Source: Fictibacillus arsenicus | Lineage (GTDB): Bacteria; Bacillota; Bacilli; Bacillales; Fictibacillaceae | DNA length: 64,000 nucleotides | Direction of reading: 5' to 3' | Assembly (NCBI RefSeq): GCF_001642935.1 | Contig: NZ_CP016761.1 | Span: 1,736,001 to 1,800,000 of the forward strand | Shown: positions 1-64,000 of the stretch, piece by piece | How the letters are laid out: each line of letters starts with the position of its first letter | Numbering within the stretch: position 1 is the stretch's first letter | Program-made: the position numbers and the translations under genes | The notes under the pieces: generated by a model | Database searches by the model: none | What the model was told of the DNA's origin: nothing | Seen by the model: the letters and a program-made list of their open reading frames with translations, nothing else

Positions 1-424
1 ACCGATAGCTGACGCAGTAAGAGCGAGCATATCTATTCCAGGAATTATGGTTCCTGAAAAGATAGACGGCAAGCTATTAGTGGATGGCGGCGTAATTGAC
101 CGTGTGCCTGTATCTGTAGTTCGAGAGATGGGGGCAGATTTGGTTATTGCAGTGGATATATCTCATTTTAAAGCCGAGCATGAGGTATCTTCTATTTTTG
201 ATGTGATCATTCAAAGCATAGATATCATGCAGCGTGAAATGGTCAGGTGGCATGAAGTATCTGCCGACATTATGATCCGTCCAATGGTAGAGCAATTCAG
301 TTCTACGGCGTTTAAAGATGTTAATGACATCATTGCTATAGGAGAGGAAGCTGGCAGAAAGCAGGTTCCAAAAATATTAGAAAAGATTAAGACGTGGAAG
401 GAGTCATCGAATGACCATCAATAG
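1..424 (+). CDS. ylbK: Patatin-like phospholipase family protein, 3' part
   Basis: The reading frame is open from the first bases of the window, so the 5' part with the nucleophile elbow (GxSxG) lies outside. The visible part begins PIADAVRASISIPGIMVP and contains the DGG motif of the patatin Ser-Asp dyad (LLVDGGVIDRVPV), which supplies the catalytic aspartate in this family. The rest is the usual C-terminal alpha/beta part. An internal ATG at 47 is not the real start because the homology continues upstream of it. The stop overlaps the start of the next gene by 14 bp, so the two are probably cotranscribed as in ylbK-ylbL of B. subtilis. The substrate is unknown. Confidence 0.85.
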   Translation, partial: PIADAVRASISIPGIMVPEKIDGKLLVDGGVIDRVPVSVVREMGADLVIAVDISHFKAEHEVSSIFDVIIQSIDIMQREMVRWHEVSADIMIRPMVEQFSSTAFKDVNDIIAIGEEAGRKQVPKILEKIKTWKESSNDHQ

Positions 425-1451
425 AGATGAGAAGAAAAATTTTTTCTCACAAAATAAATTTGTAATCTTGTTTTTAATCGCATTTGCATTCATCGCTTTT
501 TATCCCCTTCCTTACTACATTACTTCTCCTGGAGATGCAAGGGAGCTGGATCCGATAATTCATGTAGAAGATGGTGATGAAGATGAAGGGGTCTTTATGC
601 TGACAACCGTATCGATCGGTACAGCTAATATCCCGCAGTACATATGGGCAAAACTCAGCGATTATCGAGAAGTAATACCTGCAGATCAAATCAGAAGCGA
701 AGATGAAACAGATGAGGAATATAACCAGCGACAGCTGCAAATGATGGAAGATTCTCAGCATGCGGCGACAATCGTTGCATATCAAGAAGCAGGAAAGAAA
801 GTCGACATAGAATATCACGGTGTGTATGTGACGGGAATCATGTCTGGCATGCCGGCAGAAGAAAAATTAAAAGTTGGAGATAAGATCGTAGCAGTTGACC
901 ATAAACCTGTTATGGAAACTAAAAAACTGCTTGAAGTGCTAAGTCCTAAAAAAGCAGGGGACAAAGTAGATTTGACTATTTTACGCGGTGATAAAAAGAT
1001 GAACGTCGCTTTAAACATTGAAGAGTTCCCAAAAAAGTATGTGCAAGATGAAGGTCCAAAAGCAGGACTAGGAATCACTTCACCTGTAGCAGATGTTTCA
1101 ATCGTAACGAATCCAAAAGTTAAGATTGACACTTCTCAAATCGGAGGACCGTCTGCTGGTCTTATGTTTACTCTTGAGATCTTAGATCAGCTTAATAAAG
1201 AAGACTTAACACACGGAAAAAAAATTGCAGGAACAGGCACGATGGATCTTCAGAAAAACGTGGGTCCGATCGGAGGGATTCAGCAGAAGATAGTAGCTGC
1301 GGATGATGCAGGTGCAGAAATATTCTTTGCGCCAGTTGAAGCCAACAACTATCGTGATGCTGTTAAAGTCCAAAAGGACATCGGTTCGAAGATGAAGATC
1401 GTGCCAGTAAAGACTTTAGATGACGCTTTGGAGTATTTGGAGAAGCTTTAA
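411..1451 (+). CDS. ylbL: Membrane-anchored PDZ-Lon (S16-type) serine protease, YlbL/SepM family
   Basis: 346 aa. An N-terminal membrane anchor lies at about residues 16-36, a PDZ domain at about 128-205 and a Lon-like proteolytic domain at about 215-340. The Ser-Lys dyad is visible as Ser248 in GGPSAGLMF and Lys293 in GGIQQKIVAAD. The length fits the YlbL/SepM family, which acts outside the membrane. It follows the patatin gene with a 14 bp overlap. An interspersed repeat begins 5 bp after its stop and separates it from its terminator at 1692. Confidence 0.9.
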   Translation: MTINRDEKKNFFSQNKFVILFLIAFAFIAFYPLPYYITSPGDARELDPIIHVEDGDEDEGVFMLTTVSIGTANIPQYIWAKLSDYREVIPADQIRSEDETDEEYNQRQLQMMEDSQHAATIVAYQEAGKKVDIEYHGVYVTGIMSGMPAEEKLKVGDKIVAVDHKPVMETKKLLEVLSPKKAGDKVDLTILRGDKKMNVALNIEEFPKKYVQDEGPKAGLGITSPVADVSIVTNPKVKIDTSQIGGPSAGLMFTLEILDQLNKEDLTHGKKIAGTGTMDLQKNVGPIGGIQQKIVAADDAGAEIFFAPVEANNYRDAVKVQKDIGSKMKIVPVKTLDDALEYLEKL

Positions 1452-1455
1452 TTAA

Positions 1456-1677
1456 GGCTGTTTTCGCAATTTTTGTTGCTCTTTTAAGTGGTTAATTTCC
1501 GCTGCAGTATGCTCGCTTTCCTCGGGGCGTGCGGTGAGCCTTCTCAGCGCTCTGCGCTTACTGAGTCTCACCTGTCCCGCTGCTCCCGCAGGAGTCTCGC
1601 ACCTTCCGCTCCAATTAACTTGTCAATGAAGAGAGGTAACAAAAGACTCAAAAGCAACAATCTACTAGAAAAGAGCC
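1456..1677 (-). repeat. Interspersed MITE-like repeat, copy R1
   Basis: About 222 bp with ends GGCTGTTTTC (left) and TAGAAAAGAGCC (right), which are inverted versions of each other. It contains the family hallmarks in reverse orientation: CTCGGGGCGTGCGGTGAGCC, GAGTCTCACCTGTCCCGC and CAGGAGTCTCGCACC. It is flanked by the 8 bp direct repeat TTAATTAA (1448-1455 and 1678-1685), and the left copy includes the stop codon of ylbL. The 65-codon frame inside it (1488-1685) is a by-product of the repeat. Confidence 0.85.
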
Positions 1678-1691
1678 TTAATTAACAAAGA

Positions 1692-1735
1692 AAGGATGCA
1701 GATCTGTTTTAATGGGACCTGCATCCTTTTTCTTT
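1692..1735 (+). terminator. Terminator of ylbL, displaced by R1
   Basis: An 11 bp stem AAAGGATGCAG / CTGCATCCTTT is followed by a T-rich run. It lies about 240 bp after the ylbL stop because R1 sits between them. Confidence 0.75.
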
Positions 1736-1768
1736 ATGTATTTGCGGCATTTAAGAAAAGAATGAGTA

Positions 1769-1804
1769 GCTCGTTTAGCAGGATTTATCCTTGCTGAAAC
1801 GAGC
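1769..1804 (-). terminator. Terminator of tmcAL
   Basis: A near-perfect stem (GCTCGTTT... with ...AAACGAGC, loop ATTTAT) lies 25 bp beyond the tmcAL stop on the minus strand. It is followed on that strand by T-rich sequence. Confidence 0.7.
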
Positions 1805-1828
1805 GACATACGAAATTTATGAGCGCTC

Positions 1829-3043
1829 TTACTTCACCATCACCGGCGGAGTATTATACTCTTCCTTCTCAGCCTCTAGCCTGCTTAATGATGCTCCTTG
1901 CGCATACACTAGCGACGTTTTGGCCTCCATCTTCAAACCTTCAAAATCATGTTTTGAGACGGTCGTCACCAGAGGTAATTCTAATGATTTTTTTACAGAA
2001 CTCAGATATTCGCGTCCTGTTTCTGTCATCCCTAAGACACGCAAATATGCAGGAGGAGACTCTAAAATACGGTGCATATCCTCTTTACTTACTTTGTTCA
2101 GGACATGAAGACATGCTCGCTGTAGTCTTGTCCATGTATATCGCTTTGTTTTTAAACGGATCATAAACGAATGAAAGCTGTCAGAGTCCTTCATTGCTTC
2201 GATCATTCTATTTTCTAATCCTTCTTCCACTTCATAAAACCTGTTTAATTCAGAAGGACTTGAAGATAATAGTTGATAACGAAGCAGCGGGTAAAAACGT
2301 TCCCAGTTCATTAATGCACCTTTATCCTCTTTTTCTTCTTTTAATATGTCAAAAGTGAAAGACGGCATATAGTTAATTGCTTTTTCAATATCGTGAGAGA
2401 ATACAGCTTCCCGGATAGCAGTTGCACTTGCAATGTCTCCTTTTCCTAGAACAACATCATGATAATCCGCGTTCTTTCTTTTTATAGTCAGCGGCTTTAT
2501 AACTGAACCTAGTTCCCGGCTTGCACGTATGTATTCAAACCCTAAAATGTTATTTGGCTTGCTTAGGTCAAGTGTCAGTGGCATATTAAGCTGTTCATAT
2601 GCCTTGGCAGCAGCTGCAGGATAGGAGAACCCTTGTGAGATAAATTCGCTAATATATGCTTGGTAGACATGGTCTTGGGAACTTACTAATTCATGTGTTT
2701 CGTTAAAAACCGTGACATCACCAGATTCGCTTCCAAAGCAGAAGGAATCAGCACCTGCTGCTTGAAGCAAATAGATGCTCCCAAAAGCAAAACGGGGTGC
2801 GTGGCTTGTGGCATAAGCGTAAGGAAGTTCAATCACAAGATCAGCGCCTCCTAAAAGAGCCATCTTCGTTCTTTTCCATTTAGAAAGCAGAGCAGGTTCC
2901 CCACGCTGAAGAAAGTTTCCGCTCATAACAGCGATAATACAGTCAGCTTGTGTTACATTCTTGGATTCCTGCAAATGATAATAATGACCATTGTGAAAAG
3001 GGTTATATTCTACAACAACACCGGTAGCTCTCAATATTTCCAC
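1829..3043 (-). CDS. tmcAL: tRNA(Met) cytidine acetate ligase (TmcAL, YlbM)
   Basis: 404 aa. The N-terminus has the nucleotidyl-transferase motif HxGH at residues 17-20 (YNPFHNGHYYHL) and VVEYNPFHNGH typical of TmcAL. This enzyme activates acetate with ATP and makes N4-acetylcytidine at the wobble position of elongator tRNA-Met. KRKNADYHD and SATAIREA are further family blocks. The length matches B. subtilis YlbM. It is transcribed away from ylbN, and its terminator hairpin is at 1769-1804. Confidence 0.9.
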   Translation of the reverse strand: MEILRATGVVVEYNPFHNGHYYHLQESKNVTQADCIIAVMSGNFLQRGEPALLSKWKRTKMALLGGADLVIELPYAYATSHAPRFAFGSIYLLQAAGADSFCFGSESGDVTVFNETHELVSSQDHVYQAYISEFISQGFSYPAAAAKAYEQLNMPLTLDLSKPNNILGFEYIRASRELGSVIKPLTIKRKNADYHDVVLGKGDIASATAIREAVFSHDIEKAINYMPSFTFDILKEEKEDKGALMNWERFYPLLRYQLLSSSPSELNRFYEVEEGLENRMIEAMKDSDSFHSFMIRLKTKRYTWTRLQRACLHVLNKVSKEDMHRILESPPAYLRVLGMTETGREYLSSVKKSLELPLVTTVSKHDFEGLKMEAKTSLVYAQGASLSRLEAEKEEYNTPPVMVK

Positions 3044-3127
3044 TCCCTTGACAGACCTTAAATCTTTTACGTTTACATTGTACTAAAAACAGTTTAAAAT
3101 CAAAAGCATCACTGTAAAGATATAATA

Positions 3128-3156
3128 TTGACATTTTATATTTTGACCGATATAAT
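3128..3156 (+). promoter_or_regulatory. Consensus sigma-A promoter of ylbN-rpmF
   Basis: TTGACA at 3128-3133, a 17 bp spacer, then TATAAT at 3151-3156: a perfect match to the housekeeping consensus, 30 bp upstream of ylbN. It fits strong expression of ribosomal protein L32. Confidence 0.85.
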
Positions 3157-3185
3157 TACTACTGTTGCCTTGAGGTGATAAAGAC

Positions 3186-3704
3186 ATGAAATGGTCACTA
3201 CAGGAATTAAAGAATTTTTACCGTAAACCGTTAACGTTTGAACAAAATGTTGATGCGAGCGGTGTGATGGAAAAAGACCCGGAGATCAGAAGCATTGATC
3301 CTGTTTACGTAGAAGGACATGCAGATGTTACTCAACAAAAAGCCACTTTTTATTTGACGATAAAAGGAAAAATGGTGCTGCCTTGTGCAAGCACATTGGT
3401 GGATGTGGAATTTCCATTTTCGGTAAAAACGACGGAAATTTTCATTTTCGACCCGAACTATACGGAATTTGAAGATGAAGAAAGCCTTCATAAAGTCGAA
3501 GGACATTACGTTGATCTTCTCCCTGTCATCGAAGAGCATATTTTGCTTGAAAAGCCGCTGAAAATAACGGCTGGTGATGTCACAGATGGTCCTGCTCCCA
3601 AAGAGGGAAAAGGATGGCAAAGGATAACGGATGAAGACCGTCAAAACCGGGTTGACCCGAGATTGGCTGGTCTGGCTAAATTTTTTGACAAAGACAATGA
3701 ATGA
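3186..3704 (+). CDS. ylbN: DUF177 (YceD-family) protein YlbN
   Basis: 172 aa, preceded by a Shine-Dalgarno (SD) sequence GAGGTGAT. Conserved DUF177 features are the 'TLVDVEFPF' core and 'DPRLAGLAKFF' near the C-terminus. The family almost always precedes rpmF and in other bacteria is linked to 23S rRNA accumulation. The exact role in Bacillaceae is not settled. It is cotranscribed with rpmF, 51 bp downstream. Confidence 0.85.
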   Translation: MKWSLQELKNFYRKPLTFEQNVDASGVMEKDPEIRSIDPVYVEGHADVTQQKATFYLTIKGKMVLPCASTLVDVEFPFSVKTTEIFIFDPNYTEFEDEESLHKVEGHYVDLLPVIEEHILLEKPLKITAGDVTDGPAPKEGKGWQRITDEDRQNRVDPRLAGLAKFFDKDNE

Positions 3705-3755
3705 AAGAATAGGTTATAATGATTCTTTCAAGACCTTTAAGGAGGTGGATACAAA

Positions 3756-3929
3756 ATGGCAGTACCTTTTCGCAGAACATCACAAACTCGCCAAGCGAAG
3801 CGTCGTACACACTATAAGCTTTCCATGCCTGGTATGGTAAAGTGTCCACAGTGCGGAGAATACAAGTTATCTCACCGTGTTTGTCGTGAGTGTGGATCTT
3901 ACAAAGGAAAAGAAGTAGTTAGCAAGTAA
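3756..3929 (+). CDS. rpmF: 50S ribosomal protein L32
   Basis: 57 aa, starting [20 protein letters not shown], with a four-cysteine zinc site (CPQCGEY ... CRECGSY). A strong SD AAGGAGGTGG lies 8 nt before the ATG. The zinc-binding form of L32 is normal for a zinc-replete Bacillus. It follows ylbN and is closed by a hairpin terminator. Confidence 0.97.
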
Positions 3930-3930
3930 T

Positions 3931-3965
3931 GAAAAACAGGAAGCCTTATGCTTCCTGTTTTTTCA
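3931..3965 (+). terminator. Terminator of ylbN-rpmF
   Basis: Stem AAACAGGAAGC / GCTTCCTGTTT with a T run, immediately after the rpmF stop. Confidence 0.85.
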
Positions 3966-4008
3966 TATACATAAAAAGAAGCGCTTTCTTTTATTGGAGG
4001 TGTAAAGA

Positions 4009-4773
4009 TTGAGTGAGCAGCCTGTACTCTGGCATAAAGAAAATCAAATCGGTTGGGTAACGCTAAACCGTCCTTCTGTAAGAAATGCAATTAATTTTGA
4101 AGTGATGGAAAAATTGTCATCACTATTGGATACAGCAAAAAAAGATGATGATGTAAAAGTGCTGATCATTACGGGAGCTGGAACAAAAGCCTTTTGTTCT
4201 GGCGGGGATTTAAGTGCTTTTCACTCATTAAAAACAGAAGATGAAGCATTTGGCATGCTTTCTAAGATGGGGAATGTGCTGGATGAATTATTTTTCTTTC
4301 CTAAACCTACTGCAGCATTGATAAATGGCTCAGCGGTTGGAGGGGGTTGTGAGATTGCTGCTGCCTGTGATATCAGGCTTGCACGTGCTGAAGCGAAAGT
4401 TGGTTTTATACAGGGTAAGCTTGGAATAACAACTGGCTGGGGTGGGGGCAGCTATCTTTTAGAGCGAATCGGTCAGACGGAAGCCATGGATCTCCTCTAT
4501 AGCTCTTCTCCAGTCACTGCTAAGCAAGGAATGGACCTCGGATTTATACAATATGTAATCAAAGGAAGCAGTAAAAAAGAAGCTGAACGTTATTTACAGC
4601 GATACACTTCACAGCCTCTTGGAGTAATCACTTCCTATAAAACGCTTCAGCTCAATAGGTTTGATCAGCAGAAAATTAAGCAAAATGTTCAGCACGAAAT
4701 AAGAAGATGTGCAAAACTCTGGGCTTCTGATGAACATCATAGAAGAGTAGAGGCGTTTTTAAAAAAGGCTTAA
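4009..4773 (+). CDS. Enoyl-CoA hydratase/isomerase family protein
   Basis: 254 aa from a TTG start with SD TTGGAGGTG. It is a crotonase-fold protein with the CoA-binding/oxyanion-hole segments GGDLSAFHSL (near residue 65) and GGGCEIAAACDIRLA (near residue 112). The family hydrates enoyl-CoAs or does related CoA chemistry. The exact substrate cannot be read from sequence. A three-gene acyl-CoA carboxylase lies 1.6 kb downstream and may share a pathway (branched-chain amino-acid or fatty-acid degradation). The last codon and stop overlap the left end of repeat R2. Confidence 0.85.
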   Translation: MSEQPVLWHKENQIGWVTLNRPSVRNAINFEVMEKLSSLLDTAKKDDDVKVLIITGAGTKAFCSGGDLSAFHSLKTEDEAFGMLSKMGNVLDELFFFPKPTAALINGSAVGGGCEIAAACDIRLARAEAKVGFIQGKLGITTGWGGGSYLLERIGQTEAMDLLYSSSPVTAKQGMDLGFIQYVIKGSSKKEAERYLQRYTSQPLGVITSYKTLQLNRFDQQKIKQNVQHEIRRCAKLWASDEHHRRVEAFLKKA

Positions 4774-5029
4774 TTCTAAAGATTTTTGCTTTTAAATATT
4801 TATTATTGAATTGGCTTCTTTGACTAGATGATTGGAGCGCAAGGAGTGAGACTCCTCGAAAATGAAAAATCACATTTTCTTAGTGCGATGTAACGCTGTC
4901 GAAGTCTCCTTATCCTGCGGGATCCGCGGGACATGTGAGACCTCTGCAGGCTTAAATAGCCTAGGGGGCTCACCGCACGCCCCGCGGAAAGCAACATCTC
5001 CTAATAGCAACAATGGTTACGAAAACAGT
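4768..5029 (+). repeat. Interspersed MITE-like repeat, copy R2 (long form)
   Basis: Forward copy carrying the extra module of about 60 bp (ATGAAAAATCACATTTTC...GATGTAACGCTGTCGAAG) also seen in R5, R7 and R9. The left end GGCT overlaps the stop of the upstream gene; the right end reads GAAAACAG. The 11 bp direct repeat TTTTTAAAAAA flanks it (4757-4767 and 5029-5039). It fills most of the 357 bp gap before the next gene. I see no other feature there. Confidence 0.8.
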
Positions 5030-5130
5030 TTTTAAAAAATAAACTTACCCTCATTTTAGTAGAATAAAAAGTCTATCTTTTCTAGCACTAGCATATTCAT
5101 ATTACAAACCACTAAAATGGGGGGATCATA

Positions 5131-5700
5131 ATGACCAATTTGCGCCAGGATGCCTGGACAAAAGACGAAGATGCGATTCTTGCAGAAATTACACTAAGGC
5201 ACATACGTGAAGGCAGTACACAGCTTGTTGCGTTTGAAGAGGTGGGAGAGAAATTAACAAGAACACCTGCTGCCTGTGGGTTTAGGTGGAACTCACTTAT
5301 ACGCAAACAATATGAAAAAGCGATAGCTGAAGCGAAAAAAGTTCGCAAAGAACGCAATAAAAGAAAAGGTAAACAGCTAGTTTTACAATCCAGCGATAAT
5401 TCATTTTCTGTCAATGCAGAAGTCTATAGCAGAAATGAAGGAGAGAAAAGTCTCTCACTGAATGAAATCATTGTATTTTTACAGCAGCTACAATCAGAAG
5501 GTCCATCCGCAAAAAATTTAGAAGCTGAAAACAAAGCCCTGCTTTCAAGGCTGCAGCATATGAAAAAAGAGAACGGAACTCTGAAAAATAAGCTGGATAA
5601 AGTTAATAAAGAATATGAATCTGTTTGCCGTGACTATAAAGAAATTCTGCAGATCATGGAAAGAGCTAGAAAACTGACAGAAGTACCTGTTGAAAATTAA
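5131..5700 (+). CDS. ylbO: RsfA/YlbO-family prespore transcription factor
   Basis: 189 aa. Residues about 5-60 form a Myb/SANT-like DNA-binding domain ([20 protein letters not shown] ... [15 protein letters not shown]). This is followed by a basic stretch ([11 protein letters not shown]) and a C-terminal coiled coil (about 125-185). RsfA-type proteins adjust forespore (sigma-F/sigma-G) expression. YlbO holds this position next to rpmF in B. subtilis. The SD is GGGGGGAT. I could not make a clear forespore promoter upstream. Confidence 0.85.
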
Positions 5701-5728
5701 AAAAAGATGGCATCTGCCATCTTTTTTC
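5699..5728 (+). terminator. Bidirectional terminator between ylbO and ylbP
   Basis: The symmetric hairpin AAAAAAGATGGCA-TC-TGCCATCTTTTTT serves the two converging genes. Confidence 0.8.
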
Positions 5729-5731
5729 AAT

Positions 5732-6211
5732 TTATGCAAGCCGCTGTTCGCTTACTCCGGATGGATACCATACATAAGGATTTTGTCCGCGGTCGCGGTC
5801 TTTATTATATGTTACTGCCTCAAACCCCATCTTCTCCCAAAAGCTGCCTGATTGCTGTCTTCCGTTAGTCTTGATAGGCAAATTAAACGTTTTAGCAAAC
5901 TCCACTAGAGCTCTTCCAAGTCCTTTTGTCTGGTAATGCGGAAGTACTTCCAGTTTCCATAACTCTAAATAGTCTTGCGGAGGATCAAAATATTGATCAT
6001 ACGCCGCTTCGATCTGATATAAACTCATTCGTGCGACTAACTTATCACCGTAATAAATTCCGTAGAAAGGGGACTCGCTGTCGTTTTCAATCATATTTTC
6101 TTGAAGGTCCTCGAGCATTGACAGTTCTTGTACACCATATTCTTTAAACTGTTTAAACTCTTCCAATGTTTTATAGTTAACTAATAATTTCTTAACTTCA
6201 TATTGAAACAT
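5732..6211 (-). CDS. ylbP: GNAT-family N-acetyltransferase YlbP
   Basis: 159 aa from the ATG at 6211 (MFQYEVKKLLVNYK), preceded by GGGGGAG. An upstream in-frame ATG at 6229 contains this SD and is less likely. The GNAT acetyl-CoA loop is visible as VLPHYQTKGLGRALVEFAK. ELSMLEDLQENMIENDSESPFYG is typical of YlbP. The substrate is unknown. It is transcribed against its neighbours and converges on ylbO. Confidence 0.85.
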   Translation of the reverse strand: MFQYEVKKLLVNYKTLEEFKQFKEYGVQELSMLEDLQENMIENDSESPFYGIYYGDKLVARMSLYQIEAAYDQYFDPPQDYLELWKLEVLPHYQTKGLGRALVEFAKTFNLPIKTNGRQQSGSFWEKMGFEAVTYNKDRDRGQNPYVWYPSGVSEQRLA

Positions 6212-6332
6212 CTTCTCTCCCCCAGTCATTCTGTACTTTTCTCTATGCTTATAGTATATACTAATTATGCTAAAAATTCTTTAAAAATAAAATATTCGTT
6301 TAGTTTGCGCTTTCAAAAAAGGAAAATGAGTC

Positions 6333-6346
6333 TTTTTGTCGAAAAA
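6333..6346 (+). promoter_or_regulatory. Perfect Spo0A-box-like sequence upstream of the acyl-CoA carboxylase operon
   Basis: TTTTTGTCGAAAAA matches the 0A box consensus (core TGTCGAA), 32 bp before the biotin carboxylase start. Whether Spo0A uses it is inference. Confidence 0.5.
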
Positions 6347-6377
6347 GGTAATGTTGACAACAGGAAGGAGGATTAAC

Positions 6378-7721
6378 ATGAAAAAAATCTTAATAGCTAA
6401 TCGTGGAGAAATTGCACTTCGAATTATTCAAACGTGTAAAGAAATGAATATTGAAACAGTTGCCGTTTATTCTGATGCAGACAAAGACCTCCCTTTTGTA
6501 AAGGCTGCTGATGTGGCAATACATATTGGGGAATCCCCGGTTGCCAAATCTTATTTACAAAGTGATTCTATCTTAAAAGCCGCTATCGAGCAAAAAGTGG
6601 ATGCTATTCACCCTGGGTATGGCCTTCTATCTGAAAATGACGAGTTTGCTAAAAAAATTGAAGAAGCAGATATTAAATTTATTGGTCCTTCACCTCAAAC
6701 CATCGAGTGGATGGGTGACAAGATCATGGCTCGCAAAACGATGCAGCAAGCAGGCGTTCCAATCGTTCCGGGCACTATCGAACCAATCGAGGATGTAGAA
6801 GAAGGTGTGAAACTTGCTGAACAGATCGGTTATCCTGTCATGCTTAAAGCAAGCAGCGGCGGCGGCGGAATCGGAATGGTAAAATGCGAAAATAAAGAAG
6901 ATCTTCATAAGCATTTCGTATCCTCGCAGCAGAGGGCTAAGAACTATTTTGGCTCCGGAAGAATGTTTATTGAAAAATGTATTGAAAACGCAAGACATAT
7001 TGAAGTTCAGGTAATGGGTGATACACATGGGAATATCGTTCACTTGTACGAACGCGACTGCAGCATTCAGCGTCGAAACCAGAAAGTGGTAGAAGAATCT
7101 CCTTCACCTTTTTTAACTGAAAGTCTTCGCTCAAAAATTACAGAAGCTGCGGTGGAAGCAGCAAAAGCTGTAAATTATGTGAATGCAGGAACAGTTGAAT
7201 TTGTAGTAAGTGAGAACGGTGATTTCTACTTCCTGGAAATGAATACACGTCTTCAAGTTGAGCACCCCGTGACAGAAAGTATTACAGGACTTGATTTAGT
7301 AAGATGGCAGATTCAGATCGCACAAGGAGAAACTTTGCCACTGGCTCAAAATGAGATCTTGAGCAAAGGGCATGCGATGGAATTCAGACTGTATGCTGAG
7401 GATCCAGTTTCTTTCTTCCCTGCGCCTGGAAAGATTGAAGAATTAGTTTGGCCTGAAATGGATAACGTGAGAATTGATACAGGGTATGAAAGCGGAAATC
7501 AGGTCACACCTTTTTATGACCCAATGATTGCGAAGATTATTGTAAGCGATTCCAATCGTGCTGAATGTCTGATTAGCGCAAAGCGTTTCTTTGACAGTAT
7601 TCAGATTAAAGGGCTCAAAACAAACGTGCCGCTTTTTCAACAGCTATTAGAAGATGAAGGATTTAGAAAAGGGAACTACACAACAGATTTCCTCAGCAAG
7701 AGATCAGTAAGCAAACCGTAA
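6378..7721 (+). CDS. Biotin carboxylase subunit of an acyl-CoA carboxylase (AccC paralogue)
   Basis: 447 aa from the ATG at 6378 with SD GGAAGGAGG. Upstream in-frame starts at 6336 and later overlap the 0A-like box and the SD. The chain has the N-terminal biotin carboxylase domain (KILIANRGEIALRII), the ATP-grasp glycine loop KASSGGGGIGM, the catalytic/metal block EMNTRLQVEHPVTE and the C-terminal domain. It carboxylates the biotin of the next gene's product using ATP and bicarbonate. Placed with a single-domain biotin carrier and an MmdA/YngE-type carboxyltransferase, it most likely belongs to a propionyl-, methylcrotonyl- or similar acyl-CoA carboxylase rather than the housekeeping AccBC. 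Confidence 0.88.
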   Translation: MKKILIANRGEIALRIIQTCKEMNIETVAVYSDADKDLPFVKAADVAIHIGESPVAKSYLQSDSILKAAIEQKVDAIHPGYGLLSENDEFAKKIEEADIKFIGPSPQTIEWMGDKIMARKTMQQAGVPIVPGTIEPIEDVEEGVKLAEQIGYPVMLKASSGGGGIGMVKCENKEDLHKHFVSSQQRAKNYFGSGRMFIEKCIENARHIEVQVMGDTHGNIVHLYERDCSIQRRNQKVVEESPSPFLTESLRSKITEAAVEAAKAVNYVNAGTVEFVVSENGDFYFLEMNTRLQVEHPVTESITGLDLVRWQIQIAQGETLPLAQNEILSKGHAMEFRLYAEDPVSFFPAPGKIEELVWPEMDNVRIDTGYESGNQVTPFYDPMIAKIIVSDSNRAECLISAKRFFDSIQIKGLKTNVPLFQQLLEDEGFRKGNYTTDFLSKRSVSKP

Positions 7722-7739
7722 ACAAAAAGGAGAGAGAAC

Positions 7740-7952
7740 ATGAAAGAAATTACAGCATCTATGGCAGGAACAGTATGGCAAGTATTAGTAAGTGAAGGTG
7801 ATGAAGTAACAGCAGGACAAACCGTTATTATTTTGGAATCTATGAAAATGGAGATTCCGGTTGATGCTGCAGATGCAGGAACAGTAGAAAGCATCAAGTT
7901 TGCATCTGGCGATTTTGTAAATGAGGGAGACGTACTCGTTACGTTGAAATAA
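7740..7952 (+). CDS. Biotin carboxyl carrier protein, short form (YngHB-like)
   Basis: 70 aa with the biotinylation motif ESMKMEIPV; the biotinyl lysine is Lys36. It is only a lipoyl/biotinyl domain, as in B. subtilis YngHB, and lacks the N-terminal extension of AccB. SD AAAGGAGAG. It lies 18 bp after the biotin carboxylase and swings carboxybiotin between the two partner enzymes. Confidence 0.9.
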
Positions 7953-7970
7953 AAGTTATGCCCACATTCT

Positions 7971-7986
7971 GAGCGAGCGCTCACTC
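7971..7986. promoter_or_regulatory. Near-perfect 16 bp palindrome, possible TetR-family operator
   Basis: GAGCGAGCGCTCACTC is an inverted repeat with one mismatch pair per half. It lies between the biotin carrier and the carboxyltransferase gene. The half-site pattern (GAGnGAG / CTCnCTC) resembles operators of fatty-acid-responsive TetR regulators. There is no loop, so an RNA hairpin is less likely. Confidence 0.4.
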
Positions 7987-8001
7987 TCTTGAAGGAGGTA
8001 C

Positions 8002-9543
8002 ATGATGGTAGCAAAATTAGAAAATCAGCTAAAAGAGAAAATTGAACAGATAGAAGCTGGAGGAGCACAAAAGTATCATGAAAAAAACAGTGCCCAAAAC
8101 AAAATGTTCGTGCGTGACCGTCTTAAACAATTATTCGATAAAGGTGAATATACAGTAGAAGATGCAAAATTCGCTAACAACCAAGCAGGTGATCTGCCTG
8201 CTGATGGTGTTGTTACTGCGATCGGTAAGATGGGTGGAAAAACAGTTTGTGTAATGGCAAATGACTCTACAGTAAAAGCAGGCTCTTGGGGAGCACGTAC
8301 TGTAGAAAAAATAATCCGTATTCAAGAAACGGCTCAAAAACTTAAAGTGCCGATGCTGTATCTTGTTGACTCAGCGGGAGCAAGAATAACAGATCAGATC
8401 GACATGTTTCCAAATCGGCGCGGAGCAGGGAAAATCTTTTATAATCAAGTGAAGATGTCAGGGATGATCCCTCAGATCTGTATTTTATTTGGTCCTTCTG
8501 CTGCAGGTGGAGCATACATTCCAGCTTTCTGTGATGTTGTTATCATGGTTGATCAAAATGCTTCCATGTATTTAGGAAGTCCGCGTATGGCTGAAAAAGT
8601 TATTGGCGAAAAAGTAACGCTTGAAGAAATGGGCGGAGCAAGAATGCATTGTTCGATAAGCGGATGCGGTGATGTTCTGGCTGCAGATGAGACAGAAGCA
8701 ATTGAAGAAGCTCGCCGTTATCTTTCTTACTTCCCTAGTAACTATAAAGAAAAAGCACCGGTTTCTGAAGCACTCTCTCCAAAAGCAGGGAGAGAGCTCG
8801 AGGAGATTGTTCCAGAAAATCAAAACGTTCCTTTTGATATGTATGAGTTTATCGATGGATTGATTGATGAGGGCAGCTTCTTTGAGATGAAAAAGCTGTT
8901 CGCACAAGAAATCGTTACTGGATTTGGACGTATTAACGGAAAGCCGGTTGGTATTATTGCAAATCAGCCTAAAGTAAAAGGCGGAGTATTATTTGTAGAT
9001 TCAGCAGATAAAGCTGCACGGTTTATCACTCTCTGTGATGCTTTCTCAATTCCGCTTCTTTTCTTATCAGATGTTCCCGGCTTTATGATTGGGACAAAAG
9101 TTGAGAGAGCAGGAATTATCCGACACGGAGCAAAACTGATTGCTGCGATGAGCGATGTTACGGTTCCGAAAATTTCTGTAATCGTTCGTAAAGCATACGG
9201 TGCTGGTCTTTACGCAATGGCAGGTCCTGCTTTTGAACCAGACTGCTGTTTGGCGCTTCCAACAGCGCAGATTGCTGTCATGGGACCAGAAGCAGCAGTA
9301 AATGCTGTTTATTCCAATAAAATTAACGAGATTGAAGATGTGAAAGAGCGAATTCAATTCGTACAGCAAAAACAGCAGGAATATAAAGAACACATTGATA
9401 TTTACAAGCTTGCATCAGAAATGATCATTGATGATATCGTTTCCCCTTCATCCCTTAGAGATGAACTGAAGAACCGATTTAGTTTCTATGAAAACAAAGA
9501 AATGATTTTCAGTGAACGTAAACATCCAGTATATCCTGTATAA
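8002..9543 (+). CDS. Acyl-CoA carboxylase carboxyltransferase subunit (MmdA/PccB/YngE family)
   Basis: 513 aa, or 512 from the second ATG at 8005, which has the better spacing from AAGGAGG. It contains both crotonase-like carboxyltransferase halves: SAGARITDQIDMFPNRRGAG and GPSAAGGAYIPAFCD in the N-terminal half, VPGFMIGTKVERAGIIRHGAK and KAYGAGLYAM in the C-terminal half. It transfers CO2 from biotin to an acyl-CoA. The substrate cannot be fixed by eye; homologues act on propionyl-CoA, methylcrotonyl-CoA or related compounds. It is the last gene of the three-gene operon, followed by a strong terminator. Confidence 0.87.
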   Translation: MMVAKLENQLKEKIEQIEAGGAQKYHEKNSAQNKMFVRDRLKQLFDKGEYTVEDAKFANNQAGDLPADGVVTAIGKMGGKTVCVMANDSTVKAGSWGARTVEKIIRIQETAQKLKVPMLYLVDSAGARITDQIDMFPNRRGAGKIFYNQVKMSGMIPQICILFGPSAAGGAYIPAFCDVVIMVDQNASMYLGSPRMAEKVIGEKVTLEEMGGARMHCSISGCGDVLAADETEAIEEARRYLSYFPSNYKEKAPVSEALSPKAGRELEEIVPENQNVPFDMYEFIDGLIDEGSFFEMKKLFAQEIVTGFGRINGKPVGIIANQPKVKGGVLFVDSADKAARFITLCDAFSIPLLFLSDVPGFMIGTKVERAGIIRHGAKLIAAMSDVTVPKISVIVRKAYGAGLYAMAGPAFEPDCCLALPTAQIAVMGPEAAVNAVYSNKINEIEDVKERIQFVQQKQQEYKEHIDIYKLASEMIIDDIVSPSSLRDELKNRFSFYENKEMIFSERKHPVYPV

Positions 9544-9546
9544 AAT

Positions 9547-9578
9547 GCACCCCTCCTTCTGAAGGAGGGGTGTTTTTG
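9547..9578 (+). terminator. Terminator of the acyl-CoA carboxylase operon
   Basis: Stem CACCCCTCCTT / AAGGAGGGGTG with a 3 nt loop and TTTTT. Confidence 0.9.
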
Positions 9579-9745
9579 TTTTCGCATTGTTGCTCTTGAA
9601 AGTGGTTGATTTCCGCTCCAGGTTGCTCGTTTTCCGCGGGGCGTGCGGTGAGCCTCCTCGCGCATTGCCCGTTCAGGAGTCTCACCTTTAACCAAGTACA
9701 TGTGCTCCTGCGTTTACAAGCGAATTCTGACGAGGTGTGTTCATC
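9577..9745 (-). repeat. Interspersed MITE-like repeat, copy R3 (degenerate)
   Basis: A reverse copy. One end (GTTTTCGCATTGTTGCTC), GTTGATTTCCGCTCCAG and CGCGGGGCGTGCGGTGAGCC are clear. After the GGAGTCTCACC block the sequence diverges and the other terminus is lost. Confidence 0.7.
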
Positions 9746-9812
9746 GTCGTTATGGTAATTCCTTTTATATGGTAAAATCATACTAAGAAAATTGATGGTA
9801 GGGAGGTATTCT

Positions 9813-10706
9813 ATGAAAGTCGGTGTGATTGGCGGGGGCGCAATTGGCTTATTAATCTCTTATTTTCTCAAATTAAACGGGCATGAACCTGTTATATATA
9901 CACGAACTAATGCACAAGCTGAATTTTTAAATCAAAATGGAATTACATATAGAAATCAATCAAGCAATGAAAAAAACGTTAATGTTCAAGCACGCCAAGT
10001 GAAGGAATATTCAGGTGAAGAATCGTACTGCATCATTACGGTGAAACAAACTTCGATCCCGGAATTATTCTTTTTAAAAGATGAAAAATTCCAAGAAGTA
10101 TCGTACTTGTTTTTGCAGAACGGGATTAGCCATATAAAATTTTTAGAAAATCTTCCGCAAGAGAATCTCTCAGTGGGAGTTGTGGAGCACGGAGCAGTTA
10201 AAGAAAGGTTTTCATCTGTTCACCACTTAGGAGAAGGCAGAATTAAAGTGTCATCTTTTAAAGGTGATTCAACATCTGAATGGATTGAAATTCTTCATAG
10301 TTTACATTTTCCTGTCACTGCAGAGAACAATTGGGAAGAAGTGCTGTACAAAAAATTAATTATGAATTCCTCCATAAATCCAGTAACTGCAATGCTTAGA
10401 ATACCGAACGGTCAATTGATCGAAAATAAATATGCTCTTTCAATCATGAAGGAACTTTTTGAAGAAACAATTTTAGTTTTGGATATGACGGATAAACGAG
10501 TTGAATTATGGAAGGAATTGTTAGATCTTTGCAGAAATACTTCATTTAACCGTTCTTCTATGCTAAAGAGCGTCGAAAGCGGCCAAATAACTGAAATAGA
10601 CAGCATTACAGGTGAAATTATAGAGCGTGCAAAGAATAGGAACATACTGGTTCCTTGTTCTATGCATGTGTTTAAAGCTGTTAAAGCATTGGATTGGAGA
10701 GGATGA
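9813..10706 (+). CDS. panE: 2-dehydropantoate 2-reductase family protein (ketopantoate reductase)
   Basis: 297 aa from the ATG at 9813, which follows GGGAGGT; the in-frame ATGs at 9792 and 9795 are upstream of this SD. The Rossmann motif GVIGGGAIGLLIS lies at residues 4-16, and the C-terminal ApbA/PanE domain is present (KKLIMNSSINPVTAMLRIPNG, with the conserved Lys and Asn). It reduces ketopantoate to pantoate with NADPH in pantothenate/CoA synthesis. B. subtilis has YlbQ at the same position. Identity as the main PanE is likely but not certain, as paralogues are common. Confidence 0.82.
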   Translation: MKVGVIGGGAIGLLISYFLKLNGHEPVIYTRTNAQAEFLNQNGITYRNQSSNEKNVNVQARQVKEYSGEESYCIITVKQTSIPELFFLKDEKFQEVSYLFLQNGISHIKFLENLPQENLSVGVVEHGAVKERFSSVHHLGEGRIKVSSFKGDSTSEWIEILHSLHFPVTAENNWEEVLYKKLIMNSSINPVTAMLRIPNGQLIENKYALSIMKELFEETILVLDMTDKRVELWKELLDLCRNTSFNRSSMLKSVESGQITEIDSITGEIIERAKNRNILVPCSMHVFKAVKALDWRG

Positions 10707-10710
10707 GTAA

Positions 10711-11094
10711 TTGTCTAGTGTTTTTGGTGCTGTTCTTGCTTCATTCATAACGGTACCATTTCTTGTCTTTTTTGTTGTTAATATGAGCATTTATAAAGTA
10801 ACCAGGAAAAAAAGAAAAGCTTTTAAAATAAGTACGGATGTAACAACCCTTTTTTTATTTCTTTCGATTGAAAGAATGACAGTTGAAATTTGGGGCCAAT
10901 CTTATTATTGGGTACTAATCATATTGTTTATATCAGGATGTGTATTGTTCACATTACTAATCTGGAAAAATGATCTGGACATGCCACTGGGGAAAATCTT
11001 CAGACTGAACTGGCGGCTGCAGTTTTTGCTGCTTACTTTTGGCTATTTTTCACTTATGGCATACGGGATAATCGATCGCATACTTAAGGCTTAG
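10711..11094 (+). CDS. DUF3397-family small membrane protein
   Basis: 127 aa from a TTG start, SD GGAGAGGA, 4 bp after panE. There are about four hydrophobic segments (residues about 5-25, 42-60, 65-85, 100-122) with a basic loop KVTRKKRKAFK. It matches the small integral membrane protein that lies before bshC in many Bacillaceae. The function is unknown. Confidence 0.75.
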   Translation: MSSVFGAVLASFITVPFLVFFVVNMSIYKVTRKKRKAFKISTDVTTLFLFLSIERMTVEIWGQSYYWVLIILFISGCVLFTLLIWKNDLDMPLGKIFRLNWRLQFLLLTFGYFSLMAYGIIDRILKA

Positions 11095-11128
11095 AGCATA
11101 TCTTTTATAATCAAGGCTGTTTCTTTGC

Positions 11129-11134
11129 TATACT
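11129..11134 (+). promoter_or_regulatory. Possible extended -10 promoter of bshC
   Basis: TGCTATACT (TGn plus TATACT) 40 bp before bshC, with no good -35. Weak call. Confidence 0.35.
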
Positions 11135-11174
11135 CTTTAAGGATGTAATTGATATGCAGAAAGGAAGTACATAA

Positions 11175-12797
11175 ATGAGACTGGAGGAAATAAAACTTCA
11201 GACATCGCCATTTCTAGAGAAGTACTTGAATGGAGATGAGGATGCTGCCAGTTTTTTTGATTATAAAGAGCCTTTTAACAACAGGGATTTTTTTAAAAGA
11301 CAGCAGGAGTTAAAGAATTATTCGTTTCCAAGAAATGAACTGACTGAATATTTGTCATCATACAACCAAAAGATCGGTACTTCAGACAAAACACTGAATA
11401 ACATTCAAAAATTAAAAAGCAGTGATGGATTAGCAGTTGTAGGAGGGCAGCAAGCCGGTCTTCTTACTGGACCGCTACTCGTAATCTATAAATGTATCAG
11501 CACAATTCATTTAGCCAAACAAGCAGAAAAAGAGCTTGGGGTTCCAGTTGCTCCTGTATTCTGGATAGCAGGTGAAGATCATGATATGGATGAGATAAAC
11601 CACGTTATTGTTCCTATGAATGATACTGCTAAGAAAATTTCTTTAAAAGCAGCGTCATCAGTAAAATCTTCTGCTTCATTGTGGCAATGGGATCCAGATG
11701 ATGTGAAGCCTTGGCTCAAAGATGTTTTTCGTTCGTTTGGAGAAACTGCTTTCACAAATGACTTCCTTGCACAAACTGAACGTTTTCTTTACGAATCAGA
11801 CTCTATCGTAACCTTTTTTGCAAAACTTCTTTCATGCTGGTTTTCAGAAGAAGGATTAATATTACTGGATTCAGGTGATCCTGAATTCAAAAAGCTTCAA
11901 TCTAAATATCTTGAAAAGATGATTCGAAACAATCTTGATATCGATCAGGCATTTAAAATGCAAACTAAGAATCTGAACAGTAAGGGATTTGCTGATCCGA
12001 TTGAAGTTCAGCAAAACAATGCTCATTTGTTTTACACGAAAAATGGGGAGCGTATTCTGTTATTTCGAAATGAACATGGTTTCACTTCTAAGGAAAAAGA
12101 CTTTACAATTTCTGTAGATGAATTATTGAAAGAAGCTGCACTTTATCCAGAGAAGTTCAGTAATAATGTAGTGACTCGTCCTTTAATGCAGGAATTCCTG
12201 CTGCCTGCTTTATCCTTTATAGCAGGTCCAGGAGAAATTTCATACTGGGCATCACTTGGAAAAGTCTTTCGTCATTTTGACCGTAAAATGCCTGTAGTAA
12301 TGCCAAGACTGTCTATAACACTTGTACCACAAAGGATTAAGGGACTCTTAGATTCTAAGAAACTTAGAGCGGAACAGGTGTTAGTAGAAGGAACTGAAAA
12401 GTACAAAAGAGATTGGTTCGATGAGAACAGACCTGTTGAAACGAATGATTCAATAGAGACTGTGAAATCGGATATCGCAAAATCATATTCACAGCTGGTA
12501 AAGCTTGCTGAGGAAATAGATCCTAAGCTGCTTCCAGTCGCTGAGCAAAACTTGAACCGTATTTTATCTGAGATTGATTATATGGAACAAAAGATGGAAC
12601 AGCGTGTCAGGCAAAAAGTAAAAGTTCCGCTTGCTGAATTTGATGAAATTATGCTGGAATTAAAACCAGGCGGTGTATTGCAAGAAAGAGTGTGGAACGT
12701 ATATCAATATATGAACGAAGAAGGCTCAGATTTAATAAAAGACCTATTAGAATTCCCTTTTTGTTTCAATGAAAAACATAAAATTGTTTTCCTGTAA
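11175..12797 (+). CDS. bshC: Putative cysteine ligase BshC of bacillithiol synthesis
   Basis: 540 aa, the usual length of BshC (YllA). Typical family blocks are VVGGQQAGLLTGPLLVIYKCIS, FWIAGEDHDMDEINHV and the C-terminal coiled coil (about residues 440-500). BshC adds cysteine to glucosaminyl-malate in the last step of bacillithiol synthesis. SD AAAGGAAG. As in B. subtilis it sits directly upstream of mraZ, and its terminator separates it from the dcw cluster. Confidence 0.93.
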   Translation: MRLEEIKLQTSPFLEKYLNGDEDAASFFDYKEPFNNRDFFKRQQELKNYSFPRNELTEYLSSYNQKIGTSDKTLNNIQKLKSSDGLAVVGGQQAGLLTGPLLVIYKCISTIHLAKQAEKELGVPVAPVFWIAGEDHDMDEINHVIVPMNDTAKKISLKAASSVKSSASLWQWDPDDVKPWLKDVFRSFGETAFTNDFLAQTERFLYESDSIVTFFAKLLSCWFSEEGLILLDSGDPEFKKLQSKYLEKMIRNNLDIDQAFKMQTKNLNSKGFADPIEVQQNNAHLFYTKNGERILLFRNEHGFTSKEKDFTISVDELLKEAALYPEKFSNNVVTRPLMQEFLLPALSFIAGPGEISYWASLGKVFRHFDRKMPVVMPRLSITLVPQRIKGLLDSKKLRAEQVLVEGTEKYKRDWFDENRPVETNDSIETVKSDIAKSYSQLVKLAEEIDPKLLPVAEQNLNRILSEIDYMEQKMEQRVRQKVKVPLAEFDEIMLELKPGGVLQERVWNVYQYMNEEGSDLIKDLLEFPFCFNEKHKIVFL

Positions 12798-12819
12798 AAA
12801 TGAAAAAATATTTTCGAAA

Positions 12820-12852
12820 AAATCCTGTGAGACAGCAGGATTTTTTTTTTTG
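12820..12852 (+). terminator. Terminator of bshC
   Basis: Stem AATCCTG / CAGGATT followed by twelve T residues. Confidence 0.88.
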
Positions 12853-12871
12853 TAAACGAATAATACTTGTA

Positions 12872-12917
12872 GTGGTGAAAAGTGGAGCGTTGTGGTAGAT
12901 TTAGGGGAGAAAGTGGG
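12872..12917 (+). promoter_or_regulatory. Likely MraZ operator (phased GTGG direct repeats)
   Basis: GTGG occurs at 12872, 12882 and 12892, spaced exactly 10 bp apart, with a degenerate TAGG at 12902 and another GTGG at 12913. MraZ binds short direct repeats with about 10 bp periodicity upstream of its own gene. I could not assign the core promoter with confidence. Confidence 0.6.
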
Positions 12918-12925
12918 GTGATCAT

Positions 12926-13357
12926 ATGTTCATGGGAGAGTATCAGCACAGCATCGATGAGAAAGGACGTATGATCATCCCCTCCAAATTTCGTGAAGAA
13001 CTAGGCACCGAGTTTATTTTGACTCGCGGGTTGGATCAATGTGTATTCGGTTATCCTTTAAGTGAGTGGAAGGTTATTGAGGAAAAATTAAAGAGCCTGC
13101 CATTTACTAAAAAGGATGCACGGGCCTTTACCCGTTTTTTCTTTTCTGGAGCTGCAGAATGCCAGCTTGATAAACAGGGAAGAGTGAATATTGCATCTCC
13201 GCTCAGAGACTATGCAAAACTAGAAAAGGATTGCGTAGTGATAGGTGTGTCGAATAGAATTGAGATTTGGAGCAAATCAATTTGGGAAGAATACTTCTCA
13301 AAATCAGAAGATTCTTTTGGTGAGATTGCAGAGAGTCTTATGGACTTTGATTTATAA
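12926..13357 (+). CDS. mraZ: Transcriptional regulator MraZ, first gene of the dcw cluster
   Basis: 143 aa with two SpoVT/AbrB-like repeats, each with the DxxGR core: [16 protein letters not shown] (about residue 11) and [16 protein letters not shown] (about residue 82). MraZ forms ring oligomers, binds direct repeats upstream of itself and controls the dcw genes. The start is ATG at 12926. rsmH follows after 33 bp. Confidence 0.95.
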
Positions 13358-13390
13358 ACCCTTAAGTTTACAGCAGAAAGGAATTTTCCA

Positions 13391-14323
13391 TTGTTTGACC
13401 ATATAACCGTTTTAAAACAAGAATCAGTAGATGCATTAAACATTAAACCAGATGGAATTTATGTTGATTGTACGTTGGGTGGGGCAGGCCATAGTGCACT
13501 TATACTGTCCCAATTAGAAACCGGTCATTTATATGCTTTTGATCAAGATGACAAAGCTATCGAAAATGCACGGCAGGTGTTGAAAGAATATGAAGGGAAG
13601 TTCACGATCGTCCGCAGTAATTTTCGGTACATAAAAGAAGAGCTGAACCGCCTTGGGGTACAAGAAGTAGATGGGATTCTTTTCGATCTTGGGGTTTCAT
13701 CACCGCAGCTTGACGAAGCTGACAGGGGATTCAGTTATCAGCATGATTCTGAATTAGATATGCGAATGGATCAGACTAGTGAACTTACAGCGAAGCAAAT
13801 TGTAAATGAATGGTCTTTTAACGACTTGATGAAGATTATTTCTCGATATGGCGAAGAAAAGTTCGCTAAGCAGATCGCAAGAAAAATTGAAGCGGCCAGA
13901 GAGAAAAAAGAGATTCAAACAACCGGTGAACTTGTCGAAATAATAAAGGATGCTATACCTGCACCTGCGAGAAGAACAGGTGGTCATCCGGCAAAAAGGA
14001 CATTTCAAGCCATTCGTATTGCAGTTAATGATGAACTGAACGCCTTTGAAGATGCACTTAAAGACTCCATTGAACTATTGAATATCGGTGGACGTATTGC
14101 AGTCATCACGTTTCATTCACTTGAAGATCGTGCGTGTAAAAATATACTAAAAAAAGCCAGTACAGGCCCGGAACTCCCTCCAGGGCTGCCTATCATATCA
14201 GAAGAATACAAACCAACTTTAAAACTGATCACACGTAAACCAATTGTGCCAACAGAGAACGAGCTTGAAGAGAATAGAAGATCTCGATCAGCGAAACTAA
14301 GAATTGCCGAAAAGCAGAAATAG
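13391..14323 (+). CDS. rsmH: 16S rRNA (cytosine-1402-N4)-methyltransferase RsmH (MraW)
   Basis: 310 aa from a TTG start with SD GAAAGGAA. The SAM-binding motif is [14 protein letters not shown] at about residues 26-39. [14 protein letters not shown] and [10 protein letters not shown] are strongly conserved in RsmH. It methylates C1402 of 16S rRNA. Second gene of the dcw cluster. Confidence 0.95.
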
Positions 14324-14338
14324 AGAGGAGAAAAAGTA

Positions 14339-14704
14339 TTGAGTAATTTAGCATATCAAGTTCAAAAACAACAAATACAAACACAAGCACAGCCCCAAAG
14401 AAATCCTAGACCCGTCGAACAGCCGTCACGAAAACTTTTTACAAAAGGTGAAGTGATCTTGTGGGGAATGATGGGAGTTGTTTTAATAGCCGGTCTAGTG
14501 TGGCTTATTTCACTTTACGCATCTGTATATCAAACTACTGCTAAGGTTGAAACAATCCAAAGAGATATCTCAGCTGAAACTAAGATCGTAGAAGATTATC
14601 ACCTACAAGTTACAGAATTAAGCAACCCTGAGCGCATCATGAAAATCGCTAAGGAACAAGGATTTATTTTTGATGATAAAAACGTAAAAGTTGTTCAGGA
14701 CTAA
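14339..14704 (+). CDS. ftsL: Cell division protein FtsL
   Basis: 121 aa from a TTG start with SD GAGAGGAG. It has a short Gln-rich cytoplasmic tail, one membrane segment at about residues 38-60 and an external coiled coil/leucine-zipper region (about 62-105). It is a bitopic partner of DivIC and DivIB in the divisome. Its place between rsmH and pbpB is canonical. Confidence 0.9.
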   Translation: MSNLAYQVQKQQIQTQAQPQRNPRPVEQPSRKLFTKGEVILWGMMGVVLIAGLVWLISLYASVYQTTAKVETIQRDISAETKIVEDYHLQVTELSNPERIMKIAKEQGFIFDDKNVKVVQD

Positions 14705-14719
14705 AAAGCAGGTGTTGTT

Positions 14720-16939
14720 ATGAAATTAAAAAGAAAAAATGTAGGAGCAGGTATTCTTATGGTTTTGTTTACCGTGCTCTTTTTTGTATTAACAAGCAAG
14801 TTCTTTCTCGTGGCATCTTCTCAATCTGCTGAAGGTGTAGATTTAATCGAATATGGTCAAAGAAAATGGATGAAGAGCGATGTTCTTGATGCGAAGCGCG
14901 GCACGATGTTTGACAGGAATGGTGAAGTAGTTGCACAAGATATTCCTTCTTACAGTGTAATTGCAATTCTTGACAAGAATTACCCGAATCATATCAAGGA
15001 TCCAGAAGATGCTGCTGGAAAATTAGCTAAGGTTATTGATACTGATAAAGAAAAGCTAGTTGAATTGCTAAGCAAGGAAGGCCGTTTTCAGGTTGAGATC
15101 CCTTCAGGCCGAAAAGTTTCTTACCGCAAAAAGGAACAGATTGAAGACCTGAAGATTCCTGGAATTGATTTTCTTAGAGAATCCAGACGTTACTATCCTA
15201 ATCAAACATTTGCCTCTCATGTTATCGGTTATACAGGAAATGGTGAAAAGGGAGTTCAAGCTGGATTGATGGGTCTTGAGAAATCATTGAATAAATATTT
15301 GCAGGAAAAGGACGGAAAGATTACATTTCTTGGAGATGCATTCAGCCGTGCTATCCCTGCTAATAAAGAATCGGTTGAGAAACCTAAGCATGGTCAGGAT
15401 GTCTATTTGACTATCGATGAAAAGATCCAGTTATATTTGGATGAGGCGATGCAGGAAGCGGCTAAAGAATATGAACCAGAAAAGATTACAGGAATTGTTG
15501 CAGACCCTAAAACAGGAAGAATCCTAGCGATGAGCAACTATCCAGCTTTTAATCCGAATCAAAAAGATATCAAAAACTACACAAATTTTGCGGTTTCTTA
15601 TCCTTTTGAACCTGGATCAACCATGAAAATCTTCACATTGGCAGCAGCTATTGAGGAAGGCAAATATAACGGAAACGAACAGTTCCAGTCAGGTTCGTAC
15701 AAACTTCCGAATATCGGACGCCCGATATATGATCATAACCGCAAGGGCTGGGGAACGATTACTTACAATGAAGGGGTTCAAAACTCTTCTAACGTAGCAT
15801 TCTCAAAATTAGTACGGGAAAAATTAGGGTACGAGAAATTTAGAAGCTACATCTCTAAATTTGGATTGGATCAAAAAACAAACATTGATCTGCCTAATGA
15901 GAAGAACGGTTCTATCCTATATAACTATGAAATTGAAAAAGTAACAACTGCGTTTGGACAAGGTTCCACTATTACACCTATTCAACAGATACAAGCGGCA
16001 ACTGCGATTGCGAATGGCGGCAAAATGATGCAGCCATATGTGATCGATAAAATTATGAACCCTGAAACAAAAAAGGTGGTCCAAGATAATGAACCTAAAG
16101 TGAAAGGGAAGCCGATATCAGAAGCCACTTCCAAGCAAGTCAGGGACATTTTAGAAACGGTTGTAACTGAAGGAACTGGGAAGCCATACATGATTGATGG
16201 CTACAGTGTAGCAGGTAAAACTGGGACTGCACAGATTCCGGGAAAAGATGGGAAGTACATTTCAGGATGGGGAGAAAATGTCTTTTCATTTATTGGAATG
16301 GCACCTAAAGATGACCCTAAACTACTAGTGTATGTTGCTGTCGAACGTCCAAAGGTTGAATTTCCAGAAATGGGGTCTACACCAACAGCTAATATTTTTA
16401 CCAGTGTTATGAAAAACAGCCTTCAATATTTAAATATCCAGCCGGAAGCGAAAGAAAAACAGAGTAAGTCGAAAGCGAAAAAAACATACGGTAAGGAATT
16501 GGATAATTACACAGGACAATCTGCTAAGGAAGCTAAATCTGAACTTGAAAAGTTAGGTATGCAAGTTTCTGTGATTGGCTCTGGAGATGAGGTTATAAAA
16601 CAGGAGCCTTATGAAGGAGCTTATGTCATTAAGGGAGAGCGTGTTATTTTACGGACTTCAGGCGATGCCAAAATGCCGGATTTAACAAACTGGTCCTATA
16701 TGGACATACTTCGCCTGAGCAAGCTTCTGGGACTGAAAGAAACAATCACAGGCAGCGGATTTGCAGTCAAACAAAACGTTAAGGCAGGGAACCCGGTAAA
16801 AGAGGGAGATTACCTGGTGGTTCAGCTTGAGGCACCAAAGGAAACTGAACCTGTATCAGAAGAAAATAGTGAAGAGGCAGAACAGAACGGCGAAGGAACG
16901 GAGCAGAACAGCGAAGAAGAAACCATAGTAACTGACTAA
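14720..16939 (+). CDS. pbpB: Penicillin-binding protein 2B, septal transpeptidase
   Basis: 739 aa, class B PBP: N-terminal membrane anchor (about 10-33), dimerisation domain, transpeptidase domain with SxxK at Ser300-Lys303 (GSTMKIF), SxN at 356-358 and KTG at 500-502. Two PASTA domains follow (about 595-715), then an acidic Glu-rich tail. It cross-links septal peptidoglycan and is normally essential for division. SD weak (GCAGGTG). spoVD, a paralogue, follows. Confidence 0.95.
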   Translation: MKLKRKNVGAGILMVLFTVLFFVLTSKFFLVASSQSAEGVDLIEYGQRKWMKSDVLDAKRGTMFDRNGEVVAQDIPSYSVIAILDKNYPNHIKDPEDAAGKLAKVIDTDKEKLVELLSKEGRFQVEIPSGRKVSYRKKEQIEDLKIPGIDFLRESRRYYPNQTFASHVIGYTGNGEKGVQAGLMGLEKSLNKYLQEKDGKITFLGDAFSRAIPANKESVEKPKHGQDVYLTIDEKIQLYLDEAMQEAAKEYEPEKITGIVADPKTGRILAMSNYPAFNPNQKDIKNYTNFAVSYPFEPGSTMKIFTLAAAIEEGKYNGNEQFQSGSYKLPNIGRPIYDHNRKGWGTITYNEGVQNSSNVAFSKLVREKLGYEKFRSYISKFGLDQKTNIDLPNEKNGSILYNYEIEKVTTAFGQGSTITPIQQIQAATAIANGGKMMQPYVIDKIMNPETKKVVQDNEPKVKGKPISEATSKQVRDILETVVTEGTGKPYMIDGYSVAGKTGTAQIPGKDGKYISGWGENVFSFIGMAPKDDPKLLVYVAVERPKVEFPEMGSTPTANIFTSVMKNSLQYLNIQPEAKEKQSKSKAKKTYGKELDNYTGQSAKEAKSELEKLGMQVSVIGSGDEVIKQEPYEGAYVIKGERVILRTSGDAKMPDLTNWSYMDILRLSKLLGLKETITGSGFAVKQNVKAGNPVKEGDYLVVQLEAPKETEPVSEENSEEAEQNGEGTEQNSEEETIVTD

Positions 16940-17013
16940 GTAACAGCTATATGTTCTATGCGCTTGTGTACAAGCATATATTTGAAACGAATCATACAGA
17001 GGAGGTATTGTAT

Positions 17014-18948
17014 GTGCGAGTTTCAAATGTAACAGTACGCAGGCGCTTAATTTTTGTTCTTGTATTTGGACTAGCATTCTTTTTTGTTATATCGGTCCGT
17101 CTTGGATATGTACAGTTCGTTTTAGGGAATATGCTGACAGATCAAGCTCTGGATTCGTGGAGCCGGAATATTCCTTTTGAACCTAAGCGAGGTAAGATCC
17201 TTGATAGAAATGATGTAGTACTTGCTACAAATATCAGTGCTCCGACTGTCTTTGTTGTGCCAAGACAGGTCAAGGAACCAGAAGATACAGCTGAAAAACT
17301 TGCAGCAGTTCTGAATATATCAAAAACCGAAGTTTATAAGAGGATTACTAAAAAAGAGTCGATTGTAAGAATTGATAATGGCGGCAGGAAGATCAGTAAC
17401 AACAAAGCGAAAGAGGTAGAAGCATTAAATCTTTCAGGTGTGTTTGTCGCTGAAGACAGCAAGCGTCATTATCCTTATGGTGCCTATCTCTCTCATGTGC
17501 TGGGTTTTGCAGGTATAGACAGTCAGGGCTTAACAGGTCTGGAACTATATTATGATGATCAATTAAACGGTAAAAAAGGACATGTTTCTTTCTTCTCTGA
17601 TGCCCGCGGCAGAAGAATGCCTTCTTTATCTGATAAATATGAAAAACCTAAAGACGGGTACGATCTGAGACTTACCACTGATTCCAGAGTTCAGACGATC
17701 ATTGAGCGGGAATTGGATATTGCACAAGCCACATACAATGCAGATGGAGCGATTGCAATCGCTATGAACCCGAACACCGGTGAAATTTTAGGTATGAGTT
17801 CAAGACCAGATTTTGATCCTGAAGAATACAAGCGTGTAGCCCCTGAAGTTTATAACCGCAACTTGCCGGTTTGGGCTCAGTATGAACCTGGTTCTACTTT
17901 TAAGATTATTACACTTGCAGCCGCTTTAGAAGAAGGTAAAGTGGACCTTGAAAATGACCACTTTCACGATCCAGGTTCGATTGAAGTTGCGGGTAGAAAG
18001 CTGAAATGCTGGAAAGCCGGAGGGCATGGCAGTCAGAGCTTTTTAGAAGGTGTTCAAAACTCGTGTAACCCAGGCTTTGTTATTTTAGGGCAGCGATTAG
18101 GAAAAGATAAACTGTTCTCATATATAAAAGACTTTGGATTTGGCGAAAAAACGGGGGTTGATCTTGCAGGTGAAGGAAAAGGAATCCTATTCCCGCTTGA
18201 TCGTGTAGGTCCGTTAGAACTAGCAACAACGGCTTTTGGCCAGGGGGTTTCAGTTACTCCTATTCAGCAGGTTGCAGCCGTTTCTGCGGCCGTAAATGGG
18301 GGGTACTTGTACGAACCATATATAGCTAAAGAGTTAGTTGATCCTGTAACGGGTAAAGTAGTCAGTAAGCAAACTCCAAAACTTAAAAGAAAAGTTATTT
18401 CTGAAGAAACATCCAAAGAAGTCAGACATGCTTTAGAAAGTGTAGTTGCTCAAGGAACAGGGAAAAATGCATTTGTAGATGGTTACCGTGTTGGCGGTAA
18501 AACAGGTACTGCCCAAAAAGCAGAAGGCGGCGTCTATTTAAAAAATAATCATATCGTTTCTTTTATTGGAATGGCACCAGCGAACAACCCTGAGATTGTA
18601 GTTTATGTCGCAATCGACAATCCGAAAGAAACATTGCAGTTCGGGGGAATTGTCGCTGCGCCAATCGTTGGAAACATAATTGAAGACAGTCTTTCCGCAA
18701 TGGGTGTAGAAAAACAAAAAGGGCAGATTGAGAAAGAAAAGACATGGCTTGATGCCCCTGAAGTGGTCGTACCAAATTTAGTAGGGAAGAAAACAAAAGA
18801 GCTGACAAATCTATTATACAATTTAAAAATTGAAACATCTGGCAAAGGGAATTACATCGTTCAGCAAGCTCCGCAAGCAGGAGTAAAGCTTCAGGCAGGA
18901 AAGACGATCCGTTTATTTTTGGGTGACAAAAAAGATGTGGAAGATTAA
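17014..18948 (+). CDS. spoVD: Stage V sporulation protein D, sporulation-specific class B PBP
   Basis: 644 aa from a GTG start at 17014 with SD GAGGAGG 8 nt before. This gives the N-terminus VRVSNVTVRRRL as in B. subtilis SpoVD; in-frame codons back to 16951 extend the frame without a proper SD. The chain has a membrane anchor (about 12-32), transpeptidase SxxK at Ser294 (YEPGSTFKII), SxN in QNSCNPGF, KTGTAQ, and one C-terminal PASTA domain. It makes spore cortex peptidoglycan with SpoVE in the mother cell. A terminator follows. Confidence 0.95.
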   Translation: MRVSNVTVRRRLIFVLVFGLAFFFVISVRLGYVQFVLGNMLTDQALDSWSRNIPFEPKRGKILDRNDVVLATNISAPTVFVVPRQVKEPEDTAEKLAAVLNISKTEVYKRITKKESIVRIDNGGRKISNNKAKEVEALNLSGVFVAEDSKRHYPYGAYLSHVLGFAGIDSQGLTGLELYYDDQLNGKKGHVSFFSDARGRRMPSLSDKYEKPKDGYDLRLTTDSRVQTIIERELDIAQATYNADGAIAIAMNPNTGEILGMSSRPDFDPEEYKRVAPEVYNRNLPVWAQYEPGSTFKIITLAAALEEGKVDLENDHFHDPGSIEVAGRKLKCWKAGGHGSQSFLEGVQNSCNPGFVILGQRLGKDKLFSYIKDFGFGEKTGVDLAGEGKGILFPLDRVGPLELATTAFGQGVSVTPIQQVAAVSAAVNGGYLYEPYIAKELVDPVTGKVVSKQTPKLKRKVISEETSKEVRHALESVVAQGTGKNAFVDGYRVGGKTGTAQKAEGGVYLKNNHIVSFIGMAPANNPEIVVYVAIDNPKETLQFGGIVAAPIVGNIIEDSLSAMGVEKQKGQIEKEKTWLDAPEVVVPNLVGKKTKELTNLLYNLKIETSGKGNYIVQQAPQAGVKLQAGKTIRLFLGDKKDVED

Positions 18949-18966
18949 AATGGAAGATGTACACAT

Positions 18967-19003
18967 AGCCAAGCGCGTAATCTTGCCTTGGCTTATTTTT
19001 CTT
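18967..19003 (+). terminator. Terminator after spoVD
   Basis: Stem AGCCAAG / CTTGGCT followed by TATTTTTCTT. Confidence 0.7.
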
Positions 19004-19048
19004 AATATGTTGAATTTCTAAGGATGATTAGAGGAGAGGTCAGGATTA

Positions 19049-20515
19049 ATGGAATTAAGAGAATTGCTTACATATTTAGTGAATTATGAAATGGATATTG
19101 AAGCCAATCCTGAAATTACCTCTGTTGAAATGGACTCGAGGAAAGCTGGGAAAGGCTGTCTATTTGTATGTATTGAAGGAGTAATATTTGACGGCCATGA
19201 TTTTGCTGAGACTGCTGCGAAAAATGGTGCAGCAGCTATATTAGCTGAAAAGGATATAGATGTTAACATTCCTGTAATTAAAGTTAAGAACTCTAAAAAG
19301 GCTTTGGCTGTTTTGGCAGATGCTTTTTATGGCCATCCCTCACAAAAATTGCATTTAATCGGGATCACTGGAACAAACGGCAAGACAACTACATCTCACC
19401 TTATTGAAAAAGTTTTTCGTGATGCAGGCAGAAGTACTGGAATGATCGGTACGATAGAAATGAAAATTAAAGATCAAAGTTTTAAAGTAGCAAATACTAC
19501 ACCTGATTCATTATTTCTTCAAAATGCTTTCTATAGAATGACTCAGGAAAAAGTTGATGCAGCAGTAATGGAAGTATCTTCACATGCTCTTGATCAGGGA
19601 CGTGTTTGGGGCTGTGATTTTGATATTGCCATCTTTACGAATCTTACACAGGATCACCTCGACTACCATAAAAATATGGAAGAATATCAGTTTGCTAAAA
19701 GTCTTCTGTTCTCTCAAATGGGCAATACTTATCATAGAGCAGATCGAAAGGTAGCTGTCCTCAACAACGATGATCCAGCTTCTAAAATATTTGAGAGAGT
19801 TACATCTGCACAAGTGATTTCTTACGGGATCGACAATGATAGCGATGTTCGTGCTGCAGACATAACTATTGGCTCGCAAGGAACTTCGTTTACACTGGTT
19901 ACACCAAAGGGTTCTAGGAAAGTTACACTTAAGCTTATCGGTAAGTTTTCCGTTTATAACGTACTTGCAGCTATTACAGCATGCTTATTATCCGGATTGG
20001 AACTTGATCAGATTATTTCATCTCTTGAAGATGTAACTGGCGTTTCAGGCAGATTTGAACCTGTAATAGCAGGGCAGGATTTTACGGTTATTGTTGACTA
20101 TGCACATACACCTGACAGTTTGGAAAATGTTTTAAGAACGATTAAGGAATTTGCCAAAGGAAGTATCACTGCAATAGTAGGCTGTGGAGGCGACCGTGAT
20201 AAAACAAAGCGCCCTCTAATGGCAGGTATTGCTGCAGACTTAGCAGACTCAGCTATTTTTACAAGTGATAATCCGCGTACAGAGGACCCGCTTCAGATTC
20301 TAAAGGATATGGAAGAGGGAGCAGACGAAGGAAGTTATGTGACGATTCCTGACCGAAAAAAAGCGATTGAATATGCAGTTGAGCGAGCAAAAACAAATGA
20401 TGTTATACTTATTGCCGGCAAAGGCCACGAGACTTATCAGATAATTGGAAAAGACGTGTTTGATTTCGATGATAGAATCGTTGCACGTGAAGCGATTAAG
20501 GCGGTGAAAAAATGA
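19049..20515 (+). CDS. murE: UDP-MurNAc-L-Ala-D-Glu:meso-diaminopimelate ligase
   Basis: 488 aa. The Mur ligase ATP site is [14 protein letters not shown] (about residue 107). The DNPRTEDP motif predicts meso-diaminopimelate as the added residue, as in other Bacillus walls. SD AGAGGAGAG. It adds the third residue of the peptidoglycan stem peptide. It overlaps murF by 4 bp. Confidence 0.96.
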
Positions 20516-21894
20516 AGCTGGATATAAAGGAACTGGTCGCATTAGCCGACCGGTCATCCGGAAAAAAAGAAAATATTGTATTAGAAAGTGTTTCAAAAGA
20601 TACGAGACAAAAAACCGAGAACGCTCTTTACCTGCCAATTGCAGGAGAGCGGTTTGATGGGCACGATTTTTTACTCGATGCTATTAAACAAGGGTGCATC
20701 GCTGCTGTCTGGCAAGAAGGTAAAGAACTTCCTGCCGGGCTTCCAGAGGATTTCCCTGTACTTTACACAACAGATACAGTAGAGTACCTGCAAAAAATAT
20801 CTAAGTATTTCCTTAAAAAAGTTAATCCTGTTGTAGTTGCTGTAACAGGGAGCAATGGCAAAACTACTACAAAGGACATGATTGAAAGTGTGTCTTCAAC
20901 TAATTTCAAAACATTTAAGACACAAGGGAACTATAACAATCATATTGGACTTCCATTAACGATTCTCGCTATGGAGGAAACAACGGAAGTTTTAATACTT
21001 GAAATGGGAATGAGCAACTTTGATGAGATTTCCCTTTTAAGCAAAATTGCTGAACCAGATGCTGCTGTTATTACAAACATCGGCGAAAGCCATCTTGAAC
21101 AGCTTGGCAGCCGTGAAGGTATAGCAAAAGCAAAGCTTGAGATTGCTGATGGGTTAAAACAAGGCGGTCTGCTCATCATTGATGGCGATGAACCGCTTCT
21201 TTCACATGTAAAGGGTGAAAATGTTCTTAAAGTCGGTTTTGGAGATTCTTGTACGCTTAAATTATCCAACTTGCAGACTGACGCGCAAGGTGTTTCTTTT
21301 ACATTGGAAGAAGGTACTTCTGTGTACCGCATCCCTATGCTCGGGCGGCATAATATTAAAAATGCGGCATATGCAATTGCAATCGGGCATTACTTAAATA
21401 TAGAAGAAAATAAAATCCAAGAAGGACTGGAAAATCTTAAAGTTACTTCAATGAGATTAGAGATGAAAAAGGGCCGAAAAGGTACGCTCCTGATTAACGA
21501 TGCGTATAATGCGAGTCCAACGAGTATGATTGCTGCACTTTCAACGCTTGCAGAATTAAACGATATCTCCAGAAAAGTCGCAGTACTTGGAGATATGTAT
21601 GAATTAGGCTCGACCGAAGAAAACATGCACAGAAAAATAGCTGATCATGTTGCTCCTTCAATTAACCATGTGATAACAGTTGGAGAAAAAGGAGCATGGA
21701 TAGCAGACGAGTTAAAGAAACAAAACCGAAAAGACCTTGACGTAATTCAATGTCTGAAGAAAGAAGAAGCGCAGGAACCGATTGAAAAGCTCTTATCGAA
21801 AGACACTGCTATTCTTTTTAAAGCATCGAGAGGGATGGTTCTAGAAACCCTAATCTCTACATTTACAGAGGAAGAACAGGAGTCGAAAAAATGA
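20512..21894 (+). CDS. murF: UDP-MurNAc-tripeptide:D-Ala-D-Ala ligase
   Basis: 460 aa with the ATP motif [16 protein letters not shown] and the C-terminal Mur ligase blocks [14 protein letters not shown] and VLGDMYELG. It adds D-Ala-D-Ala to complete the UDP-MurNAc-pentapeptide. It overlaps both murE and mraY by 4 bp (ATGA). In B. subtilis murF lies elsewhere with ddl; placement inside the dcw cluster is the more ancestral arrangement. Confidence 0.96.
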
Positions 21895-22865
21895 TTGAGC
21901 AAGTCTTACTATTTACATTAGTTGCATCCTTTTTAATAGCAGTATTAAGTTCACCTTTTTTTATACCTTTTTTAAGAAGGCTGAAGTTCGGGCAAAGCAT
22001 TCGTGATGAAGGACCTAAATCTCATCAGAAGAAACAAGGAACACCAACCATGGGTGGGATTGTTATCGTATTAGCCCTTGTGGTCGCTACATATGCGATG
22101 ACTGCAAAGTTTTTCACCATTACCACTGAAACGCATCTTCTTCTTCTTGTGACATTAGGTTATGCACTCATAGGATTTTTAGATGATTTTATTAAAGTAG
22201 TTAAGAAAAGAAACCTTGGATTAACTTCCAAACAAAAGCTTGTTGGACAGCTGATCATTGCGGCTCTCTTTTATTTAGGGTTAAAATTGATCGGTTTTTC
22301 AACTGCGGTTAATATCCCAGGAACTGATTTTTCGTTTGACCTTGGGTGGTTTTATCCGGTCTTTGTACTATTTATGTTAATCGGTGCTTCTAACGCAGTA
22401 AATCTTACAGACGGCCTTGATGGGCTTCTGGCTGGAACTGCAGCTATCGCATTCGGTGCTTTTGCAGTATTAGCTTCAACGATGCTTCAATTTGAGGCGG
22501 CAATCTTCTGTGTGGCAGTTGTTGGTGCGGTTTTAGGATTCTTAGTGTTTAATGCACACCCTGCAAAAGTGTTTATGGGTGATACCGGCTCACTCGCACT
22601 AGGCGGTGCTATAAGTGCTGTTGCGATTTTAACGAAGATGGAAATTCTGCTTGTTATCATTGGGGGAGTATTTGTAATCGAAACTCTTTCGGTAATGATC
22701 CAGGTAACCTCTTTTAAGCTTACAGGCAAGCGGGTATTTAAAATGAGCCCGCTACACCATCATTATGAACTGTCTGGCTGGAGTGAGTGGCGCATCGTTG
22801 TTACTTTCTGGCTTGTTGGACTTGTATTTGCAGCTTTAGGAATTTATTTAGAGGTGTGGGTTTAA
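21891..22865 (+). CDS. mraY: Phospho-MurNAc-pentapeptide translocase
   Basis: 324 aa, about ten membrane segments. Signature blocks are [39 protein letters not shown] (catalytic Asp residues) and PLHHHYEL. It makes lipid I at the inner membrane face from UDP-MurNAc-pentapeptide and undecaprenyl phosphate. It is directly adjacent to murD. Confidence 0.97.
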
Positions 22866-24218
22866 ATGAAGAACAAAGAGTTTTTTACAGGTAAAAACAT
22901 TTTAATTGTAGGTTTGGCCAAAAGCGGTTTTGCTGCAGCAAAACTGCTTCATTCTTTTGGAGCACATGTTACAGTAAATGACAGACAGCCAAGAGAAGGG
23001 AATGCTGAAGCAGAAATGCTGGAGCAGATCGGAATTTCCGTAGAGTGTGGCGGACATCCATTTAGCCTGCTTGACGATGACATTGATTTTTTAGTGAAGA
23101 ATCCTGGAATTCCTTACGAGAATCCATTAATAGCTGAAGCTGTAAAACGCAAAATTCCTGTTTATACTGAAGTAGAGATCGCGGGTCTTATTTCTGAAGC
23201 ATCTATCATTGCCATAACAGGCTCAAATGGGAAAACAACAACCACGACATTAATTGGAGAAATGCTAAAAAACAGCGCTAAAACCCCAGTTGTTGCGGGC
23301 AATATAGGCACTGTTTTTTCAGAGGTTGCAGCAAAGTCAACCTCTGACGATATCCTTGTAGCAGAACTATCAAGTTTTCAGCTGATGGGTACAGAAAAAT
23401 TCAAACCGCAAATCTCTGTCTTTTTGAATCTTTTTGAAGCGCATTTGGACTATCATGGCTCTGTGGATGAGTATGGAAAAGCAAAAGCAAAGATTACTGA
23501 GAACCAAGATAAGGACGATTATGTCATCTATAATGCGGATGATGAGCGTGTAACAGAACTTATGAAACATTCAAAAGCCAAGCATATCCCTTTTTCAGTT
23601 AAGAGACAGCTGAAAGAAGGAGCTTATATTCAAGAAAGTACTCTGTATTTTCAAGATAGAAAGATCATCGAGCTGAAAGATATCGTACTTCCTGGTGAAC
23701 ACAACTTGTCAAATATTATGGCGGCAGTTGCTGCGTCTATGCTTGCTGGTGCATCAACAGAACAAATTGGAAAAGTGTTAACAACCTTTGCTGGTGTAAC
23801 TCACCGTCTTCAATATGTATGTGAGGTTGAGGGAAGACGATTTTATAATGATTCAAAAGCTACGAATATATTAGCAACAAAAGCCGCCCTTTCAGCTTTT
23901 GAAAAGAATGTTATTCTCTTGGCAGGCGGTCTCGACAGAGGAAACACATTTGATGACCTCATTCCATCATTAAAAAATGTAAAGGTACTTGTCACATTCG
24001 GCCAGACTGCAGAAAAAATGGCTGATGCAGGAAGACAAGCAGGAATAGAAACGATAAAACGTGCTGATAATGTGGAAGAAGCTGTTCCCGTGGCATACAG
24101 CCATTCAAAAGATGGTGACGTTATATTGCTTTCTCCTGCATGTGCAAGCTGGGATCAATATAAGACTTTTGAACAAAGAGGGGACATGTTTATCAACTCC
24201 GTGCATAAACTTAAATAA
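22866..24218 (+). CDS. murD: UDP-MurNAc-L-alanine:D-glutamate ligase
   Basis: 450 aa with N-terminal Rossmann-like GKNILIVGLAKSGFAAAKLL, ATP loop [16 protein letters not shown] and the conserved block FYNDSKATNILATKAAL. It adds D-Glu to UDP-MurNAc-L-Ala. The start directly follows the mraY stop. spoVE follows after 36 bp. Confidence 0.96.
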   Translation: MKNKEFFTGKNILIVGLAKSGFAAAKLLHSFGAHVTVNDRQPREGNAEAEMLEQIGISVECGGHPFSLLDDDIDFLVKNPGIPYENPLIAEAVKRKIPVYTEVEIAGLISEASIIAITGSNGKTTTTTLIGEMLKNSAKTPVVAGNIGTVFSEVAAKSTSDDILVAELSSFQLMGTEKFKPQISVFLNLFEAHLDYHGSVDEYGKAKAKITENQDKDDYVIYNADDERVTELMKHSKAKHIPFSVKRQLKEGAYIQESTLYFQDRKIIELKDIVLPGEHNLSNIMAAVAASMLAGASTEQIGKVLTTFAGVTHRLQYVCEVEGRRFYNDSKATNILATKAALSAFEKNVILLAGGLDRGNTFDDLIPSLKNVKVLVTFGQTAEKMADAGRQAGIETIKRADNVEEAVPVAYSHSKDGDVILLSPACASWDQYKTFEQRGDMFINSVHKLK

Positions 24219-24254
24219 GGTTTGTACAAATAACAAGAGTTGAGGTGTTTCCCT

Positions 24255-25355
24255 TTGCCTGCAACGAGATCAACCCCTGATATGATTATGATTGTTGTTA
24301 CGCTTCTGCTGTTATCCGTCGGAATCATCATGGTCTACAGCGCTAGCGCAGACTTGGGACAGTATAAGATGGATGATTCATTCTTTTTTGTGAAGCGGCA
24401 AATGTTATTTGCTGGAGTCGGAATTGCAGCGATGTTCTTTATTATGAATATCAACTATATGACTTGGAGAGTTTGGTCAAAAATTCTTCTTATCATTTGT
24501 TTTTTTCTTTTAATCGCTGTCTTAATTCCTGGTGTCGGATTGGTTCGCGGAGGTGCCAGAAGCTGGATCGGCGTCGGAGCATTCTCTATCCAGCCTTCTG
24601 AATTTATGAAATTAGCCATGATTGTCTTTTTGGCAAAATATTTATCAGAACACCAAAAGAAGATTACATCTTTAAAAAAAGGATTGCTGCCAACACTTTC
24701 TTTAGTGATGGTCGCCTTCGGAATGATTATGCTCCAGCCTGATCTCGGTACAGGCGCAGTTATGGTTGGAACGAGTATTGTTATGCTTTTCGTTGCGGGT
24801 GCTCGAATCTCTCATTTTGTTGGAATGGGGCTAATTGGATTGATTGGGCTGGCAGGTTTAATTATTTCAGCTCCATACCGAATTAAACGGATTACCTCCT
24901 TTTTAGATCCTTGGAGCGATCCATTAGGAAGCGGTTTTCAGATCATTCAGTCACTGTATGCATTGGGGCCAGGAGGGCTGTTAGGTCTAGGACTGGGACA
25001 GAGCAGGCAGAAGTTTGGATATTTGCCAGAACCGCAAACAGATTTTATTTTTGCGATAATTTCTGAGGAACTAGGATTTATCGGTGCTGTTTTTGTTTTA
25101 ATCCTGTTCAGTTTACTTTTATGGAGAGGTATTAGGATCGCACTTGGAGCACCAGACCTTTTTGGTTCCTTTTTAGCGATCGGCATCATAGGGATGGTCG
25201 CTATTCAAGTAATGATCAACATTGGAGTTGTGACAGGGCTAATGCCGGTAACCGGGATTACCCTTCCATTTTTAAGCTATGGAGGTTCTTCTCTTACACT
25301 TATGCTTGCCTCGATCGGAGTAATATTGAATATTAGCCGCTACGCTCGTTATTAA
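24255..25355 (+). CDS. spoVE: SpoVE, SEDS-family cell-wall polymerase of cortex synthesis
   Basis: 366 aa from a TTG at 24255 with SD GAGGTG, the same length as B. subtilis SpoVE; the TTG at 24240 overlaps the SD. Ten membrane segments with SEDS motifs: IGVGAFSIQPSEFMKLAM, QPDLGTG, PEPQTDFIFAIISEELGF and TLPFLSYGGSS. It works with SpoVD. I prefer SpoVE over FtsW because of its place after murD and the overall closeness to SpoVE. A terminator follows directly, and the expected murG is absent. Confidence 0.88.
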   Translation: MPATRSTPDMIMIVVTLLLLSVGIIMVYSASADLGQYKMDDSFFFVKRQMLFAGVGIAAMFFIMNINYMTWRVWSKILLIICFFLLIAVLIPGVGLVRGGARSWIGVGAFSIQPSEFMKLAMIVFLAKYLSEHQKKITSLKKGLLPTLSLVMVAFGMIMLQPDLGTGAVMVGTSIVMLFVAGARISHFVGMGLIGLIGLAGLIISAPYRIKRITSFLDPWSDPLGSGFQIIQSLYALGPGGLLGLGLGQSRQKFGYLPEPQTDFIFAIISEELGFIGAVFVLILFSLLLWRGIRIALGAPDLFGSFLAIGIIGMVAIQVMINIGVVTGLMPVTGITLPFLSYGGSSLTLMLASIGVILNISRYARY

Positions 25356-25410
25356 TACTTGAGTTTCAAAGGGAATTCTCTTATTCTAATCATAGTGAAG
25401 ATTCAATGGT

Positions 25411-25447
25411 TACCCTGTCAAAAAAATGGCAGGGTATCTTCTTTTTC
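25411..25447 (+). terminator. Terminator after spoVE
   Basis: Stem TACCCTGTCA / TGGCAGGGTA (partial at the apex), then TCTTCTTTTTCTT. It ends the first half of the dcw cluster. Confidence 0.78.
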
Positions 25448-25453
25448 TTAAGT

Positions 25454-25672
25454 GTCTTTTTAAAAGATTGTTGTTTTTGGATATTTTTGCGAGATGCTTC
25501 ATTGATAAGTTGGTTGGAGCGGAAGGTGCGAGACTCCTGCGGGATCAGCGTGACAGGTGAGACTCCTAACGGCGCAAAGCGCAGAGGAGGCTCGCCGCAC
25601 GCCCCGCGGAAAGCGAGCATCCTGCAGCGGAAATCAACTACTTCCAATTTTTTTCTTAAGACAACATAGCAA
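25454..25672 (+). repeat. Interspersed MITE-like repeat, copy R4, at the usual murG position
   Basis: A forward copy (short form): TTTTAAAAGATTGTTG, GCGAGACTCCTGCGGGATC, hairpin CAGGTGAGACTCC...GGAGGCTCGCCGC, CCGCGGAAAGCGAGCATCC. The 3' terminus appears shortened. The direct repeat TTTTTCTTAAG occurs at 25442-25452 and 25650-25660, which may mark the insertion. Frames across it (about 60-87 codons, both strands) are repeat by-products. Confidence 0.8.
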
Positions 25673-25794
25673 TAAACATAATTGTTTTTTCGAATACTAC
25701 TTTGTTGATGTTTATCAATCGTTTAAACATGGAAAAGAATAATGCATAATATATAAATAGAGTTATGCGCGATGAATGTAGGGGGTTTTTTATA

Positions 25795-26706
25795 ATGATA
25801 AACCAAATAGCTGATACGTTAAAAAATGAAGACTTAGGAACTGTATTATTAAATGAACCGTTAAAAAACCACACAACATTAAAAATCGGGGGTCCAGCGG
25901 ATCTTTATTTCGAACCGAAGAATATTGACGCCCTTAAAAAAGCGGTTGTTTACTTAAAAGAAGCGAATGTTCCGATTCGGGCTATCGGAAGAGGGTCCAA
26001 TCTCCTCGTTGCAGACGGCGGTATTGAAGGTGCTGTTATCAAAGTAGGGGAGGGGCTGAACCAGTTAAAACAAGATGATAACAAGATTACAGTCGGCGGG
26101 GGATACTCTTTAATTCCGCTTGCCACTTTAATGTCCCGAGAAGCTTTTACTGGACTTGAATTTGCTGCCGGTATTCCTGGGTCTGTTGGCGGTGCTGTAT
26201 TCATGAATGCGGGAGCGCATGGTTCTGATATGTCTCAAATCGTTGAAAAAGCACTTATTCTTTTTCCTGACGGTGAACTGAAATGGCTGAAGAATGAAGA
26301 GCTGGGTTTTTCTTATCGTACATCTGTACTTCAAGAAACAGGCGGTATTTGTGTTGAAGCTGTCTTGGTGTTAGAAAAAGGCGATAAGGAAACAATTATG
26401 GCTGAACTTAAGAAAAATAAAGATTATAGAAGAAATACACAGCCTTGGAATTTTCCATGCTGTGGAAGTGTATTTCGAAATCCACTTCCTAATTACGCTG
26501 GGCAGCTAATTGAATCTTCAGGACTTAAAGGCACGAAGATCGGCGGAGCGCAAATATCAGAAATGCATGCGAATTTCATTGTAAATACCGGTGATGCTAA
26601 GGCACAAGACGTTTTGGATCTTATTGGTCATATCCAAAAGACGATTAAAGAAAAGCATGGAATCGACATCGAAACAGAAGTTGAAATCATCGGGCGGAAT
26701 GAATAA
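25795..26706 (+). CDS. murB: UDP-N-acetylenolpyruvoylglucosamine reductase
   Basis: 303 aa from the ATG at 25795 preceded by AGGGGG, the usual Bacillus length; the in-frame ATG at 25765 is upstream of the SD. FAD-binding blocks are AIGRGSNLLVADGG and FAAGIPGSVGGAVFMNAGAHG; the catalytic Ser lies in CGSVFRNP. It reduces enolpyruvyl-UDP-GlcNAc to UDP-MurNAc. Because a terminator and R4 lie upstream, it should have its own promoter, which I could not define. Confidence 0.95.
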   Translation: MINQIADTLKNEDLGTVLLNEPLKNHTTLKIGGPADLYFEPKNIDALKKAVVYLKEANVPIRAIGRGSNLLVADGGIEGAVIKVGEGLNQLKQDDNKITVGGGYSLIPLATLMSREAFTGLEFAAGIPGSVGGAVFMNAGAHGSDMSQIVEKALILFPDGELKWLKNEELGFSYRTSVLQETGGICVEAVLVLEKGDKETIMAELKKNKDYRRNTQPWNFPCCGSVFRNPLPNYAGQLIESSGLKGTKIGGAQISEMHANFIVNTGDAKAQDVLDLIGHIQKTIKEKHGIDIETEVEIIGRNE

Positions 26707-26739
26707 CAAAAAATTGGATAAATAGTGCTAAATTGGGAC

Positions 26740-26755
26740 TTATCCGTGCTATAAT
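26740..26755 (+). promoter_or_regulatory. Extended -10 promoter for divIB-ylxWX-sbp
   Basis: TGCTATAAT (TGn followed by TATAAT at 26750-26755) with no clear -35. It lies about 190 bp upstream of divIB, leaving a long leader. Confidence 0.55.
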
Positions 26756-26853
26756 ACAGAGAACAAGAGAAAAATGACCAACGACGTTGTGAAGCGAAGA
26801 ATCAGTTTCGTTTATTCCTGATAAATCAGCTGTATTTTAAGCCTTTATTTGTA

Positions 26854-26886
26854 GGGCTTGGCGTCTTTAGCCAAGTTCTTTTATTT
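26854..26886 (+). terminator. Terminator-like hairpin in the divIB leader (possible attenuator)
   Basis: Stem GGGCTTGGC / GCCAAGTTC (two G-U pairs) with loop GTCTTTA, then TTTTATTTG. It sits between the promoter candidate and the divIB start, about 60 bp before the ATG. Confidence 0.45.
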
Positions 26887-26946
26887 GATTCAAACAGTTG
26901 GGCATTTGTTTTTTTCTTGTACTATTTGATAAAACGGAGGAAGAGG

Positions 26947-27726
26947 ATGGACAAGGTGAAGGTTGTCAAGATTGAGGACCGAATTCCGAAGCTGAAAGAA
27001 CATCGTAAACAAAAAGCGAATCGCCGCCTGATATTTTACTTGTCCTTTTTCTTCCTGTTATTAATGGTCGTTGTATATTTTCAATCTGATTTGAGCCATG
27101 TAAAAAAAATAACGGTTTCAGGAAACTACTTTGTAACCGATGATGAGATTTTAAAAAAGAGCCGGATTTCAACTAATACAAAATACTTAAACATATCAGA
27201 AGACAGCATACAAAAAAGACTCGAAGCGATTTCTGAGATAAGTTCTGTTGCCATCGAAAAGAAATTCTTTAATCATGTGGTGATCACTGTTAAAGAATAT
27301 CAGCGGGTTGGTTATTTTAAAAAGGACAATACATATTATCCGATGCTGCAAAATGGAAAGATGCTAGAACCCCTTAATAAAAATGAAAGACCTGTAAATG
27401 CACCTGTTATTGTCAGCTGGAAAGAACCAGAGCAACTCGAGACGATGGCACAAGAACTTCAAAAACTGCCAGAGGGAATCATACACCGTATTTCGGAAAT
27501 TACCCATACGCCTGATTTGGACAATCCTAGTAAACTAACATTGTTTATGACAGATGGAAATAAAGTAGTTACTTCAATATCCAAGTTTTCAGAAAGACTA
27601 TCCGCTTATCCTTCTTTGATAAGCGAAATTAAGCCAGATGAAAAAGGTACATTTTATTTAGGAATAAGTACGAGATTTGAACGATACAACCGAGAAGTTA
27701 CGGAGGAAAAAAATGAGGAAAATTAA
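26947..27726 (+). CDS. divIB: Cell division protein DivIB (FtsQ)
   Basis: 259 aa from the ATG at 26947 (SD CGGAGGAAGAGG). It has a basic cytoplasmic tail, a membrane segment at about 27-47, then a POTRA domain beginning DLSHVKKITVSGNYFVTDDEIL, and the FtsQ/DivIB beta domain. It joins FtsL and DivIC in the divisome. It overlaps ylxW by 14 bp. Normally the order murG-murB-divIB is continuous; here murB is its nearest upstream gene. Confidence 0.9.
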   Translation: MDKVKVVKIEDRIPKLKEHRKQKANRRLIFYLSFFFLLLMVVVYFQSDLSHVKKITVSGNYFVTDDEILKKSRISTNTKYLNISEDSIQKRLEAISEISSVAIEKKFFNHVVITVKEYQRVGYFKKDNTYYPMLQNGKMLEPLNKNERPVNAPVIVSWKEPEQLETMAQELQKLPEGIIHRISEITHTPDLDNPSKLTLFMTDGNKVVTSISKFSERLSAYPSLISEIKPDEKGTFYLGISTRFERYNREVTEEKNEEN

Positions 27727-28408
27727 AGGGATGCATCTCTTTTTGTCTCTTATCCTTCTAGTTACCGGTTTCATTTTATCCTTCTCCTACCAAAGAGCTC
27801 AAGAAGAGCAAAAAGAAGCTGTTCAAACTGACGAGTGGAAAAAGGAAGATTCTTTACGCAGCCAAATATTAAGTCTTCAAAAAACAAACCGTGAACTGTC
27901 AAATGAACTTAAAGGTTTGCAGCAGAGCGTTGAAAAGAAAGAAAACAAATTTGCTGATCAGGAAGAGATCTCTTCTAAACTCGTAGAAGAATTGAAAGAA
28001 CTGCGAATGGTAGTAGGGAATGTGAAAGTGAAAGGGGAGGGGGTAGAAGTTACACTTCAAGACTCCTCTTATATTCCAGAAGGTGAGAACCCGAATAATT
28101 ATATTGTCCATGAAGAACATATTAGAAGTGTAATAGATGAGCTTCATGTTTCAGGTGCAGAAGCAATTGCGATCAATGGCCAGAGAATTTCACACGATAC
28201 TTATATTGCATGTATTGGACCTGTTGTAAGTGTTGATGGTAATCAGTATCCTGCACCATTTGTTATTACAGCCATTGGAAACTCATCCGCACTGGAAAAA
28301 TCTTTGAATCTATACATTGTAGATAAAATTGTGAATGATGGTGTGGAAGTAAGAGTAGAACAGGAAAGCGCGATCGAGATGGAGCCATTTATAACAGAAG
28401 AGGGATGA
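27713..28408 (+). CDS. ylxW: DUF881 protein YlxW
   Basis: 231 aa from the ATG at 27713 (SD CGGAGGAAAA). One N-terminal membrane segment (about 8-26), a coiled coil (about 40-105) and a DUF881 domain ending in AIEMEPFI. It is a conserved division-cluster protein of unknown molecular function, paralogous to the next gene. Confidence 0.85.
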   Translation: MRKIKGMHLFLSLILLVTGFILSFSYQRAQEEQKEAVQTDEWKKEDSLRSQILSLQKTNRELSNELKGLQQSVEKKENKFADQEEISSKLVEELKELRMVVGNVKVKGEGVEVTLQDSSYIPEGENPNNYIVHEEHIRSVIDELHVSGAEAIAINGQRISHDTYIACIGPVVSVDGNQYPAPFVITAIGNSSALEKSLNLYIVDKIVNDGVEVRVEQESAIEMEPFITEEG

Positions 28409-29121
28409 GTAAGTTGAAAGATAAACAATTTATGTTTGCAACTATTGCCCTCATTATAGGCGGAATGCTGGCGATCCAGTTTGAGACCACAAATAACCCG
28501 ATCACCAGAGACACACGAGATCTTTGGGAACTAAGAGCTGATCTGGAGAAAGAAAAACAGCGTCAGCAGGAGCTAAATGAGGAACTTCAGCGTTATAGCG
28601 AACTTTTGAATAAGTATAAGACTGAAGGAAAAGACGAAAAAATCGAAGCGATGGAAAAAGCTTTGGCAGATTTAAAAAAACAGGCAGGATTAACTACAGT
28701 GAGCGGTCAAGGAATCGTAATGACTATCGAACCTTTTAATGACGAGCTAATTGGAGTAGATCGCCCTCTGCCACAGATTGACCCTGATATGCTTAGAAGA
28801 CTTGTTAATGAATTGAATAGATACGATGCGAAAGAGATCAGTATTGATGGACAGCGCATTGTATCGAAAACACCGATCCGGGAAGTAAATGGTGACATTT
28901 ACATAAACAACGAGCCTATTTCAACTTTTCCTATAGAAATCAGAGTACTGGCTAAAAATAACGAAAAACTGCATCAAAAAATTATTGCTTCGCTTGCAGT
29001 TGAAGAGTTTATAAGGGAAGACTTCCTTGTAGAATCTGCTCCGGCAGCAAAAGTGATTTTGCCAGCATTTGATAAGGAAGTAAAGGTGAAGTTTATGAAA
29101 CCGGCAAAGGAGGAAACATAA
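28405..29121 (+). CDS. ylxX: DUF881 protein YlxX
   Basis: 238 aa (ATG at 28405 overlapping ylxW by 4 bp; a TTG at 28414 is an alternative). N-terminal membrane segment (about 9-25), coiled coil (about 40-90) and DUF881 domain (GQGIVMTIEPFNDEL). It looks like a tandem duplicate of ylxW. The function is unknown; the context points to division or septal wall work. Confidence 0.85.
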   Translation: MSKLKDKQFMFATIALIIGGMLAIQFETTNNPITRDTRDLWELRADLEKEKQRQQELNEELQRYSELLNKYKTEGKDEKIEAMEKALADLKKQAGLTTVSGQGIVMTIEPFNDELIGVDRPLPQIDPDMLRRLVNELNRYDAKEISIDGQRIVSKTPIREVNGDIYINNEPISTFPIEIRVLAKNNEKLHQKIIASLAVEEFIREDFLVESAPAAKVILPAFDKEVKVKFMKPAKEET

Positions 29122-29122
29122 G

Positions 29123-29476
29123 ATGTGGTTACCGGTACTTGGACTCTTGCTAGGTCTATTATTAGGTTTCATGTCTGATATCCGGGTCCCTCCTGAATAC
29201 TCAAACTATTTATCAATAGCTGTGCTGGCTGCGTTGGATACATTATTTGGAGGTATCCGTGCTCATCTCCAGGGCAGTTTTGAAGATAAAGTGTTCATTA
29301 CAGGTTTTTTCTTCAATATTTTACTAGCTGCCGGTCTGGCATATCTAGGTGTTCACCTAGGTATTGACCTGTATTTAGCTGCAATTTTTGCATTTGGGGT
29401 AAGGCTGTTTAATAATATCGCTGTTATCAGACGACTATTAATCTCGAAATGGTCAGACTCACGTAAAAAGGCCTAA
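29123..29476 (+). CDS. sbp: Small basic protein Sbp (DUF1290)
   Basis: 117 aa, SD AAGGAGGA, with three hydrophobic segments (about 3-18, 28-42, 58-95) and a basic end (RRLLISKWSDSRKKA). It matches Sbp, always found before ftsA in Bacillus. The role is unknown. Confidence 0.85.
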   Translation: MWLPVLGLLLGLLLGFMSDIRVPPEYSNYLSIAVLAALDTLFGGIRAHLQGSFEDKVFITGFFFNILLAAGLAYLGVHLGIDLYLAAIFAFGVRLFNNIAVIRRLLISKWSDSRKKA

Positions 29477-29619
29477 AAAATTTGAAAAAACGGTAAAAAA
29501 AAAGAGGGATAACCCGTTGTTTGTGGAATTTATTCCATAAATAAGCGAAAATGAAGGAATTTTGTTCATCTTTAATAGATGAAGGATTTAATGGATGAAA
29601 GGTTAGGAGGTGCCACAGA

Positions 29620-30900
29620 ATGAACAGCAATGAAATTTATGTAAGTTTAGACATCGGTACATCCAATATTAAAGTGATCATTGGAGAAATGACCAGTGAA
29701 TCCTTTAATGTTATTGGTGTTGGCCATGCGAAATCAGCTGGAATCCGAAAAGGTTCCATTGTAGATATTGATGAAACTGTTCGTTCCATAAGAAAAGCCG
29801 TTGAACAGGCAGAAAGAATGTTAGGTATCCCTATCAATGCCGTTATTGTAGGTGTGAAAGGAAACCATATTCAGCTTCAGCCTTGTCACGGAGTTGTAGC
29901 AGTATCTAGAGAAGATCGAGAAATTGGTGATGAGGATATTGCTAGAGTAATAGAGGCAGCTCAAGTTATGTCAGTGCCTCCTGAAAGAGAAATCATCGAT
30001 GTTATCCCACGGCAGTTCATTGTTGATGGAACTGATGAAATCATTGATCCAAGAGGAATGCTTGGAGTACGATTGGAAATGGAAGGAACGGTTATTACCG
30101 GTTCTAAAACCATCTTACATAACTTACTTCGATGTGTGGAACGAGCAGGTCTTACAGTAGCTGATATTTGTCTAGAACCATTAGCTACATCATCAATTGC
30201 TCTTTCACGCGATGAAATGGAGCTTGGAGTGGCACTGATTGATATCGGCGGTGGTTCAACTACGCTTTCCGTTTTCGATCAAGGGACGATGCAACTGACT
30301 ACAGTTCTTCCGATTGGCGGAGACTTTATTACAAAGGATATATCAATCGGATTAAGAACATCTGCAGAAGATGCAGAAAAAATCAAACTTAAACACGGTC
30401 ATTCTTTTGTCGATTATGCATCTAAAGATGAAACATTTACCGTGTCTCAGATCGGCTCTTCTCAAGAGCAGGAAATTTCACAATATGAGCTATCATTAAT
30501 CATCGAGGCGCGTATGGCTGAAATTTTTGAAATGATTGATGATGAATTGCATCAGCGAGGATATTCTGAACTCCCTGGCGGTTTTGTCATCACTGGGGGA
30601 GTAGCAGCCATTCCAGGAGTATTGGAATTAGCCCAGGATATATTCCAGCAAAATGTAAGGGTTTCATTGCCTGATTATATCGGTGTAAGAGAACCGAAGT
30701 TTACAGCAGGAGTGGGGCTGATTCAATTTACTCACAAAAATATTAAAGTACAGGGAAAAGAAGTTGCTTCTGCATTAGCTGAAGATGCAGGGGAGCCTTT
30801 GCCGAAGAAAAAACAGTCCAGCCAGAAGCCGGCACAAGAGAAACAACCCGGCGGAATGAAATCAAAAGTGAAAGACTGGTTTGGTTTATTTTTCGAATAA
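29620..30900 (+). CDS. ftsA: Cell division protein FtsA
   Basis: 426 aa. Actin-like ATPase blocks: YVSLDIGTSNIKVIIGE (phosphate 1), ALIDIGGGSTTLSVF (phosphate 2) and GFVITGGVAAIPG (adenosine). The C-terminal amphipathic helix that tethers FtsZ to the membrane is visible as KSKVKDWFGLFFE. SD TTAGGAGGTG. The 143 bp upstream contains AAGGAATTT, weakly like a sigma-H -35, but no convincing -10. Confidence 0.95.
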   Translation: MNSNEIYVSLDIGTSNIKVIIGEMTSESFNVIGVGHAKSAGIRKGSIVDIDETVRSIRKAVEQAERMLGIPINAVIVGVKGNHIQLQPCHGVVAVSREDREIGDEDIARVIEAAQVMSVPPEREIIDVIPRQFIVDGTDEIIDPRGMLGVRLEMEGTVITGSKTILHNLLRCVERAGLTVADICLEPLATSSIALSRDEMELGVALIDIGGGSTTLSVFDQGTMQLTTVLPIGGDFITKDISIGLRTSAEDAEKIKLKHGHSFVDYASKDETFTVSQIGSSQEQEISQYELSLIIEARMAEIFEMIDDELHQRGYSELPGGFVITGGVAAIPGVLELAQDIFQQNVRVSLPDYIGVREPKFTAGVGLIQFTHKNIKVQGKEVASALAEDAGEPLPKKKQSSQKPAQEKQPGGMKSKVKDWFGLFFE

Positions 30901-30931
30901 CTTAAGGAACTAGTCATTAGGAGGAACGCTC

Positions 30932-32125
30932 ATGTTAGAGTTTGATATGAATATGGATCAATTGGCAACGATTAAAGTTATTGGTGTTGGCGGCGGCGGA
31001 AGCAATGCTGTTAACCGAATGATTGAACACGGAGTACAAGGTGTAGAATTTATTTGTGTTAATACAGACGCACAAGCCTTGAATCTTTCAAAGGCGCCTG
31101 TAAAAATGCAGATCGGCACTAAGTTAACAAGAGGACTTGGAGCAGGTGCAAATCCTGATATCGGTAAAAAAGCTGCTGAAGAGAGCCGTGAACAGATCGA
31201 AGAGGCTCTTTCTGGAGCTGATATGGTTTTCGTAACGGCTGGAATGGGCGGAGGAACTGGTACAGGTGCAGCCCCAGTAGTTGCTGAAATCGCTAAAGAT
31301 TTAGGTGCGCTTACTGTGGGTGTAGTAACGAGACCTTTTACATTTGAAGGCCGCAAACGTTCTACGCAGGCAGTTGGCGGAATTTCTGTATTAAAAGAAA
31401 AAGTAGATACACTTATCGTAATTCCAAACGACCGCTTATTAGAAATCGTTGATAAAAATACACCAATGCTTGAAGCATTCCGTGAAGCAGATAACGTACT
31501 TCGTCAAGGTGTACAAGGTATCTCTGACCTAATCGCTGTACCAGGTTTGATTAACTTGGACTTTGCAGACGTTAAGACAATTATGACTGAGCGCGGATCT
31601 GCACTAATGGGTATCGGTGTTGGTACTGGTGAAAACCGTGCAGCAGAAGCAGCGAAAAAGGCTATTTCATCACCGCTTCTTGAAACGTCAATCGACGGAG
31701 CTAAAGGTGTATTGATGAATATTACTGGTGGCGCTAACTTAAGTCTCTACGAAGTAAATGAAGCTGCTGATATTGTTTCATCAGCATCTGACCCAGAAGT
31801 TAACATGATTTTTGGTTCTGTAATAAACGAAGAATTAAAAGATGAAATCCTTGTAACTGTAATCGCAACTGGATTTGATGAGAACGAAAAGCTAGTGAAT
31901 AATCAGCAAAGAGCTGAGCGTCCAAGAATGCAGCAATCTCCTGCATCTTCTAATCAATCTCACTCAAATCAAAGTCAGCCGCAATCACAAGGTCAGTCTC
32001 AATCACAGTCACGCGAAGAAAGCCAATCTGAATCAAGAAGCAACAATTCTTATTCCAATGCTGATTCAGATACGTTGGATATTCCAACATTCCTTCGTAA
32101 CCGCAGCCGTAACAGAAGAAAATAA
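30932..32125 (+). CDS. ftsZ: Cell division GTPase FtsZ
   Basis: 397 aa. The GTP-binding tubulin signature [14 protein letters not shown] lies at about residues 104-117, and the core is strongly conserved. A Ser/Gln/Asn-rich linker follows (about 335-375), then the C-terminal peptide [10 protein letters not shown] that binds FtsA and SepF. SD TTAGGAGGAA. It polymerises into the Z ring. The terminator is at 32138. Confidence 0.98.
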
Positions 32126-32137
32126 AATACAAAAATA

Positions 32138-32181
32138 AAAGCATGTTCTCTTCGATAGAGAGCATGCTTTTTTGTTTTTTC
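32138..32181 (+). terminator. Terminator of ftsAZ
   Basis: Stem AAAGCATG.TCTC / GAGAGCATGCTTT with TTTTTTGTTTTTT. Confidence 0.88.
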
Positions 32182-32272
32182 CATAAAAAAGCTGTTTACA
32201 TTCATTTATATTCTGCAACGTCACTAATTGGAATATAAATCGTTGTAAGGGACAAAAGGAGCTGGGTCAATC

Positions 32273-32404
32273 ATGGAAAAGAAAATAAAAGCTGTCGCTG
32301 TTTACTTTCGGTAAAGTCGTGAGGAGGAAACGGAAGAAACTCTGAATAGACAACAAGCTGACTCATTGACCTATGTGGAGTCCAATAAGGACTCCATTGT
32401 TGTT
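32273..32404 (+). pseudogene. Remnant of a serine recombinase (N-terminal fragment with nonsense codon)
   Basis: The ATG at 32273, behind GGAGCTGGGTC, starts MEKKIKAVAVYFR, then TAA, then SREEETEETLNRQQADSL. This resembles the start of serine recombinases/resolvases, whose catalytic Ser lies in YxRxSRE. Here the codon between R and S is TAA, one base from AAA (Lys). The frame goes on about 28 more codons and then runs into the antisense end of the AbiTii gene, so the rest is gone. A perfect 8 bp hairpin (TGGAGTCC / GGACTCCA, 32376-32396) lies inside. It probably marks the edge of an inserted island. Confidence 0.6.
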
Positions 32405-33292
32405 TTACATATTAATTTTACTAAGTTCGTGAAGTAAACCAGAAGCTAACAAACTTCCTGTAATTCCCTCAAGTACATTTCTAATAGTTTGTAATGATTG
32501 ATTTATAACCGAAGACTTTGGTTGAGTTGCTCCTAATTGTGTTGTAATTGTTGCAATTTCTGTTTCAACAGTTTGTTGCGAGTCCTCTTGAAGTCCAATT
32601 TGATTAAGGTTTTCTTTAAGGGTAGAAATGAAGGTGGAGACTTTACCCAAGTCCATTTCATTTATCATTGTTTGATTTGAATTTTGTGTGTTTTGTTGTA
32701 TCTGTACTCCAGTTGCATTTCCTATAACAACAGTATAATCATGTTTGCTTGCTTCTTGCTTTTCCTCTTTTGAGAAGCTTAGTCCTTCTCCCATAATGCC
32801 GTCCTCCTCTAGTTTCAACGACCATTCAAGAATAATATTTCTTACAATGTCTATCATTCTCTGAGCTTGAGATTTTCCGAAAGTAAGTCGAAACTCTGCT
32901 ATTTCATTGAGTAGTTTTGATAAGAGATTTTGTTGACCTTGTGGTAAATGGATAACTAAATATTCAGAATCACTTTTGACCAGGTCTTCAATTTCAGTGA
33001 TTGGTTGAGCAATTTTACATTTACTAACTATATCCAATATTTCCTCGTCTTCGATAATGACTGGAGACCAACCATGATAAGCATTAAACCACTGAATTTT
33101 TCCAACAACTTCTCTGTATTCTGGAATTTCATTTCGGGGCACTTTGAAACCATTCAATTCTTGATTAACCCATTGCTCGAACTCTATGATTTTTAATTTC
33201 CTTGCAACAACCATTGACTTTCTTAATAAATCGGAAATGTTTGAAGTTGACCTCATGGCTTCCATTTGAAGTTCTTGAACAATTGAACCCAT
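32405..33292 (-). CDS. AbiTii-domain protein, putative phage-defence component
   Basis: 295 aa, SD AAAGGGG 7 nt before the ATG. Residues about 5-170 resemble the AbiTii domain (named after the Lactococcus abortive-infection protein AbiTii): LLRKSMVVARKL, EFEQWVNQELNGF, IPEYREVVGKI and AYHGWSPVII are the family landmarks. A variable Gln/Asn-rich stretch (VIGNATGVQIQQNTQNSNQ, about 190-210) and a helical C-terminal region follow, ending in a small hydrophobic segment GSLLASGLL. It is the second gene of a minus-strand operon, 62 bp after the coiled-coil membrane protein. The biochemical activity is unknown. The domain call is from memory of the family. Confidence 0.75.
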   Translation of the reverse strand: MGSIVQELQMEAMRSTSNISDLLRKSMVVARKLKIIEFEQWVNQELNGFKVPRNEIPEYREVVGKIQWFNAYHGWSPVIIEDEEILDIVSKCKIAQPITEIEDLVKSDSEYLVIHLPQGQQNLLSKLLNEIAEFRLTFGKSQAQRMIDIVRNIILEWSLKLEEDGIMGEGLSFSKEEKQEASKHDYTVVIGNATGVQIQQNTQNSNQTMINEMDLGKVSTFISTLKENLNQIGLQEDSQQTVETEIATITTQLGATQPKSSVINQSLQTIRNVLEGITGSLLASGLLHELSKINM

Positions 33293-33354
33293 TGTTTATT
33301 CCCCTTTTCGCCTTGTTTTAATTGAAAAGAGAGAGGGGAGCGTTATGTCCTCTC

Positions 33355-34683
33355 TCACTTAGTTGATATAATTTGTGTTACTTTTTCAGCTATCGCTTGC
33401 AGCAATTGAGGATTAGAGCTTACAGTCTCAAGAGCATTTTGTTGTATCTGAGTTTGTCCTTGTTGAGTTTGTGTATTCGGTAATTCAACTCCAAAATACT
33501 TATCAACAAGACTTTGCTTTACCTTTTTTTGTTCCGTTTCTTCTAAATCTTTCAGATAAGGATCAAGTGAAGCGAGTTCCAATTCTATTTTTCTATTTCG
33601 ACGTTCTTCATTTCTATGGTTAGTAGCTTGTTTTGCACAATAAGTGAACAGGGTTATTCCTACACCAGTCAAGACTACTCTACTGATTAAAGCAGTCCAA
33701 GTCATTGTTCCTTCATGAAGAATAATGAACTTATAACCAAACCATAAAACACCTAAAATCGAAAGAATAGAAATAGCATTCCAAACAAAAGCTTTATTAC
33801 CTTCACTATTGGCAATTTTTTGATAACCTTGAGCGAGTCCTTTCATACTCATTATTCCAAGTATTTTTTCAGCCTTTTGGTTCATTTCTTTTATTTGGTC
33901 AAGCTCAGATTGTACTTTAGACTTCAAATCGTCAATTAATGTATCAAAAGACTGTTGTTGATTTTCTGTTTGTTGTTCAAAACCCTCATTTAATGTATCA
34001 AAGGACTCCTTTTGTGTTGTAACGAGCTTTTCAAAGCCATCGTTATATGAACTAAGATTCTCTTTAAAGTCATCTTCAGCTTTCTTCAAGAAGTCATTGA
34101 ACTCTTCATTCCTATTCGTTTGGGCATTTAAAAACTGATTCTGAAAATCACTGATAACTGAGTCAATCCTACCTTTTTGATTTTCGATTGCACCAGTTAG
34201 TTCATTTAGTTTTTCAGTATTAATTTTTAATGTTGCAGAGGTATCTACTGCTTCTCTTTCTACGTTTGACAAGTGTTGACCAACAGATTTTCTAAAAGAA
34301 ATTACGGAGCTTCTAATCCCTTCAATATCATCTGGGGTTTTTGGAACCAAGAATTGAGTGAAATAGGGTAACAAATTTTCAAGGTGATTGAATATATTGG
34401 TTAAATGCTGTTCGTTTTTATCATTCCTGAAATTTGTTAGATAACTAGCAATTTGATTAATAGTGTTATTCATATTTGTTAATGAAGTTGTTGAAACTAG
34501 CCACGGGTCAACCTTGTCCAAAGCTTCTTTCAAAAAGGTAAAGGTCTCAAGTATTCTACCTAACATTTGCAGTTTGTTTGTATTTAAATTACTAGAGTCC
34601 ATTTCGTCTAATAATTGTAATACTCTATCGATATTGGTGTATGTAGCATGTTGGGTTATTCTTTCCTCTAGTGCAATTGACAT
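33355..34683 (-). CDS. Coiled-coil protein with two membrane segments, partner of the AbiTii protein
   Basis: 442 aa from the ATG at 34683, preceded by AAAGGAGTG; the in-frame ATG at 34704 lies upstream of that SD. I do not recognise a named family. Helical N-terminal half; long coiled coil at about residues 125-270 with imperfect repeats around ESFDTLNEGFE / QSFDTLIDDLK; two membrane segments at about 298-322 and 330-350. A short cytoplasmic helical domain (SLDPYLKDLEETEQKKVKQSL) and a Gln-rich tail follow. It could act as a membrane-bound sensor or effector. Only its operon with the AbiTii gene hints at defence. Confidence 0.7.
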   Translation of the reverse strand: MSIALEERITQHATYTNIDRVLQLLDEMDSSNLNTNKLQMLGRILETFTFLKEALDKVDPWLVSTTSLTNMNNTINQIASYLTNFRNDKNEQHLTNIFNHLENLLPYFTQFLVPKTPDDIEGIRSSVISFRKSVGQHLSNVEREAVDTSATLKINTEKLNELTGAIENQKGRIDSVISDFQNQFLNAQTNRNEEFNDFLKKAEDDFKENLSSYNDGFEKLVTTQKESFDTLNEGFEQQTENQQQSFDTLIDDLKSKVQSELDQIKEMNQKAEKILGIMSMKGLAQGYQKIANSEGNKAFVWNAISILSILGVLWFGYKFIILHEGTMTWTALISRVVLTGVGITLFTYCAKQATNHRNEERRNRKIELELASLDPYLKDLEETEQKKVKQSLVDKYFGVELPNTQTQQGQTQIQQNALETVSSNPQLLQAIAEKVTQIISTK

Positions 34684-34710
34684 GAAATTCACTCCTTTAA
34701 ACAATCCATA

Positions 34711-34770
34711 TAATATTAATTATATAGCAAGTATCGATAGGAATGTACAAATATTGACAAAAACAAGTTC
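34711..34770 (-). promoter_or_regulatory. Possible promoter of the AbiTii operon
   Basis: On the minus strand TTGTAC, an 18 bp spacer and TATATA lie upstream of the 34683 start. The upstream segment is very A/T-rich. The 273 bp between this gene and the small ORF at 34978 holds no other gene I can support. Confidence 0.4.
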
Positions 34771-34977
34771 CGCTTATATCAAATGCTTGGAGAAGTGTTT
34801 TTGATTTTAGGTTGAAACTTAACCGTTGAGAATGACCACAACCTTTTTAGACTGTACGGAGTTTTCTCAATTGCAAAGAGCTTCTTTTTATTTTGTCACA
34901 ACGTTAACATCTTCTCGTTGGTTCAAGTAATGAGACAAGTCTGCTCATTAATAAACTTGAATAAGGAGTTGGTCAAC

Positions 34978-35139
34978 ATGAAAAATCAACATGAAAATTT
35001 TTTGGAGAATAATATAATAGAAAAGAACTTAACCAGTGAGACGAAGGTCGAAGGGATTGGGACGGTGAAAACATATGGAGAACTAAATGTGAGGAAACTT
35101 GTTGAGAGGTTACTTAAGTCAAAGTATATTGCCGATTGA
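34978..35139 (+). CDS. Small hypothetical protein of the island
   Basis: 53 aa from the ATG at 34978, with SD ATAAGGAGTTGG 7 nt before it and a terminator straight after the stop, so it looks like a genuine small gene. The frame is open further upstream to 34918 but without an SD. The protein is charged; the C-terminal half (VKTYGELNVRKLVERLLKSK) is predicted helical. I do not recognise it. It is divergent from the AbiTii operon and could be a regulator, an antitoxin-like partner or a leftover of the mobile element. Confidence 0.5.
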   Translation: MKNQHENFLENNIIEKNLTSETKVEGIGTVKTYGELNVRKLVERLLKSKYIAD

Positions 35140-35140
35140 A

Positions 35141-35170
35141 TGGAGACCAATATGGCTCCAATTTTTTTTG
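35141..35170 (+). terminator. Terminator of the small island ORF
   Basis: Stem TGGAG / CTCCA with ten-base loop, then ATTTTTTTT, 2 bp after the stop. Confidence 0.65.
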
Positions 35171-35193
35171 CATAGTTGTTGCAAAATACTCAT

Positions 35194-35567
35194 AGTTTGT
35201 TTTCATATCATTGTTGCATTTAAAAGTAGCTGATTTCCGCTCCAGGTTGCTCGCTTTTCACCTATCGAACGTTGAGCCTCCTGTCGCTTTGCGCCATTAG
35301 TTTCAATGAAGCATATGTGCTCCTGCGTCTCAAAGCAACTCTCAATGAAGCCAGCTTCCTCGTCGCATGCTTTGCGAGAAGAATATTCAGGTAGTTGGCA
35401 CGCTCGTCCCGTAGGACAAGGAAGGCAACGACCGCATTATATCGCACGAAGAAAATGTGATTTTTATTTTTAAGGAGTCGGGCAACCTTGCGCTTCCATC
35501 AACATGCATGTTAAGAGAATAAAAAAATTAAAACATTCAAAAGCAACAATCCTATAGAAAACAACCT
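35194..35567 (-). repeat. Interspersed MITE-like repeat, copy R5 (long, diverged)
   Basis: A reverse copy of about 374 bp, the longest here. Left GTTTTCATATCATTGTTGC, GCTGATTTCCGCTCCAGG; extra module ATCGCACGAAGAAAATGTG; right AGCAACAATCCTATAGAAAAC. Its centre has further unrelated or rearranged sequence (CATATGTGCTCCTGCG, partly like R3). It faces R6. Confidence 0.75.
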
Positions 35568-35582
35568 TTCTAAACTTCTTTT

Positions 35583-35820
35583 GGCTTTCTATACAAAAGG
35601 ATCATTGAAAAGTAGATTGTTGCTGCAGATAGATTTATGAAGTGCTTCATTGAATAGTTGATTGGAGTGTAAGGTGCGAGACTCCTGCGGGACAGGCGGG
35701 CAGGTGAGACACTTAAGAGTGAAACGTACAAATGTGGCTCACCGCCTGCCCCGCGGAAAGCGAGCACCTGAAACGGAAATCAACCACTTCCAAGAGCAGC
35801 AAGGATTACCAAAACAGAGC
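35583..35820 (+). repeat. Interspersed MITE-like repeat, copy R6
   Basis: A forward copy with AGTTGATTGGAGTG, GCGAGACTCCTGCGGGACAG, a hairpin CAGGTGAGACAC...GTGGCTCACCGCCTG, and the right end CCAAGAGCAGCAAGG. The central hairpin (AAGAGTGAAACGTACAAATG) is shared with R11, so R6 and R11 are a subfamily. With R5 it forms a large inverted pair just upstream of the spoIIG promoter region. Confidence 0.8.
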
Positions 35821-35826
35821 GTTTAA

Positions 35827-35952
35827 TTTTGTCATATTCTTGTCCCAAAAACGTATATCTAACATATAAGCTTTTTTGACAAAAAAAGAGAAAATAAGAA
35901 CAATACTTCTCTCATAAACTGACAGACTTTCAAACAACCTATACGTTATACT
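35827..35952 (+). promoter_or_regulatory. spoIIG-type promoter with Spo0A-box-like sites
   Basis: CTGACA at 35919-35924 and TATACT at 35947-35952 are separated by 22 bp, the unusual spacing known for the Spo0A-activated spoIIG promoter of B. subtilis. Upstream lie TTTTGTCAT (35827) and the inverted TTTTTGACAAAAA (35874-35886), both like 0A boxes. The spoIIGA start is 30 bp downstream. Confidence 0.7.
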
Positions 35953-35981
35953 AATTTCAAAATTAAGAAAGGAGAAAACCA

Positions 35982-36893
35982 ATGACCCTTTATTTGGATG
36001 TCATTTGGTTTCTTAATTTCTGCATTGATTATGTATTGATCTCGTTAACAGCCTATGTTTTAAAGCGCAATGCATCGAAAAAGAGAATCCTTCTTGCCTC
36101 TCTTCTAGCATCCAGTTACGTCATTTTAGTTGTCTATCCAGAACTGATGGTTTTCTCACAGCCTTTGGTAAAGTTTCTTTTGTCTATTGCAATCATGATT
36201 ACAGCTTTTGGCTTTAAACGTATTCGATTTGTAGTGAAAAATGTAGCGATGTTTTATTTTGTTTCCTTTGTAACGGGTGGCGGAATTTTTGCACTTCATT
36301 ATTTTATGCAGAGTGAAGCTGTGATTATGAATGGGGTTATTTCAACCAAAAGTACAGGAATGGGTGATCCGGTAAGCTGGTTGTTTGTAGCGGCAGGTGT
36401 ACCAGCTCTTTGGTATTTTTCGAAGAAAAGAGTAGATGACATTACTGTGGAAAAAATGGATTCCAACAGTCTTGTCAAAGTGAAAATCTCTATTGGAGAA
36501 GTCATTATTTATGCAAATGGACTTATTGATACAGGTAATAAATTATACGATCCCATTTCAAAAATGCCCGTTATGGTTTTAGACATGAACATCCACAGCT
36601 CTGAATTTCCAGAAGCTATTCAAACGGCTGCAAGAGATGTGATGTCGATTGGTACTGAGGATAATGATCATCCATGGATCAGCAGATTGCGAATCGTACC
36701 GTATCGATCTGTTGGACATCAGCAATTTCTTGCCTGCTTAAAGCCAGATCGGATTGAGATTGAGAAGGATGGAATTGCAGTTTGTTCACCGCCGGGTCTT
36801 GTTGGATTAAGCTGGACTTCATTATCAAGCGAGGGTCAGTTTGATGCCATTGTGCATCCGAAAATGTATCTTCAACATGTACAAGCGTCATAG
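35982..36893 (+). CDS. spoIIGA: Sporulation sigma-E processing peptidase SpoIIGA
   Basis: 303 aa. The N-terminal half has about five membrane segments; the C-terminal half is an aspartic protease domain with the motif YANGLIDTGNKLYDP (Asp183). It cleaves pro-sigma-E in the mother cell once signalled by SpoIIR from the forespore. SD AAAGGAGAA. sigE follows after 29 bp. Confidence 0.94.
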   Translation: MTLYLDVIWFLNFCIDYVLISLTAYVLKRNASKKRILLASLLASSYVILVVYPELMVFSQPLVKFLLSIAIMITAFGFKRIRFVVKNVAMFYFVSFVTGGGIFALHYFMQSEAVIMNGVISTKSTGMGDPVSWLFVAAGVPALWYFSKKRVDDITVEKMDSNSLVKVKISIGEVIIYANGLIDTGNKLYDPISKMPVMVLDMNIHSSEFPEAIQTAARDVMSIGTEDNDHPWISRLRIVPYRSVGHQQFLACLKPDRIEIEKDGIAVCSPPGLVGLSWTSLSSEGQFDAIVHPKMYLQHVQAS

Positions 36894-36922
36894 TAAGCAC
36901 TTGATGTGAAAGGGGAGTAAAA

Positions 36923-37645
36923 ATGATCAGCAAATTGCGACTTAGGATAACGATGTTTTGGTATAAGCTATTATTCAAGCTTGGATTAAAATCAGACGAA
37001 ATTTACTACATCGGCGGTAATGAAGCGCTGCCTCCTCCATTAAGTAAAGAAGAAGAAGCGGTTTTGCTCGAAAAACTGCCTTCAGGTGATCAAGCTGCCA
37101 AGTCCCTTTTGATCGAACGAAACTTGCGTCTTGTTGTTTATATTGCCAGGAAGTTTGAAAATACAGGAATCAATATCGAGGACTTAATAAGTATTGGTAC
37201 GATAGGTTTAATTAAAGCTGTAAATACGTTTAATCCAGAAAAAAAGATTAAACTAGCCACATATGCTTCCAGATGTATTGAGAATGAAATATTGATGTAC
37301 CTGCGTCGCAATAACAAAACACGTTCTGAAGTATCTTTTGACGAACCATTAAATGTGGATTGGGATGGCAATGAACTGCTGCTTTCAGATGTTCTCGGTA
37401 CTGAAGATGACCTTATAACAAGAAGAATTGAAGCTAACGTTGACCGGAAACTTTTACTAAAAGCTCTTTTTACACTCAATGACAGAGAGAAACAGATCAT
37501 GGAACTCAGGTTCGGACTCTCAGGCGGAGAAGAAAAAACACAAAAAGATGTAGCAGATATGCTGGGTATATCTCAATCATATATCTCGAGGCTTGAGAAG
37601 AGAATTATTAAAAGGCTTCAAAAAGAATTTAATAAAATGGTTTAG
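36923..37645 (+). CDS. sigE: RNA polymerase sigma-E factor (pro-sigma-E)
   Basis: 240 aa. The hydrophobic N-terminal pro-sequence (about residues 1-29, [20 protein letters not shown]) is removed by SpoIIGA. Regions 2 ([16 protein letters not shown] ... [13 protein letters not shown]) and 4 ([21 protein letters not shown]) are clear. It is the early mother-cell sigma factor. SD AAAGGGGAG. Confidence 0.97.
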
Positions 37646-37700
37646 ATATTATTCTATATAGGATATTGAATCATTAACTGCTTTAATCAAAATTTACAAT

Positions 37701-37730
37701 TGCATAAATTTCCCTCCGTTCGGTGATACT
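37701..37730 (+). promoter_or_regulatory. Sigma-F type promoter of sigG
   Basis: TGCATA at 37701-37706, 15 bp spacer, GGTGATACT at 37722-37730: matches the forespore sigma-F pattern (GCATA ... GGnnAnACT). It is placed 37 bp before sigG. Confidence 0.65.
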
Positions 37731-37743
37731 TAATTTGAAATTA

Positions 37744-37760
37744 GCTCCCGGCAGGAGGGA
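37744..37760 (+). promoter_or_regulatory. Hairpin masking the sigG ribosome-binding site
   Basis: CTCC-CGGCA-GGAG: the SD GGAGG of sigG is the right arm of a small hairpin, with an alternative TCCC/GGGA pairing. A 5' leader hairpin that lowers sigG translation is known in B. subtilis; conservation here supports a real control. Confidence 0.5.
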
Positions 37761-37766
37761 AAAGAC

Positions 37767-38549
37767 TTGACAAGAAATAAAGTTGAGATTTGCGGAGTTG
37801 ACACATCAAAGCTTCCTGTTTTAAAAAATCCAGAGATGCGTATCTTGTTTGATAAAATGCATAAGGGTGATCCGGATGCGAGAGAAACTCTGGTGAATGG
37901 AAACCTCAGGCTCGTCCTGAGTGTGATTCAGCGATTCAACAACCGCGGAGAGCATGTTGATGATTTATTTCAAGTAGGGTGTATCGGACTCATGAAGTCT
38001 ATTGACAATTTTGATCTTGGTCAGAATGTTAAATTTTCTACCTATGCTGTACCGATGATTATTGGTGAAATAAGGCGTTATCTTCGGGACAATAATCCGA
38101 TACGCGTTTCCAGAAGTCTAAGAGATATTGCTTATAAAGCATTGCAAGTTCGTGACCAGCTCATGAATAAACTATCTCGGGAGCCAACAGCACAGCAAAT
38201 TGCAGAAGCGCTAGATGTACCGAAGGAAGAAGTCGTTTTTGCACTCGATGCCATCCAAGATCCTGTGTCATTGTTTGAACCCATCTATAATGATGGAGGA
38301 GATCCTATTTTTGTTATGGATCAGATCAGTGATGATAAAGCTAAAGACATGCAATGGATCGAAGAAATCGCATTAAAAGAAGGTATGAGACGTCTAAACG
38401 ACAGAGAAAAAATGATATTAACTATGAGGTTCTTTCAAGGCAAGACACAGATGGAAGTGGCAGATGAAATTGGAATCTCCCAAGCCCAGGTGTCAAGACT
38501 TGAGAAAGCAGCAATATCTCAGATGAACAAAAATATACAGAGCAGCTAA
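37767..38549 (+). CDS. sigG: RNA polymerase sigma-G factor
   Basis: 260 aa from a TTG start (MTRNKVEICGVDTSKLPVLKN, as in B. subtilis). Regions 2 (NLRLVLSVIQRFNNRGEHVDDLFQVGCIGLMKSIDNF), 3 and 4 (QMEVADEIGISQAQVSRLEK) are intact. It drives late forespore genes. A sigma-F promoter and a hairpin over the SD precede it. A terminator follows. Confidence 0.97.
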   Translation: MTRNKVEICGVDTSKLPVLKNPEMRILFDKMHKGDPDARETLVNGNLRLVLSVIQRFNNRGEHVDDLFQVGCIGLMKSIDNFDLGQNVKFSTYAVPMIIGEIRRYLRDNNPIRVSRSLRDIAYKALQVRDQLMNKLSREPTAQQIAEALDVPKEEVVFALDAIQDPVSLFEPIYNDGGDPIFVMDQISDDKAKDMQWIEEIALKEGMRRLNDREKMILTMRFFQGKTQMEVADEIGISQAQVSRLEKAAISQMNKNIQSS

Positions 38550-38576
38550 AACCCGCAGATCTGCGGGTTTTTTTAA
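38548..38576 (+). terminator. Terminator of sigG
   Basis: Perfect stem AAACCCGCAGA / TCTGCGGGTTT with T run. Confidence 0.9.
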
Positions 38577-38577
38577 T

Positions 38578-38862
38578 GAGCTTTTTTCTAAAAGATTGTT
38601 GCTATTGAGTATTCCTGTCACCTCTCTTCTTTGATAAGTTGATAGGAGTGTAAGGTACGAGACTCCTCGAAAATGAAAAATCACATTTTCTTCGTGCGAT
38701 GTAACGCTGTCTAAGCCTTCCTTGTCCTGCGGGAGCAGTGGGACAGGTGAGACCCCGCCAGCGCGAAGCGATAGGGAGGCTCACCGCACACCCCGCGGAA
38801 AGCGAGCATCCTGGAGTGGAAATCAACCACTTGCAAGATCAACAAAGTTTATGAAAACAGCC
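38578..38862 (+). repeat. Interspersed MITE-like repeat, copy R7 (long form)
   Basis: A forward copy with left CTTTTTTCTAAAAGATTGTTGC and right GAAAACAGCC. It carries the extra module (GAAAATGAAAAATCACATTTTC ... GCGATGTAACGC) shared with R2 and R9. It fills most of the 388 bp between sigG and ylmC, where B. subtilis has ylmA. Confidence 0.85.
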
Positions 38863-38937
38863 TAATATTTCTTTATTGCTACGAACATGAAACAGCTTGT
38901 TCCTTCATATAATGAAAACAGAAAGGCGGGTTGTGAC

Positions 38938-39222
38938 ATGAACAAAATATCAGACTTTCAAGTTAAAGACGTTGTTAACGTAGCAAACGGAAAAAAACTA
39001 GGCCATATTGCTGATCTTGAGATTAATTTAAATACCGGAAAGATTGACGCAATCATCATTCCTGGTGCAGGAAAAATGCTTGGGTTTTTTGCAAGAGAAA
39101 ATGATATTGTAATTCCATGGCGCAACATCGTTAAAATAGGTGCAGACGTAATACTCGTCAGGCATATGGAAGCCAGTGAATTAAACGAATACGTAAAAGA
39201 ACCGTTTGATCAATTGAAATAA
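38938..39222 (+). CDS. ylmC: PRC-barrel sporulation protein, YlmC/YmxH family
   Basis: 94 aa from the ATG at 38938 (MNKISDFQVKDVVNV), near the SD AAAGGCGGG; the 38887 ATG further upstream lacks one. PRC-barrel fold: VNVANGKKLGHIADLEINLNTGKIDAIIIPG. The family is tied to sporulation but its role is unclear. The stop codon lies within the terminator stem that follows. Confidence 0.85.
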   Translation: MNKISDFQVKDVVNVANGKKLGHIADLEINLNTGKIDAIIIPGAGKMLGFFARENDIVIPWRNIVKIGADVILVRHMEASELNEYVKEPFDQLK

Positions 39223-39237
39223 ACGGTTCTTTTTTTC
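39198..39237 (+). terminator. Terminator overlapping the 3' end of ylmC
   Basis: Stem GAACCGTTT / AAACGGTTC, left arm inside the ylmC coding region and the stop TAA at the foot of the right arm, then TTTTTTTCTTT. Confidence 0.75.
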
Positions 39238-39296
39238 TTTATTCCTCAAAAATGTGGTAAAATAAAGATAAAACTTTCCAGGAGGAATACATAGAA

Positions 39297-40121
39297 ATGA
39301 AGACATTTAAACAAACTGGAAAGCACCTTGTTATAGAAGAATGGCAAAAAGAGAATTCCTTTATTACCGCTGGTTTCACCATGCGTGATGGAGGGTATAG
39401 TCCAATGCCTTTCAACTCATTAAACATGGGATTTCATGTTAATGATGAACCCAGATTTGTACAAGATAACCGCAAAACTTTTGCCGATGAAATTAATTTC
39501 CCGATTCAATATTGGGTAGGTTCAAAGCAGGTTCACGGTACACATATTGTAAAAGTCACTGGAGAAGACCGTGGCAGAGGCTCAATGGATTTTGAAACTG
39601 CTATCTCAGATGCGGACGGATTGTACACAAAGGATGAGGACGTTCTATTAACTTCTCTCTATGCAGATTGTGTTCCGCTTTACTTTTATTCACCAAAAAA
39701 TAACTTGATTGGTCTGGCACATGCGGGATGGCGCGGAACAGTAGGGAAAATCGGTCCTAAAATGATCGAGCTCTGGTGTGAAAAAGAGAATGCAGACATT
39801 CAAGATATTAAAACAGCAATTGGACCTGCAATAGGTGAATGCTGTTATGAAGTTGATGAAAAGGTTATTCGTGAAGTAAAAGAAGCATTGAAGCAGGATG
39901 AAGAACCGGGTGTATTCACAACAAACAATATTGGCAGATTTCAATTAAACTTACAAAGATTAAATGAGATTCTATTCTTGCAAGCCGGAGTACTTCCAGA
40001 AAACATCATGGTCTCCCAGCAATGTACGAGCTGTGAAAATTCTATGTTCTTTTCACACCGCAAAGATAATGGCAAGACGGGCAGGATGATGAGTTTTATA
40101 GGCAGGAAAGGAGTTAAGTAA
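39297..40121 (+). CDS. pgeF: Purine nucleoside/peptidoglycan editing factor PgeF (YlmD, laccase-domain)
   Basis: 274 aa, DUF152/Cu-oxidase_4 fold. Zinc-site and active-site landmarks are SKQVHGTHI, YADCVPLYFY and GLAHAGWRGTVGKI. It was long annotated as a polyphenol oxidase; homologues are described as purine nucleoside phosphorylase/deaminase (YfiH/YlmD) and as PgeF, which prevents L-Ser misuse in peptidoglycan. SD CAGGAGGAA. First of the ylmDEFGH run. Confidence 0.88.
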   Translation: MKTFKQTGKHLVIEEWQKENSFITAGFTMRDGGYSPMPFNSLNMGFHVNDEPRFVQDNRKTFADEINFPIQYWVGSKQVHGTHIVKVTGEDRGRGSMDFETAISDADGLYTKDEDVLLTSLYADCVPLYFYSPKNNLIGLAHAGWRGTVGKIGPKMIELWCEKENADIQDIKTAIGPAIGECCYEVDEKVIREVKEALKQDEEPGVFTTNNIGRFQLNLQRLNEILFLQAGVLPENIMVSQQCTSCENSMFFSHRKDNGKTGRMMSFIGRKGVK

Positions 40122-40125
40122 GCGT

Positions 40126-40806
40126 TTGAACATATTAGAAAATAAAGAAAAGATATTAAATGAGATTCAAGCTGCATGCATGAAAAAAAACAGGTCTCCA
40201 AAGGGCGTTAATCTAGTTGCTGTAACGAAATATGTAAGTAACGAAACGACGAAGAATGCTGTTTTGGCAGGTGTTGAACATATCGGTGAAAACCGCATTG
40301 AAGGATTGCTTGAAAAAAAAGAATACCTGGCAGACAAGAATGTAAAATGGCACTTTATTGGCACGCTTCAGTCTCGTAAAGTAAAAGATATTATCAATCA
40401 TGTAGATTATATCCATTCCTTAGACCGGCTAAGCTTAGCAAAAGAGATTCAAAAAAGAGCAGACAAGACGATTTCTTGTTTTGTACAAGTCAATGTTGCT
40501 GAAGAAGATTCGAAACATGGACTGGCAGTAAAAGAAGTTATTAGTTTTGTCGATAAACTAAAAGACTACGACAAAATTAAAGTTGTAGGTCTTATGACAA
40601 TGGCGCCTTTTACAGAAGATGAATCGATTGTAAGAAATGTATTTTCAACGTTAAAACAGTTGCAAATCGACATTCAAAATAAAGATCTGCCGCATGCACC
40701 TTGCGAGGAACTTTCTATGGGAATGTCTAACGACTATGTGATAGCAGTTGAAGAAGGAGCAACCTTTGTTCGAATTGGAACAGACTTAGTAGGAAAAGAA
40801 TTTTAG
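40126..40806 (+). CDS. ylmE: YggS-family PLP-binding protein (PLP homeostasis)
   Basis: 226 aa from a TTG start (SD AAAGGAG). The PLP lysine block is VNLVAVTKYVSNETTKNAV. Other family blocks are GENRIEGLLEKK, WHFIGTLQSRKVKDI and ELSMGMSNDYVIAVEEGATFVRIG. The fold is that of alanine racemase but without racemase activity; it stores or delivers pyridoxal phosphate. It lies 4 bp after pgeF and before sepF. Confidence 0.92.
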   Translation: MNILENKEKILNEIQAACMKKNRSPKGVNLVAVTKYVSNETTKNAVLAGVEHIGENRIEGLLEKKEYLADKNVKWHFIGTLQSRKVKDIINHVDYIHSLDRLSLAKEIQKRADKTISCFVQVNVAEEDSKHGLAVKEVISFVDKLKDYDKIKVVGLMTMAPFTEDESIVRNVFSTLKQLQIDIQNKDLPHAPCEELSMGMSNDYVIAVEEGATFVRIGTDLVGKEF

Positions 40807-40818
40807 GAGGTGGAATAA

Positions 40819-41241
40819 ATGGGAATCAAAACAAAGTTTAAGCGTTTTTTTGATTTAGAAGATGATTATGAGTATGAGAAAGATTATGAAGAAGAGTCTT
40901 TGGCTGAAGAGGAAGAGATTACACCATCTCATACCAAAAAGGGCAAGCCGAATGTTGTGAGCTTGCAAAGTATCCAGCAGCAGGTTAAGGTTGTTCTTGT
41001 TGAGCCGCGCGTTTATGCTGAAGCTCAAGATATTGCGGATCAGCTGAAAAATCGAAGAGCAGTAGTTATGAATTTGCAAAGAATTCCGCATGATCAGGCT
41101 AAACGTATCGTAGACTTCTTATCAGGGACTGTTTATGCGATAGGCGGAGATATCCAAAAGCTCGGACCAAATACATTTTTGTGCACTCCTGAAAACGTTG
41201 ATGTTTCCGGTACGATCTCAGAAATGATGGACGAAGACTAA
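40819..41241 (+). CDS. sepF: Cell division protein SepF
   Basis: 140 aa. N-terminal amphipathic membrane-binding helix ([13 protein letters not shown]), acidic linker, then the SepF core ([31 protein letters not shown] ... [26 protein letters not shown]). It binds the FtsZ C-terminal peptide and shapes the septum. SD TTAGGAGGTGG. Confidence 0.95.
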
Positions 41242-41260
41242 ACCAGGCAGGTGAAATTTA

Positions 41261-41536
41261 TTGGTATACGAAATTGCAAACGTAGTTCAGACACTGATAC
41301 AAATCTACTATTACATGATAATAGGATACATACTTTTATCTTGGTTTCCTAACGCTAGAGAGTCTTCAATCGGCCAGGTTATTGGAAGGCTTGTAGAACC
41401 TTATCTCTCTCCTTTCCGCAAAATCATTCCGCCGCTCGGCATGATTGATCTTTCGCCAATCGTAGCACTTATGTCACTGCACTTTGCGCAATATGGAGTA
41501 AGTGCAGTAGCTAGAATGCTCGCTGGCTCATTTTAA
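41261..41536 (+). CDS. ylmG: YggT-family membrane protein YlmG
   Basis: 91 aa from a TTG start (SD CAGGCAGGTG), two membrane segments (about 6-26 and 66-86) with the conserved middle LSWFPNARES and VEPYLSPFRKIIPPLGMIDLSP. It is linked to division or membrane organisation. The molecular role is unknown. Confidence 0.9.
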   Translation: MVYEIANVVQTLIQIYYYMIIGYILLSWFPNARESSIGQVIGRLVEPYLSPFRKIIPPLGMIDLSPIVALMSLHFAQYGVSAVARMLAGSF

Positions 41537-41545
41537 GGTTTTTTT

Positions 41546-42319
41546 ATGAGTATTTACCAGCATTACCGGCCAGAGGAACATGAGTTTGTTGATCGCGTAA
41601 TGAGATGGAAATCAGAAACGGTTGAACGATATAGTCCGAAGCTGACTGATTTCCTTGATCCTCGTGAACAGGAAATTGTTAAAACAATTGTAGGAAACGA
41701 TACAGATGTACGCCTCTCTTTGTGGGGAGGCTCTTCTTTTTCTGAACGAAAAAGGGCACTGCTTTATCCGGATTATTATGAAGCAGCACAAGATGATTAT
41801 CAGCTCGTCTTTTATGATATTGCCTATCCATCTAAGTTCACAACAATCGAGCATCGTGATGTGCTGGGAGCTTTGATGAATATTGGAGTAAAAAGAGGCA
41901 AGTATGGCGATATCCTAATATCCGGAGATCAAGTACAATTTGTTTGTGCAGCTGAAATATCAGGATTTATAGAATTGAACCTTACGAAAATAGGTAAATC
42001 AGGAGTTAAACTGCATCATATAGGAAATCATGACTTGATGGAAATTAAAACTGATTACGATGAAAAAAATGGAACCGTTTCTTCTCTCCGGTTGGATGTT
42101 ATTGTTGCTGAGGTTTATAACCTTTCACGTTCTAAAGCTTCACCTTTAATACAGCAGGGCCGTGTTAAATTAAATCATAAAATAATAGACCAGGTTGCAG
42201 CAGAAGTTATGGAAGGTGATGAACTCTCAGTTAGAGGTTTTGGCAGAAGCAAATTATTCGCTATTGAAGGCATGACCAAGAAAGAAAAATGGCGTATACG
42301 ATACGGACTTTTAAAATAA
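41546..42319 (+). CDS. ylmH: S4-domain RNA-binding protein YlmH (RqcP2)
   Basis: 257 aa. N-terminal YlmH domain (RWKSETVERYSPKLTDFLDPREQEIV) and C-terminal S4 domain (RLDVIVAEVYNLSRSKASPLIQQGRVKLNHKII). YlmH homologues take part in ribosome rescue alongside RqcH, which is encoded at 61088-62797 in this window. SD weak (AAGG). Confidence 0.88.
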   Translation: MSIYQHYRPEEHEFVDRVMRWKSETVERYSPKLTDFLDPREQEIVKTIVGNDTDVRLSLWGGSSFSERKRALLYPDYYEAAQDDYQLVFYDIAYPSKFTTIEHRDVLGALMNIGVKRGKYGDILISGDQVQFVCAAEISGFIELNLTKIGKSGVKLHHIGNHDLMEIKTDYDEKNGTVSSLRLDVIVAEVYNLSRSKASPLIQQGRVKLNHKIIDQVAAEVMEGDELSVRGFGRSKLFAIEGMTKKEKWRIRYGLLK

Positions 42320-42347
42320 TTTCCAGGAATAGAAGGAATGACCGACA

Positions 42348-42360
42348 TTTTGTCGAAATT
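42348..42360 (+). promoter_or_regulatory. Spo0A-box-like sequence upstream of divIVA
   Basis: TTTTGTCGAAATT, a close match to the 0A consensus, 36 bp before the divIVA start. Function is inferred. Confidence 0.4.
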
Positions 42361-42395
42361 AGGTAGGAAATAATGCATCTATGGAGGTGGCTGTT

Positions 42396-42905
42396 TTGCC
42401 TTTAACGCCGTTGGATATTCATAATAAGGAATTTACAAGAGGTTTCAGAGGGTATAGTGAAGATGAAGTGAATGACTTTTTAGATCAAGTCATTAAAGAT
42501 TACGAAGCGGTTATTCGTGAAAAGAAAGATTTAGAGGAAACAGTTTCCAAGCTTGAAGAAAAAATTTCATACTTTAAGAACATTGAAGAAACGTTGAATA
42601 AATCCATTCTTATTGCACAAGAAACTGGTGAAGAAGTAAAGCGCACAGCTTCAAAAGAAGCACGCTTGATCGTTAAGGAAGCTGAAAAGAACGCAGACAG
42701 AATTATCAATGAATCGTTATCGAAGTCCAGAAAGATTTCAATGGAGATCGATGAATTGAAGAAGCAATCATCTGTGTATCGCACACGATTTAGAATGTTA
42801 ATCGAAGCACAGTTGGAGATGCTAAAGAATGATGACTGGGATTCTCTAAACGCCCCTGAAAATCTTGAAGGCTATGAACTTCAGGAAGTAAAGACGGAAG
42901 CTTGA
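42396..42905 (+). CDS. divIVA: Cell-pole/septum protein DivIVA
   Basis: 169 aa from a TTG at 42396, preceded by GGAGGTGG and giving the standard N-terminus MPLTPLDIHNKEFTRGF; the upstream ATG at 42381 overlaps the SD. It has the conserved N-terminal membrane-curvature domain (FRGYSEDEVNDFLDQVIKDYE) and a long coiled coil. It places Min proteins and, in sporulation, anchors the chromosome at the pole. The stop overlaps the ileS promoter. Confidence 0.94.
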   Translation: MPLTPLDIHNKEFTRGFRGYSEDEVNDFLDQVIKDYEAVIREKKDLEETVSKLEEKISYFKNIEETLNKSILIAQETGEEVKRTASKEARLIVKEAEKNADRIINESLSKSRKISMEIDELKKQSSVYRTRFRMLIEAQLEMLKNDDWDSLNAPENLEGYELQEVKTEA

Positions 42906-42931
42906 CATTCATTTAAAAAATCGCATATACT
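42902..42931 (+). promoter_or_regulatory. Promoter of the ileS T-box transcript
   Basis: TTGACA at 42902-42907 (overlapping the divIVA stop), 18 bp spacer, TATACT at 42926-42931. Confidence 0.8.
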
Positions 42932-42944
42932 TTTGTAAGATTAA

Positions 42945-43200
42945 TATGTGACGAAGACGGGGACAGTAAGGTACTTTTCTCTATTATAGCGAACCAGGAA
43001 ATGGTGCAAGCCTGGTATAGAGCGGTATTCGAAGATCACCCCTGAGTTCCTGGACTGAAAACTTTAGTAAGTTCAGGCGCTTCATCCACGCTACGGATGA
43101 CTAAGCGGGTTTTAGATGAAAATCAGAACCTATTAGGGTGGTACCGCGGGTTAACCTTCTCGTCCCTACTGTAACAGTAGTGGGCGAGAAGGTTATTTAT
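42945..43200 (+). promoter_or_regulatory. T-box riboswitch for isoleucine upstream of ileS
   Basis: The conserved T-box AGGGTGGTACCGCGG lies at 43135-43149, and the terminator stem AACCTTCTCG / CGAGAAGGTT with T run at 43153-43200. Stem I carries the probable specifier codon ATC (Ile) at 43035-43037 (GAAGATCACC). Uncharged tRNA-Ile should stabilise the antiterminator and allow ileS transcription. R8 follows between this terminator and ileS. Confidence 0.9.
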
Positions 43201-43202
43201 TT

Positions 43203-43423
43203 GGCTTTTTTCTAATAGATTGTGGTTTGAGTATTTTTTTCAATCTCTTCAATGACAAGTTGATTGAAGCGCAAGGTGCGAGACTCCTGCGGGACGAGTG
43301 GGACAGGTGAGACTCCTAGTGGTGCAAAGCGCCAGGAGGCTCACCGCCCGCCCCGCGGAAAGCGAGCATCCTGAAGCGTAAATCAACCACTTACACAAGC
43401 AACAAGGAATGCGGAAAACAGCA
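43203..43423 (+). repeat. Interspersed MITE-like repeat, copy R8, between T-box and ileS
   Basis: A forward short-form copy: GGCTTTTTTCTAATAGATTG left, GCGAGACTCCTGCGGGACGA, hairpin GTGAGACTCCT...AGGAGGCTCAC with apex GGTGCAAAGCGCC, right CAACAAGGAATGCGGAAAAC. It must be transcribed as part of the ileS leader. Confidence 0.85.
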
Positions 43424-43461
43424 CTTTATTTTTACGGTAACGATATTAAGGAGGAAAAGCA

Positions 43462-46224
43462 ATGAATTATAAAGACACTCTTTTGATGCCTAAAACGGAG
43501 TTCCCGATGCGTGGAAACCTTCCACAGCGTGAACCTGTTGTTCAGGAGAAATGGAATGAATTAAATATCTATGAAAAAGTTATGGAAAAAACGAAGGATC
43601 TGCCGCCTTTTATCCTTCATGACGGTCCTCCTTATGCAAATGGTGATATTCATATCGGCCACGCTGAGAATAAGATTCTAAAAGATATCATCGTTCGTTT
43701 TAAATCAATGACAGGTCACTATGCTCCATATGTTCCTGGCTGGGATACACATGGGCTGCCGATTGAAACGGCTTTGACAAAAAGCGGAAAAGTAAAAAGA
43801 AAAGAACTCACAGTTGCTGAGTTTCGTAAACTTTGTGAAGAATATGCATTAAAGCAAGTTGATCATCAGCGTGAACAATTCAAGCGTCTTGGTGTTCGCG
43901 GTGATTGGGAGAATCCTTATATCACTCTTGATAAAAGATATGAAGCTAGACAGATCGAAGTGTTTGGCGAAATGGCAAAAAGAGACCTTATCTACAAAGG
44001 ATTAAAGCCAGTTTACTGGTCGCCTTCCTCAGAATCTGCATTGGCTGAAGCAGAGATCGAGTATCAAGATAAGCGTTCTGCTTCCATCTATGTTGCATTT
44101 GATGTGAAAGATGGAAAGGGAGTTTTGGATGCAGACGAAAAACTCGTTATCTGGACAACAACTCCATGGACGATTCCTGCAAATCTTGGTATTTCAGTTC
44201 ACCCTGAACTAGACTATGTTTCTGTTCAAACTGAGAACGGTAAATATGTTGTAGCTGAAGCATTAGTAGAATCTCTTAAGAAAGAGTTTGAATGGGAACA
44301 AGCTGAAATTGTTAAACGATTTAAAGGAGCAGAAATCGAACATGCTGTTGCAAGTCATCCGCTTTATGGACGTGATTCACTCGTTATGCTTGGTGACCAC
44401 GTAACAACAGATGCAGGTACAGGATGTGTTCATACAGCTCCTGGACACGGGGAAGATGACTTCCTTGTAGGAAAGCGCTACGGATTAGACGTTTTGTGCC
44501 CAGTAGACGACCGCGGTGTAATGACAAAAGACGCTCCTGGTTTTGAAGGTCTGTTCTATGATGAAGCAAATAAGCCGATCACAGAACAGCTTCAGGAAAA
44601 AGGTGCATTATTAAAGCTTTCGTTTATCACTCACTCTTATCCTCATGACTGGAGAACGAAGAAACCTGTTATTTTCCGAGCCACAGCTCAATGGTTTGCT
44701 TCAATTAAAGGAATTCGTGATGATATGCTTTGTGCGATTGAAGAAGTGAACTGGGTTCCTACATGGGGTGAGACTCGACTTCACAACATGATCAAAGACC
44801 GTGAAGACTGGTGTATTTCCCGTCAGCGTGCATGGGGTGTGCCGATTCCGGTATTCTATGGTGAAGATGGCGAAGCGATCCTAACAGAAGAAACGATCGC
44901 TCACGTTGTAGAACTATTTAGAGAGCATGGTTCTAACGTATGGTTTGAAAGAGAAGCGAAGGATCTTCTTCCTGAAGGATTCACTTCTCCACACAGTCCA
45001 AACGGACGTTTTTCAAAAGAAACAGATATCATGGATGTTTGGTTTGATTCTGGAACATCACACTGGGGTGTGCTAGAAGAAAGAGAGAACTTAGTTCGTC
45101 CAGCAGATCTTTATCTTGAAGGATCTGACCAATACCGCGGCTGGTTTAACTCGTCACTTTCAACATCTGTTGCAATCACTGGCAAAGCTCCTTATAAAGC
45201 AGTGCTAAGCCATGGATTTGTTCTCGATGGGGAAGGACGCAAGATGAGTAAATCAATTGGTAATACATTGGATCCGATCAAGGTGATGAAGCAGCTTGGT
45301 GCTGATATCATCAGACTATGGGTCTCTTCTGTAGATTACCAGTCAGATGTACGTGTATCAGATGATATTTTAAAGCAGGTAGCTGAAGTTTACCGTAAAA
45401 TTAGAAATACACTTCGCTTCTTATTAGGAAACCTGCACGGTTTTGATCCAAAACAGCATGCAGTTTCATTTGAAGATATGCCTGACCTTGAAAAATATAT
45501 GATGGTTAAGCTGGATCAAGTCGTTTCAAAAGTTAAAAAAGCTTATGAAGAGTATCAGTTCATTACCGTTTATAATACGATCCACAACTTCTGTACGATC
45601 GAGTTAAGTTCTTTCTATCTCGATATGGCAAAAGACACGCTTTATATCCAAGCTGAAGATGATCATAAACGAAGAAGCATTCAGACTGTGTTATATGAAT
45701 CACTTATGGCTTTAACAAAACTGTCTGCACCTGTTTTATCTCACACAGCAGATGAAGTTTGGGAGTACATTCCTGGAGTTGAAGAAGTTAGTGTTCAATT
45801 GACTTCTATGCCTGAAGAGAAAAACTATAAAGGTACAGAGCAGCTTGAAAAAGACTGGGATCTGTTTATGGATGTTCGCGATGAAGTACTAAAAGCTCTT
45901 GAAGAAGCGAGAAGCCAGAAAACGATCGGTAAATCACTTACTGCATCCATTACTTTGTATCCAACTGAGTCGCTTAAGCCTTGGCTTGAGAACGTTGAAG
46001 ATTTAAATAAACTCTTTATCGTTTCAAAAGCGGAAGTTGGCGGTGTGAAATCAGAAGCACCAGAAAATGCGTCTTCCTTTGATCATGTTGCGGTATCAGT
46101 AACATCTGCTGAAGGTGAAACATGTGAACGCTGCTGGGTTGTTTCAGAAGAAGTTGGCAAAAATGACAATCACCCAACACTTTGTGCGAGCTGTGCAGAG
46201 ATCGTTGAAAAGAATTATGCATAA
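43462..46224 (+). CDS. ileS: Isoleucyl-tRNA synthetase
   Basis: 920 aa, class I synthetase with HIGH at residues 64-67 ([11 protein letters not shown]) and KMSKS ([10 protein letters not shown]). The editing domain (CP1) lies in the middle; a C-terminal zinc site (CERCWVV ... LCASCAEI) is present. It is the type-1 bacterial enzyme usually sensitive to mupirocin. SD TAAGGAGGAA. Expression is controlled by the T-box upstream. Confidence 0.98.
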
Positions 46225-46232
46225 TCGCTAAA

Positions 46233-46265
46233 GGAATCCCGCTGTTTTGGCGGGATTCTTTTTTA
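46233..46265 (+). terminator. Terminator of ileS
   Basis: Stem GAATCCCGC / GCGGGATTC with TTTTTT, 9 bp after the stop. Confidence 0.88.
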
Positions 46266-46294
46266 TATACGAAAGAAGATAATTGTCGAGGAAT

Positions 46295-46399
46295 GCAGAC
46301 TCGTGGATAAACCCCGAAAATTTTTGGATTAACAGCCAAATCTCATGGATATAAGCTCAAAACTTTTGGATTCAGCTTGAAAACTTTTGGATTCACGTC
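46295..46399 (+). repeat. Five tandem copies of a 21 bp repeat
   Basis: Five consecutive 21 bp units with core (A)AACTTTTGGATT...: TGGAT recurs at exactly 21 bp intervals. Units 4 and 5 are nearly identical; units 1-3 are more diverged. It lies between ileS and lspA, with no gene in the 271 bp gap. Confidence 0.85.
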
Positions 46400-46495
46400 T
46401 CTAAACAGGTGTTGATTGGGTAAATTAAATTGTAGAACATCCGATGGCTGTGCTACAATTCATAAAGACATATTTAATATATCGGAGGAGTTCTA

Positions 46496-46960
46496 TTGTT
46501 TTATTATCTATTGGCCTTGTTAATGTTCGCGGCTGATCAAGCGACAAAATGGATGATTGTTAAAAAAATGGACCTCGGCCAGTCTATACCTGTCATTGAT
46601 CAAGTGTTATACATAACCTCACACCGAAACAGAGGGGCTGCATTCGGTATTCTGCAAGATCAGCGCTACTTTTTTATTATCATAACAATTATTGTAGTTG
46701 GTGCTGTCATCTATTATTTACAGAAGCATGCCACTGACAGATTGCTTAAAACGGCACTGGCACTCGTTCTTGGAGGCGCATTAGGAAACTTTATCGATCG
46801 TCTTCTTCGCGGAGAAGTAGTTGATTTTGTTGATGTATATATCGGAAGCTATGATTTCCCTATCTTTAATGTCGCAGACAGTGCCCTAGTAATCGGTGTA
46901 GGTTTGATTTTTATCCAAAGTTTTATGGAAAGCAAACAGAAGGAGACAGAAAATGAGTAA
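46496..46960 (+). CDS. lspA: Lipoprotein signal peptidase (signal peptidase II)
   Basis: 154 aa from a TTG start (SD TCGGAGGAG). Four membrane segments. The catalytic aspartates lie in [19 protein letters not shown] and [11 protein letters not shown]. It cleaves lipoprotein signal peptides at the membrane. It overlaps ylyB by 8 bp. Confidence 0.95.
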
Positions 46961-47867
46961 ATTTGAATATACGGTAACCCCTGAACAAGAAGGGAACCGT
47001 ATTGATAAAGTTTTGTCTGATGTCCAAAATGAATGGTCACGGTCACAGATTCAAAACTGGATTAAAGATAAAATTGTATTACTGAACGAAAAACCTGTTA
47101 AGTCAAATTATAAATGTGTATCAGGTGATACCGTTGAAATCGAAATACCTGAACCTCAGGAACTGGATGTTGTTCCAGAAGAAATGGATCTTGATATTGT
47201 TTATGAAGACTCGGATGTCCTTGTTGTGAATAAACCAAGAGGGATGGTAGTGCACCCTGCGCCAGGACACTATAACGGTACACTTGTTAATGGTCTGATG
47301 GCACATTGCAAAGATTTATCTGGAATTAATGGTGTTCTGCGACCTGGTATTGTACATCGTATCGATAAGGATACATCGGGATTATTAATGGTAGCAAAAA
47401 ATGATATGGCACACGAATCACTCGTAAGCCAGCTCAAGGACAAAACAACAACTAGAATTTACAAAGCGATCGTTCACGGCGTTATGCCTCATGATCAAGG
47501 AACGATTGATGCTCCGATCGGCCGGGATAAAAGCGATCGTCAAAAAATGACCGTTACAGATGATAATAGCCGTAATGCTGTTACTCATTTTAATGTAATA
47601 AAACGATTTACTAACTATACATTTGTTGAATGCCAGCTTGAGACTGGAAGAACCCATCAGATTCGTGTTCATATGAAATATATTGGCTTCCCGTTGGCTG
47701 GAGATCCAAAATACGGTCCATCTAAAACACTTCCAATTGAAGGACAGGCACTTCATGCTCAAACTCTGGGCTTCAATCACCCAAGAACAGGTGAGTACAT
47801 GGAATTTGAAAGAGAGATTCCTTCTGAAATGAGCGAGCTATTGGATTTGTTAGAGAAAAGAAGTTGA
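46953..47867 (+). CDS. ylyB: RluD-family pseudouridine synthase YlyB
   Basis: 304 aa. An N-terminal S4 domain ([30 protein letters not shown]) is followed by the RluA-type catalytic domain with [12 protein letters not shown], whose Asp is catalytic, and [14 protein letters not shown]. It modifies uridines in 23S rRNA. The stop codon overlaps the -35 of the pyr promoter. Confidence 0.93.
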
Positions 47868-47892
47868 CAAAGGGAACACAGTTTGTCATAAT
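47864..47892 (+). promoter_or_regulatory. Promoter of the pyr operon
   Basis: TTGACA at 47864-47869 (overlapping the ylyB stop), 17 bp spacer, CATAAT at 47887-47892. Confidence 0.85.
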
Positions 47893-47904
47893 CAATGTAA
47901 CTTA

Positions 47905-48603
<699 letters not shown>

Positions 48604-48728
48604 TTGTCCCTTTAAATTCAGTCCAGAGAGGCTGGCAAGGGAGGTAATAAATCGCGTGCAGCACAGAAAGACCTGTGTGCGCGTGTGCCTCCACGGCCTC
48701 TTTTGCTAAAGCAAGAGAGGTTTTTTAA
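48604..48728 (+). promoter_or_regulatory. PyrR-dependent attenuator 2 (pyrR-pyrP)
   Basis: Binding loop TTTAAATTCAGTCCAGAGAG GCT at 48610-48633 closely matches the B. subtilis consensus. The terminator stem CCTCTTTTGC / GCAAGAGAGG with TTTTTT lies at 48697-48726. Confidence 0.88.
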
Positions 48729-48765
48729 TGGAAAGAATGCTTTTTTAAAATGGGAGGTAATTAAT

Positions 48766-50085
48766 ATGGATAACAATACAAAAGCAATTTTAGATGTACA
48801 TGAAAAACCATCACCGGTTCAATGGCTTACATTAAGCCTGCAGCACTTATTCGCTATGTTTGGTGCAACAGTGCTTGTACCGTTCTTAGTTGGACTTCAT
48901 CCTGGAGTCGCGCTAGTTTCAAGCGGACTTGCAACGCTTGCGTATCTTTTAGTAACAAGAGGTCAGATTCCCGCTTACCTCGGATCGAGCTTCGCTTTTA
49001 TAACGCCGATTTTAACTGTAAAAGCTTTTGGCGGTCCTGAAGCAGCAATGCTCGGAAGCTTTCTTGCAGGTCTTGTATACGGAGTAGTCGCACTGCTCAT
49101 TAAAGGCTTCGGTTTTAAATGGCTGATGCGCATTCTGCCTCCAGTAGTAGTCGGACCAGTAATTATCGTAATCGGACTTGGACTTGCAAACGTTGCTGTA
49201 GGAATGGCAATGAACCTGCCTGGAACTGAAGAATACAGCTTAACACATTTTACAGTCGCACTATTTACACTGGCAGTGACAATCATTTGCTCCATCTTTT
49301 TTAGAGGAATCTTAGGAATTATTCCAATCTTAATAGGGATCATCGCTGGATATACATTTGCCTACTTTAGAGGATTGGTTGACTTTACCAAAGTAGCTGA
49401 AGCGAATTGGATTCAAGCTCCTGATTTCATCGTACCGTTCGTAACGTACACTCCTGACTTTTCTTGGAGTATCGCGATGATTATGATGCCTGTCGCAGCA
49501 GTAACGATTGCTGAACACATCGGACATCAGCTTGTATTATCTAAAGTGGTTGGACGCAATTTTATTGAAAAGCCAGGGCTTCATCGTTCCATTTTAGGAG
49601 ACGGACTTGGAGTCATGATCGGCTCCATGATCGGTGGACCGCCAGTAACGACTTATGGTGAGAACATTGGAGTATTAGCAATCACTCGAGTCTACTCGGT
49701 ATTCGTAATAGGAGGCGCTGCAGTGACAGCCATCCTGTTCGGATTCTCCGGAAAAGTAACAGCCTTAATCAGCACGATTCCAACTGCTGTAATGGGAGGA
49801 GTATCAATCCTGCTGTTTGGTATCATCGCTTCATCTGGATTAAGAATGCTTGTAGATAACAACATCGACTTTGGAAATAAAAGAAACCTGATAATCTCAT
49901 CTGTAATTCTTGTAACAGGAATTGGAGGAGCGGCACTTAAGATTAATGCAAACTTTGAGATTGCTGGAATGGCACTCGCTACATTAATCGGTATCTTTTT
50001 GAACCTGGTACTGCCAGGCAAAGAAGATGATAATGACTTAATGAATAAGATGTTTAAAACGAACGGTAACGATACAGCTGCATAA
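48766..50085 (+). CDS. pyrP: Uracil permease PyrP (NCS2 family)
   Basis: 439 aa from the ATG at 48766 with SD TGGGAGGTAA (MDNNTKAILDVHEKP); longer in-frame starts cross the attenuator terminator. About 12-14 membrane segments. NCS2 landmarks are QHLFAMFGATVLVPFLVG, IGGPPVTTYGENIGVLAITRV and the glutamate in TIAEHIGHQL. It takes up uracil with protons for salvage. A third attenuator follows. Confidence 0.94.
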   Translation: MDNNTKAILDVHEKPSPVQWLTLSLQHLFAMFGATVLVPFLVGLHPGVALVSSGLATLAYLLVTRGQIPAYLGSSFAFITPILTVKAFGGPEAAMLGSFLAGLVYGVVALLIKGFGFKWLMRILPPVVVGPVIIVIGLGLANVAVGMAMNLPGTEEYSLTHFTVALFTLAVTIICSIFFRGILGIIPILIGIIAGYTFAYFRGLVDFTKVAEANWIQAPDFIVPFVTYTPDFSWSIAMIMMPVAAVTIAEHIGHQLVLSKVVGRNFIEKPGLHRSILGDGLGVMIGSMIGGPPVTTYGENIGVLAITRVYSVFVIGGAAVTAILFGFSGKVTALISTIPTAVMGGVSILLFGIIASSGLRMLVDNNIDFGNKRNLIISSVILVTGIGGAALKINANFEIAGMALATLIGIFLNLVLPGKEDDNDLMNKMFKTNGNDTAA

Positions 50086-52396
<2,311 letters not shown>

Positions 52397-52400
<4 letters not shown>

Positions 52401-53494
52401 AACGTTACTTAATCTTAGAAGATGGCACAATTTTTAATGGTTTAGCTTTTGGATCAAATCGTGAAGCAAACGGAGAGGTTGTTTTTACAACGAGTATGAC
52501 AGGCTATCAGGAAGTTCTTACAGACCCTTCATACTGCGACCAAATTATAACTTTCACGTATCCGCTAGTAGGCAATTATGGCATCAATCGTTCGGATTAT
52601 GAATCCATACGGCCGGCAGCAAGCGGAATCATTGTAAATGAACATGCGGAGTTCCCTAACCATCATGAAGGAATTCAGTCCTTAAGCAGCTGGCTCACGG
52701 CTAAAGATATTCCAGGACTTTATGGAATTGATACTAGAAAATTAACAAGAAAAATCAGGCAGCACGGGACATTAAAGGGAAGATTGTCCAATACGATTGA
52801 AAATGCTCAAGAAATCATCGATGAGATGAACGCATCACCTTTATCAACAGATCAAGTATCAAAAGTTTCGACTAAATCACCTTATCACCTTCCAAACAGC
52901 GGAAATAGAGTGGTTGTTGTAGATTTTGGAGTAAAAACAGGTATGCTGAGAGAATTATCAAGAAGATTATGCGATGTAATCGTAGTCCCTTATAATACAC
53001 CGGCTGCTGATATTATCCGCCTTCAGCCAGATGGTGTTCTCTTGAGCAACGGACCTGGTGATCCAAAAGATGTCCCTGCAGGCATAACGATGATACAGGA
53101 GCTTTTAAACTATAACATTCCGATTTTAGGAATCTGTTTAGGGCATCAGCTTCTTGCGCTAGCTTGCGGCGGTGATACTGAAAAGCTGAAATTTGGACAT
53201 CGGGGATCGAATCATCCTGTAAGAGATCTTGAGACAGGTAAGATTGCGCTGACTTCACAAAATCACGGCTACGCCGTTACTGAAAATTCATTAATGAACA
53301 CTTCTTTAGAACTTACACATCAGGCTGTAAACGATGGAACTGTTGAAGGATTAAAACATAAAGAGAAACCAGCATTTTCAATCCAATATCACCCTGAAGC
53401 ATCACCTGGACCACAAGATTCTAATCCGATATTTGATGACTTCATGAATATGATTAAAACAACGAAGAAAGAAGGTTTGATGCAGAATGCCTAA
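52397..53494 (+). CDS. carA: Carbamoyl-phosphate synthase, pyrimidine-specific, glutamine (small) subunit
   Basis: 365 aa (pyrAA). Class I glutamine amidotransferase with catalytic Cys in [11 protein letters not shown] and the HxE pair in [11 protein letters not shown]; the N-terminal CPSase domain begins [16 protein letters not shown]. It releases ammonia from glutamine for the large subunit. It overlaps carB by 8 bp. Confidence 0.97.
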
Positions 53495-56400
53495 ACGACA
53501 TGACATACGAAAGATTTTAGTAATTGGATCAGGACCGATTGTAATTGGACAAGCAGCAGAATTTGATTATGCAGGAACACAGGCTTGCCAAGCATTAAAG
53601 GAAGAAGGATACGAGGTTGTACTTGTAAACTCAAATCCTGCAACAATAATGACAGATCCGAACATGGCAGATAAAGTATACATCGAACCTTTAACACTTG
53701 AGTTTGTATCAAGAATCATCCGTCAGGAACGCCCAGATGGTCTTCTTGCAACACTTGGTGGACAAACTGGCCTTAACCTGGCCGTCGAACTCTTCAATTC
53801 CGGTATTTTAGAGGAATACAACGTGGAATTTTTAGGCACTAAGCTGCCTTCTATTCAACAAGCAGAAGACCGAGATCTGTTTAGAGAATTGATGAGAGAG
53901 CTGAATGAACCGGTTCCTGAGAGCGCGATTGTCCACAACATGGATGAGGCAAGAGAGTTTGTTGAAGAACACGGTTACCCAGTGATTATTCGACCTGCTT
54001 TCACATTAGGTGGAACTGGCGGCGGTATCGTTACCGATAAAGAAGAGTTTTTAGAAATCACACCGGCAGGTCTGCATGCAAGCCCAGTTGGACAAGTTTT
54101 GATTGAAAAGAGTATCGCAGGATTTAAAGAAATTGAATATGAAGTGATGAGAGATAAGAACGACACTGCAATCGTTGTATGCAACATGGAAAACATTGAT
54201 CCAGTGGGTATCCATACAGGAGATTCAATCGTTGTTGCACCGAGTCAAACTTTAACAGACAGAGACTATCAGCTGCTGCGCAACGCTTCATTAAAAATAA
54301 TCAGAGCATTGAAAATCGAAGGCGGCTGCAACGTTCAGCTGGCACTTGATCCAGATAGCTCACAATATTATGTAATCGAAGTAAATCCGCGTGTAAGCCG
54401 TTCATCAGCTTTAGCATCGAAAGCGACAGGTTATCCAATCGCAAAGCTTGCAGCTAAAATCGCGGTCGGCTATACATTAGATGAAATCAAAAACCCAGTA
54501 ACAGGCACCACATACGCTTGTTTTGAACCAGCACTTGATTACATCGTAACTAAGATTCCAAGATGGCCATTTGATAAGTTTGAAGGTGCAAATCGAAAGC
54601 TTGGAACTCAAATGAAGGCGACAGGAGAGGTTATGGCAATCGGCCGCAACTTTGAAGAATCACTTTTAAAAGCGGTTCGTTCGCTTGAAATTTCAGCTTT
54701 CCACCTGGAAGTGAAAGAAAATCACCTTACAGAGTCAGAAGTAGAAGAAAAAATCCTGAGAGCAGATGATGAAAGATTATTCTATATCGCAGAGGCATTC
54801 AGAATGGGGATCACAGTTGAACAGATTCACGAATGGACAAAGATTGATCTGTTCTTCCTTGAAAAACTGCACGGTATTATTTTGCTGGAAGATAGAGTGA
54901 AGGAACGTAAGCATGATGCTGGGATCTTGCAAAAAGCAAAGGAAAAAGGATTCAGCGATAAATGGATTGCAGAAGCTTGGGGAATGGATGAATACGAGCT
55001 GTATAAATTCAGACAAAACGAAAACATCATGCCAGTTTTTAAAATGGTAGATACTTGTGCAGCAGAATTCGAATCAGCTACACCATATTATTATGGAACA
55101 TATGGTGATGAAGATGAGTCTGTCATCACAGATAAAAAGAGCGTTGTTGTATTAGGTTCAGGGCCAATAAGAATCGGTCAAGGAATTGAATTCGACTATG
55201 CAACAGTTCATACAGTATGGGCGATTCAGGAAGCGGGTTATGAAGCCATTATCATAAACAATAACCCTGAAACAGTTTCTACAGATTTTAGTATGTCAGA
55301 CAAGCTTTATTTCGAGCCATTGACTGTAGAAGATGTTATGCACGTGATTCAGCATGAAAAGCCAGAAGGAGTTATTGTGCAGTTTGGAGGACAAACGGCG
55401 ATCAACCTTTCTGAAGAGCTTGAGAGAAGAGGAATCAAAATTCTTGGAACTTCGCTCGACAGTATGGATTTGGCAGAAGACAGAGAACGTTTCGAAAAAG
55501 TGATGCAGAAGCTTAGCATACCTCAGCCTGCTGGTAAAACTGCTTTTTCAGTAACAGATGCGGTAGCTATAGCGTCATCAATCGGATATCCGGTGCTCGT
55601 TCGTCCTTCATATGTACTTGGCGGACGCGCGATGGAGATTGTTTATCAGGCAAGCGAACTCCTGCAATATATGGAGAATGCAGCCCGGGTTAATCCGGAT
55701 CATCCCGTATTAGTAGACAGATACCTTGAAGGAAAAGAGATAGAAGTTGACGCGATTTCTGACGGAACGGACGTCTTTATCCCAGGAATGATGGAGCATA
55801 TCGAACGCGCAGGTGTTCACTCAGGTGACTCGATCGCGGTCTATCCTCCACAAACACTTCCTGAAGAGATTAAACAAAAAATAATCAAAAGAACGATTTC
55901 TATTGCAAAAGGCTTAAATATAGTCGGTCTCTTGAACATCCAATTTGTGTGGCATAAAGATGAAGTTTACGTACTTGAAGTGAACCCGCGGTCCAGCCGA
56001 ACAGTTCCATTCTTAAGTAAGATTACAGGTGTGCCGATGGCGAATGTAGCAACAAAAGTGATCTTAGGTGAAAGCCTGAAGAAACAAGGATATGAAACGG
56101 GCTACCAAAAGGAAGCAGATGAAGTTTCCGTAAAAGTTCCAGTGTTCTCATTCGCAAAACTGCGCCGGGTCGATACGTATTTAGGACCTGAAATGAAATC
56201 AACAGGTGAAGTAATGGGAAGGGATAAGAATCTTCAAAAAGCGCTTTATAAAGGTCTTATCGCTTCTGGAATGAAGATTCCGGCATACGGAACTGTGCTC
56301 TTTACAGTGGCAGATAAAGATAAAGCTGAAGCACTTGAAATGGTAAAAAGATTTTACGAGATCGGCTACACTATTATGGCAACAGAAGGAACAGCAAGCA

Positions 56401-56689
56401 TTATCGAAAAAGAAGGGATTCCAGTAGATGTAGTCGGCAAAATCGGTTCTGAAGGAAGAAACCTGCTTGATGTTATTCGAAAAGGTGAAGCACAGTTTGT
56501 TGTAAACACACTGACAAAAGGAAAGATCCCGGCAAGAGACGGTTTCCGAATCCGAAGAGAGTGTGCTGAAAACGGTGTAGTTTGTCTGACAAACCTGGAT
56601 ACTTCTGTAGCTTTGTTAGAAGTTCTTGAATCCATCTCATTCTCAGCTCATGCTCTTTCATCCTTCACAAAAAATAAAAAGGTGCTCGT

Positions 56690-56693
<4 letters not shown>
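53487..56693 (+). CDS. carB: Carbamoyl-phosphate synthase, pyrimidine-specific, large subunit
   Basis: 1068 aa (pyrAB). Two ATP-grasp halves, starting [24 protein letters not shown] (about residue 9) and [20 protein letters not shown] (about residue 553), and a C-terminal MGS-like allosteric domain (about 930 onward). It makes carbamoyl phosphate from bicarbonate, ammonia and 2 ATP. It overlaps pyrK by 4 bp. Confidence 0.98.
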
Positions 56694-59102
<2,409 letters not shown>

Positions 59103-59730
59103 TATCAAAGCAGTTACACTTTCACCAGAGGAACCATACACATGGTCTTCAGGAATGAAATCTCCAATCTATTGTGATAACCGGTTGATTCTGGCTTATC
59201 CTGAACTGCGTAAACAAGTTGCTGAAGAATTAGTCTCAATGATTAAGAATCATTATCCTGAGGCCGATTTGATCGCTGGTACAGCTACTGCTGGCATCCC
59301 GCATGCTGCTTTCGTTGCAGACCAAATGAATTTACCGATGTGCTATGTAAGATCGAGTGCTAAAGCGCATGGTAAAGGAAAACAAATTGAAGGTCTAACC
59401 GAAAAAACGAAAAAAGCAGTTGTTGTTGAAGACTTAATTTCTACAGGTAAAAGCTCGATTCAAGCTTGTCAGGCACTTCAAGAAGCTGGAGTTGAAGTAT
59501 TAGGTGTTGCAGCAATATTCAGCTATGGACTTGAAAAAGGGATAGAAGCTTTCGAAAAGGAAGGTGTTTCCTTCCAAACAGTCACGAATTTTAGTACATT
59601 AATAAAGGAAGCACAAGAAAGCGGTACGATTAGTGGACAAGGGCTTTCTTTATTAAAAGAATGGCAACTAGACCCTGAAAATTGGGGAGCTGCCTCTTTT
59701 TCCAAATAGTTTTCTAAGGAGAATACGATT

Positions 59731-60399
59731 TTGAGAAAAATGAACGGTGAAGAATTCGATGAGCTAGTATCTTTTTTTGACAGCATGGCACGGACATCTT
59801 GGCTAAAAAGAGTTCATGATACGTTGAAAGAAACGACAGGATCTTGGAAAGATAAGGACATTTTAGATGTTGGATGCGGAACTGGCAGGTTATTGCTCCG
59901 CGGAGCAGAAGAAGCAAACAAACTAGTAGGGGTTGATCTTTCATCAGAAATGGTGAAAGCGAGTATTCAGCAATTTTTCTATCATGAACTAAGCGGGAAG
60001 AGCCAGTTTTTGGTAGCTGATGCAGAAAACCTGCCTTTTGAAGATGAATCTTTTCATCTATCATTATCAACTTGCGTGATGTTTTTATTGCCAGATCCAT
60101 CGAAGGGTATAAACGAGATAAATCGTGTACTGAAAAAAGATGGCCTGATCGCCATGCTTAATCCGAGCGAAAAGATGAGTCAAGAAACTGCTGCTCAGTA
60201 CGCAAAAGAAAATGATATTTCTGGTTTTGAAAGAACGGCGTTATTGAAATGGTCGAATGTCAGTACAAGAAGACACCGTTATACGGCAGATGAAATGACG
60301 GCATTGCTCGAAGAACTTCATTTTTCAGAGGTAACACACAAAGAAGTACTCGGTGGACTTGCCATTATCAGCATGGCAAAAAAAGAGCAGGACAGCTAA
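59731..60399 (+). CDS. Class I SAM-dependent methyltransferase
   Basis: 222 aa from a TTG start with SD TAAGGAGAA. SAM motif I is DILDVGCGTGRLLLRGAEE (about residues 46-64), with GVDLSSEMVKAS as motif II and LPFEDESFHLSLSTCVMFLL as the post-motifs. The substrate is unknown; UbiE/small-molecule methyltransferases look like this. Its placement at the end of the pyr operon gives no clear hint. The stop codon lies in the apical part of its terminator hairpin. Confidence 0.85.
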   Translation: MRKMNGEEFDELVSFFDSMARTSWLKRVHDTLKETTGSWKDKDILDVGCGTGRLLLRGAEEANKLVGVDLSSEMVKASIQQFFYHELSGKSQFLVADAENLPFEDESFHLSLSTCVMFLLPDPSKGINEINRVLKKDGLIAMLNPSEKMSQETAAQYAKENDISGFERTALLKWSNVSTRRHRYTADEMTALLEELHFSEVTHKEVLGGLAIISMAKKEQDS

Positions 60400-60421
60400 T
60401 CAATAGCTGTCCTGCTTTTTT
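60384..60421 (+). terminator. Terminator of pyr operon and methyltransferase
   Basis: Stem AGCAGGACAGCTA / TAGCTGTCCTGCT, loop ATCAA, then T run; overlaps the end of the coding region. Confidence 0.9.
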
Positions 60422-60425
60422 GGAT

Positions 60426-60695
60426 GGTTTTGAAAACATTACAGACTTGAAGGGGTTGATTTCCGCTCCAGGCGCTCCCTTTCCGCGGGGCGGGCGGTGA
60501 GCCTCCTGGCGCTTTGCGCCTTTAGGAGTCTCACCTGTCCCACTCGTCCCGCAGGACAAGGAAGGCTTCGACAGCGTTACATCGCACGAAGAAAATGTGT
60601 TTTTTCATTTTCGAGGAGTCTCGCACCCTGCGCTCCAATCAACTTATCAATGAAGTTTTTGAAAACCAAAAATAGCAATCAATTTAAACAAAGCC
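60426..60695 (-). repeat. Interspersed MITE-like repeat, copy R9 (long form)
   Basis: A reverse copy. GTTGATTTCCGCTCCAGG, CGCGGGGCGGGCGGTGAGCC, hairpin apex GGCGCTTTGCGCC, extra module GCGTTACATCGCACGAAGAA, and GAGGAGTCTCGCACC. The far end (CAAAGCC) is slightly diverged. Confidence 0.85.
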
Positions 60696-60697
60696 TT

Positions 60698-60830
60698 AAG
60701 AAAAAAAGTGGATAATTTCCGGTCGAGAATGATCGTTTTCAGCCCGGTGTGCGGTGATCCCGCAGGAGTGTTTACCTTACTCTCCATCAATCTACAATGA
60801 AGGGTATTTAAAAACAATCTGAAAAAAACA
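60698..60830 (-). repeat. Degenerate fragment of the repeat family, copy R10
   Basis: A reverse, decayed copy: GTGGATAATTTCCGGTCGAG, CAGCCCGGTGTGCGGTG and CGCAGGAGTG are recognisable, the middle hairpin is deleted. It directly follows R9. Confidence 0.6.
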
Positions 60831-60866
60831 CCTACAATAATAGAAAAAAGGAATATCTTTACTTTT

Positions 60867-61087
60867 GGCTGTTTTCTAAAAGATTGTTAGTATAGAGAGA
60901 TTTTAAAATTCATCATTGAAAAGTTGATTGTAGTGGAAGGTGCGAGACTCCTGCGGGACTGGCGGTCAGGTGAGACACTTATAAGTGAAACGTACGAATG
61001 TGGCTCACCGCCTGCCCCGCGGAAAGCGAGCAACCTGGAACGGAAATCAACAACTTCCAAAAACAACAAAAATATACGTAAAGAGCC
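60867..61087 (+). repeat. Interspersed MITE-like repeat, copy R11
   Basis: A forward copy with perfect left end GGCTGTTTTCTAAAAGATTG and right end GTAAAGAGCC. It is flanked by the 8 bp direct repeat TTACTTTT (60859-60866 and 61088-61095); the right copy contains the stop codon of the minus-strand rqcH. The central hairpin subtype is shared with R6. Confidence 0.88.
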
Positions 61088-62797
61088 TTACTTTTTTAAC
61101 TTGAAAACGAGATCTTCATCAGGTGTTACGTACAATGTCTGCTGATTATCATAGATAACAAATCCCGGTTTTGCTCCGCTTGGTTTCTTAACATGCTTCA
61201 CTAGTGTGAAATCAACAGGTACAGAACTGGAGTTTTTTGCTTTGCTGTAAAATCCAGCTAAGACAGCAGCCTCTTTTATATCTGTTTCACTCGGTTCAGC
61301 TGAACGTATTAGCACATGGGATCCAGGAATGTCTTTCGTATGAAGCCATGTTTCGTTTGCCCGAGATAGTTTAAATGTTAAATAGTCGTTTTGTTTATTG
61401 TTCTTTCCGACTAAAATCTCTGTTCCATCACTAGAGACGAATTTTTCAGGCTGAGGAGTACTGTTTTGTTTTTTCTTTTGCTTGCTCTGACGATGTTTTA
61501 GATATCCGCCTTCACCAAGTTCCTCTCGTATTTCCTCAACATCTTTCATTGATGCAGAATCCATCTGAACGATGAGACGCTCAAAATAGAGAAGTTCGTT
61601 CTTGGATTTTTCTATCTGATCTTTTATGATAGAAACCGACTTTTTGAGTTTTCCATATTTTTTAAAATAGCTTTGAGCATTTTCTGCAGGTGTTTTTAAA
61701 GGGTCAAGTTCGATTTTAACTAAAGGCTGGTCTTCGCTAAAATAATCTTCAACTTCTATTGCTTTATCGCCTTTTTTCGCCATGTACATATATGCAGTAA
61801 GAAGTTCTCCTTTACGTTGATATTCTTCAGCATTGACGGTTTGTTCAAGTTCTCGCTCTAGTTTTCCGATCTTTTTGATAATCTTGTCATACTCATTAGA
61901 GAGGTATTTCTCAAGGTCGTTCGCCTGTTGTTTAATACGATCGCGGTCTGCTTTTCCATAAAAGAAGCGGTCGAGAAGCTTGCTGACAGTTTCAAACGGG
62001 CGAACTTCACCATCAATATGTGTTAAAGAAATGACCGAAAAGTATTCTTTCTTTTCAGTTGTGATCATCTGCGGTTCATAACGTTTTTCAGCCAACTGAT
62101 TCATAACTGACAAAAAGGCGTCAGCTACTTGATCTTTGATGGTTAAGCCTGCCCGTTCAAGTATTTCTTTTGCGATTAAAGGAGAAAAGCCGCTGAATCT
62201 CGCAACAAGCTGTTTGTCCAATTTACCTTCATTCCAAGAAATTTTTGAAATAAATTCTTCTTTCTCAGAAATAGAATATGGATCTATTTTTTCCTGTGCA
62301 GGAGGAAGCACATAAGAAAAGCCTGGCAGGACGGTTCTATGCCTGTTTTGAAAACTAGGAATATGTTTGATGCTGTCTATTATTTTCTCAGACTTTTCAT
62401 CAATTAAAATAATGTTTGAGTGTCTTCCCATGATTTCCACATAAAGCACTTTTGTGGTCTCGTCTCCGATTTCATCCCTGTTTTTAACGGTAATCTTAAT
62501 TATTCGTTCTACGTCCAGCTGTTCAATTTTTTCAATAAAAGCGCCTTCTAGATGTTTTCTGAGCAGCATGCAAAACATAGGAGGAGTGTCAGGATTTTCG
62601 TATTGGTGTTCTGTAAGATGTATCCGTGCAAATGATGGATTTGCGGATATCAATAGCTTATGATTTTTTCCGTTTGAACGAATGGTAAATACTAGATCTG
62701 TTTTATGAGGCTGATAAACTTTTGAAATCCGTCCGGATGTTAAAGTCTCCTGAAGTTCAGCAGTTACAGCACGTGTCATTATTCCATCAAAACTCAT
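61088..62797 (-). CDS. rqcH: Ribosome quality-control protein RqcH (NFACT family, formerly YloA/fibronectin-binding)
   Basis: 569 aa from the ATG at 62797 (MSFDGIMTRAVTAEL), preceded by AGAGGTGA; the in-frame start at 62848 lies upstream of this SD. NFACT-N domain, central coiled coil (about 270-420, with KIGKLERELEQTVNAEEYQRKGELL) and NFACT-R domain (LVGKNNKQNDYLTFKLSRANETWLHTKDIPGSHVLI; the conserved motif near HTKDIPGSHV). It adds C-terminal alanine tails to stalled chains on split 50S subunits, partner of RqcP/YlmH-type proteins. Its stop codon coincides with the edge of R11. Confidence 0.93.
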   Translation of the reverse strand: MSFDGIMTRAVTAELQETLTSGRISKVYQPHKTDLVFTIRSNGKNHKLLISANPSFARIHLTEHQYENPDTPPMFCMLLRKHLEGAFIEKIEQLDVERIIKITVKNRDEIGDETTKVLYVEIMGRHSNIILIDEKSEKIIDSIKHIPSFQNRHRTVLPGFSYVLPPAQEKIDPYSISEKEEFISKISWNEGKLDKQLVARFSGFSPLIAKEILERAGLTIKDQVADAFLSVMNQLAEKRYEPQMITTEKKEYFSVISLTHIDGEVRPFETVSKLLDRFFYGKADRDRIKQQANDLEKYLSNEYDKIIKKIGKLERELEQTVNAEEYQRKGELLTAYMYMAKKGDKAIEVEDYFSEDQPLVKIELDPLKTPAENAQSYFKKYGKLKKSVSIIKDQIEKSKNELLYFERLIVQMDSASMKDVEEIREELGEGGYLKHRQSKQKKKQNSTPQPEKFVSSDGTEILVGKNNKQNDYLTFKLSRANETWLHTKDIPGSHVLIRSAEPSETDIKEAAVLAGFYSKAKNSSSVPVDFTLVKHVKKPSGAKPGFVIYDNQQTLYVTPDEDLVFKLKK

Positions 62798-62894
62798 GAT
62801 AAGTTCACCTCTTATTTCTGATTCATAGTATAGCATTTTTGCGGACATGCCTGCATATAAATGGCTTTAACTAATCTTATTAGAGGTGGAAGCT

Positions 62895-64000
62895 ATGAAT
62901 TGGTACCAGCTGCCGCAAGACGAAATTGAATCAATACTCAACAGCAGGTTAGATGAAGGTCTAACGAAGAATGAGCAAGAAAAGCGATTGAAGCTTGATG
63001 GACCCAATCAGCTAGAAGAAGTTAAAAAGCAATCAGCTATTCTGATGTTCCTTGCACAGTTTAAGGATTTTATGGTGCTCGTGCTTTTGGCAGCAACATT
63101 GCTGTCTGGTTTTTTAGGCGAGTATCTGGATGCGATTGCTATTATCTTAATCGTTGTGATGAACGGAATTCTAGGGTTTATTCAAGAAAGAAAAGCAGAG
63201 AAATCCCTTGCTTCACTAAAAGAATTATCCGCTCCGACCGCACAGGTTTTAAGAGAAGGTAAGTGGGTTTCGATCGCAGCGAAAGATGTGGTTACAGGTG
63301 ATGTAGTAAAAATTAAGAGCGGTGACAGAGTTGGAGCAGACATTCGATTGCTCAAAACATCAGGCCTTCAAATTGAAGAGTCTGCTTTAACGGGTGAATC
63401 CGTTCCTGCCCAAAAGCATAACAATATTTTAACTGCAGACGAGCTTACACTTGGTGACCAGGATAACATGGCGTTTATGGGAACGATGGTAACTCGGGGG
63501 ACGGGACAAGGGATCGTAGTTGCAACTGGCATGAAGACTGAGATGGGGAAAATTGCTCACTTAATACAATCAGCTGAGAACTTGGCAACTCCTCTTCAGA
63601 TGAAACTTGAACAACTCGGAAAAATTTTGATCGCTCTGGCATTGCTGTTAACCGTTCTTGTTGTTTTAGCTGGGGTTTTGCAAGGGCACGATCTGTACAG
63701 CATGATTTTAGCAGGGGTTTCTTTGGCTGTTGCCGCAATACCTGAAGGGCTGCCTGCTATTGTTACGATTGCGCTCGCGCTTGGTGTACAAAAGATGATC
63801 CGTAAACGAGCGATTGTGCGCAAGCTCCCTTCGGTCGAAACACTCGGGTGTGCTACCGTAATCTGTTCCGACAAAACAGGAACGCTTACACAAAATAAAA
63901 TGACAGTGACTCGAATCTGGTCTCAAGGCAGACAGTGGATCGTAAATGATGATGGTTTTGAAGTTGCGGGATCAGGAATTAATGAAGACGGTAAGAGAGG
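62895..64000 (+). CDS. yloB: P-type (SERCA-like) calcium ATPase YloB, 5' part
   Basis: 368 codons to the window edge; no stop reached, so the gene continues outside. ATG at 62895 with SD AGAGGTGG. N-terminal cation-ATPase domain ([22 protein letters not shown]), membrane segments at about residues 55-95, actuator-domain motif SALTGES, M4 motif [13 protein letters not shown] (calcium-binding) and the phosphorylation site [11 protein letters not shown] with Asp326. It is divergent from rqcH. In B. subtilis YloB is a Ca2+ ATPase active in sporulation; the same role is inferred. Confidence 0.92.

Follow-up and report, generated by a model that had tools for sequence, protein, structure and literature searches.

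An AbiTii-AbiTi fusion gene preceded by a gene of a rare coiled-coil membrane protein family in Fictibacillus arsenicus

A ~3.0-kb insertion in a 64,000-nucleotide stretch of Fictibacillus arsenicus DNA (contig NZ_CP016761.1; "the window") carries two genes. Judged by profile matches, the product of one of them, P0001 (295 aa), is a natural AbiTii-AbiTi fusion. The product of the other, P0002 (442 aa), belongs by sequence comparison to a distinct, rare, and coherent family, referred to here as P2. It is possible, with somewhat less than an even chance, that P2 is a membrane sensor or scaffold with exchangeable effectors, that the AbiT fusion is the effector here, and that the island is a phage-defence module.

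The insertion lies in the interval between ftsZ and spoIIGA; these names, like those of ftsA and sigE nearby, are labels that we gave to the genes from their sequences. Its features are as follows.
32181..35198, no strand: insertion holding both genes, ~3.0 kb, ftsZ/spoIIGA interval, delimited by blastn against 7 genus-mates
32273..32404, plus strand: possible remnant of a serine recombinase N terminus, recognised by eye
32405..33292, minus strand: 295 aa gene (P0001), ATG start, AbiTii-AbiTi fusion by profile
33355..34683, minus strand: 442 aa gene (P0002), ATG start, P2-family membrane protein by sequence
34918..35139, plus strand: 73-codon ORF at the far end of the insert, an uncertain gene

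Both ORFs are intact and lie 62 bp apart on the minus strand, with the 442 aa gene upstream and the 295 aa gene downstream. Direct reading finds the SD-like sequences AAAGGAG and AAAAGGGG before the ATGs of the 442 aa and 295 aa genes, respectively, as the original prediction had described for this pair. An alternative, longer TTG start of the 442 aa gene would give 449 aa. By blastn, the insert is unmatched in all seven genus-mates used for comparison (L004 to L010, from 17 other genomes of the genus that were found). In L004, homology on the ftsZ side ends at about position 32180 of the window and restarts at about 35199, with ~21 bp in place of the ~3.0 kb. In addition, none of the 33 other genomes of the family encodes the 442 aa protein. 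The lack of the pair at the ftsZ-spoIIGA site, as described in the original prediction, is confirmed for the relatives compared.

An AbiTii region in the N-terminal part of the 295 aa product had been predicted from four landmark strings. All four are present, and residues 3 to 185 match AbiTii in Pfam (PF18864; E value, 1.8e-40; 139.6 bits against a cut-off of 27.6) and in PADLOC (E value, 1.5e-44). P0001 is the sole PF18864 match in the 4.06-Mb genome. The prediction missed the C-terminal half, residues 188 to 293, which matches AbiTi in PADLOC over model positions 6 to 113 of 114 (E value, 3.6e-14). Because both halves lie within a single 295 aa ORF, this is a fused variant, and the two-component form with separate abiTi and abiTii genes is excluded. 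The identity of both halves is that of profile matches. The protein is arranged as follows.
Residues 3-185: AbiTii alpha+beta domain
Residues ~184-212: QIQQN-type tag or linker
Residues ~212-293: AbiTi-like four-helix domain

In the AlphaFold model (mean pLDDT, 79.5), the N-terminal alpha+beta and C-terminal four-helix domains are both confident, and the linker at residues 184 to 211 falls below 50. All 9 aligned rows share a glutamate, E45, which may be the conserved glutamate of the AbiTii domain referred to in PMC3710099. Neither Pfam nor PADLOC matched the C-terminal half to a HEPN family. Relatives of P0001 occur in 123 plasmid records, with coverage of at least 80% at a single place in 66 of them, and no match was found in phage records.

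AbiT has reportedly been known since 2002, and both halves of lactococcal AbiT are present in P0001 by profile; the differences are that P0001 joins them in one chain and is preceded by a P2 gene for a coiled-coil protein with two transmembrane (TM) segments. The fused proteins of Brevibacillus (L017), Vibrio (L018), and L067 likewise match both profiles and have a linker of a similar QIQQN type, but their loci have no P2-family neighbour, whereas the window locus has one. According to excerpts of PMC3710099, AbiTii is a named abortive-infection family, and the AbiTii-HEPN proteins c2405 and Ymh carry an N-terminal AbiTii module before another C-terminal domain. P0001 is like them in its N-terminal AbiTii and unlike them in its C-terminal half, which matches AbiTi. 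Fusions of an AbiTii module with other domains are hence already in print, as those excerpts indicate. In the portions of the AbiTii literature consulted, neither an AbiTii-AbiTi fusion nor a shared tag nor a P2-like partner is mentioned, and those of the AbiT literature offer no settled mechanism.

The 442 aa product has the following architecture.
Residues 2-111: helical head
Residues 117-274: stalk helix of ~158 residues
Residues about 303-322 and 331-350: predicted TM hairpin
Residues about 368-378: conserved segment with ELELASLDPYL
After the conserved segment: variable Q-rich tail, helical in the model

The head, stalk, TM hairpin, and helical tail appear in a structure model with a mean pLDDT of 74.9 and a pTM of 0.31, and hydropathy peaks at residues 304 to 322 and 331 to 349. 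Peaks occur at both TM places in all 16 aligned P2 members, the second being weak (1.15 to 1.4) in several. Model and relatives thus agree with the coiled coil and two membrane helices of the original prediction, which had also described internal repeats; these are real but small, consisting of one 35-nt pair in the gene, 80% identical and 54 nt apart. The protein was correctly called unrecognised, as it reaches no curated family cut-off in Pfam, PADLOC, NCBIfam, or PHROGs and gives weak matches only. We rejected relationships to Zorya, apolipoprotein, and exonuclease VII, for which the Pfam matches are below curated cut-offs and mostly cover the coiled coil; the matches in PADLOC and to PDB sequences also fall there. 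P0002 does resemble Zorya ZorA in having membrane segments and a long coiled coil, with a weak PADLOC match (7.6e-5; best stretch, residues 131 to 270). In contrast to ZorA, it has no MotA/ExbB/TolQ match among the 16 Pfam families listed at an E value of ≤10, and its immediate neighbour is an AbiT gene. The TM segments of ZorA precede the coiled coil, whereas the hairpin of P0002 follows it. SLATT is also absent from those 16 families; a SLATT_1 match below the cut-off (E value, 0.038) occurs only in a distant phage relative, L079.

We defined the P2 family by the conserved TM hairpin and the ELELASLDPYL segment after a coiled coil, all of which P0002 has. The family comprises 21 loci across four bacterial phyla and phage: the window, 12 genome contigs, 3 plasmids (all three plasmid records with P0002 relatives), 1 viral contig, 3 genomes, and a Microcystis phage. 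An alignment of 16 rows has invariant A291, W329, L373, P375, Y376, K389, and F397. At an E value of <1e-70, P2 was found in 3 of the 398 genomes searched in the class (the genome under study, G564, and G532) and, by a single-sequence search, in 2 of 398 genomes of the phylum, its own included. At an E value of ≤1e-3, the class search had returned 42 of 398 genomes, of which 39 were dropped as partial matches (best, 6.8e-7), mostly to the coiled coil. Among 321 genomes of the class of G813, P2 was found in G813 only. In a tree of the family, the window, L019, and L020 group together, with an unresolved branching order. A distant relative is that of Microcystis phage vB_MaeS-yong1 (L079, 4407 to 5654), with 28% identity over 42% of the query; this gene is annotated as apolipoprotein A-I and has recombinase and regulatory genes nearby. 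The literature on anti-phage coiled-coil, two-TM, TIR, and SIR2 proteins, in the portions available, holds nothing evidently on this family.

The genes that adjoin P2 are varied. The P2 protein of Aquibacillus (L019) is 55.8% identical to P0002, and the next gene, 40 bp further on, encodes an AbiTii-AbiTi fusion with 54.5% identity to P0001. The AbiT and P2 pair hence exists in two genera in the same order, Aquibacillus being the only recurrence, and AbiTii adjoins P2 in 2 of 21 P2 loci. Elsewhere, the gene downstream of P2, on the same strand and 85 to 389 bp past it, matches a TIR effector (PDLC00733; 4.2e-8) in L011, SIR2/ThsA (a SIR2/STALD protein; 2.4e-13) in L029, PDC-S64 (2.6e-16) in L026, NERD (3.3e-23) in L020, Beta_protein (1e-17) in L023, and PDC-S11 (1.5e-180), within a type I restriction-modification (R-M) operon, in L016. 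The L026 protein also has a DUF3644 match below the cut-off and a stretch, R-N-N-I-E-H, that is HEPN-like by eye. At two Vibrionaceae loci, P2 belongs to a type I R-M operon, where it directly follows hsdS and overlaps it by 8 bp.
L016, 4986-6260: P2 after hsdS (annotated)
L028, 6848-8119: P2 after hsdS (hsdS recognised by eye)

A recognisable defence partner is present in 9 of 21 P2 loci, and 12 have none. The closest relative of P0002, in L020 (65% identical, N-terminally truncated), has no AbiTii beside it; nor have the intact P2 gene of Halobacillus (L021) and the frameshifted one of L022. Upstream of P2, L024 has instead a nuclease-like gene (PDDEXK_7, below the cut-off) and L025 a divergent DNA methyltransferase gene. 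P2 is the upstream gene in all seven pairs outside R-M operons (the window, L019, L011, L020, L023, L026, and L029), which were chosen mainly by inspection downstream.

A survey of gene neighbourhoods had been proposed with the original prediction, and several P2 neighbours do match defence models, but the excess is not significant. PADLOC matches at an E value of ≤1e-5 were found for 6 of 17 next-downstream ORFs, 2 of 11 nearest or near upstream genes (DrmD in L063 and the methyltransferase in L025), and 1 of 8 distinct distal genes (pVip). Fisher's test of downstream against upstream plus distal genes gave a P value of 0.17, or 0.34 when hsdS of both L016 and L028 was also counted upstream. 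Of the 20 P2 loci besides the window, the downstream set covers 17, all but L015, L028, and L079. All six hits are among the first eight genes scanned (L011, L016, L019, L020, L021, L023, L026, and L029), which on their own would give 6 of 8 and a P value of 0.006, a selected figure. The other nine (L014, L022, L024, L025, L027, L030, L031, L062, and L063) include some ORFs that are distant, on the opposite strand, or doubtful. The modular reading is drawn from the variety of P2 partners, not their count. The same variety makes plausible the earlier suggestion that one protein senses and the other acts.

The pairing was also examined from the AbiTii side. None of 24 other AbiTii loci, 15 genomic or plasmid and 9 viral, with fused, short, and other types taken together, has P2 in the flank examined; flanks were ~1.5 kb or less for loci from the genome search, and some loci stop at a contig end. 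The plasmid loci read for neighbours were L017 and L018 only. All four loci scanned for a fused AbiTi half (L017, L018, L067, and L068) have one. Conversely, AbiTii was found anywhere in only one of eight other P2-bearing genomes scanned, that of Aquibacillus. The AbiT/P2 pair is thus recurrent but uncommon from both sides. The recurrence that the original prediction had raised as a condition holds for a second genus and no further; since AbiTii adjoins so few of the P2 loci and P2 none of the 24 AbiTii loci, we conclude that AbiTii with P2 is one combination of several rather than a fixed system.

Separate AbiT halves occur in a viral contig, L083 (3671 to 4981), where a 218 aa protein with an AbiTi match at residues 104 to 217 is followed by a 214 aa AbiTii protein; we did not find a two-TM coiled-coil protein beside them. 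The beginning of the AbiTi domain recurs in the AbiTii tail over 23 residues (NxFYGxIxxSQIQQ...), with a score reached in 0 of 2,000 shuffles, and the PADLOC AbiTi model also matches that tail (E value, 0.0013). By both measures, then, the two separate halves have a tag in common. In the fusion P0001, one such tag sits between both domains, and the 23-residue L083 tag is, from its sequence, a candidate docking motif joining AbiT halves. A second AbiTii type, of ~225 to 232 aa, is followed by a 66 to 73 aa protein with a hydrophobic stretch that is probably a TM segment.
L069, 1157-2070: short AbiTii and small TM-type protein
L071, 1171-2073: short AbiTii and small TM-type protein
L072, 1166-2064: short AbiTii and small TM-type protein
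L073, 1184-2073: short AbiTii and small TM-type protein

The two proteins have in common a GDNNKIKNSxIG-like tag, unlike the QIQQN type. Tag sharing was tested for four of the five such loci, all but L070, and was found in each of the four pairs (0 of 2,000 shuffles each). The shared GDNNKIKNSxIG-type sequences suggest that AbiTii docks at the membrane by its tag. We take the shared AbiT tags to recall bacterial amyloid signalling motifs. A docking tag common to P0001 and P0002, both of which contain QIQQN, was considered and rejected: 400 of 2,000 shuffles reached the score with the P0002 tail, and 256 of 500 did so with the whole of P0002. For the Aquibacillus pair, the figure was 45 of 2,000.

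Under the defence-module reading, the TM hairpin would anchor P0002 in the membrane and leave its head, stalk, and tail on the cytoplasmic side (a weak charge argument), and the head and stalk would serve as the sensor of, or a scaffold for, a change brought about by phage. The AbiT fusion would be a cytoplasmic effector that, once released or clustered, stops the infected cell; in other P2 members, the TIR-like, SIR2, HEPN-like, NERD, or Beta-protein gene would fill the effector slot. The AbiTii and AbiTi matches, the Aquibacillus pair, the defence-type genes downstream of other P2 genes, the coherence of the family, and the toxicity of an AbiTi from Clostridium catus (PMC3985639) argue for this reading. 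Against it stand the nonsignificant neighbour excess, the loci without AbiTii (L020 and L021), the 12 partnerless loci, the 24 of 24 AbiTii loci without P2, the genes found upstream instead in L024 and L025, and the want of a docking tag shared by P0001 and P0002. We graded as equally likely that the two genes are independent passengers of a defence island, the fusion being a complete one-gene AbiT and P2 a separate solo gene, with a defence or mobile-element function, that shares its transcript. The AbiTii loci without P2 (fused in all four of those scanned), the P2 loci without a recognisable partner, the rarity of AbiTii in P2-bearing genomes, the P2 genes of the Microcystis phage and of a viral contig, neither with a recognisable effector, and the lack of a significant excess all fit independent passengers. 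However, order, strand, and short spacing are the same in two genera although both proteins have diverged to ~55%, and P2 is upstream in seven of seven pairs, albeit pairs picked mainly by looking downstream.

A toxin with its neutraliser, in which P0002 would keep a growth-stopping AbiT sequestered at the membrane until phage infection breaks the hold, is improbable. According to excerpts of PMC3985639, C. catus AbiTi is toxic in Escherichia coli and its AbiTii gave no neutralisation, and P2 is placed upstream; yet lactococcal AbiTi and AbiTii were nontoxic in the same screen, and AbiTii genes, among them fused ones, are maintained in the absence of P2. Least probable, and very unlikely, is that the genes are nondefence cargo of a degraded mobile element, serving its maintenance or transfer. 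The recombinase-like remnant at 32273 to 32404 would fit such cargo, as would the location of P2 genes, on plasmids and close to genes resembling those of transposases or recombinases, in L014, L015, and L062 (by eye in L014 and L062), whereas the abortive-infection assignment of AbiTii (PMC3710099) and the P2 neighbours that match defence models do not. Returning to the defence-module reading, its extension to the family as a whole, namely, that P2 is an undescribed membrane sensor or scaffold family of a modular, effector-swapping defence system, with an interchangeable downstream effector or embedding in a type I R-M operon, is tentative and stands at about one chance in three. Should exchangeable effectors prove to share P2 as their sensor, bacterial immunity would gain a new organising component. 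A one-chain AbiT, a membrane partner, and a tag shared by separate halves open the way to direct experiments on joining and triggering.

The putative recombinase remnant translates as MEKKIKAVAVYFR*SREEETEETLNRQQADSL, with a stop after 13 codons and the remainder of the gene absent. The 30 aa past the stop match nothing in Pfam or among PDB sequences; since these profile and sequence searches were empty, the recombinase reading is by eye only. The 73-codon ORF has no Pfam match above the cut-off. Past the insert, the ftsZ-spoIIGA spacer at positions 35199 to 35830 of the window matches genus-mates in both orientations and is perhaps a small interspersed repeat.
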